A stretch of DNA of 64,000 nt from positions 186,001 through 250,000 of the forward strand of contig CASEWE010000005.1 in the NCBI GenBank assembly GCA_949291555.1, given 5' to 3'. The notes under the pieces are model-generated. The model saw nothing but the letters and a program-made list of their open reading frames with translations, was not told the DNA's origin and made no database searches. Shown piece after piece: positions 1-64,000 of this stretch. This stretch comes from an uncultured Bacteroidales bacterium (GTDB taxonomy: Bacteria > Bacteroidota > Bacteroidia > Bacteroidales > P3). The position numbers were made by a program, and so were the translations under genes. Each line of letters begins with the position of its first letter. Position 1 is the stretch's first letter.

Positions 1-1
1 C

Positions 2-1006
2 CACCCCACGCCCGACCGCGACGACTGCAAGCTCATGGTCGTGGACCGGAAAAAGCAGAAAATAGAACACAAGACCTTTAAAGACATTCTAAAATACTTC
101 GGGGAAGGCGATGTCTTCATCCTGAACGACACGCGCGTTTTCCCGGCCCGCTTGGCCGGAGAAAAAGAGAAGACCGGAGCCATGATTACCGTGTTCCTGC
201 TGCGCGAACTCAACCGGGAATCGCTGCTATGGGACGTCTATGTGGATCCTGCGCGGAAAATCCGGATCGGGAACAAGCTTTACTTCGGCGAAAACGACGA
301 ACTGGTGGCCGAAGTCATCGACAACACCACATCCCGGGGGCGGACCTTGCGATTCCTCTACGACGGCCCTTACGAGAACTTCAAGGCCCTGATATACAAA
401 CTGGGCGAAAGCCCGCTTCCCGACCACATCCTCCAGGTACGCAAAGTGGAACCCGAAGACGCGGAAAACTACCAAACCGTTTTCGCTGCCAAGGAAGGCG
501 CCGTCATGGCGCCCACGGCGGGGCTCCATTTCAGCCGATCCTTGCTCAAGCGCATGGAAATCAAGGGAATCAATACCGCTTTCATTACCCTTCATTGCGG
601 GTTGGGAAATGTGCGCGACATCGATGTGGAAGACTTGACCAAGCACCGGGTCGATTCCGAAGAGCTTCACATCGAAGATGGAGCCACCCGCATCGTAAAC
701 AAAGCCATCGACGAGAAGAAGAAAATCTGCGCCGTCGGCACTTCGGTAATGAAAGGCATTGAAAGTTCGGTCTCTTTTTCCGGGAAACTGAAACCTTTCG
801 ACGGATGGACCAACAAGTTCATCTTCCCCCCTTACCAGTTCAGCATTGCCAACTGCATGATAAGCAATTTCCACGCCCCGCTTTCATCGCTTTTCATGTC
901 GGTTTGCGCCTTTGGCGGCTACGACCTGATCATGCAGGCCTACCAGGAAGCCATTGAAAAGAAATACCGCTTCCTTACTTTCGGCGATGCCATGCTAATC
1001 CTTTAA
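2..1006 (+). CDS. queA: S-adenosylmethionine:tRNA ribosyltransferase-isomerase (5' end outside window)
   Basis: QueA transfers and isomerises the ribosyl part of S-adenosylmethionine onto 7-aminomethyl-7-deazaguanine in tRNA, giving epoxyqueuosine, the penultimate step of queuosine synthesis in the cytoplasm. The frame is open to the window edge, and the residues before the first ATG (position 35) fit the family N-terminus (HP..DRD..KLMV), so the true start lies upstream. Family motifs visible are [52 protein letters not shown] and FISNFH-like ISNFHAPLS. The C-terminus (GDAMLIL) is complete. ispD follows after 3 bp, so the two are probably co-transcribed. The identification is secure; only the N-terminal dozen or so residues are missing. 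Confidence 0.96.
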
Positions 1007-1009
1007 GAA

Positions 1010-1744
1010 ATGTCCGGAAGCTTTTCCGAAGCCTATGCCGTCATTGTTGCCGGAGGGTCGGGAACACGCATGGAAAGTTCCCTGCCCAAGCAATTCCTGC
1101 CGCTTGCCGGAATACCGGTCCTTTTCCGCACTTTCAAGAAATTCGCCGCTGCCGGGATTTTCCGGGAAATCGTCCTTGTCCTGCCCGCTTCTTTTTTCCC
1201 GCTCTGGAAAGGAATAACCCAGAAGCAGGATCCGGAAGGCCTTTTCCCCTACAGGATCGCCGAAGGCGGCCGAACCCGGAGCCAATCGGTCTTCAACGGG
1301 TTATCGGCCTTGTTCCACGCGGTTCCTTCCCTTCCGGGCGATTCCGTGATTGCCGTGCACGATGGCGTAAGGCCTTTCGTCACGCCCCGGTTCCTATCTT
1401 CCTGCATCGAAGAGACCCGCATGAATGCCAGCGCAATCCCCTGCCTCGCGCCCCCTGAAAGCTTCCGCTACATGGAACCGGAGCCTAACCCGCAAGGGGC
1501 ATCGATATCGCTCGACCGCAAAAGGGTGCGCAGCATCCAAACCCCGCAATGTTTTTTCTTCTCCGAACTTTACCCGGCACTCATGAAAGCCGTGGAAGAC
1601 GGGAAAGAATTCACAGACGAGGCATCCTTGCTGGAATCCAACGGCAAAAAACTGCATCTTTCACCCGGCTTGGAGCAAAACATCAAAATCACCCGGCCTT
1701 TCGACATGGAAATAGCCGAATTCCTCGTGGAAAAAGGTTATTGA
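1010..1744 (+). CDS. ispD: 2-C-methyl-D-erythritol 4-phosphate cytidylyltransferase
   Basis: IspD couples CTP to methylerythritol 4-phosphate in the non-mevalonate isoprenoid pathway. The nucleotide-binding loop AGGSGTRM lies near residue 14, followed by the substrate-contacting PKQFLPL, and a DGVRPFVT segment in mid-protein; RSIQTPQCF and FTDEASLLE are the usual C-terminal landmarks. At 244 residues it is close to the family norm of about 220-240. It starts 3 bp after the queA stop codon, which suggests translational coupling within a queA-ispD-ruvC unit. There is no fused IspF domain, so the next enzyme of the pathway must lie elsewhere. Nothing unusual is seen in the active-site motifs. 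Confidence 0.95.
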   Translation: MSGSFSEAYAVIVAGGSGTRMESSLPKQFLPLAGIPVLFRTFKKFAAAGIFREIVLVLPASFFPLWKGITQKQDPEGLFPYRIAEGGRTRSQSVFNGLSALFHAVPSLPGDSVIAVHDGVRPFVTPRFLSSCIEETRMNASAIPCLAPPESFRYMEPEPNPQGASISLDRKRVRSIQTPQCFFFSELYPALMKAVEDGKEFTDEASLLESNGKKLHLSPGLEQNIKITRPFDMEIAEFLVEKGY

Positions 1745-1791
1745 ATACAGAAAACGCCCCAACCTCGGAGAAGAAAACAATCACCCGGAAA

Positions 1792-2391
1792 ATGGCAAGC
1801 GGAACAAAAACCATATTGGGAATCGACCCTGGAACGCGGCTTATGGGCTACGGCATCGTCCAACTGGACGGAAACCGGTTCTCTTTCGTGGACATGGGAG
1901 TCCTGGAAATGCGGAAGGAAGCCGATCCCTTGGCCCGGTTGGAAATGATCCACGAGGAGGTTTCCCGCATCATCCGCCTTCGGGAACCGGATTGCCTCTC
2001 CATCGAGACCCCGTTTTACGGCAAGAACCCGCAGTCCCTTATCAAGCTCGGACGAGCCCAAGGCGTTGCCATCGCGGCCGCCCTGTCCTTAGGCGTGAAG
2101 GTCTACGAATACGCCCCTTTGAAAATCAAGCAATCCCTCACCGGGAACGGTTCGGCCTCCAAAGAGCAAGTCTGCGCCATGGTTTTCCGCCTCTTGAACC
2201 TGACGCTCGAAAAGCCCCGTCACCTGGATGCCACCGATGCCTTGGCCGCGGCCATCTGCCACGGGCTTCATTGCAAGTTCGAAAATATCGAAGGGAACCT
2301 TCCCGCCGCGACAAGGCGCATACCCCGGCCCGGAAAGAAAAAAGAAAGCTGGGCGGATTTCCTCTCGCGCAATCCCGGCCGCATACGCTGA
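1792..2391 (+). CDS. ruvC: Crossover junction endodeoxyribonuclease RuvC
   Basis: RuvC is the Holliday-junction resolvase that works with RuvAB in homologous recombination. The RNase H-like fold is shown by GIDPGT with the first catalytic Asp (residue 12), SIETPFYGKN with the catalytic Glu, the DNA-binding LGRAQGVA helix, and the last acidic pair in HLDATDALAAAICH. The frame is open further upstream, but the ATG at 1792 gives a 199-residue protein of normal length beginning just before the GIDPGT strand; upstream residues overlap ispD and look non-coding. An in-frame TTG at 1741 is a less likely alternative. The tail after residue 170 is basic. It is the last gene of the forward queA-ispD-ruvC group; the next genes are reverse. 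Confidence 0.95.
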   Translation: MASGTKTILGIDPGTRLMGYGIVQLDGNRFSFVDMGVLEMRKEADPLARLEMIHEEVSRIIRLREPDCLSIETPFYGKNPQSLIKLGRAQGVAIAAALSLGVKVYEYAPLKIKQSLTGNGSASKEQVCAMVFRLLNLTLEKPRHLDATDALAAAICHGLHCKFENIEGNLPAATRRIPRPGKKKESWADFLSRNPGRIR

Positions 2392-2503
2392 CCTTCGCTT
2401 CCAACCACGGGGATGTCTTTCGAAAACACGCGATCCGACCGCTGGTCCGGGCCGCATCGGAGCCCCCTTGCAGGCATGAAGCATATTCCCGCTCGAACGC
2501 TCC

Positions 2504-2911
2504 TTACCCCCGCAAAGACTGGTATTCCGCCAGGATAGCCTGCGACAATTCCTTAAGCCTTTCTTCCGGCATTTTCAGTTTTTCCTTGCTGAAATCCATG
2601 TCGGAAACATGCCGCAGCGGAATGAGGTGGACATGCGCATGGGGAACATCGAGCCCGATGACCGAAACGCCGATTTTGGGAGCCGGGCATACTTTTATCA
2701 ACGCCTTGGCCACCTGTTTGGCAAATACCATCAGCGAGGACAGCTCCTCGTCTTCCAAATCGAACAAATAATCGGTTTCTTTCTTCGGAATGACCAATAC
2801 ATGCCCTTCCGCCACCGGGGCGATATCCAGGAAAGCCAAGTGGCGGTCGTCTTCAGCCACCTTGTAGCAAGGGATTTCCCCCGCTGCGATTTTGGAAAAA
2901 ACACTAGCCAT
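2504..2911 (-). CDS. HIT family nucleotide hydrolase/transferase-like protein
   Basis: A 135-residue protein of the histidine-triad superfamily, which cleaves or transfers nucleoside phosphoramidates and dinucleoside polyphosphates. It begins SVFSKIAAGEIPCYKV, the typical HinT/HIT start, and carries VLVIPKKE and the triad HAHVHLIP near residue 100, where the middle His forms the nucleotidylated intermediate. It lies 1 bp downstream of greA on the same strand, an arrangement I have the impression is common in Bacteroidota, so it is probably read from the greA transcript. The physiological substrate cannot be told from sequence. Confidence 0.93.
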   Translation of the reverse strand: MASVFSKIAAGEIPCYKVAEDDRHLAFLDIAPVAEGHVLVIPKKETDYLFDLEDEELSSLMVFAKQVAKALIKVCPAPKIGVSVIGLDVPHAHVHLIPLRHVSDMDFSKEKLKMPEERLKELSQAILAEYQSLRG

Positions 2912-2912
2912 C

Positions 2913-3383
2913 TTATCGGGTTATTTCAGTGATTTCAAAAGGAATGACCCCTGCCGGGACTTTCACGTCGACCTTGTCCCCCACCTGCTTTCCCAGAAGG
3001 CCCTGCGCAATCGGCGAACTGATGGAAATCTTGCCCGATTTCAAATCGGCTTCATTCTCGGGAACCAGCATGTATTTCATCAATGCCCCGTTTTTGAGGT
3101 TGCGGATCGTCACCACCGAAAGAAGCAGGACTTTGGATGTATCGATCTTGGACTCGTCCAATATCCGGGCATTCGCCAGTTCCATCTGCAATTTGGAAAT
3201 CTTCAACTCGCACAAGCCCTGCGCCTCCTTGGCGGCATCGTATTCGGCATTTTCCGACAAATCCCCCTTATCGCGGGCATCGGCTATCTGCTGCGAAATC
3301 CTCGGCCTTTCCACCTTGGTGAGAAATTCCAGCTCGTCTTTGAGCTTCTGCAATCCCTCCTTGCTGTAATACTTGATCCCCAT
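2913..3383 (-). CDS. greA: Transcription elongation factor GreA
   Basis: GreA enters the RNA polymerase secondary channel and stimulates cleavage of backtracked RNA. The 156-residue length and two-domain plan fit: an N-terminal coiled coil starting YYSKEGLQKLKDELEFL, with the acidic tip at ARDKGDLSENAEYDAAKE (the two acidic residues that coordinate Mg), then a C-terminal FKBP-like domain with ISSPIAQGLLGKQVGD. The initiator ATG at 3383 directly precedes the conserved first helix. It is followed after 1 bp by the HIT gene. Upstream on the same strand are a terminator (3468-3495) and a candidate small RNA, so greA must either have its own promoter between 3383 and 3468 or depend on read-through. 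Confidence 0.96.
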   Translation of the reverse strand: MGIKYYSKEGLQKLKDELEFLTKVERPRISQQIADARDKGDLSENAEYDAAKEAQGLCELKISKLQMELANARILDESKIDTSKVLLLSVVTIRNLKNGALMKYMLVPENEADLKSGKISISSPIAQGLLGKQVGDKVDVKVPAGVIPFEITEITR

Positions 3384-3467
3384 GTCGTTTTCTTTGCGGC
3401 CAAAGGCCTATCGTTATACTTCTCGGCTTCCCGCCTCGCATCCCGGCTTCGTACCGCCACGCGCAAT

Positions 3468-3495
3468 AAAGAAAAAGACCCTTTCAGCAAGGGTC
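3468..3495 (-). terminator. Intrinsic terminator ending the small-RNA unit
   Basis: On the minus strand a 7-bp stem GACCCTT / AAGGGTC with a 5-nt loop (arms 3489-3495 and 3477-3483) is followed by TTTTTCTTT. It lies upstream of greA and downstream of no protein gene, which is the main reason to suspect an independent small RNA here. Confidence 0.7.
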
Positions 3496-3580
3496 GTCCG
3501 CGTATTCGTTACGTACCTGTCTGCCGCTTGCCCCTGAAGCGGGACCTGCGCATTGCTTGGCTTCGAATTCTCTATTACAA
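3470..3580 (-). ncRNA. ffs: Candidate 4.5S/SRP-type small RNA
   Basis: A phylum-type promoter (3586-3616) and an intrinsic terminator (3468-3495) frame an RNA of about 110 nt with no reading frame. Its centre (3519-3549 read on the minus strand) contains CAGGTCC and, after a short hairpin, AAGCGGC, resembling the two sides of the internal loop of the SRP S-domain (CAGGUCC ... AAGCAGCC in E. coli). The tip can pair as GUCCC with GGGGC, and flanking pairs UGC/GCA and AUUCG/CGAAU extend one long hairpin, as in bacterial 4.5S RNA. The tip loop GCUUCA replaces the usual GGAA tetraloop and AGCAG reads AGCGG, so the assignment is tentative. Boundaries come from promoter and terminator only. Confidence 0.5.
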
Positions 3581-3585
3581 AATTA

Positions 3586-3616
3586 CAAAGATAACGGAAA
3601 GCGCCCGGCGAGCGAA
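3586..3616 (-). promoter_or_regulatory. Bacteroidota-type promoter for the small RNA
   Basis: Minus strand: -33 element TTCG (3613-3616), 19-bp spacer, -7 element TATCTTTG (3586-3593), one mismatch from the consensus TTTG/TAnnTTTG with ideal spacing. Transcription would start near 3580. Confidence 0.55.
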
Positions 3617-3776
3617 CGAACTGCCCGCTTGCTTGGCCGAAGCGCGTCCTATCTTCGTGCTGACAAAGATACCGTTGCAAAGGTAGGAATTTTTTCCGAA
3701 ACGGCACGCGCCGGAACACGAACCCGCACGCGCCGGCCAGCCTCCGGGCCGCGAGCCTTTGCCCCGGACTTCGCCC

Positions 3777-4307
3777 TTAAAAGTATTTCCGATCCAGCAG
3801 GGTCTTGGCGATGACGGCATCGCGCAGGGAAAACGGACGTCGGGCGTTCTTCCCTCCCGGGGCTTCCGGGCGGGCATCCTCGAGAGTCTTTCCCCGTTCC
3901 TCCTCCCGAACCGGGGAGAAGGCGTTTCCCGGCTCGAACCTTGCCGGTTCCAAGGAAATTTCCTCCACAATTCCCTCCCGATCTTTCTTCCGGCTGCCAT
4001 CTTTTCCTTGCATCAACGGCCGCGCAACTGACGCCGCAGGCTTTTCCGGGAAAATATCCCGCAGGGCCTCCTCGCCGGAACGGCTTCCGTCTCCCATCCC
4101 CGGACGGGACTTCCGCGAACGGGCGTCCTTCCGGAACGGCCCTTCCTGCTCCGCCCCGCCGCCAGCCGGAAAACGCTCCTTCCTGCCGGTTCCCGCCGGG
4201 GCCTTTTTCGCATCGGCCCCTTTCTTGCCTTTGGCCTTGAAGAAACTCCCCAGCCCGCTCAAAAGCCCAAGGAGCACTATGCCGATTATTTCCTCCAATC
4301 CATCCAT
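3777..4307 (-). CDS. Small membrane-anchored conserved protein of unknown function
   Basis: The 176-residue product begins with one hydrophobic segment (GLEEIIGIVLLGLLSGLGSFF, residues about 3-23), followed by a Lys/Ala/Gly-rich, low-complexity middle and a short C-terminal motif FSLRDAVIAKTLLDRKYF. That layout (one membrane segment, variable charged linker, a conserved end of the form F-LR-AVI---IL-RKY) is one I recognise from unannotated Bacteroidota proteins, which is why I treat this frame as real. ATG 4307 was chosen because it directly precedes the membrane segment; the frame stays open to 4370. I cannot assign a function. The linker is proline- and arginine-rich and probably disordered in the cytoplasm. 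Confidence 0.7.
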   Translation of the reverse strand: MDGLEEIIGIVLLGLLSGLGSFFKAKGKKGADAKKAPAGTGRKERFPAGGGAEQEGPFRKDARSRKSRPGMGDGSRSGEEALRDIFPEKPAASVARPLMQGKDGSRKKDREGIVEEISLEPARFEPGNAFSPVREEERGKTLEDARPEAPGGKNARRPFSLRDAVIAKTLLDRKYF

Positions 4308-4541
4308 ACCCTGAAATTCCAAAATCGCACCCCGAAACTGTCCGGCCGCCTTCCCTCCTGCAGGAAGCAAGTCCCGCGAACTTTTTCCAAATTTCCAGCC
4401 CGTTCCTTTCCGAAAGGCCGGAAAACTTTTGAAGCCTTCCCGGGAAAGCCCGAACAGAAACCGGAACAGTTTTCAAAAACGTTGCTAAGGTAGCATTTTT
4501 CCCTCTTCCGGCATTTTGAAAAAAAACGTAATTTTGCTTTT

Positions 4542-5027
4542 ATGTGGCAGAATTCCCCTTTGAAAAGCCTCTTCGGAGGCCGCCTTCCGGGCTGGAAAAC
4601 GGCGGCCAGGCTTGCCGCAAGCCTGCCGATGGGCCTTTGCTTTTTCCTTTGCAGCTGCGGGGATCCGGTTTCCTACGGCAACATACCCGATGAAACCATC
4701 AATTTCACCGTGTACCCGTACAGCCTCGACAACACCTTGATGGCCGTAGGAAATTACAAATACTTCCCTTACGGTTACAGCGGGGTCTTCGTTTACCATA
4801 TCGGGTACATGGACGAAGAATTCGTGGCCTTCGAGCAAGCCTGCCCCATCGACTGGGAAGACGGCTGCTATGTGGAGTTCGACCCGGAATCCAACCTGCT
4901 GAAGGGAACCCGGTGCCACAGCGAATTCGGGAGCTTTGACGGATTCTGCCGCACCGTCTCGGGTTACGCCCTGAAGAAATGCCGGATCACTTGGACAAGC
5001 AGCCAGACGTTCCAAGTCTCCAACTAA
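4542..5027 (+). CDS. Rieske-like-fold lipoprotein lacking the cluster ligands
   Basis: A 161-residue probable lipoprotein: the N-terminal hydrophobic run LPMGLCFFLCSC ends in a lipobox-like LCSC. The rest follows the Rieske plan (VAFEQACPID ... RCHSEFGSFDGFC ... YALKKCRI), with the two loops at about residues 98-102 and 124-135. A real Rieske site needs Cys-x-His in the first loop and Cys-xx-His in the second. Here the first loop has Cys without the His, and in the second the spacing is wrong, so a 2Fe-2S cluster is unlikely. Related cluster-less lipoproteins occur in Bacteroidales, as far as I know without a defined role. A TAATTTTG box ends only 5 bp before the ATG, so the mRNA might be nearly leaderless. 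Confidence 0.75.
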   Translation: MWQNSPLKSLFGGRLPGWKTAARLAASLPMGLCFFLCSCGDPVSYGNIPDETINFTVYPYSLDNTLMAVGNYKYFPYGYSGVFVYHIGYMDEEFVAFEQACPIDWEDGCYVEFDPESNLLKGTRCHSEFGSFDGFCRTVSGYALKKCRITWTSSQTFQVSN

Positions 5028-5202
5028 CCAGCATGACGGGAACAAGGGCCTGCATATGCGGGACATCCAGACGTTCCAAGCCTCCAACCAAAGCCGGCAA
5101 GGCTGCCGGGAAACAATGCGCCGCCCGCAAGACAAAAAAAAAGATGACAAACAGGCGCGAAAGCAATTTGACGCAAAAGACAAAACAGATAAAACCAACA
5201 TT

Positions 5203-5946
5203 ATGAAAACGAAAGCCTTTTTCCTCGCGGCTGCCCTCTGCGCCGGCTGCATCCATGCACACGCCAACGGCCCGATCACCATGGGCGATCTCACCAAGGC
5301 CCAGCAAGACAGCATCATCTTCGCTTTTCCCCAATGCACCCAGGGGACAATTTACCTGAAAGACGGCTCCATCATCAGTACTAAATTCAATTACAATTAC
5401 TACGAGCCGCAGGTGCTTTTCTGGAACGACAAGCCCGAATTTCCCGGCGACACCCTCAGGCGGCTCGACAACCTCGCCGAAGTAATCCTGCTCGAAATCG
5501 GCGACCGCAGCTTTGTCCCCGTGCTCTCCGGAATCGGCGAGGTAATCCTCAACAACAAGGTAAGCCTGGTGCAGACCAAAAAAGTCAATATCTCCGAAAA
5601 AAAGACCGGGGCTTACGGAACCGGGGGCTCGACCGCATCCATCCGCAACGTCTCCAGCATCAACAACAACGCCACCAGCGGCGGGAATTACACGGGGCAG
5701 ACCACTTTTGCTACGGTAAAATACGAATTTTCAAGCAATTCCGAGCTAACAGTCGACTACACGCTCTTCTTGATGAAAGACGGTAAAACCTACCCGCTCA
5801 CCAAGAAAAACTTATCCAAGCTTTTCCCGAAAGCCGCAGGTTTCGTGAAGCAATACCTCGAAGACCACAAGCCCGATCTGGACAACCCGGAAGAGATGCT
5901 CGACCTGGTGAACTTAGCCAACGCGAACGAGCAATCCGCGAAATAA
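5203..5946 (+). CDS. Exported protein of unknown function
   Basis: The ATG at 5203 starts a clean signal peptide (KTKAFFLAAALCAGCIHAHA, cleavage after HAHA), although the frame is open from 5056. The mature part, about 227 residues, begins NGPITMGDLTKAQQDS, contains a segment TIYLKDGSIISTKFNYNYY that looks like beta strands, a Ser/Asn/Gly-rich linker (about residues 140-170), and ends in a charged helix-rich tail with LKKNLSKLFPKAAGFVKQYLEDH-type spacing. I recognise no family. It lies 86 bp before porP but behind that operon's promoter, so it is probably transcribed separately. Periplasmic or outer-membrane location is inferred from the signal peptide only. Confidence 0.8.
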   Translation: MKTKAFFLAAALCAGCIHAHANGPITMGDLTKAQQDSIIFAFPQCTQGTIYLKDGSIISTKFNYNYYEPQVLFWNDKPEFPGDTLRRLDNLAEVILLEIGDRSFVPVLSGIGEVILNNKVSLVQTKKVNISEKKTGAYGTGGSTASIRNVSSINNNATSGGNYTGQTTFATVKYEFSSNSELTVDYTLFLMKDGKTYPLTKKNLSKLFPKAAGFVKQYLEDHKPDLDNPEEMLDLVNLANANEQSAK

Positions 5947-5947
5947 T

Positions 5948-5981
5948 TTTGCAGGAGACTTGCAAAAAATGGCTACATTTG
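5948..5981 (+). promoter_or_regulatory. Promoter of the T9SS operon
   Basis: TTTG (5948-5951), 22-bp spacer, TACATTTG (5974-5981): both elements match the Bacteroidota consensus, with a spacer 1 bp longer than usual. The porP start codon is at 6033, giving a leader of about 45 nt. Confidence 0.6.
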
Positions 5982-6032
5982 CAAAATGAACTGTAGTGTT
6001 TTTTCACAGGTCCAGAAGAACACCCTACCTAT

Positions 6033-7061
6033 ATGCCAGTAAACCAGAAGAATAATTTACTTCTTGCTTTTTCGTCCCCGCACAGGAAGGAAAAGGCGGG
6101 AAGGAAAAGAAAGTCTTTGACCTGGATGGCAGGGGTGTTCTTCTTCGCCTGTGTTTCCACGCTTTCGGCTCAGCAAGAGGGGAACCAGATCACGCAGTAC
6201 ATGTTCAACACGTACTCGTACAATGCGGGGTTCGCCGGAATGTCGAACGGAATAAACGCCTCCGTCCTGCACCGCCAGCAATGGCTCGGGTGGGGGAAAG
6301 GCACGGAAGAAGAGCACATAGCCCCCAACAGCACCATTTTGCTGGTGGACATGCCGATCAAGGCCGTAAAGGGCGGGGTCGGCGTGGAAATAGCTTCTTT
6401 CAACGCCGCTTACTACCGCGACGTGTTCGTGAAATTAGGCTACACCTACCATCTGCAGACCTCTTTCGGTCTCATCGGGATGGGGGTCAGGGCCCAGCTT
6501 GAAAGCAAAGGGCTGGATTTTTCAAAATTCAAGCCGGAAAACACTTCAGACCGGATACTGACCGGGAAACAGGAAGAAAATGCCGTGTACGGAGACGTAT
6601 GCGTAGGCTTCTACCTGATGGGGAACGAAAACTACTACGTGGGGATAGGCGCCAACAACCTGATAGCGCACGGGAGCGAAAAAATCAACCATCGTCCCTC
6701 CCGGACCCTGGTCCTCCACGGAGGGTACACGTTCCAGTTCCCCACCCTTCCCAAAGTGGAATTCACCCCGTCCACCTATCTGGAAACCGACTTCAGTACC
6801 CTCAACTGGAACATTTCCATGACAGGGACGTTCAACAAACGTTTCTGGGCCGGTCTCTCGTACCGCTTGCAAGACGCGGTATCGATCCTGGGCGGGATGA
6901 ACATAGGGAAACTGCAAATCGGGGCGGCCTACGACATTACCGCCTCGCGGTTGATAAAAGCCTCCTCCATCGGCGGGGCTTTTGAAATTTTTGTCCGGTA
7001 CTGCTTCGGCCTCGAAGGGGAAAAAGCGAATACCGAATACAAGAACGCCCGGTACTTGTAG
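6033..7061 (+). CDS. porP: PorP/SprF family type IX secretion outer-membrane protein
   Basis: PorP/SprF proteins are outer-membrane beta barrels of the T9SS; in Porphyromonas PorP precedes porKLMN exactly as here. After a charged leader and a hydrophobic signal segment (WMAGVFFFACVSTLSA), the mature protein starts with the family signature QITQYMFNTYSYNAGFAG, followed by LHRQQWLGW. The remaining sequence alternates polar and aromatic residues as in a barrel, with repeated Gly-Tyr turns. The 342-residue length is typical. The N-terminal region before the signal segment is long (about 30 residues), so initiation could be somewhat downstream. It heads a five-gene operon ending at a strong terminator at 12002. 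Confidence 0.93.
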   Translation: MPVNQKNNLLLAFSSPHRKEKAGRKRKSLTWMAGVFFFACVSTLSAQQEGNQITQYMFNTYSYNAGFAGMSNGINASVLHRQQWLGWGKGTEEEHIAPNSTILLVDMPIKAVKGGVGVEIASFNAAYYRDVFVKLGYTYHLQTSFGLIGMGVRAQLESKGLDFSKFKPENTSDRILTGKQEENAVYGDVCVGFYLMGNENYYVGIGANNLIAHGSEKINHRPSRTLVLHGGYTFQFPTLPKVEFTPSTYLETDFSTLNWNISMTGTFNKRFWAGLSYRLQDAVSILGGMNIGKLQIGAAYDITASRLIKASSIGGAFEIFVRYCFGLEGEKANTEYKNARYL

Positions 7062-7101
7062 AAGGCCGGAATATTTGTGTCACACTATTAACTGTCATAC
7101 G

Positions 7102-8475
7102 ATGAAAAGAGTAGCGAGTCTGTTAGATGTGCGGAACTTGACCGTTCTGGCTGTCGCGGCCATCCTCCTCTGGGGCTGCGGCAATTCCGGAAACGGGGAA
7201 TTGGTCGGCGTGCAAGGGCGGCAGAACGTGGGAACCCAGATCCCGTTCGGGATGGTTTATGTGCCGGGAGGCAGCTTTGTGCTGGGCTCGGGCGGATTCG
7301 ACCCTGCTTACCAGATGTTGAACATGAAAACGGTTACCATCAGCGACTTTTTCATGGACGAGACCGAAATCACCAACAACGAGTACCGGCAATTCGTGGA
7401 ATACGTCAAGGAATACCACATACGCAGGCTGCTTGCTGAAAACGGCATCGAAGGCTTCCAGATAGAGTCCGAAGACGAGGACGCGGAACCGCAGATCAAC
7501 TGGAAGACCAAAATCCGGATGACGCCGGAAATGGACGAAGCCGTATCCGAGCTCTACCTCCCGGTAGAAGAACGGTTCGCCCACCGGAAAGAAATCGATG
7601 TCAGGAAACTGAACTACGAGTACTGGTCTTTCGACTACCAATCGGCTGCCCGCAAGTATTGGGACGATGAAGACGGGATGCCGGACGACGGCACTTACTA
7701 CGGCGCGTTCGTCAACCGGCCCCAATCCATGCGCTCGCGGCAGCAATTCGTGCAACGCCACGTGGTGAACGTGTACCCGGACACGCTCTGCTGGATTTTC
7801 GACTGGTCCTATTCCTACAACGACCCCATGGTGGCCGGCTATTTCAGCAGCCCCATGTACGACCACTACCCGGTAGTCGGCGTGAACTGGAAACAAGCGG
7901 AGGCTTTTTGCAAATGGAGGAGCAACATGTACAACGAATACATGGCTTCGAAAGGCTACCCGACCGCGCAGGAATTCAAGCTTCCCACCGAAGCCCAATG
8001 GGAATACGCCGCCCGCGGCGGCCTGGATGCCAGCCCTTATCCCTGGGGCGGGAATTACGCCCGCAACATCAACGGCTGCCTCTTGGGCAATTTCAAGCCC
8101 GGACGCGGGGACTATGCGGCCGACGGCTCCCTCTATCCTTGCATCGTGGCCCATTACGCGCCCAACGATTACGGGTTGTACGACATGATGGGGAATGTGG
8201 CCGAATGGTGCATCGATGCCTACGATGAATCCATCGCCAACAACCTCGACTTCAACCCGGCATACCTCTACGATGCCCGGCCGGAAGACGGGATCGGGCT
8301 CAAACGCAAAGTGGTAAGGGGCGGCTCGTTCAAGGACTTCGCCGATTTGTGCAAGGTATACTACCGCTCGTTCGAATACCAAGACACCTGCAAGTCCTAC
8401 GTGGGCTTCCGTTGCGTCCAGCCGTTGCTCGGCAGCGGAATGCTGCAAGGCGGAAGCGGCTCGAACGTTTATTAA
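7102..8475 (+). CDS. porK: T9SS ring lipoprotein PorK/GldK
   Basis: PorK forms, with PorN, the large periplasmic ring attached to the outer membrane in the T9SS. The ATG at 7102 gives a lipoprotein signal ending in the lipobox LLWGC, then ELVGVQGR, the usual PorK mature start. Most of the protein is an FGE-sulfatase/SUMF1-like domain: PGGSFVLGS, FMDETEITNNEYRQF, PVVGVNWKQAEAFCKW, KLPTEAQWEYAARGG, YDMMGNVAEWC and VRGGSFKD. The catalytic cysteine pair of formylglycine-generating enzymes is not obvious, as expected for this structural subfamily. At 457 residues it is of normal size. Its last codons and stop are duplicated 66 bp downstream (8450-8542). Confidence 0.95.
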   Translation: MKRVASLLDVRNLTVLAVAAILLWGCGNSGNGELVGVQGRQNVGTQIPFGMVYVPGGSFVLGSGGFDPAYQMLNMKTVTISDFFMDETEITNNEYRQFVEYVKEYHIRRLLAENGIEGFQIESEDEDAEPQINWKTKIRMTPEMDEAVSELYLPVEERFAHRKEIDVRKLNYEYWSFDYQSAARKYWDDEDGMPDDGTYYGAFVNRPQSMRSRQQFVQRHVVNVYPDTLCWIFDWSYSYNDPMVAGYFSSPMYDHYPVVGVNWKQAEAFCKWRSNMYNEYMASKGYPTAQEFKLPTEAQWEYAARGGLDASPYPWGGNYARNINGCLLGNFKPGRGDYAADGSLYPCIVAHYAPNDYGLYDMMGNVAEWCIDAYDESIANNLDFNPAYLYDARPEDGIGLKRKVVRGGSFKDFADLCKVYYRSFEYQDTCKSYVGFRCVQPLLGSGMLQGGSGSNVY

Positions 8476-8542
8476 TCGTTCGGTCTGCCGCGCGTGCTTG
8501 CGCTCCACGTCTTCCGCGGAAGCGGCTCGAACGTTTATTAAT
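8450..8542 (+). repeat. Direct duplication of the porK 3' end
   Basis: A 27-bp sequence covering the last seven sense codons and stop of porK (8450-8476) recurs without mismatch at 8516-8542, 66 bp downstream. The 39 bp between the copies show no gene. The second copy lies in the porK-porL spacer, 67 bp before porL. Confidence 0.9.
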
Positions 8543-8609
8543 TGCCTTCCCGTGCAGGGAATCAGCCTGAAACCAGAAATTTCCAAAACAGAAAAAAGAG
8601 AAAGACGAC

Positions 8610-9356
8610 ATGGCATTCAAGTTTGTTGAAAAACCCGGATACAAACGTTTCATGGGTTATTTGTACGGTTGGGGAGCCTCCCTGGTAATCATCGGGGCCT
8701 TGTTCAAGATCAACCACTATCCGGGCGCCAACATCATGCTTATCATCGGCATGGGAACGGAAGCCATTATTTTCTTCTTCTCCGCATTCGAGAAACAGCA
8801 CGCGGAATTCGAATGGGATCGCGTCTATCCCGTCCTCAAGAACAAGCCCGATGGCACGCCCCTCTACGCCGAAGGGGAAGCCCCCATGCCCGGTTTCGCC
8901 GGCCATGGAACCGCTGCTTCCGAAGACAAGGAAATGCTCTCGCAAAAAATAGACGAAATGCTGGCCAAGGCCAATGTGTCGCCGGAAATTTTCGAACGCC
9001 TCAGCAGCGGGATCGAAAAACTGACCCAGACCACCCAAAGCCTGGGAAGTTTGCCCGATATGGCCGGAGCCAACAAGGACTATGCGGCCCAATTGAACAA
9101 GATGACCGAACAGATGTCGAACCTGAACCGGTTCTACGAATCCCAGATAAAGATTTCCCAAACGCAAGCCGAAGCCAGCGCGAAGATGCAAAAGGAAATC
9201 AGCCAGATCATGGATACCTTGAGCGGTTCGCTCGAAAGCTCGATGAAGTACCGCAAGGAAATCGACGACCTGTCGGAAAAAGTCGCCACGCTCAACAAGA
9301 TGTACGGCCAGATGCTGTCGGCCATGCAGAACACGCAATCCGGAGCCAGAGGATAA
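8610..9356 (+). CDS. porL: T9SS motor inner-membrane protein PorL/GldL
   Basis: PorL/GldL and PorM/GldM form the proton-driven inner-membrane motor that energises type IX secretion and, in gliders, motility. The protein has two N-terminal membrane helices (about residues 14-30, YLYGWGASLVIIGALF, and 40-57, IMLIIGMGTEAIIFFF) joined by the conserved KINHYPGAN loop, where a His and nearby acidic residues matter for proton flow. After FEKQ the remaining 185 residues are soluble and rich in helices, with a long coiled-coil-like part (residues about 140-245). The length of 248 is usual. It lies between porK and porM with short spacers, in the canonical order. Confidence 0.95.
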   Translation: MAFKFVEKPGYKRFMGYLYGWGASLVIIGALFKINHYPGANIMLIIGMGTEAIIFFFSAFEKQHAEFEWDRVYPVLKNKPDGTPLYAEGEAPMPGFAGHGTAASEDKEMLSQKIDEMLAKANVSPEIFERLSSGIEKLTQTTQSLGSLPDMAGANKDYAAQLNKMTEQMSNLNRFYESQIKISQTQAEASAKMQKEISQIMDTLSGSLESSMKYRKEIDDLSEKVATLNKMYGQMLSAMQNTQSGARG

Positions 9357-9397
9357 GCCGGGGAACCAAACGAAAAACCTAAAGAATCTATCGGGCA

Positions 9398-10963
9398 ATG
9401 AGCGGAGCAAAAGAGACACCGAGGCAAAAAATGATCGGGATGATGTACTTGGTACTCACAGCCATGTTGGCATTGAACGTGTCTGTTGAGGTGCTCAAGT
9501 CGTTTGTCACGGTCAACGATGCCTTGGAGACCACCAACGCGAACTACCATAAGAAAAACGAGGGCATGTACCAGCTCTTCCAGAACGCCTATGTGAACAA
9601 CGAGGCGAAGGTGGGCAGCCAATGGGAAAAAGCCATGGAAGTAAGGGCCAAGACGGACGAAATGTACGATTACTTGCAGCAAGTCAAATGGGAAGTCATG
9701 GCCATTACCGAAGGGGTACCCATAGAAGAAGCCAAAAACCTGAACGCAAGGGATATAGGAAGACAGGACAATTACGACGACCCTACCCGCTATTTCATCG
9801 GGGACGTAACCACGAACAAGGGGAAAGCCTTCGAGATGAACCAAAAACTGAACGAATACCGGCAATTCCTTATCGATATCCTGGGAGATGATGCCGAAAA
9901 AGTCTCGTTCGATGCCCTCAGGACGGACTACCCCTATGAAGATGCCAGCGGAAAGAAAGTAAGCTGGGAAATCTATCACTTCTACCACACCATCATCGTG
10001 GCCGACTTGGCCATTCTGAACAAGATCCAGGCCAGCGTGCTCAATGCGGAATACGATGCGGTCTCGCAGCTCTATTCATCGGTGAGCGAAGACGATTTCA
10101 AGTTCGACAGCATTTCGGCCCGCGTGGTACCTGTCTCGCAAAACGTATTGCAAGGCTCGCATTACGAAGCCGACATTTTCGTGGCTGCTTTCGACTCCAA
10201 ATCGAAAATCACCGCCACCATCAACGGGCAGAAGTACGAAGGCGAGGCCGGAAGCATCCGGTACCGGGTCCCGGCCAGCAGCCTGGGAGAAAAAAGGGTT
10301 TCCGGCACGATCGATGTTCCCGGGACGTTCGGGGTGAAGTCCTATCCCTTCCAATTCTCTTACAATGTAGGCGTACCGACCGCAACCGTGGCAGCCGATG
10401 CCATGAACGTGCTCTACGTCGGGGTCGACAACCCGGTCTCGGCGCTGGCAGGCGGAGTGCCCGATAAAGACACGCGCGTCGAGATCACCAACGGGACCCT
10501 TACCAAAACCGGGGCGGGCACCTATATCGCACGGGTTACCACTCCGGGCGTGAACGCGGAAATCAAGGTCTACTCGACCGAAAACGGGAAAAGCCCCGTC
10601 CTCATGGGCAGCAAGACTTTCCGGGTAAAACGGGTTCCCGACCCGGTGGCACGGATCAACGGGCAGGAAGTGGGCGTGAAAAGAATCGACAAGAACACCT
10701 TGGCCAATGCGGGCGGGCTCCTGGTTTCGATGAAGGATTTCGAATTCGAACTGAAACTGCAAGTGGCTTCGTTCAACGTGCAGGTTTCGCGCAACCAGGA
10801 ACTGTCGGCCAGCATGCCTTCCGACGGCAACAAGTTTACCAGCAGCATGATCGAAAACTTCAAACGCTGCCGCCGCGGAGACAAGGTGTTCATTACCGAC
10901 ATCATGGCCCAGATGCCCGAAGGCAAACGCGCCTTGGGAGACATGATCATCACCATCAAATAG
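9398..10963 (+). CDS. porM: T9SS motor/periplasmic shaft protein PorM/GldM
   Basis: GldM/PorM passes once through the inner membrane and projects a dimeric multi-domain shaft into the periplasm, transmitting motion to the PorK-PorN ring. The N-terminus SGAKETPRQKMIGMMYLVLTAM holds the single membrane helix (about residues 11-32) with the conserved Glu in SVEVLKSF. Four periplasmic domains follow: a helical bundle, then Ig-like domains with KSYPFQFSYNV, PTATVAADAMNVLYVGVDNPV and a C-terminal domain ending GDMIITIK. The 521-residue length is normal. It follows porL after 41 bp. Confidence 0.95.
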   Translation: MSGAKETPRQKMIGMMYLVLTAMLALNVSVEVLKSFVTVNDALETTNANYHKKNEGMYQLFQNAYVNNEAKVGSQWEKAMEVRAKTDEMYDYLQQVKWEVMAITEGVPIEEAKNLNARDIGRQDNYDDPTRYFIGDVTTNKGKAFEMNQKLNEYRQFLIDILGDDAEKVSFDALRTDYPYEDASGKKVSWEIYHFYHTIIVADLAILNKIQASVLNAEYDAVSQLYSSVSEDDFKFDSISARVVPVSQNVLQGSHYEADIFVAAFDSKSKITATINGQKYEGEAGSIRYRVPASSLGEKRVSGTIDVPGTFGVKSYPFQFSYNVGVPTATVAADAMNVLYVGVDNPVSALAGGVPDKDTRVEITNGTLTKTGAGTYIARVTTPGVNAEIKVYSTENGKSPVLMGSKTFRVKRVPDPVARINGQEVGVKRIDKNTLANAGGLLVSMKDFEFELKLQVASFNVQVSRNQELSASMPSDGNKFTSSMIENFKRCRRGDKVFITDIMAQMPEGKRALGDMIITIK

Positions 10964-11008
10964 CCATAAAAAAAACGTATGCCTGCCAAAGGCAAAAATC
11001 GAAAGAAT

Positions 11009-11866
11009 ATGAAGAAGTTACTTGTTATCCTGACGGTGTTGGCGACTGCAGCCTGCCTGCTGCCTTCCAAAGCGCAGGTGCTGGAAGACACTCCTCCGGT
11101 GGATAATTTCTACAAGAAAGAAAACACTTTCGACCGCGAACCCCGCCCGTATGTCCACGTGCGCGAAGCCGATGTGTTCATCAAATGGCGGGTCTGGAGA
11201 ATGGTGGATTTCCGCATGAAAATGAACCAATACCTCTATTACCCTGTAGAACCGGTACAAGACCGGATCAGCCTGATGAGCTTGATCATGAAAGGCCTGC
11301 AAGACGGAACCATCGTGGCTTACGACCCGCTTACCGATGATTTCCGCAAGCAGCTCACCTACGAGGAGTTCATCAGCCAGAACACGCAAATCCGGGAACT
11401 GCAGAAAGAGGACTTGGACAACCCCGGGCAATTCATCACTTCGATGGACACGTCATCGTTCCAAATCCACAACGTGAAGATGATCCGCCTCAAGGAAGAC
11501 TGGTTCATCGACAAGCAACGCTCCATGCGCGACATCCGGATCCTGGGCATCGCACCGGTAATCCAGGTGTTTGACGATGAAAGCGGCCAGTTCAAAGGGA
11601 ACCAGACCCTTTTCTGGCTCTACTACCCTTCCGTAAGATCCCTGTTTGCCAAAACCGAGGCTTTCAACCGGCACAACAGCGCCATGCGGCAGTCCTACGA
11701 TGACGTGTTCGCTTGGAACCGCTGGTTCCAAAGCTACATCACCAAGATCGACAACCAGCAAGACCGCCAGATAACCGCCTACGCGCAAGGGGCCAACATC
11801 ATGCGCGAAGCGGAAAGGATCGAGGAAATGCTATTCGAAATCGAACACGATCTCTGGGAATTCTAA
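11009..11866 (+). CDS. porN: T9SS periplasmic ring protein PorN/GldN
   Basis: PorN/GldN binds PorK and contacts the PorM shaft. The ATG at 11009 begins a standard signal peptide (KKLLVILTVLATAACLLPSKAQ); the frame is open 30 bp further up, but that ATG lacks a signal sequence. Family segments include EADVFIKWRVWRMVDFRMKMN, PLTDDFRKQLTYEEF and the Trp/Tyr-rich TLFWLYYPSVRSLFAKTEAFN. The 285-residue product ends in a charged helix. It is the last gene of the T9SS operon, followed after 135 bp by a strong intrinsic terminator. Confidence 0.94.
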   Translation: MKKLLVILTVLATAACLLPSKAQVLEDTPPVDNFYKKENTFDREPRPYVHVREADVFIKWRVWRMVDFRMKMNQYLYYPVEPVQDRISLMSLIMKGLQDGTIVAYDPLTDDFRKQLTYEEFISQNTQIRELQKEDLDNPGQFITSMDTSSFQIHNVKMIRLKEDWFIDKQRSMRDIRILGIAPVIQVFDDESGQFKGNQTLFWLYYPSVRSLFAKTEAFNRHNSAMRQSYDDVFAWNRWFQSYITKIDNQQDRQITAYAQGANIMREAERIEEMLFEIEHDLWEF

Positions 11867-12001
11867 TCCGGCCTGCACGGGAAGGCGGCCTCCTTGCCCA
11901 AGCGATCGTCCCGAAAAACGCTTCGCTGGCCGGACAAAGGACGCCGGGATCCGGCCTTGCTCGAAAAACACCGGCAAACGCGCTTCCCATCGTAGCGGAA
12001 A

Positions 12002-12034
12002 GGCCCGCCTGCAAACTGCAGGCGGGCCTTTTTT
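12002..12034 (+). terminator. Intrinsic terminator of the T9SS operon
   Basis: Perfect 11-bp stem GGCCCGCCTGC / GCAGGCGGGCC (12002-12012 and 12018-12028), loop AAACT, followed by six T. Nothing else is seen in the 302-bp spacer 11867-12168 apart from the possible recG promoter. Confidence 0.93.
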
Positions 12035-12079
12035 CACACGGTTCCGTACCGCGGAAAGCACCGGATGCAACGTGTTTTT

Positions 12080-12112
12080 TTTCGAAAGATTACGGTTTTT
12101 GATGTAACTTTA
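12080..12112 (+). promoter_or_regulatory. Possible recG promoter
   Basis: TTTC (12080-12083), 21-bp spacer, TAACTTTA (12105-12112): one mismatch in each element relative to the Bacteroidota consensus. It lies after the T9SS terminator and 57 bp before the recG start. Confidence 0.4.
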
Positions 12113-12168
12113 CCTATCCGGGTTTTCCCTTCCTTGGACGGAAGGGCTCGAGAAGCCGGAAGGATGCC

Positions 12169-14268
12169 ATGTTCGACTTTTTCTCCCAGCACATAGAATA
12201 TCTCAAGGGGGTCGGCCCTGCCAAAGCGGAAATCCTGAAAAAAGAGGCCCGCATCCATACCTATGGGGACTTGCTGGAATATTTCCCTTTCCGGTACATC
12301 GACCGCGGGCGGTTCATCCCGATAAGCCAGGTACGGGACGACCGGAACTACGTGGCCTTGCAAGGAACCATCAAAAGCGTGGAACAAAAAGGTTTCGGCG
12401 CGAAAAAAAGGCTCTCGGCGATCCTGTCCGATGGCACCGGGCAAATAGAACTCGCTTGGTTCTCGGGGCTGAAATGGCTTCTTCCCAAAATCAAGCCGCA
12501 AGTCCGGGTGAAAGTATTCGGGAAACCCTCCGTCTTCAACCACCGCCTGAGCTTGAACCATCCGGAACTCGAGTTCGCCGCCGAAGGGAACCCGCAAGAA
12601 GAAAACCCGGGCATACAGCCGCTGTATACCACGACCGAACGCATGAAGAACCACGGCCTGGGCCCCAAAGCCCTGTCCGGAATAACGGCCAACCTTTGCC
12701 GCCAAGCCCGGGGAAGCATTCCGGAAATCCTCAGCCAGGAGATCCTGGAACGTTACCGCCTCCCGCTCCGGGAAGATGCTTTTATCCAGATCCACCATCC
12801 CCGAAGCATGGAACAGGCGGAAAACGCACGCCAGCGCCTCAAATTCGAGGAACTGCTGATCCTGCAGCTGAAAATACTCCAAGCCAAACTGAAAAAAAGG
12901 AAATCTCCCGGCTGGACCTTTGAAAAAGTGGGAGAAAATTTCCTGCAATTCTACCAGCACAACCTCGACTTCTCCCTGACCGAAGCCCAGAAACGGGTCG
13001 TAAAGGAAATCCGGGCCGACACCAAGACCGGATTCCAGATGAACCGCCTCGTGCAAGGCGATGTGGGCAGCGGGAAGACAATCGTGGCTTTGATGTGCAT
13101 GCTGCTCGCCTGCGACAACGGGTTCCAGTCCTGCATGATGGCCCCGACCGAAATATTGGCCCGGCAACATGACGCTTCCCTGCGGAAATTCCTCCGCGGC
13201 ATGAAAATCCGAACCGGGCTCCTGACAGGCTCCACAAGCCGGAAAGACCGCGCCATCTTGCTCAACCTTCTCCGGGAGGGGCAAATCGACATCCTTGTCG
13301 GGACACATGCCTTGCTGGAAGACGAAGTGGCATTCAAGAATCTCGGCTTGGCGGTAATCGATGAGCAACACCGGTTCGGCGTGGCCCAAAGGGCAAAGCT
13401 CTGGGCAAAAAACCGCATTCCTCCCCATGTGCTGGTCATGACAGCCACGCCGATTCCGCGAACGCTGGGCATGACCCTCTACGGGGATCTTGATGTCTCG
13501 GTGATCGACCAGCTGCCCCCCAACCGGAAACCCGTAAAGACGGTGCACCTCACCGACAAAGACCGCCTCCGCCTCTTCGCCTTCATGAAATCCGAAATTG
13601 CCAAAGGCCGGCAGATCTACGTGGTCTACCCCCTGATCGAGGAGTCGGAGAACATGGACTTGAAGGACCTGATGGACGGGTACGAAAGCATAAGCCGGGC
13701 TTTCCCTGTCCCCGATTACCAGCTAAGCATCGTGCACGGGAAGATGAAAGCCGAAGCGAAGGAATTCGAAATGGAACGGTTCAAGAAAGGAGAAACCCAG
13801 ATCATGGTATCGACCACGGTCATCGAGGTGGGGGTAGACGTTCCCAATGCCACGGTCATGGTCATTGAAAACAGCGAACGTTTCGGCTTGGCCCAGCTCC
13901 ACCAGCTCCGCGGGCGGGTAGGCCGCGGAGGCCAGCAATCCTACTGCATCCTGATGAGCTCGGAAAAACTCAGCCAGGATGCCCGGGAACGGCTGCAGAC
14001 CATGGTATCGACCAATGACGGGTTCAAAATCGCCGAAGCCGACTTGAAGCTCAGAGGCCCGGGAGACCTGCAAGGGACACAGCAAAGCGGCCTGCTGAGC
14101 CTCAAAATCGCCGACATCGTGCAGGACGGGAACATCGTCAAGGCCGCCCGCTTCACAGCGCTGGAAATCCTTCAGGAAGATCCCGGCCTGCTGCTGGCAA
14201 AAAACCAAAGATTAGTGGCTGAAATGGAAAAACACCCTGCCGGGAACCTCTGGTCTCAAATAAGCTGA
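12169..14268 (+). CDS. recG: ATP-dependent DNA helicase RecG
   Basis: RecG is a monomeric branch-migration helicase that regresses stalled replication forks. The N-terminal wedge domain opens with the short helix-hairpin-like YLKGVGPAKAEIL and an OB fold (residues about 50-150). The helicase core has QGDVGSGKTIVA (Walker A, near residue 300), IDEQHRFGVAQR (DEQH box), TATPIPRTLGM and, in the second lobe, STTVIEVGVDVPNA and QLHQLRGRVGRG; SDLKLRGPGD-type ADLKLRGPGDLQGTQQSG marks the C-terminal TRG region. The 699-residue length is typical. It ends 4 bp before uvrA, so the two are probably one transcription unit. Confidence 0.97.
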   Translation: MFDFFSQHIEYLKGVGPAKAEILKKEARIHTYGDLLEYFPFRYIDRGRFIPISQVRDDRNYVALQGTIKSVEQKGFGAKKRLSAILSDGTGQIELAWFSGLKWLLPKIKPQVRVKVFGKPSVFNHRLSLNHPELEFAAEGNPQEENPGIQPLYTTTERMKNHGLGPKALSGITANLCRQARGSIPEILSQEILERYRLPLREDAFIQIHHPRSMEQAENARQRLKFEELLILQLKILQAKLKKRKSPGWTFEKVGENFLQFYQHNLDFSLTEAQKRVVKEIRADTKTGFQMNRLVQGDVGSGKTIVALMCMLLACDNGFQSCMMAPTEILARQHDASLRKFLRGMKIRTGLLTGSTSRKDRAILLNLLREGQIDILVGTHALLEDEVAFKNLGLAVIDEQHRFGVAQRAKLWAKNRIPPHVLVMTATPIPRTLGMTLYGDLDVSVIDQLPPNRKPVKTVHLTDKDRLRLFAFMKSEIAKGRQIYVVYPLIEESENMDLKDLMDGYESISRAFPVPDYQLSIVHGKMKAEAKEFEMERFKKGETQIMVSTTVIEVGVDVPNATVMVIENSERFGLAQLHQLRGRVGRGGQQSYCILMSSEKLSQDARERLQTMVSTNDGFKIAEADLKLRGPGDLQGTQQSGLLSLKIADIVQDGNIVKAARFTALEILQEDPGLLLAKNQRLVAEMEKHPAGNLWSQIS

Positions 14269-14272
14269 AGAA

Positions 14273-17191
14273 ATGCAAGAGATGAATTTATCGGTCTACG
14301 GGGCCCGGGTGCACAACCTGCAGAACATAGACCTGAAATTGCCCCATGAAAAGCTCATCGTCATTACCGGCCTGAGCGGGAGCGGGAAATCGTCGATTGC
14401 CTTCGATACCATCTACGCCGAAGGCCAAAGGCGTTACATGGAAACTTTCTCCTCCTATGCCCGGCAATTCATCGGTTCGCTGGAACGACCCGATGTCGAC
14501 AAGATAGACGGGCTCAGCCCGGTCATTGCCATCGAGCAGAAGACCACCAACAAGAATCCCCGTTCCACGGTAGGCACGGTAACGGAAATCTACGACTACC
14601 TGCGCCTGCTTTTCGCCCGCATCGGCGAGGCTTATTCCTACGTAAGCGGGGAAAAAATGGTAAAATACACCGAAGAGCAAATCATCGACCTGGTGGTGGA
14701 ACAATACCAAGGGAAAAACATCCTCATCCTCTCACCCCTGGTATCGGGCCGGAAAGGCCATTACCGCGAGCTTTTCGAAGGCATCCGCAAGCAAGGGTAC
14801 CTCAAGGTCCGCGTCGACGGGGAAATCACCGAACTGTATTTCGGCATGTACGTGGATCGCTACAAGACCCACGACATCGAATTGGTCGTAGACAAGCTGC
14901 AGGTTTCGGAAAGGAACCGGAACCGCTTGGTACAAGGCATAAAGGCCGCCATGAAGCAGGGAAAGGGCCGGCTGATGATCTGCAACGAGGAAGGGAAGGA
15001 AGCCCGGCACTACAGCAAGACGCTCATGTGCCCCGTCTCGGGAATCTCGTATCCGGAACCGGAACCCAACACTTTCTCGTTCAATTCCCCCTACGGCGCA
15101 TGCCCGCATTGCAACGGCATCGGAAGAGAGACCACGCCCGACCGTCAGAAAATCATCCCCGACCCGGAACTGAGCATCCGCCAGGGAGGATTAGCGCCGA
15201 TTTGCCCCGACAAGCATTCCGAACGGAAAGAAAACCACTTGGGCGAGAGCTGGATCCTGTCGCAAATCGAGATGCTCGGGAAAGTCTACGGTTTCGACCT
15301 CAAGACCCCCATACGGGACATTCGCCCGGAAGCGGTAGAAGCCATCCTCAACGGCGAACACCGGCAAGTGGAACTGAAAAACAAAAACCTCGGGGTGACC
15401 CGGAAACTCGACATAGACTTCGACGGGCTTTACGCTTACCTCAAGCGCTTCTACGAGGAAGGCATCCCCAGCATCCAGAAATGGGCCTCCCAATTCATGG
15501 CGACCAAGGTCTGCAGCCAATGCAAAGGCACCCGTCTCCAGAACATAGCCCTGCATTTCCTCATCGATGGCAAGAATATCGCCCAGGTGGCCGAAATGAG
15601 CATAGACCAGTTGTACGAATGGACTTCCGAAGTGGAAAAGCGGCTGAGCCCGTGGCAACAGAAAATCGGCCACGAGATCTTGAAGGAAATCCGCAACCGG
15701 GCCGGCTTCCTCCTGGAGGTAGGCATCGGGTACCTGACCCTTTCGCGGGAATCGGGCGGGCTCTCCGGAGGCGAATCCCAACGGATCCGCCTGGCGACAC
15801 AAATCGGCTCACGCCTGGTAGGCGTCTTGTACATTCTCGACGAACCCAGCATCGGGCTCCACCAACGCGACAACCACAAACTGATTGCCGCCCTCAAGCA
15901 ACTGCGGGACTTGGGCAACACCGTCATCGTGGTGGAACACGATGAAGACATGATGCGGGCCGCGGATTACCTGGTAGACATAGGCCCGGGCGCCGGCATA
16001 CGAGGAGGCCGGGTCACGGCCCAAGGCACCGTGCCGGAGTTCCTCAAACAGAAATCGATCACGGCCGATTACCTCAACGGCATCAAGGCCATACGGATAC
16101 CCGGGAAAAGAAGGGCCGGAAACGGAAAGCACTTGTGCCTGAACGGAGCCAGCGGGCACAACCTGAAAGGGGTCGACCTCCGCATTCCCTTGGGAACGCT
16201 CTGCTGCGTCACCGGGGTCTCGGGGAGCGGGAAATCGACCCTGATAGGGCAGACCCTGCAACCCATCCTGAGCCGGCACTTCTACCGTTCCTCGGCCGAA
16301 CCCCTCCCCTACCGGAGCATCGAAGGGATTTCCTTCATCGACAAGGTCATCGAAGTGGATCAAGCCCCGATCGGCCGCACCCCGCGGTCGAACCCGGTCA
16401 CCTACGTGGGCGTATTCGATGAAATACGCCAATTGTACGCATCCCTGCCCGATGCCAAAATCAAAGGGTACAAGGCCGGGAGATTCTCCTTCAACGTGAA
16501 AGGAGGCCGATGCGAGAAATGCGGAGGCGCGGGGGTCGAAACCATCGAGATGAATTTCCTGCCGGACGTTTACGTCACCTGCGAGGAATGCAACGGGAAA
16601 CGCTACAACAAAGAGACTTTGGAGATACGCTATAAAGGAAAGTCCATCAACGACGTGCTGAACATGAGCATCCGCCACGCCGTGGACTTCTTTTCCAACA
16701 TCCCCCACATCGCCTCCAAACTCAAGACGCTCGACGAAGTTGGCCTCGGGTACCTCACCTTGGGGCAACCCTCCACCACGCTCTCGGGCGGAGAAGCGCA
16801 ACGGATCAAGCTGGCCACCGAATTGTCGAAAAAGGAAACCGGCAATACCCTTTACATCCTCGACGAACCCACAACCGGCCTGCACTTCGAAGACATACGG
16901 ATCTTGCTGGAAGTGCTCGGGAAATTAGTGGATGCCGGCAACACGGTCTTGGTCATAGAACACAACTTAGATGTGATCAAATGCGCCGATTACATTATCG
17001 ACTTAGGCCCGGAAGGCGGACAGGAAGGCGGGCAGATCATAGCCGAAGGCACCCCGGAGGAAATCTGCCGGGTCGAAGGCAGCCACACGGCACGTTTCCT
17101 GGCCCCGCTGCTGGAAAAAGAGGGAAAAACGGATCTGCCAAAAGGAGGGAAACCGACCAAAAGCAGGAAAAAGAAGCAAGACCCGCAATAA
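14273..17191 (+). CDS. uvrA: Excinuclease ABC subunit A
   Basis: UvrA is the damage-sensing dimer of nucleotide excision repair. Both ABC modules are complete: Walker A loops GLSGSGKSS and GVSGSGKST, signatures [12 protein letters not shown] and [12 protein letters not shown], and Walker [10 protein letters not shown] and LDEPTTGLH. The C-terminal zinc module has CEKCGG and CEECNG. In the first zinc module the spacing matches E. coli (Cys253, Cys277, Cys280), but position 256 is Ser, not Cys (CPVSG), so that site has only three Cys ligands. The protein of 972 residues has a basic, low-complexity tail ([13 protein letters not shown]). An ATG 9 bp downstream (MNLSVYG) is an equally good start. 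Confidence 0.96.
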
Positions 17192-17240
17192 GCCGCCGGA
17201 TCGGCCAGGGAACATCTTTCCACTCGAAAAAACATGCGCC

Positions 17241-18944
17241 ATGTCGAACATAAAGATCATCTGCAAGAATACGGGAATCGAAAAGGAATATCCCATCGGT
17301 ACCACTGCCGCGCAGATTGCCGCCGACCAGAAAGTGAGACTGCAAGAGCCCATCCTCGGCGTGAAAGTGAACAACAAGCTCCGGGAACTCGGCTTCGAGT
17401 TCTTCAAGCCCAAAACCATCGAGTTCATCGATGTCCACGACCCTATCGGCTACGCCATGTACATGCGCTCCACCGTTTTCATCCTGTTCAAGGCCGTACG
17501 CGACCTCTGGCCGGAAGCCACCCTGAAGGTGGAGCACTCGCTGCCGCTGGGCATGTATTGCGAAATCATCGGAGGCAAAGGGAAAATAACGCTCGACATG
17601 CTTGCCCGCCTTTGCAGAAGGGCCCAGGAAATCATAAAATCCGACCTTCCCTTCGGAAGGACCCAGCTGCCGACCGAAGAAGCCATTGAAATTTTCCGCA
17701 AGAACCATCTCAACGAAAAAGCGCTGCTGTTCCAAACCCGCAGCGAGCTTTACACTTCGGTCTACACCCTCGGCCAGACGGCCAATTATTTCTACGGGTA
17801 CCTCGTCCCCTCTACCGGATATATCAACCATTTCCGCATAGAGCGGTATTTCGGCCACGGCCTGATCGCCCTCCGGCCCGACTACGAGAAAATCGCCGGA
17901 GGCAATAAAAGCGACTTCTTCAAGGCCATTGTCCGCGAAGCCCGTCACAACGGGAGCAAGCTCTTCAATACTTTCCAAGAGCAAAAGGACTGGCTGGACA
18001 TCATGGGCGTGCCGTATGTGGGAAACCTCAACAAGGAACTCAAGGAGGAAGGAGCCGGCCGCCTGATCAAAGTCTCGGAAGCCCTTCAGGAAAAGAAAAT
18101 CGCCAGCATCGCCGACCAGGTCGTAAAAAGGCCCGGCTGCCGCATCGTGCTCATCAGCGGGCCTTCCTCTTCCGGCAAGACCACTTTCTGCAAACGGCTG
18201 TCGATCCAATTGCAAGTGTTGGGATACAAGACGGCCGAAATATCGCTGGACGACTACTTCGTGGACCGGGAAAAAACGCCTTTGGATGAAAACGGGCAGT
18301 ACGATTTCGAAAGCATCGACGCCATCGACCGCGATTTCTTCAACCAGCAATTGCGGCAGATGCTCGAAGCCGGGAAGGAAACCGAAATCAAGCTTCCCAC
18401 GTTCGACTTCAAGGAGGGGAAACGGAAATTCACCGGAAGGAAAGTCCGCATCACCCCGAAGACCATCGTCTTGGTCGAAGGCATCCACGGCCTCAACCCG
18501 GCTTTGACCGATATCGACAGCCTCTACACTTTCAAAATCTTCGTTTCCGCCCTCACCCATATCAGCATCGACACGCAAAACCCGGTCAGCAGCACCGACA
18601 ACCGCCTTATCCGGCGCATGGTTCGCGACTACAAGTTCCGCGGATATTCGGCCATCGACACCCTCGACCGCTGGCCCAGCGTTCGGCGGGGCGAAAACAA
18701 GAACATTTTCCCTTATCAGGAAAACGCCGATGTAATGTTCAATTCCGCCCTGTTGTTCGAACTGGGCGTCTTGAAGAAACATGCCGAACCCTTGCTGCGC
18801 GAAATTCCCGAGAGCTCGGAACACTACGGTCAAGCCTGCTATCTGTTGAAATTCCTTTCCTACTTCCGCAACATCGAAGAAAAGGAAATACCGCCAACCT
18901 CCATTCTCCGGGAATTCCTGGGCGGAAGCAGCTTCTTGTACTGA
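17241..18944 (+). CDS. TGS-domain nucleoside (uridine-like) kinase
   Basis: This 567-residue protein joins three parts: an N-terminal TGS domain (residues about 1-65, with EYPIGTTAAQIAADQ), a middle region like the editing/second domain of threonyl-tRNA synthetase (FEFFKPKTIEFIDVHDPIGY; HFRIERYFGHGLI), and a P-loop kinase of the uridine kinase/phosphoribulokinase type from about residue 300 (LISGPSSSGKTTF, EISLDDYFVDRE, VLVEGIHGLNP). It is annotated in Bacteroidota simply as nucleoside kinase; the presumed reaction is ATP-dependent phosphorylation of a nucleoside, with the true substrate unsettled. It starts 49 bp after uvrA. All kinase motifs look intact. Confidence 0.9.
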   Translation: MSNIKIICKNTGIEKEYPIGTTAAQIAADQKVRLQEPILGVKVNNKLRELGFEFFKPKTIEFIDVHDPIGYAMYMRSTVFILFKAVRDLWPEATLKVEHSLPLGMYCEIIGGKGKITLDMLARLCRRAQEIIKSDLPFGRTQLPTEEAIEIFRKNHLNEKALLFQTRSELYTSVYTLGQTANYFYGYLVPSTGYINHFRIERYFGHGLIALRPDYEKIAGGNKSDFFKAIVREARHNGSKLFNTFQEQKDWLDIMGVPYVGNLNKELKEEGAGRLIKVSEALQEKKIASIADQVVKRPGCRIVLISGPSSSGKTTFCKRLSIQLQVLGYKTAEISLDDYFVDREKTPLDENGQYDFESIDAIDRDFFNQQLRQMLEAGKETEIKLPTFDFKEGKRKFTGRKVRITPKTIVLVEGIHGLNPALTDIDSLYTFKIFVSALTHISIDTQNPVSSTDNRLIRRMVRDYKFRGYSAIDTLDRWPSVRRGENKNIFPYQENADVMFNSALLFELGVLKKHAEPLLREIPESSEHYGQACYLLKFLSYFRNIEEKEIPPTSILREFLGGSSFLY

Positions 18945-18999
18945 AGGCCCATAGTACTGAAAGCTCCGATGAAGCCCGGGCAAGCAGGGAAACCTTTCC

Positions 19000-19041
19000 G
19001 GAGCGATGAATCCTGCCGGCCCGGATCCGCCGGATCGCTCC
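19000..19041. repeat. Interrupted inverted repeat in the kinase-murF spacer
   Basis: GGAGCGAT (19000-19007) pairs with ATCGCTCC (19034-19041), with an inner CCGGC/GCCGG pair. There is no T-tract. It may be a weak terminator or chance in GC-rich DNA; the 221-bp spacer shows nothing else. Confidence 0.4.
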
Positions 19042-19165
19042 AGGCCGCCCGGAAACCCGGCTAATGCCGGACGGGGCTTGCAAAAGGCGAAGGCCCGGGC
19101 CGGATGCAAAAGGGAAACAGAGAAAACCTGAGATCAAGAGACAAGAAAACGAAATAGGAAAAACG

Positions 19166-20494
19166 ATGCACCCATATCATTCCCCCGAAGAAATTTATTC
19201 CTTGTTCAGGAAACACCGGCACGTCTGCACGGATACCCGGAAAGCGGTGGAAGGCTCGATTTTCTTCGCTTTGAAAGGCGGGAACTTCGATGCCAACGAC
19301 TTTGCACTGCAAGCCTTGGAAAAAGGCTGCGCCTACGCCGTGGTCGACAATCCGTCCTTGGCGGGGAAACCCGGATGCCTGCTCGTGGAAAATGTCTTGG
19401 ACACCTTGCAGAAAACCGCCACCCTGTACCGCAAGCAGATGATGATACCCGTGGTGGGGATAACCGGCACGAACGGGAAAACCACGACCAAGGAACTGCT
19501 CCGATCCGTGCTGGGAATGCGGTTCCGGACTTTCGCCACGGAAGGGAACCTCAACAACCATATCGGCGTGCCGCTTTCCTTGCTTTCCATGCCGCAAGAC
19601 ACCGAAATCGCCATTATCGAAATGGGAGCCAACCATCCGGGGGAAATCGCCGCACTCTGCCGGATCGCCCTGCCCACGTTCGGAATCATCACCAACATCG
19701 GGCAAGCGCATCTGGAAGGCTTCGGATCCTTGTCCAATATCGTCAAGACCAAGACCGCGCTCTACCGATTCGTGAAAAAAGTCAACGGGAAAGTATTCGT
19801 CAATGCTGCCGACCCCGTCCTGATGGACGCTTCGGCCAACATGGAACGGTACTGCTACGGCGAAAAAAGCAACGTTTTCCTGCAGATAACCCCTTTGGAA
19901 GACGAGCAGCTCCGGATAAACTGCTGCCTCCACGGCACGCCTTCCGCCCCGAACCTCATAAAGATAAAAACCAATCTGATAGGAAGATACAACCTTGAAA
20001 ACGTGGGAGCGGCAGCCTGCGCGGGGCGCTACTTCGGCATCAACGATGAAGAAATCGGGGAAGGCATTGCCCGCTACATGCCCAAAAATCTCCGCTCGCA
20101 AAGCATCCTTGCAGGCAGCAACCTCCTCATAGCCGATGCCTACAACGCCAACCCGTCCAGCATGAAGGCCGCCCTCGAAAACTTCGCCATCATGCAGACG
20201 CAGACCGGGAAACTGCCTGTCATAGGAGACATGCTGGAACTGGGCCCTGCTGCGGGAGAAGCGCATCAGAAGATCATCGCCCAGCTATCCGGGCTCGGGT
20301 TCAGGCAAGCCATTCTGGTCGGAAGCCATTTCGCCCGCACCGACCATCCCGAAGCGTACCTTTGCTTCCCGGATGTGGAAAAATTGCTGGCTTTCTGGAA
20401 AAAAGAGCCTCCGCAATCCTATTTCATCTTCGTGAAAGGATCGCATGGAATCCATTTGGAGAAAGCCATCGATTTCCTCGAAAAGCTTCCCTGA
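19166..20494 (+). CDS. murF: UDP-N-acetylmuramoyl-tripeptide--D-alanyl-D-alanine ligase
   Basis: MurF adds the D-Ala-D-Ala dipeptide to the UDP-MurNAc tripeptide, the last cytoplasmic step of peptidoglycan precursor synthesis. The substrate-binding N-terminus has TDTRKAVEGSIFFALKG; the ATP loop GITGTNGKTTTKEL is near residue 98; NNHIGVPLSLL, IIEMGANHPGEI and NIGQAHLEGFGS are Mur-ligase landmarks; the C-terminal domain has DAYNANPSSMKAAL and LGDML-like IGDMLELGP. The ATG at 19166 gives 442 residues, normal for MurF; the frame is open to 19064 but that part has no MurF similarity. It stands outside a mur/fts cluster, as is common for murF in this phylum. Confidence 0.96.
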   Translation: MHPYHSPEEIYSLFRKHRHVCTDTRKAVEGSIFFALKGGNFDANDFALQALEKGCAYAVVDNPSLAGKPGCLLVENVLDTLQKTATLYRKQMMIPVVGITGTNGKTTTKELLRSVLGMRFRTFATEGNLNNHIGVPLSLLSMPQDTEIAIIEMGANHPGEIAALCRIALPTFGIITNIGQAHLEGFGSLSNIVKTKTALYRFVKKVNGKVFVNAADPVLMDASANMERYCYGEKSNVFLQITPLEDEQLRINCCLHGTPSAPNLIKIKTNLIGRYNLENVGAAACAGRYFGINDEEIGEGIARYMPKNLRSQSILAGSNLLIADAYNANPSSMKAALENFAIMQTQTGKLPVIGDMLELGPAAGEAHQKIIAQLSGLGFRQAILVGSHFARTDHPEAYLCFPDVEKLLAFWKKEPPQSYFIFVKGSHGIHLEKAIDFLEKLP

Positions 20495-20561
20495 ACCCGT
20501 GCGGACCGGGCTGACCCGGAGCAGGCAGAACCGATTCCCGAGCCAGAAAGAAAAGCCACGA

Positions 20562-21887
20562 ATGAAATTATCCTTTACCTTTGCAAGCATGAATGCCGTT
20601 CGAATCCGGAACAAACTGAAACCGGCAACGCTGCTCTTCCTGATCATTCCGTTCGGGTTGTGCGGTTTTTCGCCCTTGCTGGCCCAGCCTTGGAAAGCAA
20701 CGCTCGACTCATGCCTGCTCTGGGCGGGGAAAAACATGCCGATAGCCCAGCAGGACGAACTCTCCCGCCAAGCATTGGAACACCAGATCAAAGCGCTCAA
20801 CACCGCCTACCTGCCCCGGCTCGAAATCGGGGCTTTCGGCGGGTACGTGGAAGGAATCCCCGCTTTCGGGCACGAGGAAAACATTTCCGCTTTCCGTTTT
20901 GCCGGCGCGCTGACCTTGAAACAGACCTTATGGGACGGGGGAAAAACGCAACGCGAAAAGGAAATCGCCAGGACCAAAAGCCGGATCGAGGAAGAAGACC
21001 ATCAGGCAAGGATGCGGGAAATCCAAGCCGAGGCGGGCAACGCCTTTTTCTCGCTCCTTCTGCTGCAAGAACAAGAAGCACTGCTCTCCCGGCAAGACTC
21101 CTTGCTGAAAGAGAGCCGCGACATAGCCCGGACAGCCGTGCGCAACGGGGCGGGCTTGCAAAGCGACGTCGATCAAGTGGAACTGGCCCTGCTCGAACTG
21201 GAGCAGCAGAAAGCCGGCATTTCTTCGGCCAAGGACGCCTGCGCGAAAATCCTGGGAATGATGACCGGCAAAGACATGGAAGAAGCCGTGCTGGAAGAAC
21301 CGATGCTGTCCCCCAACCCGCAAACCGGTATCGAGAACCAGCCGGAATGGGCCATGTTCGAACTCCAGAAGAAACTGCTCGACAACAACGCGGGCGGCAT
21401 CGGCCAATTCCTGCCGAAAGTTGACCTGGTAGGGAGCGGCATTTACGCAGCCCCGCGCGTGCAATTCAGCAATAGTTCCTGGAACCATCTCCTTGCGGCC
21501 GGCTTAAGCCTCTCCTGGTCGATAGGAAGCGAGATTTACGCCATCGGGCATGGCAAGAAACGCCTTTCTGTCGAAAAACAGAAAATAGAGAACCTCCAGC
21601 AATCCTATTTCCAACAAAGCCTCATGGAGCTGGAAAGCAGCAAGTCCTTGATAACCAAATGGGACACCCTGTTAGAAAAAGACAGGGCCATTGTAGCTTT
21701 GCATGCCAAGATCAGGGAAAACGCGCAAACCCGGTATGACAACGGGGCGTTGGAGATGGAAAAGCTCCTGGAGGCACTGCGCAAGGAAAGCCAAGCCATT
21801 GCCCAGGCAAGCCTGCACCGCATTGAACGCATGGCCGAAATTTTCCGGTACAATCTCAAAGCGGGTACCGGGACGCCGGCCCTGTGA
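20562..21887 (+). CDS. TolC-family outer-membrane efflux protein
   Basis: The product (441 residues from the ATG at 20562) is the outer-membrane channel of a tripartite exporter. A signal peptide (LLFLIIPFGLCGFSPLLAQ) precedes the mature start PWKATLDSCLLWAGKNMPIA, typical of OEP proteins. Two long coiled-coil pairs follow, with ALTLKQTLWDGGKTQREKEIARTK-like spacing at about residues 105-130 (the conserved strand-to-helix WDGG turn) and a second repeat around LSLSWSIGSEIYAIGHGKKRL. An ATG 27 bp further down (MNAVRIR) is a possible alternative start. The membrane fusion protein follows, so it heads a six-gene exporter operon. Confidence 0.9.
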   Translation: MKLSFTFASMNAVRIRNKLKPATLLFLIIPFGLCGFSPLLAQPWKATLDSCLLWAGKNMPIAQQDELSRQALEHQIKALNTAYLPRLEIGAFGGYVEGIPAFGHEENISAFRFAGALTLKQTLWDGGKTQREKEIARTKSRIEEEDHQARMREIQAEAGNAFFSLLLLQEQEALLSRQDSLLKESRDIARTAVRNGAGLQSDVDQVELALLELEQQKAGISSAKDACAKILGMMTGKDMEEAVLEEPMLSPNPQTGIENQPEWAMFELQKKLLDNNAGGIGQFLPKVDLVGSGIYAAPRVQFSNSSWNHLLAAGLSLSWSIGSEIYAIGHGKKRLSVEKQKIENLQQSYFQQSLMELESSKSLITKWDTLLEKDRAIVALHAKIRENAQTRYDNGALEMEKLLEALRKESQAIAQASLHRIERMAEIFRYNLKAGTGTPAL

Positions 21888-21949
21888 AAGCGGTTCGGCA
21901 AACCTTGCATGAACCGGTTGCGCATGAACCGGCCTTTAAAAGAAAACCC

Positions 21950-22882
21950 ATGAAGAAAAACCTGAAGAGAAACCTTTTCCCGGCCTTGGCCGCAGCCGTC
22001 TTCCTTTCCTCGGCATCCTGCTTGGTTTCCTGCAACCATGCCGGCCCGGCCTACGATGCCGGAGGAACTTTGGAAGCCACCAGCATCGTGGTCTCGGCGC
22101 AAGGGAACGGGACCATCCTCTGGCTGGAAGCCCGGCAAGGAAGCCGGGTCGAAAAAGGCAACGTGATCGGCTGCATCGACACGATGCAACTGTACCTGCA
22201 AAAAAGGATGCTGACGGCTGGCCGCCAAGCCACCCTCCAGCAAAAGCCCGACATGGGCAAACAAGTAGCCGCGACCGAACTGGCTTTGCAACAGGCCCGG
22301 ACGGAACTTTCCCGGATCGAGAAGCTGATGGAAGGAGATGCCGCCACCCGGCAGCAATACACCCAAGCCCGAAACGCCGTAGCGCAACTGGAGGCGCAAT
22401 TGGAAGCCCAGAAAGCTTCTATCCTCAGCGGGATCGGCAGCCTCGATGCCCAAAGCTCGGCCCAGGAAATCCAAATAGCCCAAGTGCAAGACATGATCCT
22501 GAAGAGCCTCATCGCCAGCCCCATCACCGGAACCGTCCTCGACCAATACGCCCAAGCCGGCGAACAGGCCTATGCCGGAAGACCGCTTTTCAAAGTGGCC
22601 AACCTCGAGGAAATGACCCTCAAAGCCTATATCACTGCCGAAAAGCTCTCAAGCCTCCGCTTGGGGCAGGCGGTGAAAGTCTACACCTTGAAGAACGGCG
22701 AACCAACGGAATACCCGGGAACGCTGACTTACATCTCCGACCAGGCCGAGTTCACCCCGAAATCCGTCCAAAGCCAGGACGAAAGGGAAAACCTGGTATA
22801 TGCCGTGAAGATTTCGGTGAAGAACGATGGCTACCTGAAGATCGGGATGTATGCCGACGTGGTTTTCGACCCCGCCCCGTAA
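21950..22882 (+). CDS. HlyD/YbhG-type membrane fusion lipoprotein
   Basis: This periplasmic adaptor links the ABC transporter to the TolC-like channel. The start at 21950 gives 310 residues with a lipoprotein signal (LFPALAAAVFLSSASCLVSC, two candidate lipobox Cys). The mature order is standard: a short first barrel strand (GTLEATSIVVSAQGNGTI), half of a biotinyl-lipoyl domain (LEARQGSRVEKGNVIGCID), a coiled-coil hairpin (about residues 85-190), the second lipoyl half (ASPITGTVLDQYAQAGE) and a beta barrel (ANLEEMTLKAYITAEKL). It resembles YbhG and YhiI. The frame is open to 21884, overlapping the previous gene, but the upstream part lacks a signal. Confidence 0.9.
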   Translation: MKKNLKRNLFPALAAAVFLSSASCLVSCNHAGPAYDAGGTLEATSIVVSAQGNGTILWLEARQGSRVEKGNVIGCIDTMQLYLQKRMLTAGRQATLQQKPDMGKQVAATELALQQARTELSRIEKLMEGDAATRQQYTQARNAVAQLEAQLEAQKASILSGIGSLDAQSSAQEIQIAQVQDMILKSLIASPITGTVLDQYAQAGEQAYAGRPLFKVANLEEMTLKAYITAEKLSSLRLGQAVKVYTLKNGEPTEYPGTLTYISDQAEFTPKSVQSQDERENLVYAVKISVKNDGYLKIGMYADVVFDPAP

Positions 22883-22919
22883 CAATCCGCCCTCCTGCCG
22901 TTTCCCAACACAACCATCC

Positions 22920-23873
22920 ATGGCTCGCTACGCTGTCACAACCCAAGGCATTTCCAAGAAATTCGGACGCGGGAACCACCGCGTGCAGGCGCTCGACCAT
23001 GTATCCCTCCAAGTGGAAAGCGGGGAATTGTTCGGCCTGATCGGGCCCGACGGGGCAGGGAAAACGACCCTTTTCCGCATCCTTGCCTCCCTGATGGTCC
23101 CCGATGAAGGGACAGCCACGGTAGAAGGCTTCGACACCGTGAAGGATTACCGGAAAATCCGCCAATCCATCGGGTACATGCCCGGCCGGTTTTCCCTTTA
23201 CCAGGACTTGAGCGTGGAAGAAAACCTGAAATTCTTCGCCACCCTCTTCGGAACAAGCATACGGAAAAGCTACGCGTCCATAAAGAACATCTACCGCTAC
23301 ATCGAACCTTTCAAAACCCGGAAAGCCGGGAACCTTTCCGGCGGGATGAAACAGAAACTGGCCCTTTGCTGCGCCTTGATACATTCCCCGAAAGTCCTTT
23401 TCCTCGATGAACCCACAACCGGCGTGGATCCGGTTTCCCGCAAGGAGTTCTGGGAAATGCTCGACGTGCTGCGGGAAAAAGGCATCACGATCATCGCCTC
23501 GACCCCCTACATGAACGAAGCCGTCAGGTGCCAACGCATCTGCCTGGTGCAAGAAGGACGCATCATCCGGTGCGATACGCCGGAAAACATCCGCAAAGCA
23601 TTCCCGTACCGCATCTTGGCCGTAAGGAGCCAGGACAGTTTCCGCCTGCTGCAAGACCTGCGCCGTTTCCCGGATTCCTGCAATTGCTATTCCTTCGGCT
23701 CGTACCAGCACCTTTACCTCCCCCCTGGCATTCCCGCCTCGCAGCAGACCGGCCTTTTGGAAAGGTATTTGGAGGAACGCGGGCACCGGGAAGTGAAAAT
23801 CAAAGAAATCGAAGCCGGAATCGAGGACTGCTTCATGATACAAATGAGCAAAGGAGGCGAGCATGGGAATTAG
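22920..23873 (+). CDS. ABC transporter ATPase (first half of a split YbhF-like pair)
   Basis: A complete nucleotide-binding domain: Walker A GPDGAGKTTLF (near residue 44), Q-loop IGYMPGRFSLYQDL, signature LSGGMKQKL, Walker B VLFLDEPTTGVDP, and an H-loop region where the switch His is replaced (IIASTPYMNEA). A C-terminal extension of about 80 residues follows, as in the first half of the double ATPase YbhF. The 317-residue protein overlaps the next ATPase gene by 11 bp, and both match the two halves of YbhF-type proteins, so the fused gene of other bacteria is represented here by two genes. It energises export by the two permeases downstream. Confidence 0.9.
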   Translation: MARYAVTTQGISKKFGRGNHRVQALDHVSLQVESGELFGLIGPDGAGKTTLFRILASLMVPDEGTATVEGFDTVKDYRKIRQSIGYMPGRFSLYQDLSVEENLKFFATLFGTSIRKSYASIKNIYRYIEPFKTRKAGNLSGGMKQKLALCCALIHSPKVLFLDEPTTGVDPVSRKEFWEMLDVLREKGITIIASTPYMNEAVRCQRICLVQEGRIIRCDTPENIRKAFPYRILAVRSQDSFRLLQDLRRFPDSCNCYSFGSYQHLYLPPGIPASQQTGLLERYLEERGHREVKIKEIEAGIEDCFMIQMSKGGEHGN

Positions 23874-24663
23874 GCGGAAATCCTTGCTGCTGCGCGAACG
23901 AGCCGCCATTCAGGTCATGCGGGAAGGCTACGTGATCAATGTGGAAAACCTGACCAAGAAATTCGGGGATTTCACCGCGGTAGACCACATCAGCTTCAAA
24001 GTGAAAAAAGGGGAAATCTTCGGATTCCTCGGCGCGAACGGAGCAGGGAAGACCACCGCCATCCGCATGCTTTGCGGGCTTCACCGGCCATCCTCGGGAA
24101 GCGGCACCGTGGCCGGTTTCGACATTTTCACCCAGCAAGAAGACATCAAACGGCATATCGGCTACATGAGCCAGAAGTTTTCCTTGTACAACGACCTCAA
24201 GGTATGGGAAAACATCCGCCTCTTCGCCGGGATCTACGGCGTGGAAGAACGGAAAATCGGGAAAAAGACCGATGAGATGCTTGCCCGCTTGGGTTTCATG
24301 TCGGAAAAAAACACGCTGGTAGGGGAACTGCCCTTGGGCTGGAAGCAGAAATTAGCCTTCTCCGTAGCCATTTTCCACGAACCGGAAATCGTTTTCCTGG
24401 ACGAGCCCACCGGGGGGGTCGACCCGCTCACCCGCCGGCAGTTCTGGGAATTGATTTACGAAGCCGTGAACCGGGGCATCACGGTTTTCGTCACCACGCA
24501 CTACATGGACGAAGCCGAGTACTGCAACCGGGTCAGCATGATGGTCGACGGCCGGATCGAAATGCTCGATTCCCCCAAGAACCTGCGCGATCATTTCGGC
24601 GTGGAAACCATGGAAGATGTTTTTACCCGGATTGCCCGGAAAGCCACCCGTAACGAGGATTAA
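23863..24663 (+). CDS. ABC transporter ATPase (second half of a split YbhF-like pair)
   Basis: Second nucleotide-binding domain, 266 residues: Walker A GANGAGKTTAI, Q-loop IGYMSQKFSLYNDLKV, Walker B IVFLDEPTGGVDP and switch His in VFVTTHYMDEAEYC. The ABC signature is the degenerate ELPLGWKQKL in place of LSGG, which is what the second domain of YbhF/RbbA-type ATPases shows in my recollection, so it is a family trait. The ATG at 23863 overlaps the preceding gene by 11 bp, arguing for coupled translation of the pair. The two domains presumably form a heterodimer with one canonical and one degenerate site. Confidence 0.9.
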   Translation: MGIRRKSLLLRERAAIQVMREGYVINVENLTKKFGDFTAVDHISFKVKKGEIFGFLGANGAGKTTAIRMLCGLHRPSSGSGTVAGFDIFTQQEDIKRHIGYMSQKFSLYNDLKVWENIRLFAGIYGVEERKIGKKTDEMLARLGFMSEKNTLVGELPLGWKQKLAFSVAIFHEPEIVFLDEPTGGVDPLTRRQFWELIYEAVNRGITVFVTTHYMDEAEYCNRVSMMVDGRIEMLDSPKNLRDHFGVETMEDVFTRIARKATRNED

Positions 24664-24668
24664 GCGGC

Positions 24669-25775
24669 ATGAAACAGTTTTTCGCATTTGTGGAAAAAGA
24701 GTTCTATCACATCTTTCGCGACAAGGCGACGATGCTGATAATCCTGCTCATGCCTGTCGTGCAGGTCCTCATTTTCGGGTTCACCATCACCACCGACATC
24801 CGCAACACGTCCGTGGCCGTCAACGACCAATGCAAGACCCCCGAAAGCCGCGAACTCCTGCGCCGCATCGAGGCCGGGCCCTATTTCCAGATCGAACAGC
24901 ATGTAGACGACCCGAAAGCGTTCGAACCCATCTTCAAGAAAGGGAAAATCAAACTCATCATCGTCATCCCTCCCGACTTCTCCGAGCATCTGACACGAAA
25001 GGAACCGGCACGGATACAGCTTATCACCGATGCCTGCAACCCGAACGAAGCCAATATCGTCAACAGCTACCTGCAAGACATCGCGGCCCGGTACGCCCTC
25101 TCGATGCAGGCGGAAGGGAACGGCGGCATCCTCGTGGAGACGGTTACCCGGATGATGTACAATCCCCAATTGAAAAGCGCGTATACGTTCGTGCCCGGGG
25201 TAATCGGCCTGGTGCTGATGCTCATCTGCACCCTCATGACTTCGGTGTCCATTGTCCGGGAAAAGGAACTGGGAACCATGGAAGCCCTTCTGGTAGCGCC
25301 CTCCAAACCGCTCTACATCATCTTCGCCAAGACAGTCCCTTATTTCGTGGTTTCCATCTTCAACCTTATCGTCATCATCCTGCTTTCCCTCTTCGCGTTC
25401 GATGTCCCCATACGCGGCAGTTTCCTGCTGTTCTTCCTGGCAAGCCTTACCTATATCTTCACCTCGCTCTCGTTGGGCATTTTCATCTCGACCGTTTCCA
25501 AGACGCAGCAGATCGCCATGATCATCTCGCTCTTGGGCCTGATGCTTCCCACCGTCCTGCTGTCGGGCCTGATGTTCCCCATTTCGAGCATGCCGGCCGT
25601 GCTGCAAGGGCTTTCGTACGTGCTGCCGGCACGCTGGTTCATCGACATGGCCCGCGCTATCATGATAAAAGGCCTCGGATTCGGGCAGGTCTGGCTCCAG
25701 TGGAGCATCCTGATGGGCATGGCCGGCTTGTTCCTGGCCTTGAGCGTAAGAGGGTTCAAAGTCAGACTAAACTAA
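24669..25775 (+). CDS. ABC-2 type permease (YbhS/YbhR-like), first
   Basis: A 368-residue ABC-2 family permease: one N-terminal membrane helix (MLIILLMPVVQVLIFGF), a large periplasmic domain of about 150 residues (residues 45-175), then five helices from FVPGVIGLVLMLICTLM onward. The ABC-2 signature region SIVREKELGTMEALLVAPSKPLYIIFAKTVPYF is clear, as is SKTQQIAMIIS and LSGLMFPISSMP. The overall layout is that of YbhS, YbhR and YhhJ, which export cationic drugs or lipophilic compounds. It follows the ATPase after 5 bp and is followed by its paralogue after 7 bp. Confidence 0.92.
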   Translation: MKQFFAFVEKEFYHIFRDKATMLIILLMPVVQVLIFGFTITTDIRNTSVAVNDQCKTPESRELLRRIEAGPYFQIEQHVDDPKAFEPIFKKGKIKLIIVIPPDFSEHLTRKEPARIQLITDACNPNEANIVNSYLQDIAARYALSMQAEGNGGILVETVTRMMYNPQLKSAYTFVPGVIGLVLMLICTLMTSVSIVREKELGTMEALLVAPSKPLYIIFAKTVPYFVVSIFNLIVIILLSLFAFDVPIRGSFLLFFLASLTYIFTSLSLGIFISTVSKTQQIAMIISLLGLMLPTVLLSGLMFPISSMPAVLQGLSYVLPARWFIDMARAIMIKGLGFGQVWLQWSILMGMAGLFLALSVRGFKVRLN

Positions 25776-25782
25776 GGCGGCC

Positions 25783-26925
25783 ATGAGCGGAAAAGTGTTG
25801 AAATACTTGCTGGAAAAAGAATTCAAGCAAACCCTGCGCAATCCTATCATGTTGCCGCTGATAATCGTCCTGCCGCTGATCCAGCTGGTGATTCTCCCTT
25901 ACGCGGCTACTTACCAGATCCGCAACGTGGACGTGGTCATCGTGGATCACGATCAAAGCCTGTTTTCCCGCGAGCTGGAAAACAAAATCGCTTCTTCGGG
26001 CTATTTCAACACGCGGTACCATGCCGCCACCCAGCAGCAGGGAGTAAGTTACATCGAGGAAGGGATAGCCGGCATGGTGCTGGAAATACCCGAAAACTTC
26101 GAGAAAGACCTCGGGGAAGGACGCCCGACCCGGCTTTTCCTGAATGTCGACGCGGTGGACGGAACCCAAGCAAGCATCGCTTCGGCCTACCTGAACGGAA
26201 TCATCCAGGATTTCGCAAGAAGGCTCTTGGAAGAACAGGCCATGAAGAGCCAAGTAAAAGCCGCAACCGCCAACCTGCCGGTAATGATCGAAGCTGTCCC
26301 GCAAATGCGGTTCAACCCGAATCTCGACTACCAGACCTACATGGTCCCGGGCATCCTGGCTTTGCTGCTGACGCTTGTCGGCGGCATTCTGGCGGCCCTG
26401 AACATTTCGAGCGAAAGGGAATTGGGAACTTTGGAACAAATCAACGTGAGCCCGGTCCGCAAGTCGACCTACCTTTTGGGAAAACTCATCCCGTTCTGGA
26501 TCATGGGCCTTGCCATCACCCTCATCGGACTGGCCATTGCCTACCTTCTTTACGGGCTTGTGCCCAAAGGCAGCCTCCTGGCCGTGCTGGTCTTTTCAAC
26601 CGTGTACAACATCGCCTTTACCGGCTTCGGGCTCTTTCTCTCTTCGGTAGCCAAAAGCCAGCAGCAGGCCATGTTCATCGCCTTCTTTTTCCTCCTGATC
26701 TTTTTCCTGATGGGAGGCCTCTTCACCCCGGTGAGCAGCATGCCGCAATGGGCGCAGTACATCACTTACCTCAACCCTACCGCCTATCTGATCGAAGCCA
26801 TGCGGCTGATTATCCTCAAAGGAAGCGGTTTTTCGGATCTCTGGCCCCAATTCTGGGCCACGGTAGGATTTGCCGTCCTCTTCAACGGCTTGGCTTTGGT
26901 CACTTTCCGCAAAACGGCAGATTGA
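25783..26925 (+). CDS. ABC-2 type permease (YbhS/YbhR-like), second
   Basis: Paralogue of the preceding permease, 380 residues with the same plan: N-terminal helix (PIMLPLIIVLPLIQLVILPY), periplasmic domain, then five helices. Conserved pieces are MVPGILALLLTLVGGILAAL, SSERELGTLEQINVSPVRKSTYLLGKL, SSVAKSQQQAMFIAFFFLL and GGLFTPVSSMPQW. The pair likely forms the heterodimeric membrane domain of the exporter. It is the last gene of the TolC-HlyD-ATPase-ATPase-permease-permease operon; the following gene, hydF, converges on it 112 bp away, with no convincing terminator visible between. Confidence 0.92.
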   Translation: MSGKVLKYLLEKEFKQTLRNPIMLPLIIVLPLIQLVILPYAATYQIRNVDVVIVDHDQSLFSRELENKIASSGYFNTRYHAATQQQGVSYIEEGIAGMVLEIPENFEKDLGEGRPTRLFLNVDAVDGTQASIASAYLNGIIQDFARRLLEEQAMKSQVKAATANLPVMIEAVPQMRFNPNLDYQTYMVPGILALLLTLVGGILAALNISSERELGTLEQINVSPVRKSTYLLGKLIPFWIMGLAITLIGLAIAYLLYGLVPKGSLLAVLVFSTVYNIAFTGFGLFLSSVAKSQQQAMFIAFFFLLIFFLMGGLFTPVSSMPQWAQYITYLNPTAYLIEAMRLIILKGSGFSDLWPQFWATVGFAVLFNGLALVTFRKTAD

Positions 26926-27037
26926 CCCCCTGCTGCTTGCCGGCCCTGCGCGCCTTCGCGCCCTATCCTCCTGCCATTCCGCCTTCCGCAAGCAGGAACC
27001 GCTTCAAGAAGCCGATTGCCAAGGCGAAGCCCGCTGC

Positions 27038-28312
27038 CTACCCGAACATCCGGGTCGCACGCTCGAAAATCCCGTTGCACCAAGCGATGGCCATGCCGTA
27101 ATTGCTTACCGGTATCCCTTGCGACCGCAAACGGCGGATGCGGGTCTCCAACTGCCGGGCCGTAACCATGCACCCGCCGCACTGGATGGCCAAGGCAATG
27201 CCGGAAAGGTCGTCCGGAAGCGGATCCAAGCCGGAGACATAACGGAACGAAAGCCTCTTCCCCGTCTTTTCCTGCAACAAGGCCGGCAGCTTCACCCGGC
27301 CTATGTCGTGGCAATTCACCTGATGGGTGCAAGATTCCAGCATCAATACCTGCTGGCCGTCTTCCAGAGCCGGCAGCGTGCGGGTTCCCGCCAAATAATG
27401 GGAAAAGTTCCCTTTCTGCCGGGCCAGGCAAATGCTGAAGCTGGTCAACGGGCAGGTATCGGGAACCTGGGCCGCCACTTGGCCGAAAACCTGGCTATCG
27501 GTAATCACCAAAGCCGGCGGACGGCGCAAGGAACGGAACGCGCCGGGCAGTTCCTCTACCTGGCAAAGCACCGGCAAGGCGTGGTAATCCAGGCATTGGC
27601 GGGCCAGCAGCACTTGCGGGAGGATAAGCCGATCCTTGGGGGCCTCGGCATCGATCGGGCAAACCATAAGCACGCAGTCGCCTTCCCGCACCAAGCCTTC
27701 CAAAGCCGGTTCCGCCGCCTTGGCCGAACCATTTTCCTCCAACAAGCGGGACAACGCCTCCGCGATAGGGCCGTAAGGGCTTCCGAAACGGGCCGGGGCC
27801 GAAGTCCCCGAACCTTCCCCTGCAGTGCCGGCCGTGCTCCCGAAGCCCTGCCGCAAAGCCTCCTTCACGCTGAAATCCAGCAAGGGCGACTTCGGGTAAA
27901 GGCGGGCCAAAAGCGTCCGGAATTCAATGGAAAGGGCGGCTTCGTCCGATTTGTTGTGCACGATCACGAAAGGGACTCCCGCCTGGGCCAAAAAGGCGGC
28001 AAACGACTTGTCTTCTTCCGTGAAGGTATTTCCGGAAATCAGCAGAATCCCCACGTCCAGACGATCTATCAAGCCGAGCGTCTTTTCCACACGCAGGCGG
28101 CCGATGCCTTCCTTGTCGTCGAATCCGGCCGTATCCACGAAAACGCATTTCCCGATGCCGAACACCTCGCAAGATTTCCTGACCGGGTCGGTGGTCGTGC
28201 CCGGCTGTTCGGAAACAATGGAAACCTGCTGGCCCGAAAGGAGGTTCATCAAACTGCTTTTGCCTTGGTTGCGTTTCCCGAAAATCCCTATTTGCACGCT
28301 ATCTTGCACCAT
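27038..28312 (-). CDS. hydF: [FeFe]-hydrogenase maturation GTPase HydF
   Basis: HydF is the scaffold that builds the 2Fe subcluster of [FeFe] hydrogenase from the products of HydE and HydG and hands it to the apoenzyme. The N-terminal GTPase domain has GIFGKRNQGKSSLMN (P-loop), PGTTTDPVRK, DTAGFDD and VHNKSDE; the middle is the dimerisation domain; the C-terminal cluster domain has ESCTHQVNCHDIGRVKLP and QCGGCM, the three Cys expected to hold the 4Fe-4S cluster. The His of the usual HCxxC is Gln here. The ATG at 28312 gives 424 residues. No hydE, hydG or hydrogenase gene lies within the window. Confidence 0.93.
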   Translation of the reverse strand: MVQDSVQIGIFGKRNQGKSSLMNLLSGQQVSIVSEQPGTTTDPVRKSCEVFGIGKCVFVDTAGFDDKEGIGRLRVEKTLGLIDRLDVGILLISGNTFTEEDKSFAAFLAQAGVPFVIVHNKSDEAALSIEFRTLLARLYPKSPLLDFSVKEALRQGFGSTAGTAGEGSGTSAPARFGSPYGPIAEALSRLLEENGSAKAAEPALEGLVREGDCVLMVCPIDAEAPKDRLILPQVLLARQCLDYHALPVLCQVEELPGAFRSLRRPPALVITDSQVFGQVAAQVPDTCPLTSFSICLARQKGNFSHYLAGTRTLPALEDGQQVLMLESCTHQVNCHDIGRVKLPALLQEKTGKRLSFRYVSGLDPLPDDLSGIALAIQCGGCMVTARQLETRIRRLRSQGIPVSNYGMAIAWCNGIFERATRMFG

Positions 28313-28701
28313 AAACTTGTAGTTTTCCAATCGCGGGACGTAACGGCCTGCATCCGTCCGGAACCGGGCTCCCACGTTGCCCGGGCAACCATCCGGAACG
28401 GTTCCGGACAGGCCATGCCCGCCTATCCGGACGGAACCGGACTTCTAAGTTACGCATAAAAAAGACTCTCCTGCAAGCATGGACGCGAACCGGGAAACGC
28501 CACCACAGCTCCGGCACGGCTTCCCCCCATACCCTCGCCATATCCACGTCATGCCTCGTCGCACGCGCGGAAAAGGGGGAACACCGTGGAAAGCCCTGGC
28601 GTTTCGAGCCGCAAAACCGTGCAGGATTGCCAATCCGTGCGGGATTGTGTAATTTTGTTTATTTATCCGTACCACAAACTTTGTCCATTACCGCAAACAA
28701 C
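28313..28701. other. Divergent intergenic region between hydF and the LD-carboxypeptidase gene
   Basis: This 389-bp stretch holds a promoter for the rightward gene (28627-28657) and, 80-96 bp upstream of hydF, a near-perfect palindrome TCCGGAAC-G-GTTCCGGA (28392-28408). No gene is supported. Confidence 0.5.
28627..28657 (+). promoter_or_regulatory. Promoter of the LD-carboxypeptidase gene
   Basis: TTG (28627-28629), 20-bp spacer, TAATTTTG (28650-28657), a good fit to the Bacteroidota promoter consensus. The start codon lies 45 bp downstream. Confidence 0.65.
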
Positions 28702-29628
28702 ATGATCCGCATCCCTCCTTTCTTGGAAAAGGGCCAGAAAGTGGCCTTGGTGTCCCCAGCCGGCTGCATACAACCCGCCTGCATGGAAAGAGGCATCCGC
28801 GTGGCAAAGCATTGGGGGCTGGTCCCCGAGCCGGGGAAACACGCGCTCAAGCGCTACGGCCCTTTTGCCGGAACCGACCAGGAAAGGCTCGAAGATTTCC
28901 AGCAAGCCATCGACAATCCCGAAATCAAAGCCGTTTTCTGCACCCGGGGAGGCTACGGTTCGGCCCGGATCATCGACCGGATAGACTTTTCGGCCTTGGA
29001 AAAGAACCCGAAATGGATTGTCGGCTTCAGCGACATCACCGTCTTCCATTCCCATCTGCAAGAGAACCTAGGCATCGCCTCGCTCCATGCGGCCATGCCC
29101 CAGACCTATCCCGATTTTTCCAGCCCCGATTTCGCTGCCGCGGCCGAAAGCCTCCGCAAAGCCCTTTTCGGGGAGGTGCTTTCCTACCGGTTCGGAAGCC
29201 GGTTCCCGAACCGCCCCGGCACAGCCAGGGCCCCTCTGACCGGGGGAAACCTCTCCATCCTTTACAGCCAGCGCGGAACCCCTACCGACATCGACCCGGC
29301 AGGGAAAATCCTGTTCCTCGAAGACGTGGACGAATACGACTACCACATAGACCGCATGCTGACCAACCTGCACCGCAGCGGCTGGTTCGAACACCTTGCC
29401 GGATTGATCGTCGGCACGTTCACCCAGGTGAAGAAAGGCGCGAACCCCTATGCCCGCGATGTCTGGGACATGGTACAAAGCTATGCCGCCCCCTACTCCT
29501 ATCCGGTCTGCTACGGGTTCCCGGCCGGACACGTGCCGCATAACCACGCCCTCTACATGGGCATTCCCGCCGTCATGGAAGTGAACAACACCTCCCAGGA
29601 ACCCTCCTCCTTGGTTTTTTATCCCTGA
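28702..29628 (+). CDS. LD-carboxypeptidase (peptidase S66 family)
   Basis: S66 peptidases (LdcA, MccF) remove the terminal D-Ala from murein tetrapeptides during peptidoglycan recycling, or inactivate peptide-nucleotide antibiotics. The nucleophile Ser is in WIVGFSDIT (near residue 112); the catalytic Glu region is LFLEDVDEYDYHIDRML; the His is in YGFPAGHVPHNHALYMG. CTRGGYGSARIIDRIDF precedes the nucleophile as in the family. The ATG at 28702 gives 308 residues without a signal peptide, pointing to a cytoplasmic recycling enzyme. The next gene starts 5 bp after its stop, so the two are likely co-expressed. Confidence 0.92.
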   Translation: MIRIPPFLEKGQKVALVSPAGCIQPACMERGIRVAKHWGLVPEPGKHALKRYGPFAGTDQERLEDFQQAIDNPEIKAVFCTRGGYGSARIIDRIDFSALEKNPKWIVGFSDITVFHSHLQENLGIASLHAAMPQTYPDFSSPDFAAAAESLRKALFGEVLSYRFGSRFPNRPGTARAPLTGGNLSILYSQRGTPTDIDPAGKILFLEDVDEYDYHIDRMLTNLHRSGWFEHLAGLIVGTFTQVKKGANPYARDVWDMVQSYAAPYSYPVCYGFPAGHVPHNHALYMGIPAVMEVNNTSQEPSSLVFYP

Positions 29629-29633
29629 AAAAC

Positions 29634-31376
29634 ATGCAAAAGAACCTTACAAGCCCGAAGGATGCCCGCGAATTGGAACTTTTCTCCAGCGCGGCAAGCC
29701 TTTCCGACATGGAAATCTTCATTTTCCCCGACCTGATGTACGCCCTGGTCCTGGCCAACATCATGTCGCCGGAGATATGGAAATGGCGCGAAGACCCTTG
29801 GTTCAAAGGAATCGAAAAGAAATCGGCCGCCTACAAGACCAACCGCGTCAAGCAATACATCATGGACCATTTCGTCTTCAACCTCGACCTGGAGACCTGG
29901 GGCCTGACCACCAAAGAAAAGGAGCTGGAGCGATTCAAGGAATTCGTCGATCCGGCAGCCTTGGCCCAGTCGAACGCCTTGTTCGGCTACGGCGGCGACA
30001 AATACTACTACGACGTGGACATACGCCGGCATTTCGGACTGGAAAAATACGATTCCGATGTCATTCCCTACTGGAAAACCGAAACCGTGGAAGCCATGGC
30101 GGCTTTCCGGCACAAGGAGGGGTACGCCTGCGGCGCAGGGGAATGCGTTTCCCTCTCGGCGCTTTACGTGGCCGCGCTTTTCATCGTGGGCCGGATGCCC
30201 CTCGACAACATCTTCATGATTGCCACGCCCCTGCATTCCCAGAACTTCATTGCCGAAAAAGACGGGCTCCTGACCAACAACCGCCGGCTGGTGACCAAGA
30301 AAATGTGGTACAACGGCACGGAACTCTCGGCCAAGGCCCGGCGTTCGGTGGAACACGAGCGCATCACCATTGTCTCCCACATCAGCGGGATCATGCACAC
30401 GTTCTACAAGCAAGCCACCATCGACCCGGAACGGTACGCCTTTTTCCAGAAGAAATTCAAGGAATTCCTCCATGCCGACCTCACGTTCGAATATTTCGCC
30501 AACTTCCTCTACAGCCGGGAATGCTACTGGGACTGCTTCCAGTACCGCCATGTCCGGAACGGGAAAGAATGCTTCATCCCCCTGCCGTGCATCTTCAACA
30601 CCCAGCACAGCAGCAAGAACCGCTTCGGGAACGAGAGCCGGAAAGCCTTGCTGGAAGAAATCGACAGCCGTTGCTTTTCCGCCGCCCCTTATCCCGGAAA
30701 AATCCTTATCAACCAAATAGAAGAGTATCTCGAAACCCATTCCGGCCTCCCTTTCGGCCAGTATGCCGAATATTTCAACACCCACCTTGCCGGATGCCCC
30801 TGCCCGAACATGGAGAACCTTTTCCACGAACTGGGGCGTTTCCTCGAAATCGAACCCCGGCTGCCGGCGGAAAAAGAAAAAGAATACGTCCCTTCAGCTC
30901 CCTTGGAAATCCATCCCGGGCAGAGCCGGGAAGAAATCTGCCAGTACTTGCGCCTCAAGGCTTCCGAACGGCATCCGTTAGCACTCCTGAGCCTTTATGC
31001 CTGGCGCGACATGGAACACACGGACTGGAAGCCTTTCATCAAAGCCGCCGTGGAAAGGAATCCGGTCTGCCGGCAAGGCTGCCAAGGGCTTTCGGTCGGC
31101 CAAATCCAAGAAATCCTCCAAAACCTGCCGAATGAATCCATCTACGAGGGCCCCCGGATCGCCCAGCCCGATGAAGTCTGGAATTTCCATCGCGGAGACG
31201 GGATCGAGAAAGCCTTCCTTTTCTGGAATCTCTTTTTGGAACGCTTTCCGCAAGCCGTTTCGGAATGGACCGTCGGCCCCGAAGTGAAAGTCCGGTTCAA
31301 GACCGGCCCCGCCGGAGAGGCTTTCCTTTTCGAAGGCGTTTCGGGAAAAGGCCTGAAAGCCCGTTTTTCGTTATGA
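29634..31376 (+). CDS. Conserved protein of unknown function with a Cys/His pair
   Basis: A 580-residue protein without signal peptide or membrane helix. I recognise no named family. About residues 164-205 look like a catalytic core: a Cys in CGAGECVSLSALYVAALF (Cys170) heading a helix, then IFMIATPLHSQNF with His201 in a strand, the order and layout of transglutaminase- or papain-like enzymes; a third residue is not evident. The N-terminal 150 residues are helical and aromatic-rich (FGYGGDKYYYDVDIRRHFGL), and the C-terminal 200 residues seem to form a separate domain. It lies 5 bp downstream of the LD-carboxypeptidase gene, so a role in peptide or cell-wall turnover is possible but is inference only. 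Confidence 0.85.
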   Translation: MQKNLTSPKDARELELFSSAASLSDMEIFIFPDLMYALVLANIMSPEIWKWREDPWFKGIEKKSAAYKTNRVKQYIMDHFVFNLDLETWGLTTKEKELERFKEFVDPAALAQSNALFGYGGDKYYYDVDIRRHFGLEKYDSDVIPYWKTETVEAMAAFRHKEGYACGAGECVSLSALYVAALFIVGRMPLDNIFMIATPLHSQNFIAEKDGLLTNNRRLVTKKMWYNGTELSAKARRSVEHERITIVSHISGIMHTFYKQATIDPERYAFFQKKFKEFLHADLTFEYFANFLYSRECYWDCFQYRHVRNGKECFIPLPCIFNTQHSSKNRFGNESRKALLEEIDSRCFSAAPYPGKILINQIEEYLETHSGLPFGQYAEYFNTHLAGCPCPNMENLFHELGRFLEIEPRLPAEKEKEYVPSAPLEIHPGQSREEICQYLRLKASERHPLALLSLYAWRDMEHTDWKPFIKAAVERNPVCRQGCQGLSVGQIQEILQNLPNESIYEGPRIAQPDEVWNFHRGDGIEKAFLFWNLFLERFPQAVSEWTVGPEVKVRFKTGPAGEAFLFEGVSGKGLKARFSL

Positions 31377-31437
31377 TTTTTCGTAACTTCGTAGTTTGCA
31401 AATTTTGCAATTCCGTACCCTGCAAATTTTTCGAGCC

Positions 31438-32103
31438 ATGAAACACTCTTTCCCAACGAGCGTCTTGCGGGTCCTCCTGCTCGCGGCCCTGCTCCCGGTT
31501 GCAGCCGCTTGCGCCAAATACCCGGACATGGACAGCGAGAACACCCGCCAGTTAGTCGCTCTTTCGTATTTCGACCCTGAAACGGATTATACCCGGTACC
31601 GGACTTTCTACATTTCCGATTCCATGGGCGTGATTTCCGACAAGCAAGGCACCGCCATGGTAAGCAACGCTCGAAGCCGGGCCCTGAGGGAGAAAGTGGC
31701 GGAGTGCATGGAAGCGGCCGGGTACGTCCTTGTCAACGATACCGCGCAAGCCGACCTGGACTTGAGCATGATCGAAATGGAAAGGACGAACTACACCATC
31801 AGCGCCGACATTTACTACCCGTACTACTGGGACACCTATTCCTTCTGGGGGTACGGGTATTTCTACCCCTCTTATATCCCGCAATACTACATTTCGAGCA
31901 TTTATTCCACGGAAACGCTTTCCATCCAGATGGGCGACCGCGGCACTTTGAAAACCGGCCAGGACGGGAAACAATCCATCCAGGTTGTCTGGATAGGCCT
32001 GGTAAAGGGATTGAACGGGCAAGACCGGCCGCAATCCGAAATCTGCGAAGCCATCGAGGAATGCTTTGCCCAGACCCCGCTCCCGCCATTCTCCATCCGA
32101 TAA
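31438..32103 (+). CDS. DUF4136 domain lipoprotein
   Basis: A 221-residue lipoprotein: signal LRVLLLAALLPVAAAC with a lipobox AAAC, mature start AKYPDMDSEN. The rest fits DUF4136: FDPETDYTRYRTFYISDSMG at the beginning, a segment DLDLSMIEMERTNYTI, a Tyr/Trp-rich middle (YYPYYWDTYSFWGYGYFY), then SIQMGDRGTLK and the C-terminal QVVWIGLVKGLNG. The family is found in outer-membrane lipoproteins with unknown function. The start codon at 31438 is preceded by an AT-rich stretch with TTTGCAAATTTTGCAA. The beta-barrel gene follows after 17 bp, suggesting the two outer-membrane proteins are made together. Confidence 0.85.
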   Translation: MKHSFPTSVLRVLLLAALLPVAAACAKYPDMDSENTRQLVALSYFDPETDYTRYRTFYISDSMGVISDKQGTAMVSNARSRALREKVAECMEAAGYVLVNDTAQADLDLSMIEMERTNYTISADIYYPYYWDTYSFWGYGYFYPSYIPQYYISSIYSTETLSIQMGDRGTLKTGQDGKQSIQVVWIGLVKGLNGQDRPQSEICEAIEECFAQTPLPPFSIR

Positions 32104-32120
32104 CGCCAAACGCCCGAAAC

Positions 32121-32738
32121 ATGAAAAAGCAATTCCTTTCCATAGCCGTCCTTTTCCTCGTCCTCGCCTTGCACGCGCCCCTGCGCGCCATCGGCTTCAA
32201 AGGCGGGGTAAACTGGGAAATGAACAATCCCGTGGGCAAGTACACGCGATTCGTCGGAGCCTATTCGCTGCGGGGCGCATCGGCATGGGTCGATTTCTAC
32301 CTGCTGAGGAAGCTGGCTATCGGAATCGAGGCCGGGTGGCACAATGCCCATGAGAACAAGCCCCGGGCAACCTACCAGGCCAGTCCCGACCACGCCTTCA
32401 CGGCCGCCACCTACAACAGCCTGGTCGACATACCCCTGATGGCGAACCTCAAATTCCTCATCCGGGCAAAGGGAATCATCCGCCCGTATGTGAACGTGGG
32501 CGTAGGAGCCAATTATTCCCGCCAGGAAATCGTATTCCTGGATCAAGCCCTGCAGACCAAGACCTGGGGCTTCTGCTTCGCACCGTCCATAGGCACCTAC
32601 CTGTCTTTCGGACGCTTGCCGGTCGGGCTCAACCTCTATGCCCGCTACGGGGTCTCCTTCAACCAGTTCGAATACCAAGGCCAGAAACTGAGCCCTTACC
32701 AGTACGTGAACGTAGGCGTAGGGATCCTGTTCCAGTAA
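32121..32738 (+). CDS. Small outer-membrane beta-barrel protein
   Basis: A 205-residue protein with a signal peptide (FLSIAVLFLVLALHAPLRA) and a mature part starting IGFKGGVNWEMNNPVGKYTR. It shows eight or so alternating amphipathic strands with aromatic girdle residues and ends VNVGVGILFQ, with a terminal aromatic/hydrophobic pattern suited to Bam-mediated insertion. It resembles porin-family (OmpW/OprF-barrel-like) Bacteroidota proteins annotated only as outer-membrane beta-barrel. The frame is open far upstream, but only the ATG at 32121 gives a signal peptide. It sits 17 bp downstream of the DUF4136 lipoprotein gene; function unknown. Confidence 0.85.
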   Translation: MKKQFLSIAVLFLVLALHAPLRAIGFKGGVNWEMNNPVGKYTRFVGAYSLRGASAWVDFYLLRKLAIGIEAGWHNAHENKPRATYQASPDHAFTAATYNSLVDIPLMANLKFLIRAKGIIRPYVNVGVGANYSRQEIVFLDQALQTKTWGFCFAPSIGTYLSFGRLPVGLNLYARYGVSFNQFEYQGQKLSPYQYVNVGVGILFQ

Positions 32739-32841
32739 ACCGTGCTTCCGCAAAGCCCGAACCGGTCCAGGCTCCAAGCCTGAACCGAAGCCCGTTCGCC
32801 CGAACCCATTCCGCCGACAAACAAAATCTTAATCATTTTTT

Positions 32842-34878
32842 ATGAAAAAAATCCTTTTTCTTCCCCTTGCCGCATTGCTCGCATGGGGAACATCCTGCAA
32901 ACCCAAAGAAAAAACCGTGGAAACGATTTCGCAAACCTTAGACCTGGCCAATTTCGACACAACGGCCGATCCTAAGCAGGACTTCTTCCAATACGCCTGC
33001 GGCGGATGGATGGCGGCCCATCCCCTGACCGGGGAATATTCCCGTTACGGGGCCTTCGACAAACTGGCCGAAGACAACCAGAAGCAGCTGCGCCAGCTGA
33101 TCGAAGACCTTGCCGCCCAGACAGGACGCAACAAGGGCGATGCCCGCAAAATCGGGATGCTTTTCAACATCGCCATGGACTCGGCCAAGCTCAACCGGGA
33201 CGGCTACGGCCCTATCAAGGAAGAGATGGCGGCTATCGATGCCATGGACAGCCGGGAGGAAGCATTCCGGATGCTGGTAGACATGCACCGTTCGGGAGCC
33301 AGCCCCTTCTTCTTCTGCTACGTCTCTTCCGACCCGGGGAACAGCAAGGAAAACCTCTTGCAGATGTACCAAGCCGGAACCGGGCTGCCCGACCGGGATT
33401 ACTACCTCGATGAAAAGCACAAACCCATTTTCGATGCCTACGTGGCCCATATCCAGCGCATGTTCGGCCTCTGCGGCCTGAGCCCGGAAGAGGCTGCCGC
33501 CAAAAGCGGACAAGTCCTCGCTATCGAAAAAGCCCTGGCCGAAAGCCAGTACGACCGCCTCACGCTCCGCGACCCGCACAAGAACTACAACAAGATGACC
33601 GTTGCCCGCCTCCAGGAACTCGTTCCGGAAATAGACTGGGCCGCGTATTTCAAAGCCATTCTTCCCGATTACCCGTTGTCCGAGCTCTCGGCCGGGCAGG
33701 TAGACTACATGAAAGCCATGGCCAAGGTTTTCGCCCAAAGCGACTTGGAAGCCCTGAAAGCCTATTTCCAATGGAATCTGATCCAAGGAGCGGCCCCCTA
33801 CCTGAGCGACGACTTCGTAGCAGCCAATTTCGACTTCTGGGGCAAGACCCTTTCGGGACAGACGCAAATGAAACCGCGCTGGAAACGCAGCGTAAGCTCG
33901 GTCGACAATATCTTCGGCGAAGCCGTCGGGAAATTGTACGTGGAAAAATATTTCCCGGCCTCGGCTAAGGAAAGGATTGTAAAACTGGTAGAAAACGTGC
34001 GTCTGGCCATGGGCGAAAGAATGGCCGCCAATACCTGGATGAGCGACTCCACCAAGGAAAAAGGGCAGGAAAAACTCGATGCCATCCTTGTGAAGGTAGG
34101 TTATCCCGACAAATGGCGCGATTACCAAGCCTTGGAAATCAAGGATGATTCCTATTGGGCGAACGTCAAACGCGCCAACCGCTTCGAAATCGAATACATG
34201 ATGTCGAAACTGGGCAAACCGGTAGACCGCGGCGAGTGGCACATGAACCCGCAGACCGTCAATGCCTACTACAATCCCACCACCAACGAAATCTGCTTCC
34301 CGGCCGGCATTCTCCAGCCGCCTTTCTTCTATCCTTACGGCGATGATGCCATCAATTACGGCGGAATCGGCGTAGTCATCGCCCACGAGCTGACCCACGG
34401 CTTCGACGATAAAGGCCGCCTGTACGACAAGGACGGGAATCTCGAAGACTGGTGGTCGGCCGAGGACGCCCGCAATTTCGAGAACCGCGCCCAGCTCCTG
34501 GTCGACCATTTCAACCAGATAGAAGTGCTTCCCGGCCTGCATGCCAACGGGGCGCTGACTTTGGGCGAAAACATTGCCGACAACGGCGGGGTGAACATTT
34601 CGTTTGCAGCCTTGCAGAAAGCCCTCAAGGAGAATCCCGAAGGCGAAATCGACGGCTTCACGCCGCAGCAGCGCTTCTTCCTTTCCTATGCCAATCTCTG
34701 GGCTTCGAATATCCGCGACGAGGAAATCAAGCGGCTGACCATGCTCGATGTCCACTCCTTGGGCAGATGGCGGGTCAACGCCACCCTGCCGCATGTCGAT
34801 GCCTTCCTGGAGGCCTTCCAAGTGAAGGAAGGAGACAAGATGTGGCTCGAACCCGAAAAACGCGCCCATATCTGGTAA
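32842..34878 (+). CDS. pepO: M13 family zinc metallopeptidase (neprilysin/PepO-like) lipoprotein
   Basis: M13 peptidases are neprilysin-like endopeptidases, in Bacteroidota usually periplasmic or surface lipoproteins. The signal ends in a lipobox (LAWGTSC, Cys at about residue 19). The N-terminal helical domain starts DFFQYACGGWMAAHP; the catalytic domain has NPTTNEICFPAGILQPPFF, the zinc-binding IAHELTHGFDDKGR (HExxH) and the third ligand Glu in LGENIADNGGV, followed by the C-terminal substrate-site Arg in HSLGRWRVNATLPHVDAF and the conserved final Trp. At 678 residues it is full length. Its transcript ends at the terminator at 34997. Confidence 0.96.
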   Translation: MKKILFLPLAALLAWGTSCKPKEKTVETISQTLDLANFDTTADPKQDFFQYACGGWMAAHPLTGEYSRYGAFDKLAEDNQKQLRQLIEDLAAQTGRNKGDARKIGMLFNIAMDSAKLNRDGYGPIKEEMAAIDAMDSREEAFRMLVDMHRSGASPFFFCYVSSDPGNSKENLLQMYQAGTGLPDRDYYLDEKHKPIFDAYVAHIQRMFGLCGLSPEEAAAKSGQVLAIEKALAESQYDRLTLRDPHKNYNKMTVARLQELVPEIDWAAYFKAILPDYPLSELSAGQVDYMKAMAKVFAQSDLEALKAYFQWNLIQGAAPYLSDDFVAANFDFWGKTLSGQTQMKPRWKRSVSSVDNIFGEAVGKLYVEKYFPASAKERIVKLVENVRLAMGERMAANTWMSDSTKEKGQEKLDAILVKVGYPDKWRDYQALEIKDDSYWANVKRANRFEIEYMMSKLGKPVDRGEWHMNPQTVNAYYNPTTNEICFPAGILQPPFFYPYGDDAINYGGIGVVIAHELTHGFDDKGRLYDKDGNLEDWWSAEDARNFENRAQLLVDHFNQIEVLPGLHANGALTLGENIADNGGVNISFAALQKALKENPEGEIDGFTPQQRFFLSYANLWASNIRDEEIKRLTMLDVHSLGRWRVNATLPHVDAFLEAFQVKEGDKMWLEPEKRAHIW

Positions 34879-34927
34879 AGCGCCTCCCGGGAACGGATAG
34901 GGACAGCCGCAGCCAGACCCGCAGCCG

Positions 34928-34960
34928 CAGCGCCAGCCTCCCGCCGGGAGGCTGGCGCTG
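34928..34960. repeat. Perfect 15-bp hairpin downstream of pepO
   Basis: Arms 34928-34942 (CAGCGCCAGCCTCCC) and 34946-34960 are exact inverse complements around a 3-bp loop. No T-tract follows; the standard terminator comes 37 bp later. It would form a very stable RNA hairpin in the pepO 3' untranslated region. Confidence 0.85.
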
Positions 34961-34996
34961 CAACCCGAACGGGAACACCTGACCCCAAAAAGAAAA

Positions 34997-35024
34997 AACG
35001 CCGGAAAAAATCCGGCGTTTTTTT
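34997..35024 (+). terminator. Intrinsic terminator downstream of pepO
   Basis: 9-bp stem AACGCCGGA / TCCGGCGTT (34997-35005 and 35011-35019), A5 loop, then a T-tract. As the loop side is A-rich it could also function on the opposite strand for tdk. Confidence 0.9.
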
Positions 35025-35111
35025 CTTATCTTCTGGAAAAGGATTCCCTTCCTTGGAAAAAGATTCCCCGTTCCTTTCCTTGCCTTTGCGGCTGCGCCAA
35101 AGGCCCCCGCG

Positions 35112-35714
35112 CTAAAGCGATTCCTTGCGAAGATCTTCTTCCACGGCTTTCAGGTAACAAGTCCTGCACAAAGGCTCGTAAGCATCGGTTTCCCCTAACT
35201 GGACACGCTTCTTGCTGCCGGAAAACCGGTGCGAATACTGGGCCGGGTTCCCGCAACGCACGCAGACCGCATGCACTTTGGTCACCGATTCGGCAATGGC
35301 CATCAAGGCCGGCATCGGCCCGAACGGGTTGCCTTCGAAATCCATGTCCAGACCGGCCACAATGACCCTTACTCCCGCATTGGCCAGGCGGGAACAGACC
35401 TCCACCAAGTCATCGCCGAAGAATTGCCCTTCGTCGATGCCGACCACCTCGGCATCGCTCACGCGCAACAGGATTTCCGTAGCAGTCTGCACGGGAGTGG
35501 AGTCGACCGCTTTTTCATCGTGGGAAACCACCCGGACGGTATCGTAACGGACATCGATGGCGGGTTTGAAGATTTCCACTTTCTGCCGGGCGAAATTGGC
35601 CCGCTTGAGCCGCCGGATAAGTTCTTCCGTCTTCCCTGAAAACATGGAACCGCAGATAACTTCGATGCCACCTGCAGGACGATGCTGCCATTGCGAACCA
35701 TCAAAACACGTCAT
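35112..35714 (-). CDS. tdk: Thymidine kinase (type II)
   Basis: Salvage enzyme phosphorylating thymidine and deoxyuridine with ATP. The P-loop [15 protein letters not shown] is at residues 22-36; DEGQFF (Walker B-like) and the lasso loop follow; the structural zinc is bound by CVRC and CRTC in the C-terminal part, both intact. The N-terminus [14 protein letters not shown] is a short, variable extension normal for this phylum's enzymes. At 200 residues it is complete. It is divergent from the 487-residue unknown gene, with a 102-bp spacer that must hold promoters for both; only an imperfect TATTTTG box was noted there. Confidence 0.95.
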
Positions 35715-35816
35715 TCCCTGTCAACTAACGAGTGTTTAAAAAAAGATAGGCGCTTCTTCTAAGCAACACGAAAATACAATTATTTTGCGGAAGCGGAACC
35801 AGAATCCTCTTTTTCG

Positions 35817-37280
35817 ATGAAAAACATTGAATTACAATTACATCTAATAGAAACACTCGACCATGTCGTGGCCAGGATAGAAGAAATGGTAACCTCTTCC
35901 GAGGCCTTGAACCAGATCGGCATCGACATCCTGAAAAACGACCTCCGATCCTTGTACAAGACGGTCTGCGAAATCGAGGAGACGGAGCTGCACCCGCATG
36001 AAAATTCCGTCCAGCGGATGAAAGACTCGGTGAGCGAACTCAAGCGCAAGCTCGAACGCTTTTCCTTGGAAAACGACTTCGAAAACGACAAGCAGCAAAG
36101 ACCAGGCCCCGGCTCCGGAATATTCCCCGCCGGTTTCCCGCCGCCCTCCCCGGAGGAAGGGACCCGCACGCCCGAGCCGGAAAGCCGCTTGCAAGACGAA
36201 CCGCCGGCTTTCCAACCTGTCGTGGAGGAAATGGCGGAAAATGAAACCAGCCCCGGCATAGGGGAAGCTTCAGAGGAAAACTTTTCCAAAACAGGCGAAC
36301 CCATACCGGAAAGCGAAGGAACCGCCCCGGAATATACCGGAACCGACCAAGAAGACGAGGAAACCGCCCCGGAGCCGGATCCGGTTCCTGCCCCGGAAAC
36401 GGAAGCTTTCCCCTCGGAAAGCACGCGGCATGACATTGCCGAAGAAGGCACGCCGGACTTTCCGGACGAATCCGGATTGAAAGGCGAAGAAACCGACCCG
36501 GGAAACGCCGCAACCGGCCAAGGGCTCGAAGAAACAGTTTCAGCCTCGGTTCCGGACGAAGAAAACGCCTCGCCGGTTCCCGAAAAAGCAGCTTTCCCGG
36601 AAGAAATCCCTTTGCCGGAAGCTTCTTCCGCCCTTTTTCCCGAGCAGCAAGACCTTTCCCGCCAAATCCTCGAACAGGAAGAACCCCGGCCTGTCTTTTC
36701 CCTGCCGAAGGAAGAGAGCCCCGCTCCCGAATCCGGAGCCTCTCCCGAGCCTGCCTTGTCGGAATTCTTCGCCCGCGAAGAAGACGAGCCTTCTTCCTAC
36801 GTTACCGAACTCACCGCCATGGTCCAAGCGCAGGTAGGCGAGCAGGACATGTCGAAAGTAGCCGTGTCTTCCACCGCCATGCCCGACGAGAAAATCGTGA
36901 ACCAGGTAGCCAAGCGTTCCGACATCTTCAACCGGCTGAAAGAAACCCAGAAGCTAAGCGCCACAGACCCGAGGAACACCCTGAAGACCTTGGTAGAGAA
37001 AATGAAATCCGGCCGGACCGTGAACGATGCGCACCAAGCAACCGGCAACCATGTCAAATCCCTCATCGGACTGAATGAAAAGTTCCTTTTCCTCAACCAG
37101 CTATTCCGGGGAAACATCAAGGATTACAACGAATTGCTGCAAGAAATAGACCAACAGGGAAACCAAACGGAAGCCTTGGGAATCCTGGAATCCTACCGGG
37201 AAAGATATGACTGGGACCCGGAAAGCCATCCTTTCAAGGCCTTGCAGAACCTGATAGGGAAACGTTTCCCCGAAAGATAA
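35817..37280 (+). CDS. Conserved protein with long acidic disordered middle
   Basis: A 487-residue protein with three parts. Residues 1-85 form a charged coiled coil (LHLIETLDHVVARIEEM; KDSVSELKRKLERF). Residues about 86-330 are low-complexity, rich in Glu, Pro and Ala with many PEPE/EE-TAPE repeats, surely disordered. Residues about 345-487 are a compact conserved domain (DIFNRLKE, LKSLIGLNEKFLFLNQLF-like spacing, EALGILESYRERYDWD, FKALQNLIGKRF) that I have seen at the C-terminus of unannotated Bacteroidota proteins. Function unknown; no signal peptide or membrane segment. It precedes gmk by 10 bp and is probably co-transcribed with gmk and nadD. Confidence 0.85.
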   Translation: MKNIELQLHLIETLDHVVARIEEMVTSSEALNQIGIDILKNDLRSLYKTVCEIEETELHPHENSVQRMKDSVSELKRKLERFSLENDFENDKQQRPGPGSGIFPAGFPPPSPEEGTRTPEPESRLQDEPPAFQPVVEEMAENETSPGIGEASEENFSKTGEPIPESEGTAPEYTGTDQEDEETAPEPDPVPAPETEAFPSESTRHDIAEEGTPDFPDESGLKGEETDPGNAATGQGLEETVSASVPDEENASPVPEKAAFPEEIPLPEASSALFPEQQDLSRQILEQEEPRPVFSLPKEESPAPESGASPEPALSEFFAREEDEPSSYVTELTAMVQAQVGEQDMSKVAVSSTAMPDEKIVNQVAKRSDIFNRLKETQKLSATDPRNTLKTLVEKMKSGRTVNDAHQATGNHVKSLIGLNEKFLFLNQLFRGNIKDYNELLQEIDQQGNQTEALGILESYRERYDWDPESHPFKALQNLIGKRFPER

Positions 37281-37290
37281 CCACCGCATC

Positions 37291-37881
37291 ATGGACAAAG
37301 ACGGCAAGCTCATACTTTTTTCCGCGCCTTCCGGCTCGGGCAAAACCACCCTCGTGCACCGCATGCTTCCCCTGTTCCCCCAGTTGCAGTTCTCGGTTTC
37401 GGCCACGTCCAGACCCAGAAGGGAGGGGGAAACCGATGGTGTGGATTATTATTTCCTGACCATTGAAAAATTCAAGGAACTGTGCCGGGCAAACCGCTTC
37501 CTGGAATGGGAGGAGGTCTATGCCAACCAATTTTACGGGACCTTGCTTTCCGAACTCGACCGGATCTGGAGCCTCGGGAAACACGTGCTTTTCGATGTGG
37601 ACGTGAAAGGCGGAATCAATATCAAACGGAAATTCCCCGAAAAAACCCTGGCCATCTTCGTGCAGCCGCCCTCCATCGAAGAACTCCGCAACCGCTTGGT
37701 GAAGAGAGGCAGCGAAACGGAAGAAAGCTTGGCCAAACGCGTAGGCAAAGCCAAAGAGGAACTTGCCTTCGCCCCGCTTTTCGACAAAGTGATCGTGAAC
37801 GAGAATCTGGAAGATGCCGTGGAAGAAGCCCGCAACGCCATTGCGGAATTCCTTTCTTGCAGAAACGGGAAACCGGAATGA
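37291..37881 (+). CDS. gmk: Guanylate kinase
   Basis: Converts GMP to GDP with ATP. The P-loop SAPSGSGKTTLVHRM is at residues 9-23; the GMP-binding segment TSRPRREGETDGVDYYFL and FLEWEEVYANQFYGT are intact, with DVDVKGGINIKR for the second strand and SLAKRVGKAKEEL for the lid helix. The 196-residue length is usual. It overlaps nadD by 4 bp (ATGA), implying translational coupling, and follows the disordered conserved protein after 10 bp. Confidence 0.97.
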   Translation: MDKDGKLILFSAPSGSGKTTLVHRMLPLFPQLQFSVSATSRPRREGETDGVDYYFLTIEKFKELCRANRFLEWEEVYANQFYGTLLSELDRIWSLGKHVLFDVDVKGGINIKRKFPEKTLAIFVQPPSIEELRNRLVKRGSETEESLAKRVGKAKEELAFAPLFDKVIVNENLEDAVEEARNAIAEFLSCRNGKPE

Positions 37882-38516
37882 AACACATCGTCCTGTTTTT
37901 CGGATCTTTCAACCCGGTCCATAAAGGGCATATCGCCTTGGCGGAGACCATCCTCGAGCAACAGATTGCCGAAGAAGTCTGGTTCGTGCTTTCCCCGCAA
38001 AGCCCCTTCAAGGCGGAAGCCGGCCTTGCACCGGAGGCGGAACGGGAAAAAAAACTTGCCCAGGCGCTTGAAGGCAAAAACGGCTTGTCGCTCTGCAGCG
38101 TGGAACTTTCCCTTCCCAAGCCCTCGTACACCATCCAGACCTTGCAGCATTTATGGAACGCATACCCGGACTGCCGGTTCTCCTTGCTCATGGGGCAAGA
38201 CAACATAGCCGGATTCCATAAATGGAAAGACTATCGCCTTATCGTGGAAAAATGCGATATCTATGTCTATCCCCGGCAGCAAGCCGATGCTCCGGGAAAC
38301 GCCTTTGTTCCCCTTCCGGAATCCGCAACCGGAAAAGGAGGAACGAAAGACCAAAGACCGGGAAACCGGGAAACGCCGGCCCCGTCGCTTTCGCCTGCAG
38401 AAATGGAATATCCGGAACGCATACACCGGATAAGCGGGCCGTTGTTCGATATCTCCTCCACTCAGATCCGGGAAATGGCCCGGCAAGGGAAAGACGTTTC
38501 CCGCTGGCTTCCATAG
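37878..38516 (+). CDS. nadD: Nicotinate-nucleotide adenylyltransferase
   Basis: NadD adenylates nicotinate mononucleotide in NAD synthesis. The nucleotidyltransferase motif FFGSFNPVHKGHIALAE stands at the N-terminus, with VWFVLSPQSPFK, LLMGQDNIAGFHKWKDY and the C-terminal ISSTQIREMARQGKDVSRWLP. Two oddities: an insert of about 40 residues rich in Pro, Gly and Thr (around residues 143-180, ESATGKGGTKDQ ... ETPAPSLSPAE) between the GFHKWKDY region and the ISSTQIR motif, and an end right after SRWLP where relatives carry about 10 more residues (a P-V-YIY-type helix). The core motifs are intact, so activity is expected. Confidence 0.92.
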   Translation: MKHIVLFFGSFNPVHKGHIALAETILEQQIAEEVWFVLSPQSPFKAEAGLAPEAEREKKLAQALEGKNGLSLCSVELSLPKPSYTIQTLQHLWNAYPDCRFSLLMGQDNIAGFHKWKDYRLIVEKCDIYVYPRQQADAPGNAFVPLPESATGKGGTKDQRPGNRETPAPSLSPAEMEYPERIHRISGPLFDISSTQIREMARQGKDVSRWLP

Positions 38517-38664
38517 GAAGCTTCCGCGAACAAGAAAAGGCACGATCGGCGCGCATTTGCCGCAAGGCCGCAGTTCCCCCAAGGAACAGTTTCCCGCCGG
38601 ACCCCGAGCCGTCTGTCCGCCCGGCAGGCCCGCAGCGAGAAAGGAAATTCAAGAAAACCAGAAA

Positions 38665-39192
38665 TCAATAAGAAAGCAAAGAAAAGACCTCGTAGTCGCC
38701 CCCGATCCTCCCCCTCCCGTTCAAAGCCTCCAGCTCGACCAGAAAGCAGATACGTATATCCGCCACATCCAAACGCTTTATCAAATCCAAAGCCGCCACC
38801 GTAGTGCCCCCGGTGGCCAAAAGGTCGTCGTGAAGCAAGACACGGTCGCCTGGCTGCAAAGCATCCCGATGCATTTCAATCGTATCGTAACCGTATTCCA
38901 GCTGGTAAGTGTTCGATATTTTCTCGGCCGGCAGCTTGCCCTTCTTGCGTATCGGCACGAAACCGGCGTTGAGCTTGTAGGCCAGAATGCTGCCGAAGAT
39001 GAATCCCCGCGACTCGATCCCCACCACTTTGGTGATACCCTTGCCCGCATAACGGCGAACCAGAAGGTCGGTAGCTATTTCAATGGCGCGCGCATCTTTG
39101 AACAGCGTGGTAAGGTCGCGGAAAAGGATTCCTTTTTGGGGAAAATCGGGAATGTCCCGAACCTGCTTTCTCAAATACTCCAAACTTTCCAT
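38665..39192 (-). CDS. apt: Adenine phosphoribosyltransferase
   Basis: Salvages adenine with PRPP to AMP. The start ATG at 39192 yields the family N-terminus ESLEYLRKQVRDIPDFPQKGILFRDLT and a 175-residue protein of normal size. Substrate motifs: VVGIESRGFIFGSILAYKL, and the PRPP loop RVLLHDDLLATGGTTVAAL. The frame is open for 78 further codons upstream, but those run through a terminator hairpin and show no similarity. That hairpin (39217-39240), ending 24 bp before the start codon, suggests expression may be set by termination in the leader. Confidence 0.95.
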   Translation of the reverse strand: MESLEYLRKQVRDIPDFPQKGILFRDLTTLFKDARAIEIATDLLVRRYAGKGITKVVGIESRGFIFGSILAYKLNAGFVPIRKKGKLPAEKISNTYQLEYGYDTIEMHRDALQPGDRVLLHDDLLATGGTTVAALDLIKRLDVADIRICFLVELEALNGRGRIGGDYEVFSLLSY

Positions 39193-39216
39193 GACACAGA
39201 AGTGTTCGTGTTCCAC

Positions 39217-39240
39217 AAAAAAAACGCCTGCAACCAGGCG
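39217..39240 (-). terminator. Terminator-like hairpin in the apt leader
   Basis: Minus strand: CGCCTG-GTTG-CAGGCG followed by eight T (stem 39225-39240, T-tract 39217-39224), ending 24 bp before the apt ATG. A second hairpin CCTCCT/AGGAGG lies just upstream (about 39245-39261). A TATTTTTG box (39327-39334) could start a leader of about 130 nt. Confidence 0.65.
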
Positions 39241-39380
39241 GGGGACCTCCTGCAATAGGAGGACAAGGCTGCCTTCCAAGGCTCGGCGTGCCATCGGACG
39301 AGCCAAGCCCCTGCTGCAGCAACTAACAAAAATACGGAATTTAAGAAAACAAAAAGACGGGGAGACAAAAAATCCCCCGC

Positions 39381-39418
39381 AAAAAAAAGTTCCTGCCAGC
39401 TTATCTCCTGACAGGAAC
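39381..39418 (-). terminator. Intrinsic terminator of the ferritin gene
   Basis: Minus strand: GTTCCTG ... CAGGAAC stem with an AGATAA-containing loop (about 39389-39418), followed by eight T (39381-39388). It lies 68 bp after the ferritin stop. Confidence 0.8.
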
Positions 39419-39485
39419 CCTTCCACGGCGACGCCGCCCCGCGAAAACGGGCTTCCGGCATCGCATTCGCTCCGGCGCGAGGGGC

Positions 39486-39971
39486 TTATTGGCGTTCGCC
39501 CAATTTGGAGTCCAGCATGAAAAGCGCGGTATCGCCAAACTTTTCAATCTTGGCGACCACATCCGAAGCCGTAGCTTCTTCTTCCACCTGCTCGCGGACA
39601 AACTGCCAGAAGAAATCCTGCGTGGCCTTGTCGTTCTCGGCCGTGGCCAGATCCAGCAGCTTGTTGATCATTTCCGACACCTTGCATTCATGCGCGTACA
39701 CGCCCTTGAAAAGATCGATAGGCTTCTTCCATTCCGAAGGCACTTCGTCGATTTTGGCCACCTTGGCCGTCCCGCCTCTTTGCATCAGATAAGCCGCCAT
39801 GGTATAAGCATGCCCGATTTCCTCCTGCGACTGCTTTTTCAGCCAGTGGGCAAAACCGGCAAAGCCTTCTTTCTCGCAGAAAAAAGACATGGACATGTAC
39901 AAGTTGGCAGACCAGAGTTCGGCTGCTATCTGTTCGTTGATAGCTTTTTCGAGTTTTTTTGAAATTGTCAT
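39486..39971 (-). CDS. ftnA: Ferritin (non-haem, FtnA-like)
   Basis: A 161-residue iron-storage ferritin forming a 24-mer shell. The ferroxidase ligands are in place: Glu in EQIAAELWSANLYMSM (residue 17 region), the Glu/His set in KKQSQEEIGHAYTM (residues about 50-53), and Glu/Gln in REQVEEEATASD near residue 125-130. The four-helix bundle is uninterrupted and the C-terminal short helix (DTALFMLDSKLGE) present. It has its own terminator (39381-39418) and is separated from apt. The iron-regulated promoter expected upstream was not identified with confidence. Confidence 0.95.
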   Translation of the reverse strand: MTISKKLEKAINEQIAAELWSANLYMSMSFFCEKEGFAGFAHWLKKQSQEEIGHAYTMAAYLMQRGGTAKVAKIDEVPSEWKKPIDLFKGVYAHECKVSEMINKLLDLATAENDKATQDFFWQFVREQVEEEATASDVVAKIEKFGDTALFMLDSKLGERQ

Positions 39972-40573
39972 GGCAATACGGATTTAAATTGTTTTTCCCT
40001 TTCCGGGCTTTTCCCGATCTTCCTTTCGAAAAGTATCCCGCAACGGGTTTCGCGAAGACCTTTCCGCAAAAAACGTGCAAAGCGCCCGGAAGCCGACAAA
40101 AAGGCACATCTTCTGACAAAAGTGTTTCCCTGCGATACGCCTCTTGCCCGATCCGGGAAAAACTTCCGGGAATCCGCAAAGCCCTGGCAAAAGCGCCCTT
40201 TACTGCAACGCGAGCCTCGGCTCGGACCGGAAAACCTCGTCAAAAAAAACGCTCAAAAAACTTCTTTCCCGGAAAAGAAACGGCGAACAAAGCCGCACGG
40301 GACAATGCCAAAACAAATCCCTCCCGAAAGGAACGGCTTAAAAGACAAACATAAAACAACCCGCACGAAACGACCTTCCTTCCCGGATAAAAAAGCTCCG
40401 GGGAAAACTCCGCCGAACAGGTATAAGATTATCCACGAGATGAACCTGCAGATGAAAACAGCACTGCGGGTAGCCCCCGATCAGGTTTGATTCCAAGGAG
40501 TGGCGCCGGAACTCCGCTATCGATGAAAAGCATCGGGGAAAGCCCCGGGCAGGCAGAAAAGGAAAGAAAGGAC
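39972..40573. other. Long intergenic region without recognised gene
   Basis: About 600 bp between the ferritin start and the tRNA-Arg terminator. It is rich in A and in short GC hairpins. Open frames here are short, basic and without recognisable domains. I looked for RNase P RNA, tmRNA and 6S RNA landmarks and found none. The ferritin promoter should lie in the left part. Confidence 0.5.
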
Positions 40574-40605
40574 AAAAAAAATCCCCGGCAAAGAACTGCC
40601 GGGGA
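40574..40605 (-). terminator. Terminator downstream of tRNA-Arg
   Basis: Minus strand: 9-bp stem TCCCCGGCA / TGCCGGGGA (arms 40597-40605 and 40582-40590) with a 6-nt loop, followed by an A/T run (40574-40581). It ends 20 bp after the tRNA. Confidence 0.88.
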
Positions 40606-40624
40606 AAAAACCAGAACGATGAAG

Positions 40625-40698
40625 TGACACCGGTGGGATTCAAACCCGCAACCTTCTGATCCGTAGTCAGATGCTCTATTCAGTTGAGCTACGGTGCC
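40625..40698 (-). tRNA. tRNA-Arg (anticodon ACG)
   Basis: A 74-nt cloverleaf on the minus strand: acceptor GGCACCG/CGGTGTC with one G-U pair and discriminator A, D-arm GCTC..GAGC, anticodon stem TCTGA/TCAGA with loop CTACGGA (anticodon ACG, read as inosine at the first base), and T-arm GCGGG-TTTGAAT-CCCAC-type loop. CCA is not encoded. Confidence 0.95.
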
Positions 40699-40714
40699 TT
40701 GCTTTTAGGGTCTG

Positions 40715-40745
40715 CAAAGATAAATCTTTTTCCCGAGTTACCAAA
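40715..40745 (-). promoter_or_regulatory. Promoter of tRNA-Arg
   Basis: Minus strand: TTTG (40742-40745), 19-bp spacer, TATCTTTG (40715-40722), a perfect match to the Bacteroidota consensus. Transcription would start about 10 nt before the tRNA. Confidence 0.85.
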
Positions 40746-40920
40746 ATTTTTCTTCAACCCTTCTTCCGAAACCGCCTCCGCCTCGCCCCGTCAGGCCGGC
40801 GAGCGCTTAGCCGGTCCACGGAACAAGCCCGCAAGAATCAACAAGAATCCCCCTAAGGGACAATTATTTAAAACAGCACCTACCCGCCTGCCTCCCAACG
40901 AAGCAGGCAAAGAAAGAAAA

Positions 40921-41178
40921 TCATTTAAAAAACGGTTCGACCCCTTTTATTTCCGGCTCAAGCGCCCGGATGGCCACAGTGACGCACTGCAAAAGCGTGG
41001 CTTTGGCCCGCGGGCAATTCCCGCAGGAAGTCTTCAATCCCATTTTGGCTTTCATGTCCTCGGTAATCCCGTAGAAAACAACCGTTGCGGAACACTTTTC
41101 ATCCAAAGGAGGTGCGATCTTCTCTTTCACCAATCGTTCCAATCTTTCTTCCAATGCTTTCTTCTCGTTCGTTTCCAT
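40921..41178 (-). CDS. NifU-like (C-terminal domain type) small protein
   Basis: An 85-residue protein beginning ETNEKKALEERLERLVKEKIAPPLDEKC and containing SCGNCPRAKATLLQCVTVAIRALEPEIKGVEPF, which parallels the NifU/Nfu C-terminal domain (a CxxC followed by a helix of the type TLK--IE-AI, then V--V). Nfu proteins carry Fe-S clusters to target enzymes through a dimer sharing the CxxC pair. Here the first strand differs from classic Nfu (no GGD motif), so it is only NifU-like. The ATG at 41178 fits; the frame is open further up but lacks similarity. It stands alone on the minus strand downstream of dnaK. Confidence 0.78.
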   Translation of the reverse strand: METNEKKALEERLERLVKEKIAPPLDEKCSATVVFYGITEDMKAKMGLKTSCGNCPRAKATLLQCVTVAIRALEPEIKGVEPFFK

Positions 41179-41548
41179 GATAAAAACTGCTTGGATATTC
41201 CGGATATTCCACCCTCGTTCACGCAAAACGCGGCAAATATACGCCAATCGCCTCCAGCCGCAAAACGGTTTTTCGAAACGCCGGGAAACGCAAAGGCTCC
41301 ATCCCGCCGCACCCTGCCGCACCCCGCCTCCGCCCGGCGCAAGCAGACCGCAATGCCGCCAACCGGAAACCGGGCCGCATCTTCCTTCCGGCCCTCAACG
41401 GCCCGACCTTCCTGCAACCATAAAAGGGAAAAGGAAGGAGCAAAGCCGCGATGAGACGAATTGAAACCAACCTTCCTGCATCCATAAAAGGGAAAAGGGA
41501 CACCGTGAAACCCGGCATCCCTTTTCTCCACAAGCGAGCGGCAAAGCC
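41179..41548. other. Intergenic region downstream of dnaK with a direct repeat
   Basis: Contains two 29-bp direct repeats with one mismatch (41406-41434 and 41470-41498, core CCTTCCTGCA-CCATAAAAGGG) 64 bp apart, and the candidate dnaK terminator. No gene is supported. Confidence 0.6.
41493..41525 (-). terminator. Possible dnaK terminator
   Basis: Minus strand: AAAAGGGA (41518-41525) and TCCCTTTT (41493-41500) pair around a 17-nt loop with a small inner stem (CCG/CGG), followed by CCCTTTTAT. It lies 24 bp after the dnaK stop and overlaps the right copy of the 29-bp repeat. Confidence 0.45.
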
Positions 41549-43477
41549 TTACTTCACCTCCTCGAACGGAACATCCGTCACGCCGCCATTGCCGGCAGCA
41601 CCCGCATCCGTCCCGTTCGCCCCAGCCGCGCCTGCGGTCGAGCCTTGCGCATTCTGCGCCCCGGCTTGCGCTTGCTGCTGGGCCTGGTACATCTCCTGGG
41701 AGGCAGCCTGCCAAGCTTCGTTCAGCTTCGTATTGGCCGCATCGATTCGAGCCAGATCCTTGGAAGCCAGCGCATCCTTGGTTTCTTTCAGAGCCGCCTC
41801 GATAGCCGAACGCTTTTCGGCCGGAATCTTGTCGCCGTATTCCTTCAGCTGCTTTTCGGTCTGGAAGACCATGGCATCGGCCGCATTGATCTTGTCGGCC
41901 TGCTCCTTGGCCTTCATGTCCGCATCGCGGTTGGCTTCGGCTTCGGCCTTCATCCGCTTGATTTCCTCTTCGCTCAGGCCCGAAGAAGCCTCGATACGGA
42001 TTTGCTGCGACTTGCCCGTGCCTTTATCCAAAGCCGAGACATTCAAAATGCCGTTGGCATCGATATCGAACGTGACTTCGATTTGCGGCACTCCGCGGGG
42101 AGCGGCGGGAATCCCGTCCAAATGGAACCTGCCGATGCTCTTGTTCTGGTTGGCCATCGGACGCTCGCCTTGCAAGACGTGGATTTCAACCGAAGGCTGG
42201 TTGTCGACCGCGGTGCTGAACACCTCGCTCTTGCGGGTAGGAATCGTGGTATTGGCTTCGATCAATTTGGTGAAAACACCGCCCAAGGTCTCGATGCCGA
42301 GGCTCAAAGGCGTTACATCGAGCAGCAAGACATCCTTCACTTCGCCCGTCAGGACCCCGCCTTGGATGGCAGCGCCCATGGCCACGACCTCGTCCGGGTT
42401 CACGCCTTTGGAAGGCACCTTGCCGAAATAGTTCTGCACCACTTCCTGCACTTTGGGAATACGGGTCGAACCGCCTACCAGAATCACTTCGTCGATTTGC
42501 GAAGGCGACAAGCCGGCATCGGACAAGGCCTTCTTGCAAGGCTCTATGGTACGTTGGATCAAGTCATCGCAAATCTGCTCGAACTTGGCCCGGCTGAGCT
42601 GCTTTACCAAGTGCTTTGGCATGCCGTCTATGGCGGTGATGTAAGGCAAGTTGATTTCGGCCGTGGTCGAACTGGAAAGTTCTATCTTGGCCTTCTCGGC
42701 CGCCTCTTTCAGCCGCTGCAACGCCATGGGGTCTTTGCGCAAGTCCATGTTTTCCTCGCGCTGGAATTCCTCGGCCAGCCAGTCGATGATGCGCTGGTCG
42801 AAATCATCCCCGCCAAGGTGGGTATCGCCATTGGTCGATTTCACTTCGAAGACCCCGTCGCCCAATTCCAGCACGGAAATATCGAAGGTACCGCCGCCCA
42901 AGTCGAAGACAGCAATCTTCTTGTCGCTCTTGGACTTGTCGAGCCCGTAGGCCAAAGCCGCAGCCGTAGGCTCGTTGATTATACGTTTCACCGTCAAACC
43001 GGCTATCTCGCCGGCTTCCTTGGTTGCCTGGCGCTGGGAATCGCTAAAGTAGGCCGGCACGGTGATGACCGCTTCCGAAACCGTGGTCCCCAGATAATCC
43101 TCGGCCGTCTTCTTCATCTTCTGCAAGACAATAGCCGAAATTTCCTGAGGCGTATAAGTGCGATCGCCTATCCGCACCCGGGGCGTATTGTTGTCCCCGC
43201 GTTCCACTTTGTAAGGCACGCGGCTGATTTCGTTCGTCACCTGGTCGTAAGTCTCGCCCATGAAACGCTTGATGGAATAAACCGTTCCGTGGGGATTGGT
43301 AACAGCCTGACGCTTGGCGGGGTCGCCCACTTTGCGCTCCCCGTCTTTCACAAAAGCCACTATGGAAGGGGTTGTCCTATGACCTTCGCTGTTAGGGATA
43401 ACAACGGCTTCACTGCCTTCCATCACAGCTACGCAGGAATTGGTCGTTCCAAGGTCGATTCCGATTATCTTTCCCAT
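41549..43477 (-). CDS. dnaK: Molecular chaperone DnaK (Hsp70)
   Basis: Cytoplasmic Hsp70 working with DnaJ and GrpE. The ATPase domain has [16 protein letters not shown] at the start, the connect motifs [14 protein letters not shown] and [11 protein letters not shown]; the linker [19 protein letters not shown] is intact; the substrate domain has [28 protein letters not shown]. The C-terminal Ala/Gln/Gly-rich lid tail ends in DVPFEEVK, the bacterial DnaK end. The 642-residue length is standard. It is monocistronic here, without dnaJ or grpE next to it. Confidence 0.98.
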
Positions 43478-43777
43478 ATCTCAAATATTTTCCAAGTTAA
43501 ACAATGCCTCTGCCCGCCTCTGCCGGCCTTCCGCGGCCCCGGACTTTCCCGGGCCTTCCGGAAGCATGGGCGCCCGCGGCACCTGCCGGCGGCAGGACGC
43601 AGCCCCCTTTCGCAAAGTCCGTGCCACGAGACGATACCTGTCATTCTGGCAGAAGAACTGCCGCGCAGCACCGGATTTCATCGTTTCCGGACTTTCCGCT
43701 ACCTTTGTCTGCAGGGGCTTTGAAAAATTTCCGCAAAAGGCAGGGACGAAAAAAACGGATTCTAAATTTCAAGAGAT
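43478..43777. other. Divergent intergenic region dnaK - DUF2007 gene
   Basis: A 300-bp spacer. A TACCTTTG box on the plus strand at 43700-43707 with TTTC 20 bp upstream (43676-43679) could serve the DUF2007 gene. For dnaK only a weak TAACTTGG (43492-43499, minus) is seen; no heat-shock-type element was recognised. No gene is supported. Confidence 0.45.
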
Positions 43778-44038
43778 ATGAAGACCACCGACCACAGCCA
43801 GCTCGTAAGCGTTTTTTCCGGAGACCGGATGGAAGCGGAAATCATTGCCGGCATGCTGCAATCCCATGGAATCGAATCCATGCTTAAAGACGAATCGCTC
43901 GGGGCGGTAACCTCCCCCTACCTGATGGCCGGCGGAAATGTCAAAATCCTTGTCCGGCCCGAAGACCGGGAAAACGCCCGCAAGTTCATCGAAAACCCGG
44001 ATGCAGGCGAACTTCCGGACGGGCATCGAGAAGCCTGA
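43778..44038 (+). CDS. DUF2007 family small protein
   Basis: An 86-residue protein with the DUF2007 pattern: LVSVFSGDRMEAEIIAGMLQSHGIESMLKDE, then a Gly-rich loop and VKILVRPEDRENARKFIE. The fold is ferredoxin-like; the family was once called putative signal-transducing, but no function is established. After the domain there is a short polar tail. It stands alone between dnaK and surE; a TACCTTTG promoter box lies 71 bp upstream. Confidence 0.85.
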   Translation: MKTTDHSQLVSVFSGDRMEAEIIAGMLQSHGIESMLKDESLGAVTSPYLMAGGNVKILVRPEDRENARKFIENPDAGELPDGHREA

Positions 44039-44250
44039 CCGGTTATCGAGAGATTCGAAAGATACCTCGAAGCCTGAAAAGCCGGGGACGAGCTTCATTC
44101 CGCGCCCGTTCGCGAAAAACCGGACGCCGCCGGAAGGCCCGGCTTATTGTTGTCCCGCTCCGGAAACTTGCCAACCCGCACTGTTTTCCTCCGGGGCAGC
44201 GCTCCGGCCGTTGTTCCTTTCGATTTTCCAGAATGGAAATCCTCTTGCTT

Positions 44251-45009
44251 TCAGAACGGAAATTCCTGCTCCAGCCTCTCCAGCGCCGCATAATCCGTCC
44301 AATCGGTCTTCAACGGCGTGAGCGTGGCATAACCCTGCTCCAAATAAGCCAGATCGCAATCCTCCCCTTTGTCCGTCCGGACGAAATCGCCTTCGAGCCA
44401 ATAGTATTTCCGGCGCGAAGGATCTTCCCTTTCCACCGCATCTTCCGCCCACAAGGCCTCGCCCAAACGGCAAAGCTTGATGCCTTTGATCCGGCCTTCC
44501 GGCAAACAGGGGAAATTCACATTCCAGCAAATATCCCTTCTGCCCGAACCGATGCAGGCACGCACGATTTTTTCCACGAAGGGCAGGACAGGTTCGAAAT
44601 CCGCCTGCATGGAATGGTCGAGCAGGGAAAAAGCCACTGACGGGACACCCGACAAGGCCCCTTCCACAACCCCGGCGACCGTGCCGGAATAAATCGTGTT
44701 CGAAGCCGCGTTGCTGCCATGGTTGATCCCTGAAAAAACGTAATCGGGGTGTTTCCCCTGCAGCACGACCTTGACAGCCAGTTTCACGCAATCGGCCGGC
44801 GTCCCGTTGCAACTGAAATAACGCACATTCCCCTCCGTTCCCTTCTCCTGCAAACGCAAAGGCGTGGTCAACGTCACCGCGTGCGACTGCCCGGAGCGCG
44901 GCGCATCGGGCGCCACAACCAAAACTTCGCCGAACTTGGCGGCCACGGAAACCAGATGGCCTATCCCGGGGGCGAAAATCCCGTCATCGTTCACAACCAA
45001 TATCTTCAT
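44251..45009 (-). CDS. surE: 5'/3'-nucleotidase SurE
   Basis: SurE dephosphorylates nucleoside monophosphates (and short polyphosphate) and is linked to stationary-phase survival. The metal-binding start ILVVNDDGIFAPGI (Asp pair at residues 8-9), APDAPRSGQSHAVT with the phosphate-binding Ser, and SGINHGSNAASNTIYSGTVAG with the Asn ligand are intact. The 252-residue length is typical. It has its own promoter (45221-45252) and a leader of about 200 nt in which the first bases are a duplicated 19-bp unit. Confidence 0.95.
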   Translation of the reverse strand: MKILVVNDDGIFAPGIGHLVSVAAKFGEVLVVAPDAPRSGQSHAVTLTTPLRLQEKGTEGNVRYFSCNGTPADCVKLAVKVVLQGKHPDYVFSGINHGSNAASNTIYSGTVAGVVEGALSGVPSVAFSLLDHSMQADFEPVLPFVEKIVRACIGSGRRDICWNVNFPCLPEGRIKGIKLCRLGEALWAEDAVEREDPSRRKYYWLEGDFVRTDKGEDCDLAYLEQGYATLTPLKTDWTDYAALERLEQEFPF

Positions 45010-45186
45010 CTGTCAAAAAATATCAAACAAAAAAGAAGCCCTGCTTCCGGGAAAGCCCTCGATTGGCAAAAAACAACTTGCCAGCAAAAAACAGCCTTCC
45101 TCCATGCGCCCCGCTTCGGGAACCGGAAGCCGTTCCTTGGAGACCGGGAAACCGCTCCTTGCCCGCAATCAACCAAAGGCACCCTC

Positions 45187-45224
45187 GCACGGACAATCCG
45201 GCAAAGCACGGACAATCCGGCAAA
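45187..45224. repeat. Perfect 19-bp tandem duplication
   Basis: The unit GCACGGACAATCCGGCAAA occurs twice in direct succession (45187-45205, 45206-45224). It touches the -7 box of the surE promoter and covers the start of its transcript. Confidence 0.95.
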
Positions 45225-45252
45225 GGTAAAACAATCCCGTTTGAATTTCAAC
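45221..45252 (-). promoter_or_regulatory. Promoter of surE
   Basis: Minus strand: GTTG (45249-45252), 20-bp spacer, TACCTTTG (45221-45228); good match to the Bacteroidota consensus. Confidence 0.7.
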
Positions 45253-45492
45253 GGAAGCGCAAAGGCTCGAAAACCCACCGGGGACGCATCTCCACGCTGG
45301 CATCGTGGTAGCCATGGCGGCAGGTAGGAGCCTGAACCCGGAACCTTGCCCATGGAAGCCTCCTCGCGCCCGGCACCCGGAAAACAGGCTTGTCGGGGAA
45401 TTTTTGATTATCGGTGAAAACCATAGCTTCATGCGTGTTATGAAGCAATAGAGGTACAAATGACTGTAAAAATAGTCTTGTCATTATGCTGA

Positions 45493-45518
45493 ATACACAA
45501 CTAAATTGTGTATATTTG
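45493..45518 (+). promoter_or_regulatory. Promoter and candidate operator of the R-M cassette
   Basis: ATACACAA-CTAAA-TTGTGTAT (45493-45513) is a perfect palindrome with 8-bp arms; its right arm overlaps the -7 box TATATTTG (45511-45518). No clear -33 element is seen, which would suit a promoter dependent on an activator. The palindrome is a plausible binding site for the XRE protein encoded 23 bp downstream. Confidence 0.6.
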
Positions 45519-45540
45519 CAAACGGAAACAAGAAGTACCT

Positions 45541-45732
45541 ATGAATCGTATTAAGGAATTTTGGGAAGCCAAGGGAATGAGCCAAACGGATTTAGCACAT
45601 CAGTTTGGCAAAAGTTTCAATACAGTCAATTTGTATGCGGCTAACAAGGTGCAACCGCCTATACCGGTTTTGTACAAGATTGCGGAAATTCTGAATGTGG
45701 ATGTAAGAGAATTGTTATTGCCTAACAAATGA
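45541..45732 (+). CDS. Small XRE-family helix-turn-helix regulator (candidate R-M controller)
   Basis: A 63-residue single-domain helix-turn-helix protein: GMSQTDLAHQFGKSFNTVNLYAANKVQPPIPVLYKIAEIL, the standard five-helix XRE fold, with recognition helix around KSFNTVNLYA. Its last codon overlaps the methyltransferase start by 4 bp (ATGA). Small proteins of this kind placed first in a restriction-modification operon commonly act as controllers, delaying endonuclease expression and regulating their own promoter; the palindrome on the -7 box supports that. An antitoxin-like role is the main alternative. Base composition is AT-rich, unlike the host. Confidence 0.88.
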   Translation: MNRIKEFWEAKGMSQTDLAHQFGKSFNTVNLYAANKVQPPIPVLYKIAEILNVDVRELLLPNK

Positions 45733-46736
45733 ATATTCAAATGGAAAAATACGAAGATATAAAAACGCATATTTTCTGTGGGGACGCTTTCAACTTATAC
45801 TCCTCATGGAAGTCGCCAACTGTTATCGTATGTGATGGCCCATATGGAATCAACGGCTATCCTGGTGACCTCTTATCCACTGAAGGGCTTTCAGAATGGT
45901 ATGAAAGGCATGTCGCAGAATGGAATAAATATGTAACACCTAAAACTACATTGTGGTTTTGGAATACAGAGCAAGGATGGGCAACTGTTCATCCCATGCT
46001 TGTTAGAATGGGTTGGGAGTTTAAGGCTTGTAATTTTTGGAACAAAGGCATGAGCCATGTTGCAGGAAACACCAACACCAAGACGCTTTCTCATTTGCCT
46101 GTGGTTACAGAGGTATGCGTCCAATATGTCAAAAAACCAATGTTCGATGTCAACGGGAATACTATGACGATGAAAGATTGGCTTAGATATGAATGGGGGC
46201 GAACAGGCTTGCCTTTTTCCAAGACCAATGAAGCTTGCGGAGTGGTGGATGCTGCTACACGTAAATACTTTACCAAATGTCATTTGTGGTATATGCCACC
46301 TGCTGAAGCATTTGGCAAGATTTCCCAATATGCCAATGAGTTTGGGAAAGAAGAAGGGAAGCCGTATTTTTCTATTGATGGAAAAAGACCTTTGACACAA
46401 GAGGATTGGGCTGAACTGAAACCGATTTTTAATTGTCCTTTCGGAATGACAAATGTTTGGGAAGTTTCCCAATTACGAAGTAAGGAAAGGATTAAAAAGG
46501 AACAAAAAGCCGTACACTTAAATCAGAAACCCTTAAATCTGATAGAAGCCATCATTACTATGTCTTCAAATGAGGATGATGTAGTATGGGATCCGTTTGC
46601 AGGCTTATGTACCTCTGCAATTGCCTGTGAGGAAACAAACCGGGAAGTTTATTGCGCCGAGATTAGACCGGAAGTATTTGAACAAGCTAAAAAAAGAATT
46701 ATAAATTCATGTCGCCATCAGAAGCTCTTCGCATAG
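45729..46736 (+). CDS. Beta-class site-specific DNA methyltransferase (N4-cytosine or N6-adenine)
   Basis: A 335-residue amino-methyltransferase with motif IV near the N-terminus (CDGPYG, residues 35-40, a variant of DPPY with Gly in the second place) and motif I near the C-terminus (DPFAGLCTSA from residue 288), the beta order. Other family-like segments are TTLWFWNTEQGWATVHP, NKGMSHVAGN and SHLPVVTEVCVQYV, and HLNQKPLNLIE before motif I (motif X). No target-recognition specificity can be read. It overlaps the XRE gene by 4 bp and the endonuclease gene by 28 bp. AT-rich composition indicates recent transfer. Confidence 0.9.
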   Translation: MNIQMEKYEDIKTHIFCGDAFNLYSSWKSPTVIVCDGPYGINGYPGDLLSTEGLSEWYERHVAEWNKYVTPKTTLWFWNTEQGWATVHPMLVRMGWEFKACNFWNKGMSHVAGNTNTKTLSHLPVVTEVCVQYVKKPMFDVNGNTMTMKDWLRYEWGRTGLPFSKTNEACGVVDAATRKYFTKCHLWYMPPAEAFGKISQYANEFGKEEGKPYFSIDGKRPLTQEDWAELKPIFNCPFGMTNVWEVSQLRSKERIKKEQKAVHLNQKPLNLIEAIITMSSNEDDVVWDPFAGLCTSAIACEETNREVYCAEIRPEVFEQAKKRIINSCRHQKLFA

Positions 46737-47608
46737 CGAGCCATTTGGTTCAAGATTTGTCATCAAATTACATTGATGTAGTGGAAATTAAAAAGCCAAA
46801 TTCTATCGAATATGCAGTAAATTTGGCAAAAGTGGTTTCTAAACTATCGCCTTTAATTGGCAATATGATTGAATTTACAACAGTTGACTTACTAAATGCT
46901 TATGATTGGAAAGGACAGGGGAAATGGATACGGCAAGACCCAGGATTTCCTGATGCTACTTTTTCGAGTAAATCCATTGTTCCTAATCCTGGAATAGAGA
47001 TTAAAGCATGGTTTCCTTTTGCGACAGAGATTACTGCACGTTTCAAGGAAAGTCAGAATATTTTTATTGACAACCCGCATATAAATGTTGCTCTTATAGC
47101 TTGGTTACCAGAAAATGTGATTTGGGGTAAACCTCATATCTTGGATACGTTAGTAGTGTCAGGAGAAAGTGTTGCCAAAGCAAGAGATTCGCATTATCAC
47201 AGACCACCCTCATATATCGTTATGGAGCCGGAAGATACAAGTGAACGCACGGGAAATTTGCAACAGACCAACACCAATGGTTTCAAGTTTCAAGAAGATA
47301 AGAGCAACATTAAGAATGCCGAGGAATATGTCAAATCATTGGGAGAACAATTCTTGGTATATAGCCCTACAAAAGAGTATCAAGAGAAAGTCAAGAAACT
47401 GCAAAGTTTATATATCTACCGACTTGATACTAATTATGCTAAAATAGACAGAATAGAACATGAGGGGATAGAGGATTTCAAAGAACGTATTTTGAACATG
47501 AAATTTCATGGCAAAAGAATCAAAGAATGGGCAAAAATTCTGTCTGGTCGTATTCCTGACGATGAATTACGGAAAGAAATAGAAACTTTATTTGAATATA
47601 GTATTTGA
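46709..47608 (+). CDS. Probable type II restriction endonuclease (PD-ExK)
   Basis: A 299-residue protein with a plausible nuclease core: Pro81-Asp82, 14 residues, then Glu97-Ile-Lys99 (FPDATF ... PGIEIKAW), the PD-(D/E)xK pattern with the strand hydrophobicity expected. It is followed by FPFATEITARF and INVALIAWLPENVIW, strand-helix elements of that fold. The C-terminal third is helical and charged. I do not recognise the family or its recognition site; the call rests on the motif and on position, since the gene starts inside the methyltransferase gene (28-bp overlap). AT-rich, no signal peptide. Confidence 0.75.
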   Translation: MSPSEALRIASHLVQDLSSNYIDVVEIKKPNSIEYAVNLAKVVSKLSPLIGNMIEFTTVDLLNAYDWKGQGKWIRQDPGFPDATFSSKSIVPNPGIEIKAWFPFATEITARFKESQNIFIDNPHINVALIAWLPENVIWGKPHILDTLVVSGESVAKARDSHYHRPPSYIVMEPEDTSERTGNLQQTNTNGFKFQEDKSNIKNAEEYVKSLGEQFLVYSPTKEYQEKVKKLQSLYIYRLDTNYAKIDRIEHEGIEDFKERILNMKFHGKRIKEWAKILSGRIPDDELRKEIETLFEYSI

Positions 47609-47634
47609 CAAGATATAAGAACATCGAAAGAGGA

Positions 47635-48717
47635 TTATAGGCTAATGCCATGCTGTTCTCTCTCTATTTTCCAATCATATTTCCCCTCTGCAACATCGCC
47701 AACCTCTTTGAGGGTATGGCGATGTTTTATTTCGTCAAAAGGCTGTCGGCTCTCAGCATAATCACAGAGCCACGCACCGATTGTATTCTGCTGTTCGGCT
47801 GTTTCCCCGTACTCTTGCATCACGCTCTTGATGTCGACAGCTTCGGACGGGGCAAAGAAAGACTTATGCTGTTCCGTACCGAAATGGATAATCGCATCTA
47901 TAGCTCGCCTGAAAACCTCGCTTGCTTTGCAGAGCATATCCGCAAACAGGCTTAGGATATATCTGCTCGCTTTCAGCATATTCTGCAACAGGCGGATGGT
48001 CTTGTCTTTCTCCGCCGTGGCTTGGTTCACCGCTTGGCGGATATACTGCTTCTCATCGGCTTGTTGTTCCTGAAGCTGCCGTACCGCCTTGTCCCTTTCA
48101 ATGGCAAGTGAACGGCTCTGCACCAAAGCCTTGTCACGCTCAGCTTCGGCTTTCCGTTTCTCTGCTGTCAATGCCTGTGTCAGTTCCGCCACGTTGTTTT
48201 TGACGGCATCGGGAAAGGCTTTCCTGATGCGCTCGTTCTCGGCTTTCAGCTTGGCGTTTTCCTTTTCGACTGCTGCGGATTTGCCCACCCCGACAAGGCT
48301 GCTTACGCTGTCCAAGATGCTGTCCATTTTCGCCTTGCGCTCGTCTTTGAGTTGCCGCTCCTTGTCGGCAATTTCGGTGTCAAGTGATTGTCGGTATTCT
48401 TTTTTCGCCTTGTTCTCGCCCTCGATGAGCCGCCGCTCCGTTTCCGCTTCCTCTTTGGCGGCAAGGGCTTCTTCCTTTTCCGCCTTGGCTTGTTTCGTTT
48501 CCTGCTTCTGCTTGGCAAGAATGAAATCCATGCGCTCCAGATGTTCCTTGCCCGTAACCTCCTTTGAGGTGCCCCTTTCCATCTCCAAGCACTCAGCCAA
48601 GACCGTCTGCATCTCGCTCATGGCTTTCTCGCCCAGCTTGCAGGACTTGCCTGTATCGTGGTTCATCCAATCCCATACGATGTGGGCGTGGAGGTTTGGC
48701 TTCCATGTGGAATACAT
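47635..48717 (-). pseudogene. MobV-type relaxase remnant (N-terminus missing)
   Basis: The 360-residue frame begins abruptly at YSTWKPNLHAHIVWDWMNHDTGKSCKL, which is the His-motif region in the middle of the relaxase domain of Bacteroides Pre/Mob (MobV) proteins. About 100 or more N-terminal residues, including the catalytic Tyr/Asn motif, are absent: the sequence upstream of 48717 turns AT-rich with no continuing frame. The remainder is the usual long coiled coil (KQAKAEKEEALAAKEEAETERR) and a C-terminal domain. It can no longer nick DNA as it stands. It is the trace of a mobilizable element that probably brought in the R-M cassette. Convergent with the endonuclease gene. Confidence 0.8.
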
Positions 48718-49092
48718 ATGAGAGAATATTTATAGTTGATTATCAGTAATATAGAAAATATCGATACAAAAAAAATAATCGCTGTAAGAAACAGGGTGAA
48801 AAAGCCGTTTTTGGGAGAAGCAAAGGGGGAAAGGAAGAGGTTAGTTTAAGATGAAGATTTAACACAAACTTAACAAACAGAAGTCATTTTTATACTTTTC
48901 CGATGGTCGCCCGGAATGAGGTCAAAACCACAAAGGAATTGTCCGCGAAAGTTTTTGTGAAATCGAAGCTGCCGTGGCAAGTTTTCGGATTTCCGTTCGT
49001 ATCTTTGCAAAGATTCATAATCTCCAACATGCCCGAACAGGCCGACCGCGGCCCAATGGCCATGCGGAAAACCCTCAAAAAAAAACAGAAAC
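48718..49092. other. Right edge of the island and upstream region of the dehydrogenase gene
   Basis: AT-rich up to about 48890, then host-like. The truncation point of the relaxase (about 48718) and this composition change mark the right border. A TATCTTTG box (49000-49007) 86 bp before the next gene is a likely -7 element without a clear -33 partner. No gene is supported. Confidence 0.55.
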
Positions 49093-50301
49093 ATGAGCAG
49101 AGTCCTGATTATCGGCGCCGGAGGCGTTGCCACGGTAGTCGCCCACAAAGTCGCCGCCCATCCTGAAGTCTTTTCCGAGGTCATGATCGCCTCCCGCACG
49201 CAATCCAAATGCGATGCCATCCTCAAAGCCATCGAAACGCGCGGGTTGAAAAAGGCCCAATGGCAAACAGCCAGGATCGATGCCGACAACGTCCCCGAAC
49301 TGACCGCCCTGATGGAGAAATTCAAGCCCGAATTAGTCATCAACGTGGCCCTTCCCTATCAGGATCTCCACATCATGGATGCCTGCTTAGCCGCCGGGGC
49401 CAACTATTTGGACACCGCCAATTACGAACCCTTGGACGAAGCCAAATACCAGTACAGCTGGCAATGGGCCTACCACGACCGCTTCAAGGAGGCCGGGCTT
49501 ACCGCCATCCTCGGCTGCGGCTTCGACCCGGGCGTGACCAGCGTCTTCACCGCCTACGCCGCCAAGCACCATTTCGACGAGATCCGCTACTTGGACATCG
49601 TGGACTGCAACGCCGGCGACCACGGCAAGGCGTTCGCCACCAACTTCAACCCCGAAATCAACATCCGCGAAATCACCCAGCGCGGCAAGTACTGGGAAGA
49701 CGGCCAATGGCACGAAACCGACCCGCTCAGCGTCCACAAGGCGCTCAACTACCCGCGCATCGGGCCGAAGGAATCCTACCTGATGTACCACGAGGAACTG
49801 GAATCCTTGGTAAAGCATTACCCCACCCTCAAACGCGCCCGCTTCTGGATGACCTTCGGCCAGGAATACCTGACCCATCTCCGGGTAATCCAGGATATCG
49901 GCATGGCCCGCATCGACCCCATCGACTACGAAGGGCACAAGATCGTGCCCATCCAGTTCCTGAAAGCCGTCCTGCCCAATCCGGGCGAATTAGGCGCCAA
50001 CTACACCGGCTGGACTTCCATCGGCTGCCGCATCCGGGGCGTCAAGGACGGCAAGGAGAAGACCTACTACATCTTCAACAACTGCAGCCACGAGATAGCC
50101 TACAAGGAAACCGGCACCCAAGGCGTAAGCTACACTACCGGTGTTCCAGCCACCGTCGGCTCGATGATGTTCCTCAAAGGGCTCTGGAAGAAACCCGGGG
50201 TCTTCAACGTGGAAGAGTTCGACCCCGATCCGTTCCTGCAAGTGCTCGGCCCGGAAGGCTTGCCATGGGAGGAAATTATTAACGGCGACCTCGAACTGTA
50301 A
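49093..50301 (+). CDS. Carboxynorspermidine synthase-type dehydrogenase (saccharopine dehydrogenase family)
   Basis: A 402-residue NAD(P)H-dependent enzyme with the Rossmann start VLIIGAGGVATVVAHKVAAH and family segments LVINVALPYQDLHIMDACL, NYLDTANYE, LGCGFDPGVTSVFTAY and YTGWTSIGCRIRG. Close relatives in this phylum act as carboxy(nor)spermidine dehydrogenase, condensing aspartate semialdehyde with putrescine or diaminopropane in polyamine synthesis before decarboxylation by NspC. Saccharopine dehydrogenase itself is the main alternative, but the length and end (EEIINGDLEL) suit the polyamine enzyme. It is monocistronic, followed by a large palindrome. Confidence 0.88.
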   Translation: MSRVLIIGAGGVATVVAHKVAAHPEVFSEVMIASRTQSKCDAILKAIETRGLKKAQWQTARIDADNVPELTALMEKFKPELVINVALPYQDLHIMDACLAAGANYLDTANYEPLDEAKYQYSWQWAYHDRFKEAGLTAILGCGFDPGVTSVFTAYAAKHHFDEIRYLDIVDCNAGDHGKAFATNFNPEINIREITQRGKYWEDGQWHETDPLSVHKALNYPRIGPKESYLMYHEELESLVKHYPTLKRARFWMTFGQEYLTHLRVIQDIGMARIDPIDYEGHKIVPIQFLKAVLPNPGELGANYTGWTSIGCRIRGVKDGKEKTYYIFNNCSHEIAYKETGTQGVSYTTGVPATVGSMMFLKGLWKKPGVFNVEEFDPDPFLQVLGPEGLPWEEIINGDLEL

Positions 50302-50424
50302 AAGGCTTTCTGCGGGGCATCTACTTCGTTGCGATTCTCGTCCAAGCCGGTCATGTACATCAGTACACTCCCGGCTTGGACATCAAATCGACGCCTCGTA
50401 TCTGCCCCACAGAATGGCTTTTAC
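50298..50424. repeat. Long imperfect palindrome after the dehydrogenase gene
   Basis: Two arms of about 53 bp (50298-50350 and about 50369-50424), roughly 70 % complementary, around a centre with an inner TGTAC-ATCA-GTACA hairpin. The innermost arm GTCCAAGCCGG / CCGGCTTGGAC is exact (11 bp). It begins on the stop codon of the dehydrogenase gene and ends at the stop codon of the AT-rich gene, thus sitting exactly between two convergent genes. Confidence 0.85.
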
Positions 50425-50425
50425 A

Positions 50426-51253
50426 CTAGCACTCACGAATAATAAAAATATCCTTATTTTCAGTTCCTACCTTGGCCGCTCTCTTTTCTATGTACTGCAG
50501 CCCTCTGTAATCTATAAAATAAGATTGATCGCGAAAAAGTGTCCGACAAGTTGGATTTTCAGGGTCTGCTACTCTCACTTTCGCATAATATCCTCCATAA
50601 TCTATGAACTTCAGCAGAAAATTTTGATTCAATTTTTTACAAGCATCCTCGGAAAGCGTTCCCACCAAAGTCTCCACCATGACATAACATTTCTCGCCAT
50701 TTGCTTTCTCGAACCATATCTGCGGGTCTATCTGCAACACATCGCAATAACTCAGAATCCGCATGCCATCCCGCACTAATTGATCCCTGACAACTTGGAC
50801 TCCCAGACTATGGATTTCCCACAGAGACATTTTCACTTGCTCAGCTTTTTCCGAAACCTCTATTGGTTTCCTCGTATCTGTAGATAGAAGATGCACATCT
50901 GATACCAAAGGGGAAAAATCATCGCCTAACAACGGTATCGTACATGCTATCAAATCATTCTGTCGACATTCCCGCAGTTGATTCTGCTTATCTTGTTCAA
51001 GCAAATAAATACCTCTCCGGGTTTTTATCTCAATCAAAACACTATACAAATTCCCTCTATAGGCAAAGCATAGATGTTGAAATGCAGGCTTTTGCAAAGT
51101 TGTCTGTATCCATCGAAACTCTGGGAATCCTACGTTCTTATCCTTGAAATACTTTTGTATATACCATCCCGCTGCCCGCAAAGCAGTCGGCAGCATCCGC
51201 TCGTAATCTTCCTGCCAGTTTTCAGGAAACCGTTTCTTATTCATCCCAAACAT
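50426..51253 (-). CDS. AT-rich orphan gene of unknown function
   Basis: A 275-residue protein from the ATG at 51253 (a TTG 9 bp up and an ATG at 51244 are alternatives). I recognise no family. It has no signal peptide or membrane helix, and is rich in Tyr, Arg and Lys. Segments that look structured: MLPTALRAAGWYIQKYF, a strand pair NLYSVLIEIKTRRGIYLLEQ, QNDLIACTIPLL, and CDVLQIDPQIWFEK; the IEIK could be read as a PD-ExK end but no upstream PD is placed right. The base composition is much lower in GC than both neighbours, so it is probably acquired. It is framed by the palindrome at 50298 and the hairpin at 51361. Confidence 0.8.
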   Translation of the reverse strand: MFGMNKKRFPENWQEDYERMLPTALRAAGWYIQKYFKDKNVGFPEFRWIQTTLQKPAFQHLCFAYRGNLYSVLIEIKTRRGIYLLEQDKQNQLRECRQNDLIACTIPLLGDDFSPLVSDVHLLSTDTRKPIEVSEKAEQVKMSLWEIHSLGVQVVRDQLVRDGMRILSYCDVLQIDPQIWFEKANGEKCYVMVETLVGTLSEDACKKLNQNFLLKFIDYGGYYAKVRVADPENPTCRTLFRDQSYFIDYRGLQYIEKRAAKVGTENKDIFIIREC

Positions 51254-51300
51254 AAACTTCAAAACAATCCGAAATCAATCACAATGAAGTTCATCCATAA

Positions 51301-51328
51301 ATACCATATATAAAATACCATATATATT
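51301..51328. repeat. 14-bp AT-rich tandem repeat
   Basis: ATACCATATATAAA followed directly by ATACCATATATATT (51301-51314, 51315-51328), 48 bp upstream of the orphan gene on its promoter side. The rest of 51254-51360 shows no gene. Confidence 0.75.
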
Positions 51329-51360
51329 GAAACATATAAACCCTAAAGCGCACATATCCT

Positions 51361-51406
51361 CTTATAGAGGGGAACGCCGCATTTCTGCGGCGTTTCCCTT
51401 TATAAG
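51361..51406. terminator. 21-bp-arm hairpin, probable terminator of fba
   Basis: Arms 51361-51381 and 51386-51406 are inverse complements with two mismatches (both G-U compatible on one strand), 4-bp loop TTTC; the core AACGCCGCA/TGCGGCGTT is exact. It lies 80 bp after the fba stop (minus strand) and at the edge of the AT-rich insert. The T-tract is weak. Confidence 0.6.
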
Positions 51407-51485
51407 ACGAATCTCTTTCAAATTCAGGGGCAAAGACTGCAAAAGAACAAAAGCCAATCAAAACGGCCAAAGCCTCTTGCTGTCC

Positions 51486-52478
51486 TTAAATCCTGTCGTT
51501 GCTACCCAGCACGTTGATAATCTTGTGCTTGTACAATTCCCGCAAGCAATCGCGGGCCGGTCCCAAGTACTTCCGGGGGTCGAACTCGGCCGGCTTGGTA
51601 GCCAGCACCTCGCGCACCGCCGCCGTCATGGCCAGACGGCCGTCGCTGTCGATATTGATCTTGCAGACCGCCGAAGAGGCCGCCTTGCGCAACTGCTCTT
51701 CCGGAATGCCGATCGCATCCTTCAACGCCCCACCGTACTTGTTGATTGTAGCCACCAAATCCTGCGGCACGCTGCTGGAACCATGCAGCACGATCGGGAA
51801 GCCCGGAATCCGCTTCTCCACTTCCTCCAGAATATCGAAACGCAAAGGCGGTGGAACCAGGATGCCGTCCGCGTTGCGCGTGCACTGCTCCGGCTTGAAC
51901 TTGTTGGCCCCGTGCGACGTCCCGATGGAAATGGCCAACGAATCCACCCCGGTATGCTTCACGAAATCTTCCACCTCTTCGGGTCGCGTATAAGTATGGT
52001 GCTCGGCCTGGACCTCGTCCTCGATACCGGCCAGGACGCCCAGCTCCCCTTCTACCGTCACATCGTACTTGTGCGCGTATTCCACCACCTTCTTGGTCAG
52101 CTCGATATTCTCGGCATACGGCAGGTGCGAGCCGTCGATCATCACCGAAGAGAAACCGTATTCGATGCAGCTCTGGCAAAGCTCGAAACTGTCCCCATGG
52201 TCCAGATGCAGCACGATCGGCACCGCCACGCCCAATTCCTTGGCATATTCCACCGCCCCTTGCGCCATATACCGCAGCAAGGTCTGGTTCGCGTAATTGC
52301 GGGCCCCTTTCGACACCTGCAGGATGACCGGCGACTTCGTTTCCGCGCAGGCCGAGACAATGGCCTGCAACTGCTCCATATTGTTGAAATTGAAAGCCGG
52401 AATAGCGTAACGCCCTTCCATTGCCTTCCTGAAAAGTCCGCGGCTGTTCACCAGCCCGAGTTCCTTGTAATTGACCAT
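51486..52478 (-). CDS. fba: Fructose-1,6-bisphosphate aldolase, class II
   Basis: Zinc-dependent aldolase of glycolysis and gluconeogenesis. The family start is NYKELGLVNSRGLFRKAMEGRYAIPAFNFNNMEQL; zinc ligands and catalytic Asp are in VLHLDHGDSFELC; the second zinc region EHHTYTRPEEVEDF and phosphate-binding AISIGTSHGANKF follow, then VLHGSSSVP and KINIDSDGRLAM. The 330-residue length fits the class II enzymes of this phylum. It is monocistronic, 94 bp downstream of the reverse-strand gene for the serine dehydratase/cysteine desulfidase-family enzyme; a hairpin at 51361 probably ends its transcript. Confidence 0.97.
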   Translation of the reverse strand: MVNYKELGLVNSRGLFRKAMEGRYAIPAFNFNNMEQLQAIVSACAETKSPVILQVSKGARNYANQTLLRYMAQGAVEYAKELGVAVPIVLHLDHGDSFELCQSCIEYGFSSVMIDGSHLPYAENIELTKKVVEYAHKYDVTVEGELGVLAGIEDEVQAEHHTYTRPEEVEDFVKHTGVDSLAISIGTSHGANKFKPEQCTRNADGILVPPPLRFDILEEVEKRIPGFPIVLHGSSSVPQDLVATINKYGGALKDAIGIPEEQLRKAASSAVCKINIDSDGRLAMTAAVREVLATKPAEFDPRKYLGPARDCLRELYKHKIINVLGSNDRI

Positions 52479-52572
52479 GGTATCGTTCTTGTTTTGATAG
52501 TTCCTTTGTTTCCCGCATCAAGGCTCGACCCGAGCCTCCGCGCCGGATCCGATCCGGCTCTGCCAAGTCAAG

Positions 52573-54198
52573 CTACTCCTTGGCGGGCTTCGCCTTGGGC
52601 TTCCGGGCCTTGGCCGTTTCCTTGCCGGCTGTTTTCACCTTTCCGGCGGCCTCCGCCTTGCCGGGAGCTTTCACCTCGCTGCCGCCCTTGCCCGAACGCT
52701 TGCCGGCCGCGGCCGTTCCCTTCTTTCCGGCCTTTCCTGTCTTTCCGGCTTCGGATCGCGCGGAAGCGCCGGCCTTCTTGGAGGAAGCCGTCCGGGAGGA
52801 GGCCGCCTTGGAAGAAGACACCTTTGAAGAAGCCGCTTTGCCAACGCCCTTTTTCCCCCGCGTCTCCGCCGGCCCCTGCGCCTGCTTGCGGTCGCTCTTG
52901 CCCAGCATGATTTCCAGAATCACATTGTCGGCATCCTTCATGGCCTTGCGGGCAATCAAGCCGATATTCCGGATCGTATTTTCCACATCGTCGTCGATAA
53001 TCCCATTGGTTCCCGGAACGCAAATGTCGTCCAAGGCCATGACCGCCGCCTGCATGGCCGCGCTCGTGCCGGAAGCCACCTTCAAGGCGCAGCCCAGCTT
53101 CGCCCCGTCGCACACCATCCCGGTCAGGTTCCCGGCCATGTTCTGGATGGCGAACTTTATCTGCTCCTTGCTCCCGCCCAAGAGATAGCAAACCCCGCAG
53201 GCGGCACCCGTGGAAGCCACCACGACCCCGCATGCGGCCGAAAGACGCCCGAAGCCGTGCTTGATATGGATGGCGGTCAGGTTGCTGATCATCAAAGCCC
53301 GGGCCAGCATCTCTTCCGAAGCCTTCAGCTTCTCGGCCACCGCCAGCACGGGAGTCATGGCCGTGATTCCCTGGTTCCCGCTTCCCGAATTGCTCATGGC
53401 CGGCAGCATGGCGCCCGACATGCGGGCATCGGAAGCCGCCGCGGTAACCGCCATGGCATAATCGGTGTATTCGTTCATGGCCTTGTGCGCCTTCATCCAT
53501 TCCAGCAACGTAGCCCCGATGCCCATGCCGCTCTTGTGCGCGATCCCGTAAGAGGCCAGTTCCCGGTTGAGCCGGGCCTTGTCCAATATGAACTTGATCT
53601 TGGAAAACGGCTGCTTGGTGGCAAACTCGTAAATCTCGTCCATGGTGATATGGTACATGTCCTCCTCGTCCTTGGCGCCCTTTGCCGATGCCTTTTTCCT
53701 GAACACCGCCTTGCCGTCCGACTCCACCAGCACGAAATTCTGGTGTTCTTCCTCAATCACGGCCCGGGTCGAATGCTCCCCTGCCACACAAACCGCATCG
53801 GCGTAAACCTTGTTGCAATCCTTCACGATTTCGATCTCTACCCGCTTTTCGGCAACGTATTCCTGCGCTTTCCCGACATGGGATGGCTTTACGCCCGACA
53901 ACACTTCCAGTTCCTTGGAAGAATCCCCGACGATAGCGCCCAAAGCCGACCCGATATACAAGCCCGTGAGCGGGGTCCCGGGAATGCCCACCCCCATGCC
54001 GTTCTTGTAAATGTTCAGGCTGGTCTTGACAAGAACCTTCTCCGGCACGAGGTCTTTCTTGCCGGCCGCTTTCCGCAATTCTTCCGCAGCCCTCGCCACC
54101 GCCAATGCAACCGCGATAGGCTCGGTACATCCCAATGCGGGAACCACCTCTTTTTCCAAAAGGCGGTACATGTCTTGAATTTTCTTCGCGCTAAGCAT
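52573..54198 (-). CDS. L-serine dehydratase/cysteine desulfidase-family (UPF0597, CyuA/YhaM-like) enzyme with histone-like tail
   Basis: Residues 1-434 are a complete UPF0597 enzyme: EVVPALGCTEPIAVALA with the cluster Cys, SLNIYKNGMGVGIPG, the NSGSGNQGITAMTPVLAVAE segment (Ser/Gly-rich substrate loop), ASTGAACGVCYLLGG and MVCDGAKLGCALKV with further Cys, and DDDVENTIRNIG. The family removes sulfide from cysteine or water from serine with a 4Fe-4S cluster. Residues 435-541 are a 107-residue tail almost wholly of Lys, Ala, Gly, Ser and Thr (KKGVGKAASSK, KTGKAGKKG, KARKPKAKPAKE), like histone H1 or AlgP tails. Start at ATG 54198; the frame is open upstream but without similarity. Confidence 0.9.
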   Translation of the reverse strand: MLSAKKIQDMYRLLEKEVVPALGCTEPIAVALAVARAAEELRKAAGKKDLVPEKVLVKTSLNIYKNGMGVGIPGTPLTGLYIGSALGAIVGDSSKELEVLSGVKPSHVGKAQEYVAEKRVEIEIVKDCNKVYADAVCVAGEHSTRAVIEEEHQNFVLVESDGKAVFRKKASAKGAKDEEDMYHITMDEIYEFATKQPFSKIKFILDKARLNRELASYGIAHKSGMGIGATLLEWMKAHKAMNEYTDYAMAVTAAASDARMSGAMLPAMSNSGSGNQGITAMTPVLAVAEKLKASEEMLARALMISNLTAIHIKHGFGRLSAACGVVVASTGAACGVCYLLGGSKEQIKFAIQNMAGNLTGMVCDGAKLGCALKVASGTSAAMQAAVMALDDICVPGTNGIIDDDVENTIRNIGLIARKAMKDADNVILEIMLGKSDRKQAQGPAETRGKKGVGKAASSKVSSSKAASSRTASSKKAGASARSEAGKTGKAGKKGTAAAGKRSGKGGSEVKAPGKAEAAGKVKTAGKETAKARKPKAKPAKE

Positions 54199-54507
54199 AC
54201 GTCTGTTTTTTTTGCTTTTCCGAACCCGTCGTCCGCAGCCCCTTCCTGCAAAACCGGGACTGCGTGCCGAACCCGCCCCGCATCTTCCTCCGGCCAGGCC
54301 GGCATGCAGGCCGTTCGGCTTCCGAACCGCTCGAATTACAAATATAGGAAGAATCCCGCTTGGGTTAGCCGCCGCAAATCGCCGGAACCCGAAAAAAACC
54401 GAGGAGAATCGGCGAAAAAAAAGGAAGGCGGCCGGGGTACACCCGAGCCGCCTTCCTTCATCCTCCCGCAAAGCGGAAGCCATCTCCGGGACCAAGCCCG
54501 GCAGGAC
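54199..54507. other. Intergenic region between the T9SS substrate and the UPF0597 gene
   Basis: About 310 bp carrying the terminator of the T9SS substrate gene (54413-54458). The promoter of the downstream gene is not obvious. No gene is supported. Confidence 0.5.
54413..54458 (-). terminator. Intrinsic terminator of the T9SS substrate gene
   Basis: Minus strand: 12-bp stem AAGGAAGGCGGC / GCCGCCTTCCTT (arms 54447-54458 and 54421-54432) with an inner CGGG/CCCG pair, followed by eight T. It ends about 50 bp after the stop codon at 54508. Confidence 0.9.
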
Positions 54508-56418
54508 CTATTTCACTACCGTGATCTTGCGCACGGACACCTTGCCGTCCTGGGAAATGCGCACCACGTACGCGCCGGCCTCGAAACCATCGGTGGAAAT
54601 GGTAACATCGCCACCGGCTTTTTCCTGCCCGTAGACCTTGCGGCCCATCAGGTCGAAAATCTCGATCTGCGCGTTTTCAAGCCCGCTGACATGGAAATAG
54701 CCGCGAGCCGGATTCGGGTAGAGGCGCACATCGGCCAGTTCGTCCTTTTCCGTGGAGACGTTCAAGACAATCTCGTCTTCGCGCACATCGAACGTGCAGG
54801 AATTGTAGATTTCCCGCGTTGCCACATCCTGCAGGAAGCACATCACTTCCAAGTCGGCATATTCTTCCACCAAGGTGGACGTCATGTCGACCTTGTAGCT
54901 GAACACGCTCGTTTCCCCGGCCGTGAGCTGCACTTCCTCGCCGTAGGAACCGGCCGGAGCGGCCAAAGCCACCCAGTGGAAAGCCTTTTCACCGTTGGTG
55001 CCCTTGTACTTGGAAACCGTTCCTTCGGTCACCACCGGAACCAGGTTCAGGCGCATGTCGGCCAAAGGCGTGACATGGACCTCGAAGCTGATTTCCCGGG
55101 CCGCGCTGTCCACTACCACATTGACCAGCTCCATGCCGGCCATGGCCTTTCTGGCATGCGCCTCCGCGGCCTCGACCTTCAAGCGGGTCATCATGCCCAC
55201 GTACTGGTTGGTCCAATCGGTAATATTGGTCTCGGCGTTGTAGATAGGCGCCGGGACATAACCCTGGGTCATATCGTAATAATACATGTAACGGTCATTG
55301 CCGATCGCAATCGCGTAGCGGTCGCCGCTCTGCTGGAACTTCACCGGGCTGATTTTCCCTTCAAGGTAAAGGGTCTTCAACGCATCGTTCAAATAATGGT
55401 TCATCGTGTTGCAAGGCCCGCACCAGGAAGCCGAGAACACTTCCATTACCGGAACATAGGCCGAAGCCGCAGCGGTATCGGTGCTGAAGTGCCAGTACAT
55501 CGTGTCGGGATCGGCCACCGGCGCCTCGTTCAAAGAGGTAGGCCATACCGTCAGGACATTCATCCCTTCCGTCAAATCGCCGTTCAAGGCGATATCGGCG
55601 GTCAGCGAAGCACCCATTGCCAAAGACGAGCGCACCAAGTTGCCGGCATCCACCGCCTCGCCCCCGTTGAGCGAATAGGAGAAGGAGCCTTCCGTAATGG
55701 TTGTCGAACCGCCGTTACGCAAGTTCAAGCGCACCTTCTTGCCGAAATTCTCGTATTCGAACCTGCCCACCGCAATAGAAGGAACCACCGTGGGTTCGGT
55801 ATAATAGGAAGCGAACATCACGTTGCCGATGAAGAAAGCGTACCAGCTTCCCTCCGGCTGGTTGGAAACGGTAAAGAAGAAAGCCAGTTCCACGGTCTTT
55901 CCCCCATAGGTGTCGGGCAGTTTCACCGCGGGCGAACCTTCCCCTTCGGCCGGCATGGCTTCGCCTTCCCCGCAAAGACGGTAAATCGTGTCCCATTCCC
56001 CGCCTGTCTCGCGCACCATAAGGCCGAAATTGCGGTTGGCGCCGGCAGCGGCGGCATAAGCGATGTAATCGAAAGTCACCATGTTGTCCACGCCGCTATC
56101 CAACGTATGGGCATGGGTAACCAGGATATACGTTCCTTCCAAGGGCGTAGTGGCCACCGGCCGGCCGTACTGGTCGCCGATGAAGTCGGCACCCGGGTCG
56201 TAGCACCAGCCTACCGCCACCATGGAGGGCTGGCTGAATTGCACCACATAGGCAGGGCCGCCGGCCGAGGCTATCTCGGACGAAGCCGGGATGTTCCAAT
56301 TGGTCGAGGTCAAGCCGCTGGCGAAGTCGTCGTTGAAGTAAATGGTCTTCTGCCCCCAAGCCAGCATCGGAAGCGAAACCAAGGCGGCGAAAACCGCCAT
56401 GAAAAGGGTCTTTTTCAT
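54508..56418 (-). CDS. Secreted thioredoxin-fold protein with T9SS type A sorting domain
   Basis: A 636-residue T9SS cargo. It has a signal peptide (KKTLFMAVFAALVSLPMLAWG), an N-terminal jelly-roll/choice-of-anchor domain (IYFNDDFASGLTSTNWNIP, residues about 25-200), beta-sandwich regions, a thioredoxin-like domain with FSASWCGPCNTMNHYLND (CxxC at about residues 345-348), as in Omp28-related proteins, and a C-terminal sorting domain (VRLYPNPARGYFHV ... IEIFDLMGRKVY ... GAYVVRIS ... VRKITVVK). The last is removed at the surface by the PorU sortase. The start at 56418 precedes the signal peptide; the frame continues to 56742 through a purine-rich stretch that is not part of the protein. Confidence 0.92.
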   Translation of the reverse strand: MKKTLFMAVFAALVSLPMLAWGQKTIYFNDDFASGLTSTNWNIPASSEIASAGGPAYVVQFSQPSMVAVGWCYDPGADFIGDQYGRPVATTPLEGTYILVTHAHTLDSGVDNMVTFDYIAYAAAAGANRNFGLMVRETGGEWDTIYRLCGEGEAMPAEGEGSPAVKLPDTYGGKTVELAFFFTVSNQPEGSWYAFFIGNVMFASYYTEPTVVPSIAVGRFEYENFGKKVRLNLRNGGSTTITEGSFSYSLNGGEAVDAGNLVRSSLAMGASLTADIALNGDLTEGMNVLTVWPTSLNEAPVADPDTMYWHFSTDTAAASAYVPVMEVFSASWCGPCNTMNHYLNDALKTLYLEGKISPVKFQQSGDRYAIAIGNDRYMYYYDMTQGYVPAPIYNAETNITDWTNQYVGMMTRLKVEAAEAHARKAMAGMELVNVVVDSAAREISFEVHVTPLADMRLNLVPVVTEGTVSKYKGTNGEKAFHWVALAAPAGSYGEEVQLTAGETSVFSYKVDMTSTLVEEYADLEVMCFLQDVATREIYNSCTFDVREDEIVLNVSTEKDELADVRLYPNPARGYFHVSGLENAQIEIFDLMGRKVYGQEKAGGDVTISTDGFEAGAYVVRISQDGKVSVRKITVVK

Positions 56419-56492
56419 AGAGTGTAATTTTAAATCTATTAAATGCAAGTATTTCGTTTTCGGTTCTGTTTTCGGTTTCGGTCTTTCCGCTA

Positions 56493-56576
56493 TTTCCTTC
56501 TTCTCTTTCTCTCCTTCTTTTTCCTTCCTCTTCCTTTCTCGCTCCTTCTCCCTTTTTTTCTCCTCCCCCATTCCCT
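56493..56576. repeat. Homopurine/homopyrimidine tract
   Basis: On the plus strand 56493-56540 is 48 uninterrupted pyrimidines, then one G, 28 pyrimidines (56542-56569), one A, and six more. On the minus strand it is a purine run of 84 nt with two interruptions in the leader of the T9SS substrate gene. Such mirror-like tracts can form triplex DNA. Confidence 0.95.
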
Positions 56577-56900
56577 GCTTGTCTCCACCATCCTTCCTCC
56601 TGCCTTCCGGGCGTTTTCCCCGCAAGCCTGCCCGGCTTCCGAAAAACCGGCCGCAACGCCGCCATCCGCATCTTCCTGCCTTCTTTTGCGAAACGCGCCT
56701 TCCTTGCGAAACAAGCCCGGTCCAAGAAACCCCGGAGTCCAAGACACCCCGGAAAAGAAGCGCACGAATTTAAGAAAAAAAACCGGCCCGGCAACACCCT
56801 CGTTCCCGCTTTGCCAAAACAAAAAAGGAAGCCCGCGCGCAGGGCAAGGCAAGGAAAGGCAAACCCAAGCAATCCGGGCCCGGTCGAAAAGTTCCCCGGT

Positions 56901-56942
56901 TGAAAAGCAAAACGGCGGCCGTCAGGGATAAAACGGCCGCCG
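56901..56942 (-). terminator. Terminator downstream of tRNA-Phe
   Basis: Minus strand: 10-bp stem CGGCGGCCGT / ACGGCCGCCG (arms 56933-56942 and 56913-56922), 10-nt loop, followed by TTTTGCTTTT. It ends about 115 nt past the tRNA. Confidence 0.8.
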
Positions 56943-57058
56943 CTCGAAACAAAACATGCCAAAATAAAAAAGAGGAGACTTTTCCCGAAGCGCCGGAAGC
57001 CTTTTCCCGCCTCTTCCTGAAACGTATCCTCTTTCTTTCCCGCGGAAACCCCGCGCTG

Positions 57059-57131
<73 letters not shown>

Positions 57132-57150
57132 TTCCTTTCTGAAAAGGCTG

Positions 57151-57181
57151 CAAAGATAGGGAATTTATTTTAATCAACAAA
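57151..57181 (-). promoter_or_regulatory. Promoter of tRNA-Phe
   Basis: Minus strand: TTTG (57178-57181), 19-bp spacer, TATCTTTG (57151-57158): exact consensus. A divergent box TACCTTTG on the plus strand (57190-57197) probably belongs to obgE, giving overlapping promoters. Confidence 0.85.
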
Positions 57182-57269
57182 ATCTTTTTTACCTTTGCGC
57201 ATTCTTTTTCTGACACAGCGGAATACCGTTCCCTCACCGGATGCCCGCCATCCATAAAAAAGACCTGCC

Positions 57270-58280
57270 ATGGCCAGTTCCAATTTCGTCGACTACGTGA
57301 AAATCCTATGCCGATCCGGGAAAGGGGGAGCCGGCTCCCTCCATTTTTACCGGAGCAAAAAGACCCCAAAGGGAGGCCCGGACGGCGGGGACGGCGGCCG
57401 CGGCGGCCATATCGTGCTCAAGGGCAATGCCCAGCTCTGGACCTTGCTGCACCTCAAATACACCAAGCATGTCTTTGCCGAAGACGGGGAGAACGGGGGC
57501 GAGAACCGGAGAACCGGAGCCAACGGGAAAGATGTCTATATCCAAGTCCCGGTAGGCACCATCGTGCGCGATGCGGAAAGCGGGGAAGTCGAGGCCGAAA
57601 TCACCCGCGACGGGCAGGAAATCGTCCTGATGCAAGGCGGGCGCGGCGGAAAAGGGAACGACTTTTTCAAGTCGGCCACCAACCAAGCCCCCAAATACGC
57701 GCAACCCGGAGAAGAAGGCTGCGAAGCCTGGAAAATCCTGGAACTTAAAATCCTGGCCGATGTCGGCCTGGTGGGGTTCCCCAACGCGGGCAAATCCACC
57801 TTGCTTTCGGTGGTCTCGGCCGCCAAGCCCGAAATCGCCAACTACCCGTTCACCACGCTGGTACCCAATTTAGGCATGGTGAGCTACCGCGACGGGAAAT
57901 CGTTCGTCATGGCCGACATTCCCGGCATCATCGAAGGCGCCTCGGAAGGGAAAGGCCTCGGACTGCGCTTCTTGCGCCACATCGAGCGCAACGCGGTGCT
58001 GTTGTTCATGGCAAGCCTCGAAGAAACCGAAAAAAGCCCCGGGCAGCAATACGCCGTGCTGCTCGAGGAACTGCGCCGGTACAATCCCGAACTGCTCGAC
58101 AAGCAACGCATCCTGGCCGTGACCAAGTCGGACCTCCTCGACAAGAAGCAATTGGAAAAAGCCCGCAAGGCCGTGGCCCGGGAAATCCCTCCCGATCTGC
58201 CGTACGTGTTCATTTCTTCGGTTTCCGGGATCGGAATAGACCCGTTGAAGGATCTGCTTTGGCAAGCGCTAAACGGGTAA
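57270..58280 (+). CDS. obgE: Obg family GTPase (ObgE/CgtA)
   Basis: Essential GTPase for 50S ribosome assembly and stress response. The glycine-rich Obg fold has [28 protein letters not shown] and [15 protein letters not shown]; the G domain has [11 protein letters not shown] (residues about 167-176), [29 protein letters not shown] and SSVSGIG. At 336 residues it is the short form without a C-terminal OCT domain, usual for this phylum. Its 3' end overlaps the convergent PAP2 gene by 71 bp. A TACCTTTG -7 box lies 73 bp upstream. Confidence 0.97.
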
Positions 58281-58818
58281 GCCGCCAGATCAACCACGCC
58301 AGCAATATCCCCCAGAGGGCGCCGCAAACCACATCGCCCACGTAATGCCGCCCCAGATAAACACGGCTGTAGGCAATCAAAGCGGCCCAGAAAAACAGAA
58401 TCCCGAAACGGATAACCCGGAAACGCCCGCGCAAAGCGAACGTGGCATAAGCGGCTATGGCAAAGCAATTCACCGCGTGCGAGGAAATGAATCCGTAGAG
58501 GCCGCCCTTGCTGAACGGGACCCGTATCAATCCTTCCAATGCCGGCTCATGACTGGGCCTGAGACGCAGGAACACGTCTTTGAAGAAGTGCACGCTCGTC
58601 CAATCGGCTATGCCCACCAGCACAACCACCCCTAAAACCAGCAGCCACACACGCTTCCGGTAAACATAGGCCATCAGGCCTATCAGCAACAGGTACAACG
58701 GCACCCAGATCCATGTACCGCTCACCGCCTGCATGAACGTATCGGCCCAAGGCGCATGCCACCCGTTCACGGCCAAGGTCAGATCCCGGTCTATCTGCAG
58801 CAAATCAGAAAGCGACAT
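58210..58818 (-). CDS. PAP2-family membrane phosphatase
   Basis: A 202-residue integral membrane protein with about six helices and the three-part phosphatase signature of type 2 phosphatidic acid phosphatases: [13 protein letters not shown] (KxxxxxxRP), SSHAVN (the PSGH-type motif reading SSHA, keeping Ser and His) and [20 protein letters not shown] (SRxxxxxHxxxD). The substrate could be undecaprenyl pyrophosphate, a phospholipid or lipid A; sequence alone does not decide. It is the last gene of a four-gene minus-strand unit, overlapping rsmG by 14 bp, and its C-terminal end overlaps obgE by 71 bp. Confidence 0.92.
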
Positions 58819-59536
58819 AAACTACTTTTTTGGATTCGTAATATTCCGAAAGCGAACGGGACAACGCCTCCCGTTCCGGCCGCGGCGCTTCTTTCCATGC
58901 TTTCCCGATAGCTTCCGGCGAAAAATCCAGCAAGGAAGGAATGGCGTATTCGACCACCCTTTTCCCGAAAGGAGCTTCTTCCGCGCGCAAGTCCCCGCCT
59001 TTGAGGCAAAGGATCCCGTTCGGGAGGGCATGGCGATGCTTGGAAGAGACCTGCCTGCCGACCCAGCCGTAAAGTTCCGGCAAGGGCGCCACGGCCCGGC
59101 TCACCACGAAATCGTAACGAGAGTCCAAGGCCTCCACCCGGGCTTGCCGCACGACCACGTTCTCCAATTCCAACGCATCGGCCACGGCTTCCGCCACTTT
59201 TGCTTTCTTCCCGACCGAATCCACCAAGTGAAATTCGGCTTCCTCGAACAGGATCGCCAACGGAATGCCCGGGAATCCGCCCCCCGTCCCGGCATCGAGG
59301 ATACGGCTTCCCGGCAGGAAAGCCAGTACTTTGGCGATGGCAAGGCTATGCAGGACATGATGGGCGTACAAATGCCCGATGTCCTTGCGCGAAACCACGT
59401 TGATTTTCGCATTCCATTCCTCGTACAAAGCCTGCAAAGCCTCGAAACGGGCTTTCTGCCTCGAAGTGAGCGATGGGAAGAAACAAGCGAGCAAAGAGGC
59501 GCTTTCCCCTTTCTCAGCGGCCGGTAAACCAATCAT
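58805..59536 (-). CDS. rsmG: 16S rRNA (guanine527-N7)-methyltransferase RsmG
   Basis: RsmG methylates N7 of G527 in 16S rRNA; its loss gives low-level streptomycin resistance. N-terminal region EEWNAKINVVSRKDIGHLYAHHVLHSLA and the SAM site ILDAGTGGGFPGIPLAILF are intact, with LVDSVGKKAKV and SRAVAPLPELYGWV following. The C-terminal [10 protein letters not shown] is the family end. Compared with relatives there is a somewhat longer acidic region before it (about residues 195-225). The ATG at 59536 was chosen; a TTG 15 bp upstream is possible. The start overlaps the DUF5723 gene by 23 bp. Confidence 0.95.
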   Translation of the reverse strand: MIGLPAAEKGESASLLACFFPSLTSRQKARFEALQALYEEWNAKINVVSRKDIGHLYAHHVLHSLAIAKVLAFLPGSRILDAGTGGGFPGIPLAILFEEAEFHLVDSVGKKAKVAEAVADALELENVVVRQARVEALDSRYDFVVSRAVAPLPELYGWVGRQVSSKHRHALPNGILCLKGGDLRAEEAPFGKRVVEYAIPSLLDFSPEAIGKAWKEAPRPEREALSRSLSEYYESKKVVYVAF

Positions 59537-60908
59537 AGTAGGCTTTTCCAAAAACCAGATTCAACCCGAAATTGACATTGACCGTCCGCATCCGGGCCAC
59601 GTTGAACGAATTGAGCCGATCCACGCCCAAATGAAGCTGCAAAGGACCTGCGTTCACCACGAACGCGGCCCCGAAGTTAAGCATATTCCCCGATGTGAAG
59701 GTGTTGCTCACGCAGAAGGCGAAGTTGCGGGAGGGCTTGCAAGTATAAGAAACAATGAGCTCGGGAGAAAAATACCGGTTGTAAACCAAGCCCCGGAACA
59801 CCGCCCCGAAGCAATGGACATCCCGGAGGGTATACGACAGGGAGAGGTTGAAGGAAGCCGGCAAAGCGCGGGCGTAGCGGGAAGAAACCGTATCGGGAAG
59901 CTTCGCGAAGCCTAACGTGTCGAGCATGTTGGAAAAAGTCTCCTCGATATATTTCTCAATCCGGAAACCCTCCCCGATTTCCGAAAGATCCATTCCCTGG
60001 AAATCGTAATGGTCGGTTTCCAATTGGGACTGCCACATGCCCGCTTCCGGGTCGTTCCAGACAATAAAGCCCAGATCGTTTGCCGAAGCCGAAACATTCC
60101 AGTTCCCGAAATCGTAGCTCATGCCCAGATCCAAGGCCGCCCCCAGGTTCCGGAACGGGTAGAAATTCAAAGCCCCGAGACTGTAGTCCTCCTGGATCGG
60201 CAAATTGGTCAAGGCCTGGCCCTGAACGGAAAAAGCGTACTGGTAGGGCACCAAGTCCGGATCGGCCATGTCGGAGTTACGGATGTCGAAACGGATATCC
60301 ACATCGCGGGAATGGAAATTCCACAGACCCTGAAGCAGCTTGAAGCGCCCGCCCACGACCAAGTTCCGCGAAAGCTCGCGGGCATAGCCGAAATACAGGG
60401 CGGCATAGCTGTTCAAATCGAGGCTGTTCCCCTGCAAAAGGTTTTCCCCTACATGGCTCCCCGGGCCTTGCAAGATGAAAGACAAGGATTCCTTGCCGAT
60501 GACCAGCTGCATGTCGGCATGCAACGAAAGCCCTGCCGAATAATTGTTCCGACCCCTCCTCCAGGAAAAACGCAAGGCCTCGACATCGGTCGAAGCCATA
60601 AGGCGGGCTTTCTTCCCCGTCTTGCCCAGCAAACGGGGCGCATCTACCCGCAAGCTGTCGTCTTCGCCCCGCACAATCAGACTGTTCCAGGAAAGGAAGT
60701 TGTTGTCCACCTGCACATGCAAACCCGAAAGCGCGGGAATCCCCATCGAAAACCGGTAAGGGGAAATGAAAGCCGGGTTGTAGGCATTCCGCTGCGGGAC
60801 GATATCCATGAAATAGAAGCTGGAACCGGACTGCCCCTTTGCCGCCAATGGAAAAAGAAGCAATGGCAGTAGAGAAAGAACAATAAGGCGCGAACTTCTG
60901 GTTTTCAT
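59514..60908 (-). CDS. DUF5723 family outer-membrane protein
   Basis: A 464-residue exported protein from the ATG at 60908 (a TTG 6 bp up is in frame), with signal peptide RLIVLSLLPLLLFPLAAKG. The mature start YFMDIVPQRNAYNPAFISPYRFSMGIPALSG resembles that of T9SS-associated PorP/PorV-type barrels (YNPAF motif), and the rest is strand-rich, ending VNVNFGLNLVFGKAYYDWFTGR. DUF5723 is a Bacteroidota-restricted family; its function is unknown. It follows a large lipoprotein gene after about 80 bp and overlaps rsmG, so four minus-strand genes form a unit. Confidence 0.85.
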   Translation of the reverse strand: MKTRSSRLIVLSLLPLLLFPLAAKGQSGSSFYFMDIVPQRNAYNPAFISPYRFSMGIPALSGLHVQVDNNFLSWNSLIVRGEDDSLRVDAPRLLGKTGKKARLMASTDVEALRFSWRRGRNNYSAGLSLHADMQLVIGKESLSFILQGPGSHVGENLLQGNSLDLNSYAALYFGYARELSRNLVVGGRFKLLQGLWNFHSRDVDIRFDIRNSDMADPDLVPYQYAFSVQGQALTNLPIQEDYSLGALNFYPFRNLGAALDLGMSYDFGNWNVSASANDLGFIVWNDPEAGMWQSQLETDHYDFQGMDLSEIGEGFRIEKYIEETFSNMLDTLGFAKLPDTVSSRYARALPASFNLSLSYTLRDVHCFGAVFRGLVYNRYFSPELIVSYTCKPSRNFAFCVSNTFTSGNMLNFGAAFVVNAGPLQLHLGVDRLNSFNVARMRTVNVNFGLNLVFGKAYYDWFTGR

Positions 60909-60991
60909 GGCCAAGAACCTTGCTTTGTTAAAATTCCGTCATCCGGACGGCTTGCCCCGCACGCCGGCAGGAGCGCCGGAATCCTTCCGCG

Positions 60992-62578
60992 TTAAAATTC
61001 TATTGTCTGGGTGATTTTGGTGCGGAAGCCCATTTTGACATTCAGGAAGCTTTCGGTTTCCGAAGAAGCGAATATCTTCACGTCTTTCTTTTCCAAGCTC
61101 GAAATCCGGGCCGTGATTTCCACATACGCAGCCTGCTTGACAAGCCCCACCTCCTCGCCCGAAAGCTCGTCTTCGAACCTTTCCACCACCGGTTCCGAAA
61201 CATGCTCGTCCGCGCCCACGGCCGCAGCCTCCACTTTCCGGCCTTCGAACAAAGTCAGCAACGGCTTGCGGTTCAGATCCAGGAAGCGGACGTCAAGGAC
61301 CAGATCCAAAGGAAACGCATTCTGTACGATAGACTTCAGCAGAAAATAATTGATACGGGTATCTTCCCCTATTTCGTTCCCGGCAATTTCCAAGGTATCG
61401 GTCAAAGCGTAATTATCGGCCGAAAACCAGACCGGCAAGTCGCAAGTGAGCCCGACGTACATGCCCGCATCCTTTTCCATGGCCTGGACAAGCGCCCTGT
61501 CGGCCTCTGGGTTCACGCTGCCTGCTATTTCATAGCGGATCGCATGCGGCCTTTCGGCGGTAATCGCGGTCATGTCGGTCTCCACGGAGCTTTCTTTCAC
61601 CAAAGGCTCGGCATCGAAAGCCGGATAAGCCACATCGTAATTTTCCGGGAACAGGGCCACCTCCGCCGTTCCCTCCGCATGCAGCACGTCTACCCGGGAA
61701 GTTTCGATACGCAAGGGAGCGCTCAGGCCTTCCACTTTCATATCGGCCGTGACCGTGGCTTCCCGGAAATCGATGGCCTTCATGCGTTCCAAGCCCAAGC
61801 CCCGGACAGGCAGTTCCCCCGTCATCCGGTAAGGAATCGTGGGGACGAACCCGTCGAAACGGGCAAAAACCAGATTCTCCATGCTGCCCGCCATGGAATA
61901 ATTCCCGTAATGCACCAAGGTGTCGGCGGGATCCGGTGCGACCTCCACCGAAAAATCCCCCTCCACCAGCAAACAGATCCGACCCGCAACCGGATGCAGC
62001 ACGACATCGGAAAGCGCCATGCGCACCGGTTCGGAAACCCCCTGGCCCACCGTCCGCTCCACCGAGACCGGAACGCCGGCGAAATCCGTCAGGTTCGGGA
62101 AGACATAATGCATGCGCATGGGGTCGGCGAACGTGTGGCTGAAATCCATCTGCAGGTCGACCGATTCCAGGTGCAGGCTTTCGATCTCGGCCCCTTCCGA
62201 AATCCCCGCCACGCCCACGGGAAGCGTGTCGTGCCGGGAAAAGGCCAGGACCGTGTCTATCCGGAAATAAGGAACGTGGTTCCCCGAAGCCGAAAAAGAA
62301 AGGGTTCCCGGAAAATCAACATCGCCCAGAAAAGAGAAACCCACGGGTTCCATGGCATAAACGATATGGAGCAATCCTTCCTCGTCGGGCACATACACCC
62401 CGCCTGCCAAATCCATGAGGTTTTCCATGTCCAGACGGGTATCGGCCAACGGCAAGGCTATGTCGTAATCCATCTTGATGTCCGACATCCTGTCCGTATC
62501 GAAATCTTCCGCGCGGAAACACGAGACCGCAAGCAGAAAAACCAAACATGCAGATAGCCCTCCGCAAAACGCCTTCAT
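60992..62578 (-). CDS. Large lipoprotein of unknown function
   Basis: A 528-residue product from the ATG at 62578: lipoprotein signal KAFCGGLSACLVFLLAVSC with lipobox LAVSC, mature start FRAEDFDTDRMSDIKMDYDIALPLADTRL. The body is beta-rich with repeated Asp/Glu-containing strands and no Cys apart from the lipid anchor and a few scattered ones. I recognise no named domain; the opening resembles that of DUF-type surface lipoproteins of Bacteroidota with stacked sandwich domains. It heads the unit lipoprotein - DUF5723 - rsmG - PAP2, suggesting an envelope role together with the DUF5723 barrel. A TACCTTTG box at 62616-62623 (minus) lies about 40 bp upstream. Confidence 0.8.
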   Translation of the reverse strand: MKAFCGGLSACLVFLLAVSCFRAEDFDTDRMSDIKMDYDIALPLADTRLDMENLMDLAGGVYVPDEEGLLHIVYAMEPVGFSFLGDVDFPGTLSFSASGNHVPYFRIDTVLAFSRHDTLPVGVAGISEGAEIESLHLESVDLQMDFSHTFADPMRMHYVFPNLTDFAGVPVSVERTVGQGVSEPVRMALSDVVLHPVAGRICLLVEGDFSVEVAPDPADTLVHYGNYSMAGSMENLVFARFDGFVPTIPYRMTGELPVRGLGLERMKAIDFREATVTADMKVEGLSAPLRIETSRVDVLHAEGTAEVALFPENYDVAYPAFDAEPLVKESSVETDMTAITAERPHAIRYEIAGSVNPEADRALVQAMEKDAGMYVGLTCDLPVWFSADNYALTDTLEIAGNEIGEDTRINYFLLKSIVQNAFPLDLVLDVRFLDLNRKPLLTLFEGRKVEAAAVGADEHVSEPVVERFEDELSGEEVGLVKQAAYVEITARISSLEKKDVKIFASSETESFLNVKMGFRTKITQTIEF

Positions 62579-62615
62579 GACAAGAAACAATTTTGAAACA
62601 AACCGAACGATTTTG

Positions 62616-62623
62616 CAAAGGTA
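62616..62623 (-). promoter_or_regulatory. -7 element of the lipoprotein operon
   Basis: TACCTTTG on the minus strand, 38 bp before the start codon. A -33 partner is not clear. Confidence 0.45.
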
Positions 62624-62713
62624 AGCATTTTTAAAGACCCTCGCCCTTCCTCCGGCGCGAAAGGTCCTTTCCAAAGGGGCAATTTCAAAAAAATTCCACG
62701 TCAAAGCCCCCGG

Positions 62714-62750
62714 AAAAAAAAGGAAGGGCGGCTCGTTCCGAACCGCCCTT
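62714..62750 (-). terminator. Intrinsic terminator of gdhA
   Basis: Minus strand: 12-bp stem AAGGGCGGTTCG / CGAGCCGCCCTT with one mismatch (62724-62750), followed by a C-C-T8 run (62714-62723). It lies 36 bp past the gdhA stop. Confidence 0.92.
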
Positions 62751-62785
62751 CTTGCGAAAAACTTCCGTAAAGGAAATTCCAAGAA

Positions 62786-64000
62786 CTAGCAAACGCCTTG
62801 TTCGATCATGGAATCGGCAACCTTGATGAAGCCGGCGATGTTGGCGCCCTTCACGTAGTTCACGTAGTCGCCTTCCTTGCCGTACTTGATGCAGTTTTCG
62901 TGGATGCTCGACATGATCTGGTGCAGCTTCTGGTCAACTTCTTCACCTGTCCAGTGCAGTTTTTCGGCATTCTGGCTCATTTCAAGACCGGAAACGGCAA
63001 CACCGCCGGCGTTGACCGCCTTGCCAGGAGCAAAGATGGTCTTGGTGTTGATGAATTCGTTCACAGCGTCGGCGTGGCAGCCCATGTTCGAAACTTCGGC
63101 AACCAAGGTAACCTTGTTGGCGATCAGCTGCTTTGCATCTTCCAGACGGAGTTCGTTCTGGGTAGCGCAAGGCATGGCGATATCCACCTTCTGTTCCCAA
63201 GGCTTCTTGCCGGCGAAGAAAGTAGCGCTCTTGAACTTGTCGGCGAAAGGAGCCACAACGTCGTTGTTGCTGGCACGAAGCTCCAGCATGTAGTTGATCT
63301 TTTCTTCGTTGAAGCCTTCCGGATCATAAACATAACCGTCAGGACCGGAAATGGTCACGACCTTGGCACCCAGCTGGGTAGCTTTGGTAACAGCGCCCCA
63401 AGCCACATTGCCGAAACCGGAGATGGCCACGGTCTTGCCCTTGATGTCCATGTTGTGAGCCTTCAGCATGTGTTCCACGAAGTAAACGGCACCGAAACCG
63501 GTAGCTTCCGGACGCAGGATGGAGCCGCCCCAGCCGGCACCCTTTCCGGTCAGAACGCCGGTGTTTTCACGACGCAGCTTCTTGTACATGCCGTACATGT
63601 AGCCGATTTCGCGGCCGCCAACACCTATGTCGCCAGCGGGAACGTCGGTTTCAGGGCCGATGTACTTCTGGAGTTCCATCATGAAAGCCTGGCAGAAACG
63701 CATGATTTCGTTGTCCGAACGGCCTTTGGCGTTGAAGTCGGAACCGCCCTTGCCGCCGCCCATGGGCAACGTGGTCAAGCTGTTTTTGAACGTCTGTTCG
63801 AAACCCAGGAACTTGAGGGTGTCCAAACGTACGGAAGGGTGGAAACGCAGACCGCCCTTGTAAGGTCCGATAGCGTTGTTGAACTGCACACGGTAACCGG
63901 TGTTGACTTGGATTTCGCCTTTGTCGTCAACCCATTCCACCCGGAAGGTGAAGATACGGTCGGGTTCAACCATGCGTTCGATGATCTTGTGTTGCTCGTA
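62786..64000 (-). CDS. gdhA: Glutamate dehydrogenase (5' end outside window)
   Basis: Hexameric NAD(P)-dependent glutamate dehydrogenase, linking 2-oxoglutarate and ammonia to glutamate. Motifs: GYRVQFNNAIGPYKGGLRF, the catalytic-Lys segment LTTLPMGGGKGGSDF, VPAGDIGVGGREIGYMYGMYKKL, the Rossmann loop VAISGFGNVAWGAV (NAD(P)-binding), ATQNELRLEDA and VAEVSNMGCHADA. The frame runs through the right window edge (..EQHKIIERMVEPD), so about 45 N-terminal residues are missing. The C-terminus AGFIKVADSMIEQGVC is complete, and a good terminator follows. Confidence 0.97.
   Translation of the reverse strand, partial: YEQHKIIERMVEPDRIFTFRVEWVDDKGEIQVNTGYRVQFNNAIGPYKGGLRFHPSVRLDTLKFLGFEQTFKNSLTTLPMGGGKGGSDFNAKGRSDNEIMRFCQAFMMELQKYIGPETDVPAGDIGVGGREIGYMYGMYKKLRRENTGVLTGKGAGWGGSILRPEATGFGAVYFVEHMLKAHNMDIKGKTVAISGFGNVAWGAVTKATQLGAKVVTISGPDGYVYDPEGFNEEKINYMLELRASNNDVVAPFADKFKSATFFAGKKPWEQKVDIAMPCATQNELRLEDAKQLIANKVTLVAEVSNMGCHADAVNEFINTKTIFAPGKAVNAGGVAVSGLEMSQNAEKLHWTGEEVDQKLHQIMSSIHENCIKYGKEGDYVNYVKGANIAGFIKVADSMIEQGVC

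Follow-up and report, generated by a model that had tools for sequence, protein, structure and literature searches.

An otherwise ordinary CyuA-type L-cysteine desulfidase with an unusual, lineage-specific basic tail in an uncultured Bacteroidales bacterium

Why should a metabolic iron-sulfur enzyme end in a long stretch of sequence that resembles the tail of a histone H1? The question is raised by a gene in the DNA studied here, a stretch of 64,000 nucleotides (contig CASEWE010000005.1, positions 186,001 to 250,000) from an uncultured Bacteroidales bacterium, to which we refer throughout as the window. A preliminary description of this DNA had recognized an enzyme of the serine dehydratase/cysteine desulfidase family, complete with 434 residues, and an in-frame low-complexity extension of 107 residues behind it. 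The gene, which encodes a CyuA-type L-cysteine desulfidase of 541 residues, runs from 54198 to 52573 on the minus strand and starts with a conserved N-terminus, MLSAKK. This is the start chosen in the preliminary description, and it is correct: the upstream in-frame extension, which would give an open reading frame of 640 residues, is not common to relatives. The features on which the analysis is based are the following (window coordinates):

52897 to 54198, minus strand: core of the CyuA-type L-cysteine desulfidase, 434 residues (SDH_alpha PF03313 at residues 162-429, structure match, conserved residues)
52576 to 52896, minus strand: K/A/G/S-rich basic C-terminal tail, 107 residues, net charge +23, predicted disordered (residue counts, pLDDT about 26-36)
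52777 to 52835, minus strand: degenerate tandem array of four 15-nt units encoding SSKxx / SSRxx (repeat family D3)
52620 to 52749, minus strand: degenerate 18-nt (and 9-nt) tandem units encoding xGKxxA-type motifs (repeat families D1, D2, D6)
52573 to 52575, minus strand: TAG stop codon of the CyuA gene
51486 to 52478, minus strand: class II fructose-bisphosphate aldolase-like gene, named from its own sequence, 94 nt past the cyuA stop

Pfam, invariant residues and predicted fold agree that the enzyme part is complete. Pfam recognizes SDH_alpha (PF03313, E = 1.6e-61) at residues 162-429 of the window protein, and a sequence search of solved structures returned as best match the L-cysteine desulfidase of M. 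maripaludis (PDB 9fsl/9he0, E = 1.6e-38), with a serine dehydratase as a distant match (E = 0.042). The same order is found at the level of the predicted fold: an AlphaFold model calculated from 36 homologues (mean pLDDT 78, with the CyuA core mostly above 90) gave in Foldseek a TM score of 0.87 over the target length to the M. maripaludis enzyme (MmCyuA, PDB 9he0) versus 0.57 to the serine dehydratase 4rqo. The cluster ligands of MmCyuA have been identified, and its Cys/Glu proton-abstraction dyad is reported to be unique to CyuA as compared to SdaA/B (PMC12647591). The closest known counterparts of the window protein are MmCyuA (PDB 9he0/9fyi/9fsl) and the CyuA of E. coli. It has the predicted fold of MmCyuA; its C24 and E26 correspond to Cys23 and Glu25 of that enzyme, its C323, C363 and C370 to the cluster ligands Cys287, Cys329 and Cys336, and all five residues are identical in 36/36 homologues. 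The two proteins differ in a non-conserved fourth cluster ligand, Cys289 in MmCyuA and Val325 here (Cys in 32/36 homologues), and in the 107-residue basic tail, which has no counterpart in MmCyuA. Removal of the fourth ligand does not lower the activity of the published enzyme (PMC12647591); the Val325 codon lies at 53224-53226 on the minus strand, and the window protein resembles at this position the active C289A mutant of MmCyuA. Since the dyad and the three cluster cysteines are invariant, the fold matches, and the fourth ligand is dispensable in the published enzyme, the gene should encode an active [4Fe-4S] CyuA with its catalytic core intact, which would convert cysteine to pyruvate, NH3 and H2S. 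An L-serine dehydratase of the SdaA/B type, in which a C-terminal Cys is the fourth cluster ligand and a His the base, was considered and rejected: neither the tail nor the end of the core has a Cys that could serve as such a ligand, the CyuA dyad is present, and 4rqo is distant. The family assignment of the preliminary description was therefore right, and can be narrowed to CyuA by the structure matches, the fold and the residues.

The tail comprises residues 435-541, in frame with the core, and is as unusual in composition as the preliminary description had it. The 107 residues include 24 K, 24 A, 16 G, 14 S, 6 R, 6 E and a single D (K+R 30 versus D+E 7), with no aromatic residues, no I, L or M and no Cys. 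Among 27,016 windows of 107 residues sampled from the same genome, an entropy as low as that of the tail was found in only 2, and a net charge of +23 was reached by 17. Pfam found no match to the tail alone, and the tail used as a query against its own genome retrieved only itself. Residues 436-541 have pLDDT values below 50, with no secondary structure past the end of the last core helix; these low values are consistent with a disordered tail, although they are not proof of disorder. From a disordered, net-positive tail in which hydrophobic residues are nearly lacking, one would expect binding to polyanions irrespective of their sequence. The DNA that encodes the tail is built from degenerate tandem units, the 18-nt units lying around 52620-52688 and 52710-52749 (the latter with periods of both 18 and 9), so that the tail looks as if it had grown by repeat duplication with later drift.

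The distribution of the tail was studied in the 13 genomes of the genus (g1), 11 of which, including the one analyzed here, have a CyuA; the other CyuAs are 70-76% identical to the window protein, and no CyuA was found in G010. Five of the 11 proteins carry a basic C-terminal extension, always from the same start: 5 residues in G003 (KKTKK), 21 in G009, 21 in G005, 34 in G004 and 107 in the window protein, with a net charge per residue from +0.21 to +0.80. The remaining six (G001, G002, G006, G007, G008, G012) have essentially none, with 0-2 residues past the last conserved Lys of the core; G002 and G012 have only KK/KEK. While the sequence of the tail is not conserved residue by residue among relatives, the closely related G004 and G005 have kept its two ends and its charge (THKPAAKKK...KNKTKK) and differ by an indel in the middle. 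In the sister genus g9 CyuA ends with LSK and is untailed, and in the other family members read it ends at the end of the core or within a few residues of it. We also carried out an alignment-based scan of named genomes (Bacteroidales, Clostridiaceae, Spirochaetales, Desulfobacula and others), which yielded 80 loci with 79 readable C-termini: the only tailed one, L123, has a tail identical to that of G009. A scan of contigs with a single sequence as query yielded no CyuA loci. Since outside the genus the protein stops where the core does, the CyuA tail is, on the sequences compared, a novelty of one genus of an uncultured Bacteroidales family, with a gradation in length; its absence from six of the 11 proteins of the genus and from all the outside homologues read indicates that it is dispensable for the enzyme. 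With respect to conservation, which the preliminary description had named as a point to check, the sign of the charge is kept in all tails compared, and tails are present on five of the 11 CyuAs of the genus.

Basic tails are not a general habit of these genomes. With a basic tail defined as 12 residues or more, a survey that covered about 55% of the genome analyzed here found such tails in 15/771 called genes, compared to 3/423 in G004 and 1/229 in G007; genes were called with a crude codon-score script, and these counts are approximate. They do not support a genome-wide tendency to lysine-rich C-termini. The tailed genes that could be identified in the first set are largely those of a DEAD helicase, TopA, RNase R, ribosomal proteins and envelope proteins, and include also a polyphosphate kinase, CyuA and a Cys_Met_Meta_PP lyase; tails of at least 20 residues were found among the 423 genes of G004 only in CyuA and in a DUF5606 protein. 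Basic tails on metabolic enzymes are rare. Some individual cases were recorded in passing: polyphosphate kinase 1 (L204:1-1587, own genome, contig C1 from 180001) has a 15-residue basic C-terminal end, SSRKQNGKPGKTKEP; a DEAD helicase with a DbpA RNA-binding domain (L108:15593-17857) has a K/A-rich tail of about 120 residues; and a DUF5606/DUF6852 protein of G004 (L085:855-1652) has one of 109 residues. In nearly every genome of the genus, the match to TopA stops only a few residues short of the tailed C-terminus, and the DEAD helicase, whose extensions were compared by length, has long ones even where CyuA and the lyase are untailed.

The lyase is a second metabolic enzyme with a tail of the same kind, a fact that, like the gradation in length across species, could not be seen in the preliminary description. 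In the genome analyzed here this methionine-gamma-lyase-like PLP enzyme (L043:2903-4201, contig C4 122903-124201) has a K/A-rich tail of 28 residues ending with AAKKPAKAKAAAMPAAKKKAGCARKRAK. It is a Cys_Met_Meta_PP protein whose best NCBIfam model, methionine gamma-lyase, scores far below cut-off; as it reaches the curated cut-off in none of the NCBIfam models shown, its substrate assignment is putative. Orthologues in G003, G004, G005, G009 and G011 have tails of 9-23 residues, those in G001, G006, G007 and G008 have none, and no close orthologue was found in G002, G010 and G012; these last three form a clade within genus g1, and their draft genomes are small (1.2-1.7 Mb). The lyase tails (9-35 residues) are similar to the CyuA tail in being K-rich, in their A/T/S/G make-up and in their position just past the core, while the fold of the PLP enzyme is unlike that of CyuA. 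They also differ in distribution, as the lyase tail is present in the sister genus (13 residues in G030, 35 in G049) and the CyuA tail is not. The sign of the charge is positive in all 13 tails, of CyuA and lyase together, that were compared. From these distributions, the tail of the lyase probably came first and was lost on one occasion, and that of CyuA arose inside the genus.

Tails of this type have precedents in other bacteria. In Pseudomonas, PhaF and AlgP have K/A/P-rich tails by which granules are considered to be anchored to the nucleoid; AlgP is also found in association with polyphosphate granules (PMC9239181, PMC13052382). Like the CyuA tail, for which disorder is predicted, the histone H1-like C-terminal domains of these two proteins are long, disordered, K/A-rich and repeat-built (PMC9239181), and they are similar in size. 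They consist, however, of KPAA repeats with many Pro, whereas the CyuA tail has SSKxx and xGKxxA units, few Pro and no KPAA unit, and their hosts are granule-associated proteins rather than an Fe-S enzyme. Actinobacterial TopA also has a basic K-rich C-terminal region on an enzyme: this lysine-repeat domain is reported to raise processivity (PMC7398561). Its host, unlike CyuA, is a DNA enzyme, so that DNA binding is expected there.

The reading that we tentatively put first, by analogy with these systems and without claiming even odds for it, is that of a lineage-specific, repeat-grown polycationic tail that serves as an electrostatic tether and attaches weakly to RNA, nucleoid or polyphosphate. 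The preliminary description had already suggested a nucleoid tether, next to an element of oligomerization or solubility, and both are conjectural roles. Slippage or duplication of the 15- and 18-nt repeats would extend the protein just past the near-invariant last Lys of the core; the disordered polycationic tail would leave the catalytic core intact and would bind polyanions (rRNA/mRNA, nucleoid DNA, polyphosphate) weakly and without sequence specificity; and the tether would shift the location of an enzyme that releases sulfide and pyruvate, not its catalysis. Polyanion binding and any effect of the tail on localization or fitness are what we infer here. On the side of the sequences, a charge sign that is constant despite the range of lengths, the preserved ends in G004 and G005 and a second enzyme, the lyase, with a tail of the same make-up would argue for the tether; the rarity of basic tails on metabolic enzymes and the PhaF/AlgP precedent point in the same direction. 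Against it are the absence of the tail from six of the 11 CyuAs of the genus and from all outside homologues read, a length of 107 residues in one species only, and the lack of residue-by-residue conservation. If the tail does bind polyanions, this would be a bacterial metabolic sulfur enzyme repositioned by a simple, fast-evolving charge tag, and the different tail lengths available within a single genus would make the effect testable as a function of length.

The same variability and dispensability put close behind the tether, as a somewhat less probable but serious contender, a near-neutral low-complexity expansion, in which a Lys-ended C-terminus tolerates repeats of K/A/G/S codons and the product is soluble and harmless, with no selected function. 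A length that goes from 0 to 107 residues, the repeat-unit structure and the absence of the tail in about half of the genus and all outgroups are what this reading predicts. The preliminary description had mentioned a recent low-complexity expansion, and that suggestion holds as far as length and repeat structure are concerned (107 residues in one species, 15- and 18-nt units). It accounts less easily for the fact that every tail is strongly positive, nearly free of hydrophobic residues and poor in acidic ones or devoid of them, and that the close pair G004/G005 keeps both tail ends across an indel. The choice of hosts is also against it: the lyase is tailed alike, while no tail was found in the C-termini read of SufS, the PALP enzyme and the aminotransferases of the same genomes, and few further metabolic enzymes are tailed in the sample. 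If neutral, the tail would be a clean example of how a disordered basic tail originates.

A third reading, which we consider improbable, is that polycationic tails, added separately, bring CyuA and the methionine-gamma-lyase-like enzyme to one site, such as an RNA- or polyphosphate-rich condensate or the nucleoid; that such a common site would serve to channel or contain sulfide and thiols, as both enzymes are expected to release volatile sulfur compounds, is just as doubtful. What suggests a shared tag is the agreement between the two enzymes in nine genomes of the genus: both are tailed in G000 (the genome analyzed here), G003, G004, G005 and G009, and both untailed in G001, G006, G007 and G008. 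Furthermore, G002 and G012, in which no lyase gene was detected, have only KK/KEK on CyuA, the SufS and PALP C-termini read are never tailed, and the polyphosphate kinase of the genome analyzed here has its 15-residue basic end. In a tree of four concatenated proteins, however, the untailed G001/G006/G007/G008 form one clade and G002/G010/G012 another; once these groupings and the pattern in the sister genus are taken into account, the agreement comes down to one or two events, which is not enough for a test, and it cannot count as significant. A strict co-occurrence of the two tails is already broken by the sister genus, in which the lyase is tailed and CyuA is not, and the putative nature of the lyase substrate weakens the argument further. 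Two related ideas were discarded: that a tail is a general feature of sulfur enzymes (in 13/13 loci read, SufS has none), and that the tail makes up for the lack of a cysteine desulfurase (none of the genomes lacks a SufS-like enzyme). For the tether, the matching lyase tail has the consequence that a coordinated placement of sulfide and thiol production becomes directly testable.

That the tail is an artefact of sequencing, assembly or frameshift, as might be suspected in a draft genome of 24 contigs with the 107-residue length in one species only, is very improbable, because the shorter basic tails of orthologues in independent genomes begin at the same point, and because the codon usage of the tail is normal (as in the body of the gene, K is mostly AAG and A mostly GCC/GCG), the downstream gene is intact and in the same order as in relatives, and the two alternative frames, which are Arg/Pro-rich or Gly/Arg/Gln-rich, offer no explanation. 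Read-through or a frameshift into intergenic DNA was likewise rejected: relatives have 6-131 nt between cyuA and the downstream gene, and this interval contains no source for the tail. The preliminary description had allowed that the tail might prove absent from all close relatives and be due to a frameshift or assembly error; tailed orthologues do exist. Overall, the enzyme is real and, apart from its unusual lineage-specific tail, ordinary. A narrow literature search found no paper combining 'cysteine desulfidase' with 'C-terminal extension', which is not proof of novelty.

Some observations on the gene and its surroundings can be added. The CyuAs of genera g1 and g9 are 63-76% identical to the window protein; in the remaining genera of the family this value falls to about 40-44%, which points to an old split or a transfer. 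The aldolase-like gene lies directly downstream of cyuA in 11/11 cyuA loci of the genus. The product of the next gene upstream (54508-56742, minus strand), as judged by eye from the sequence, is a large protein that looks secreted, contains a CGPC motif and has a C-terminal end resembling a type IX secretion sorting domain.
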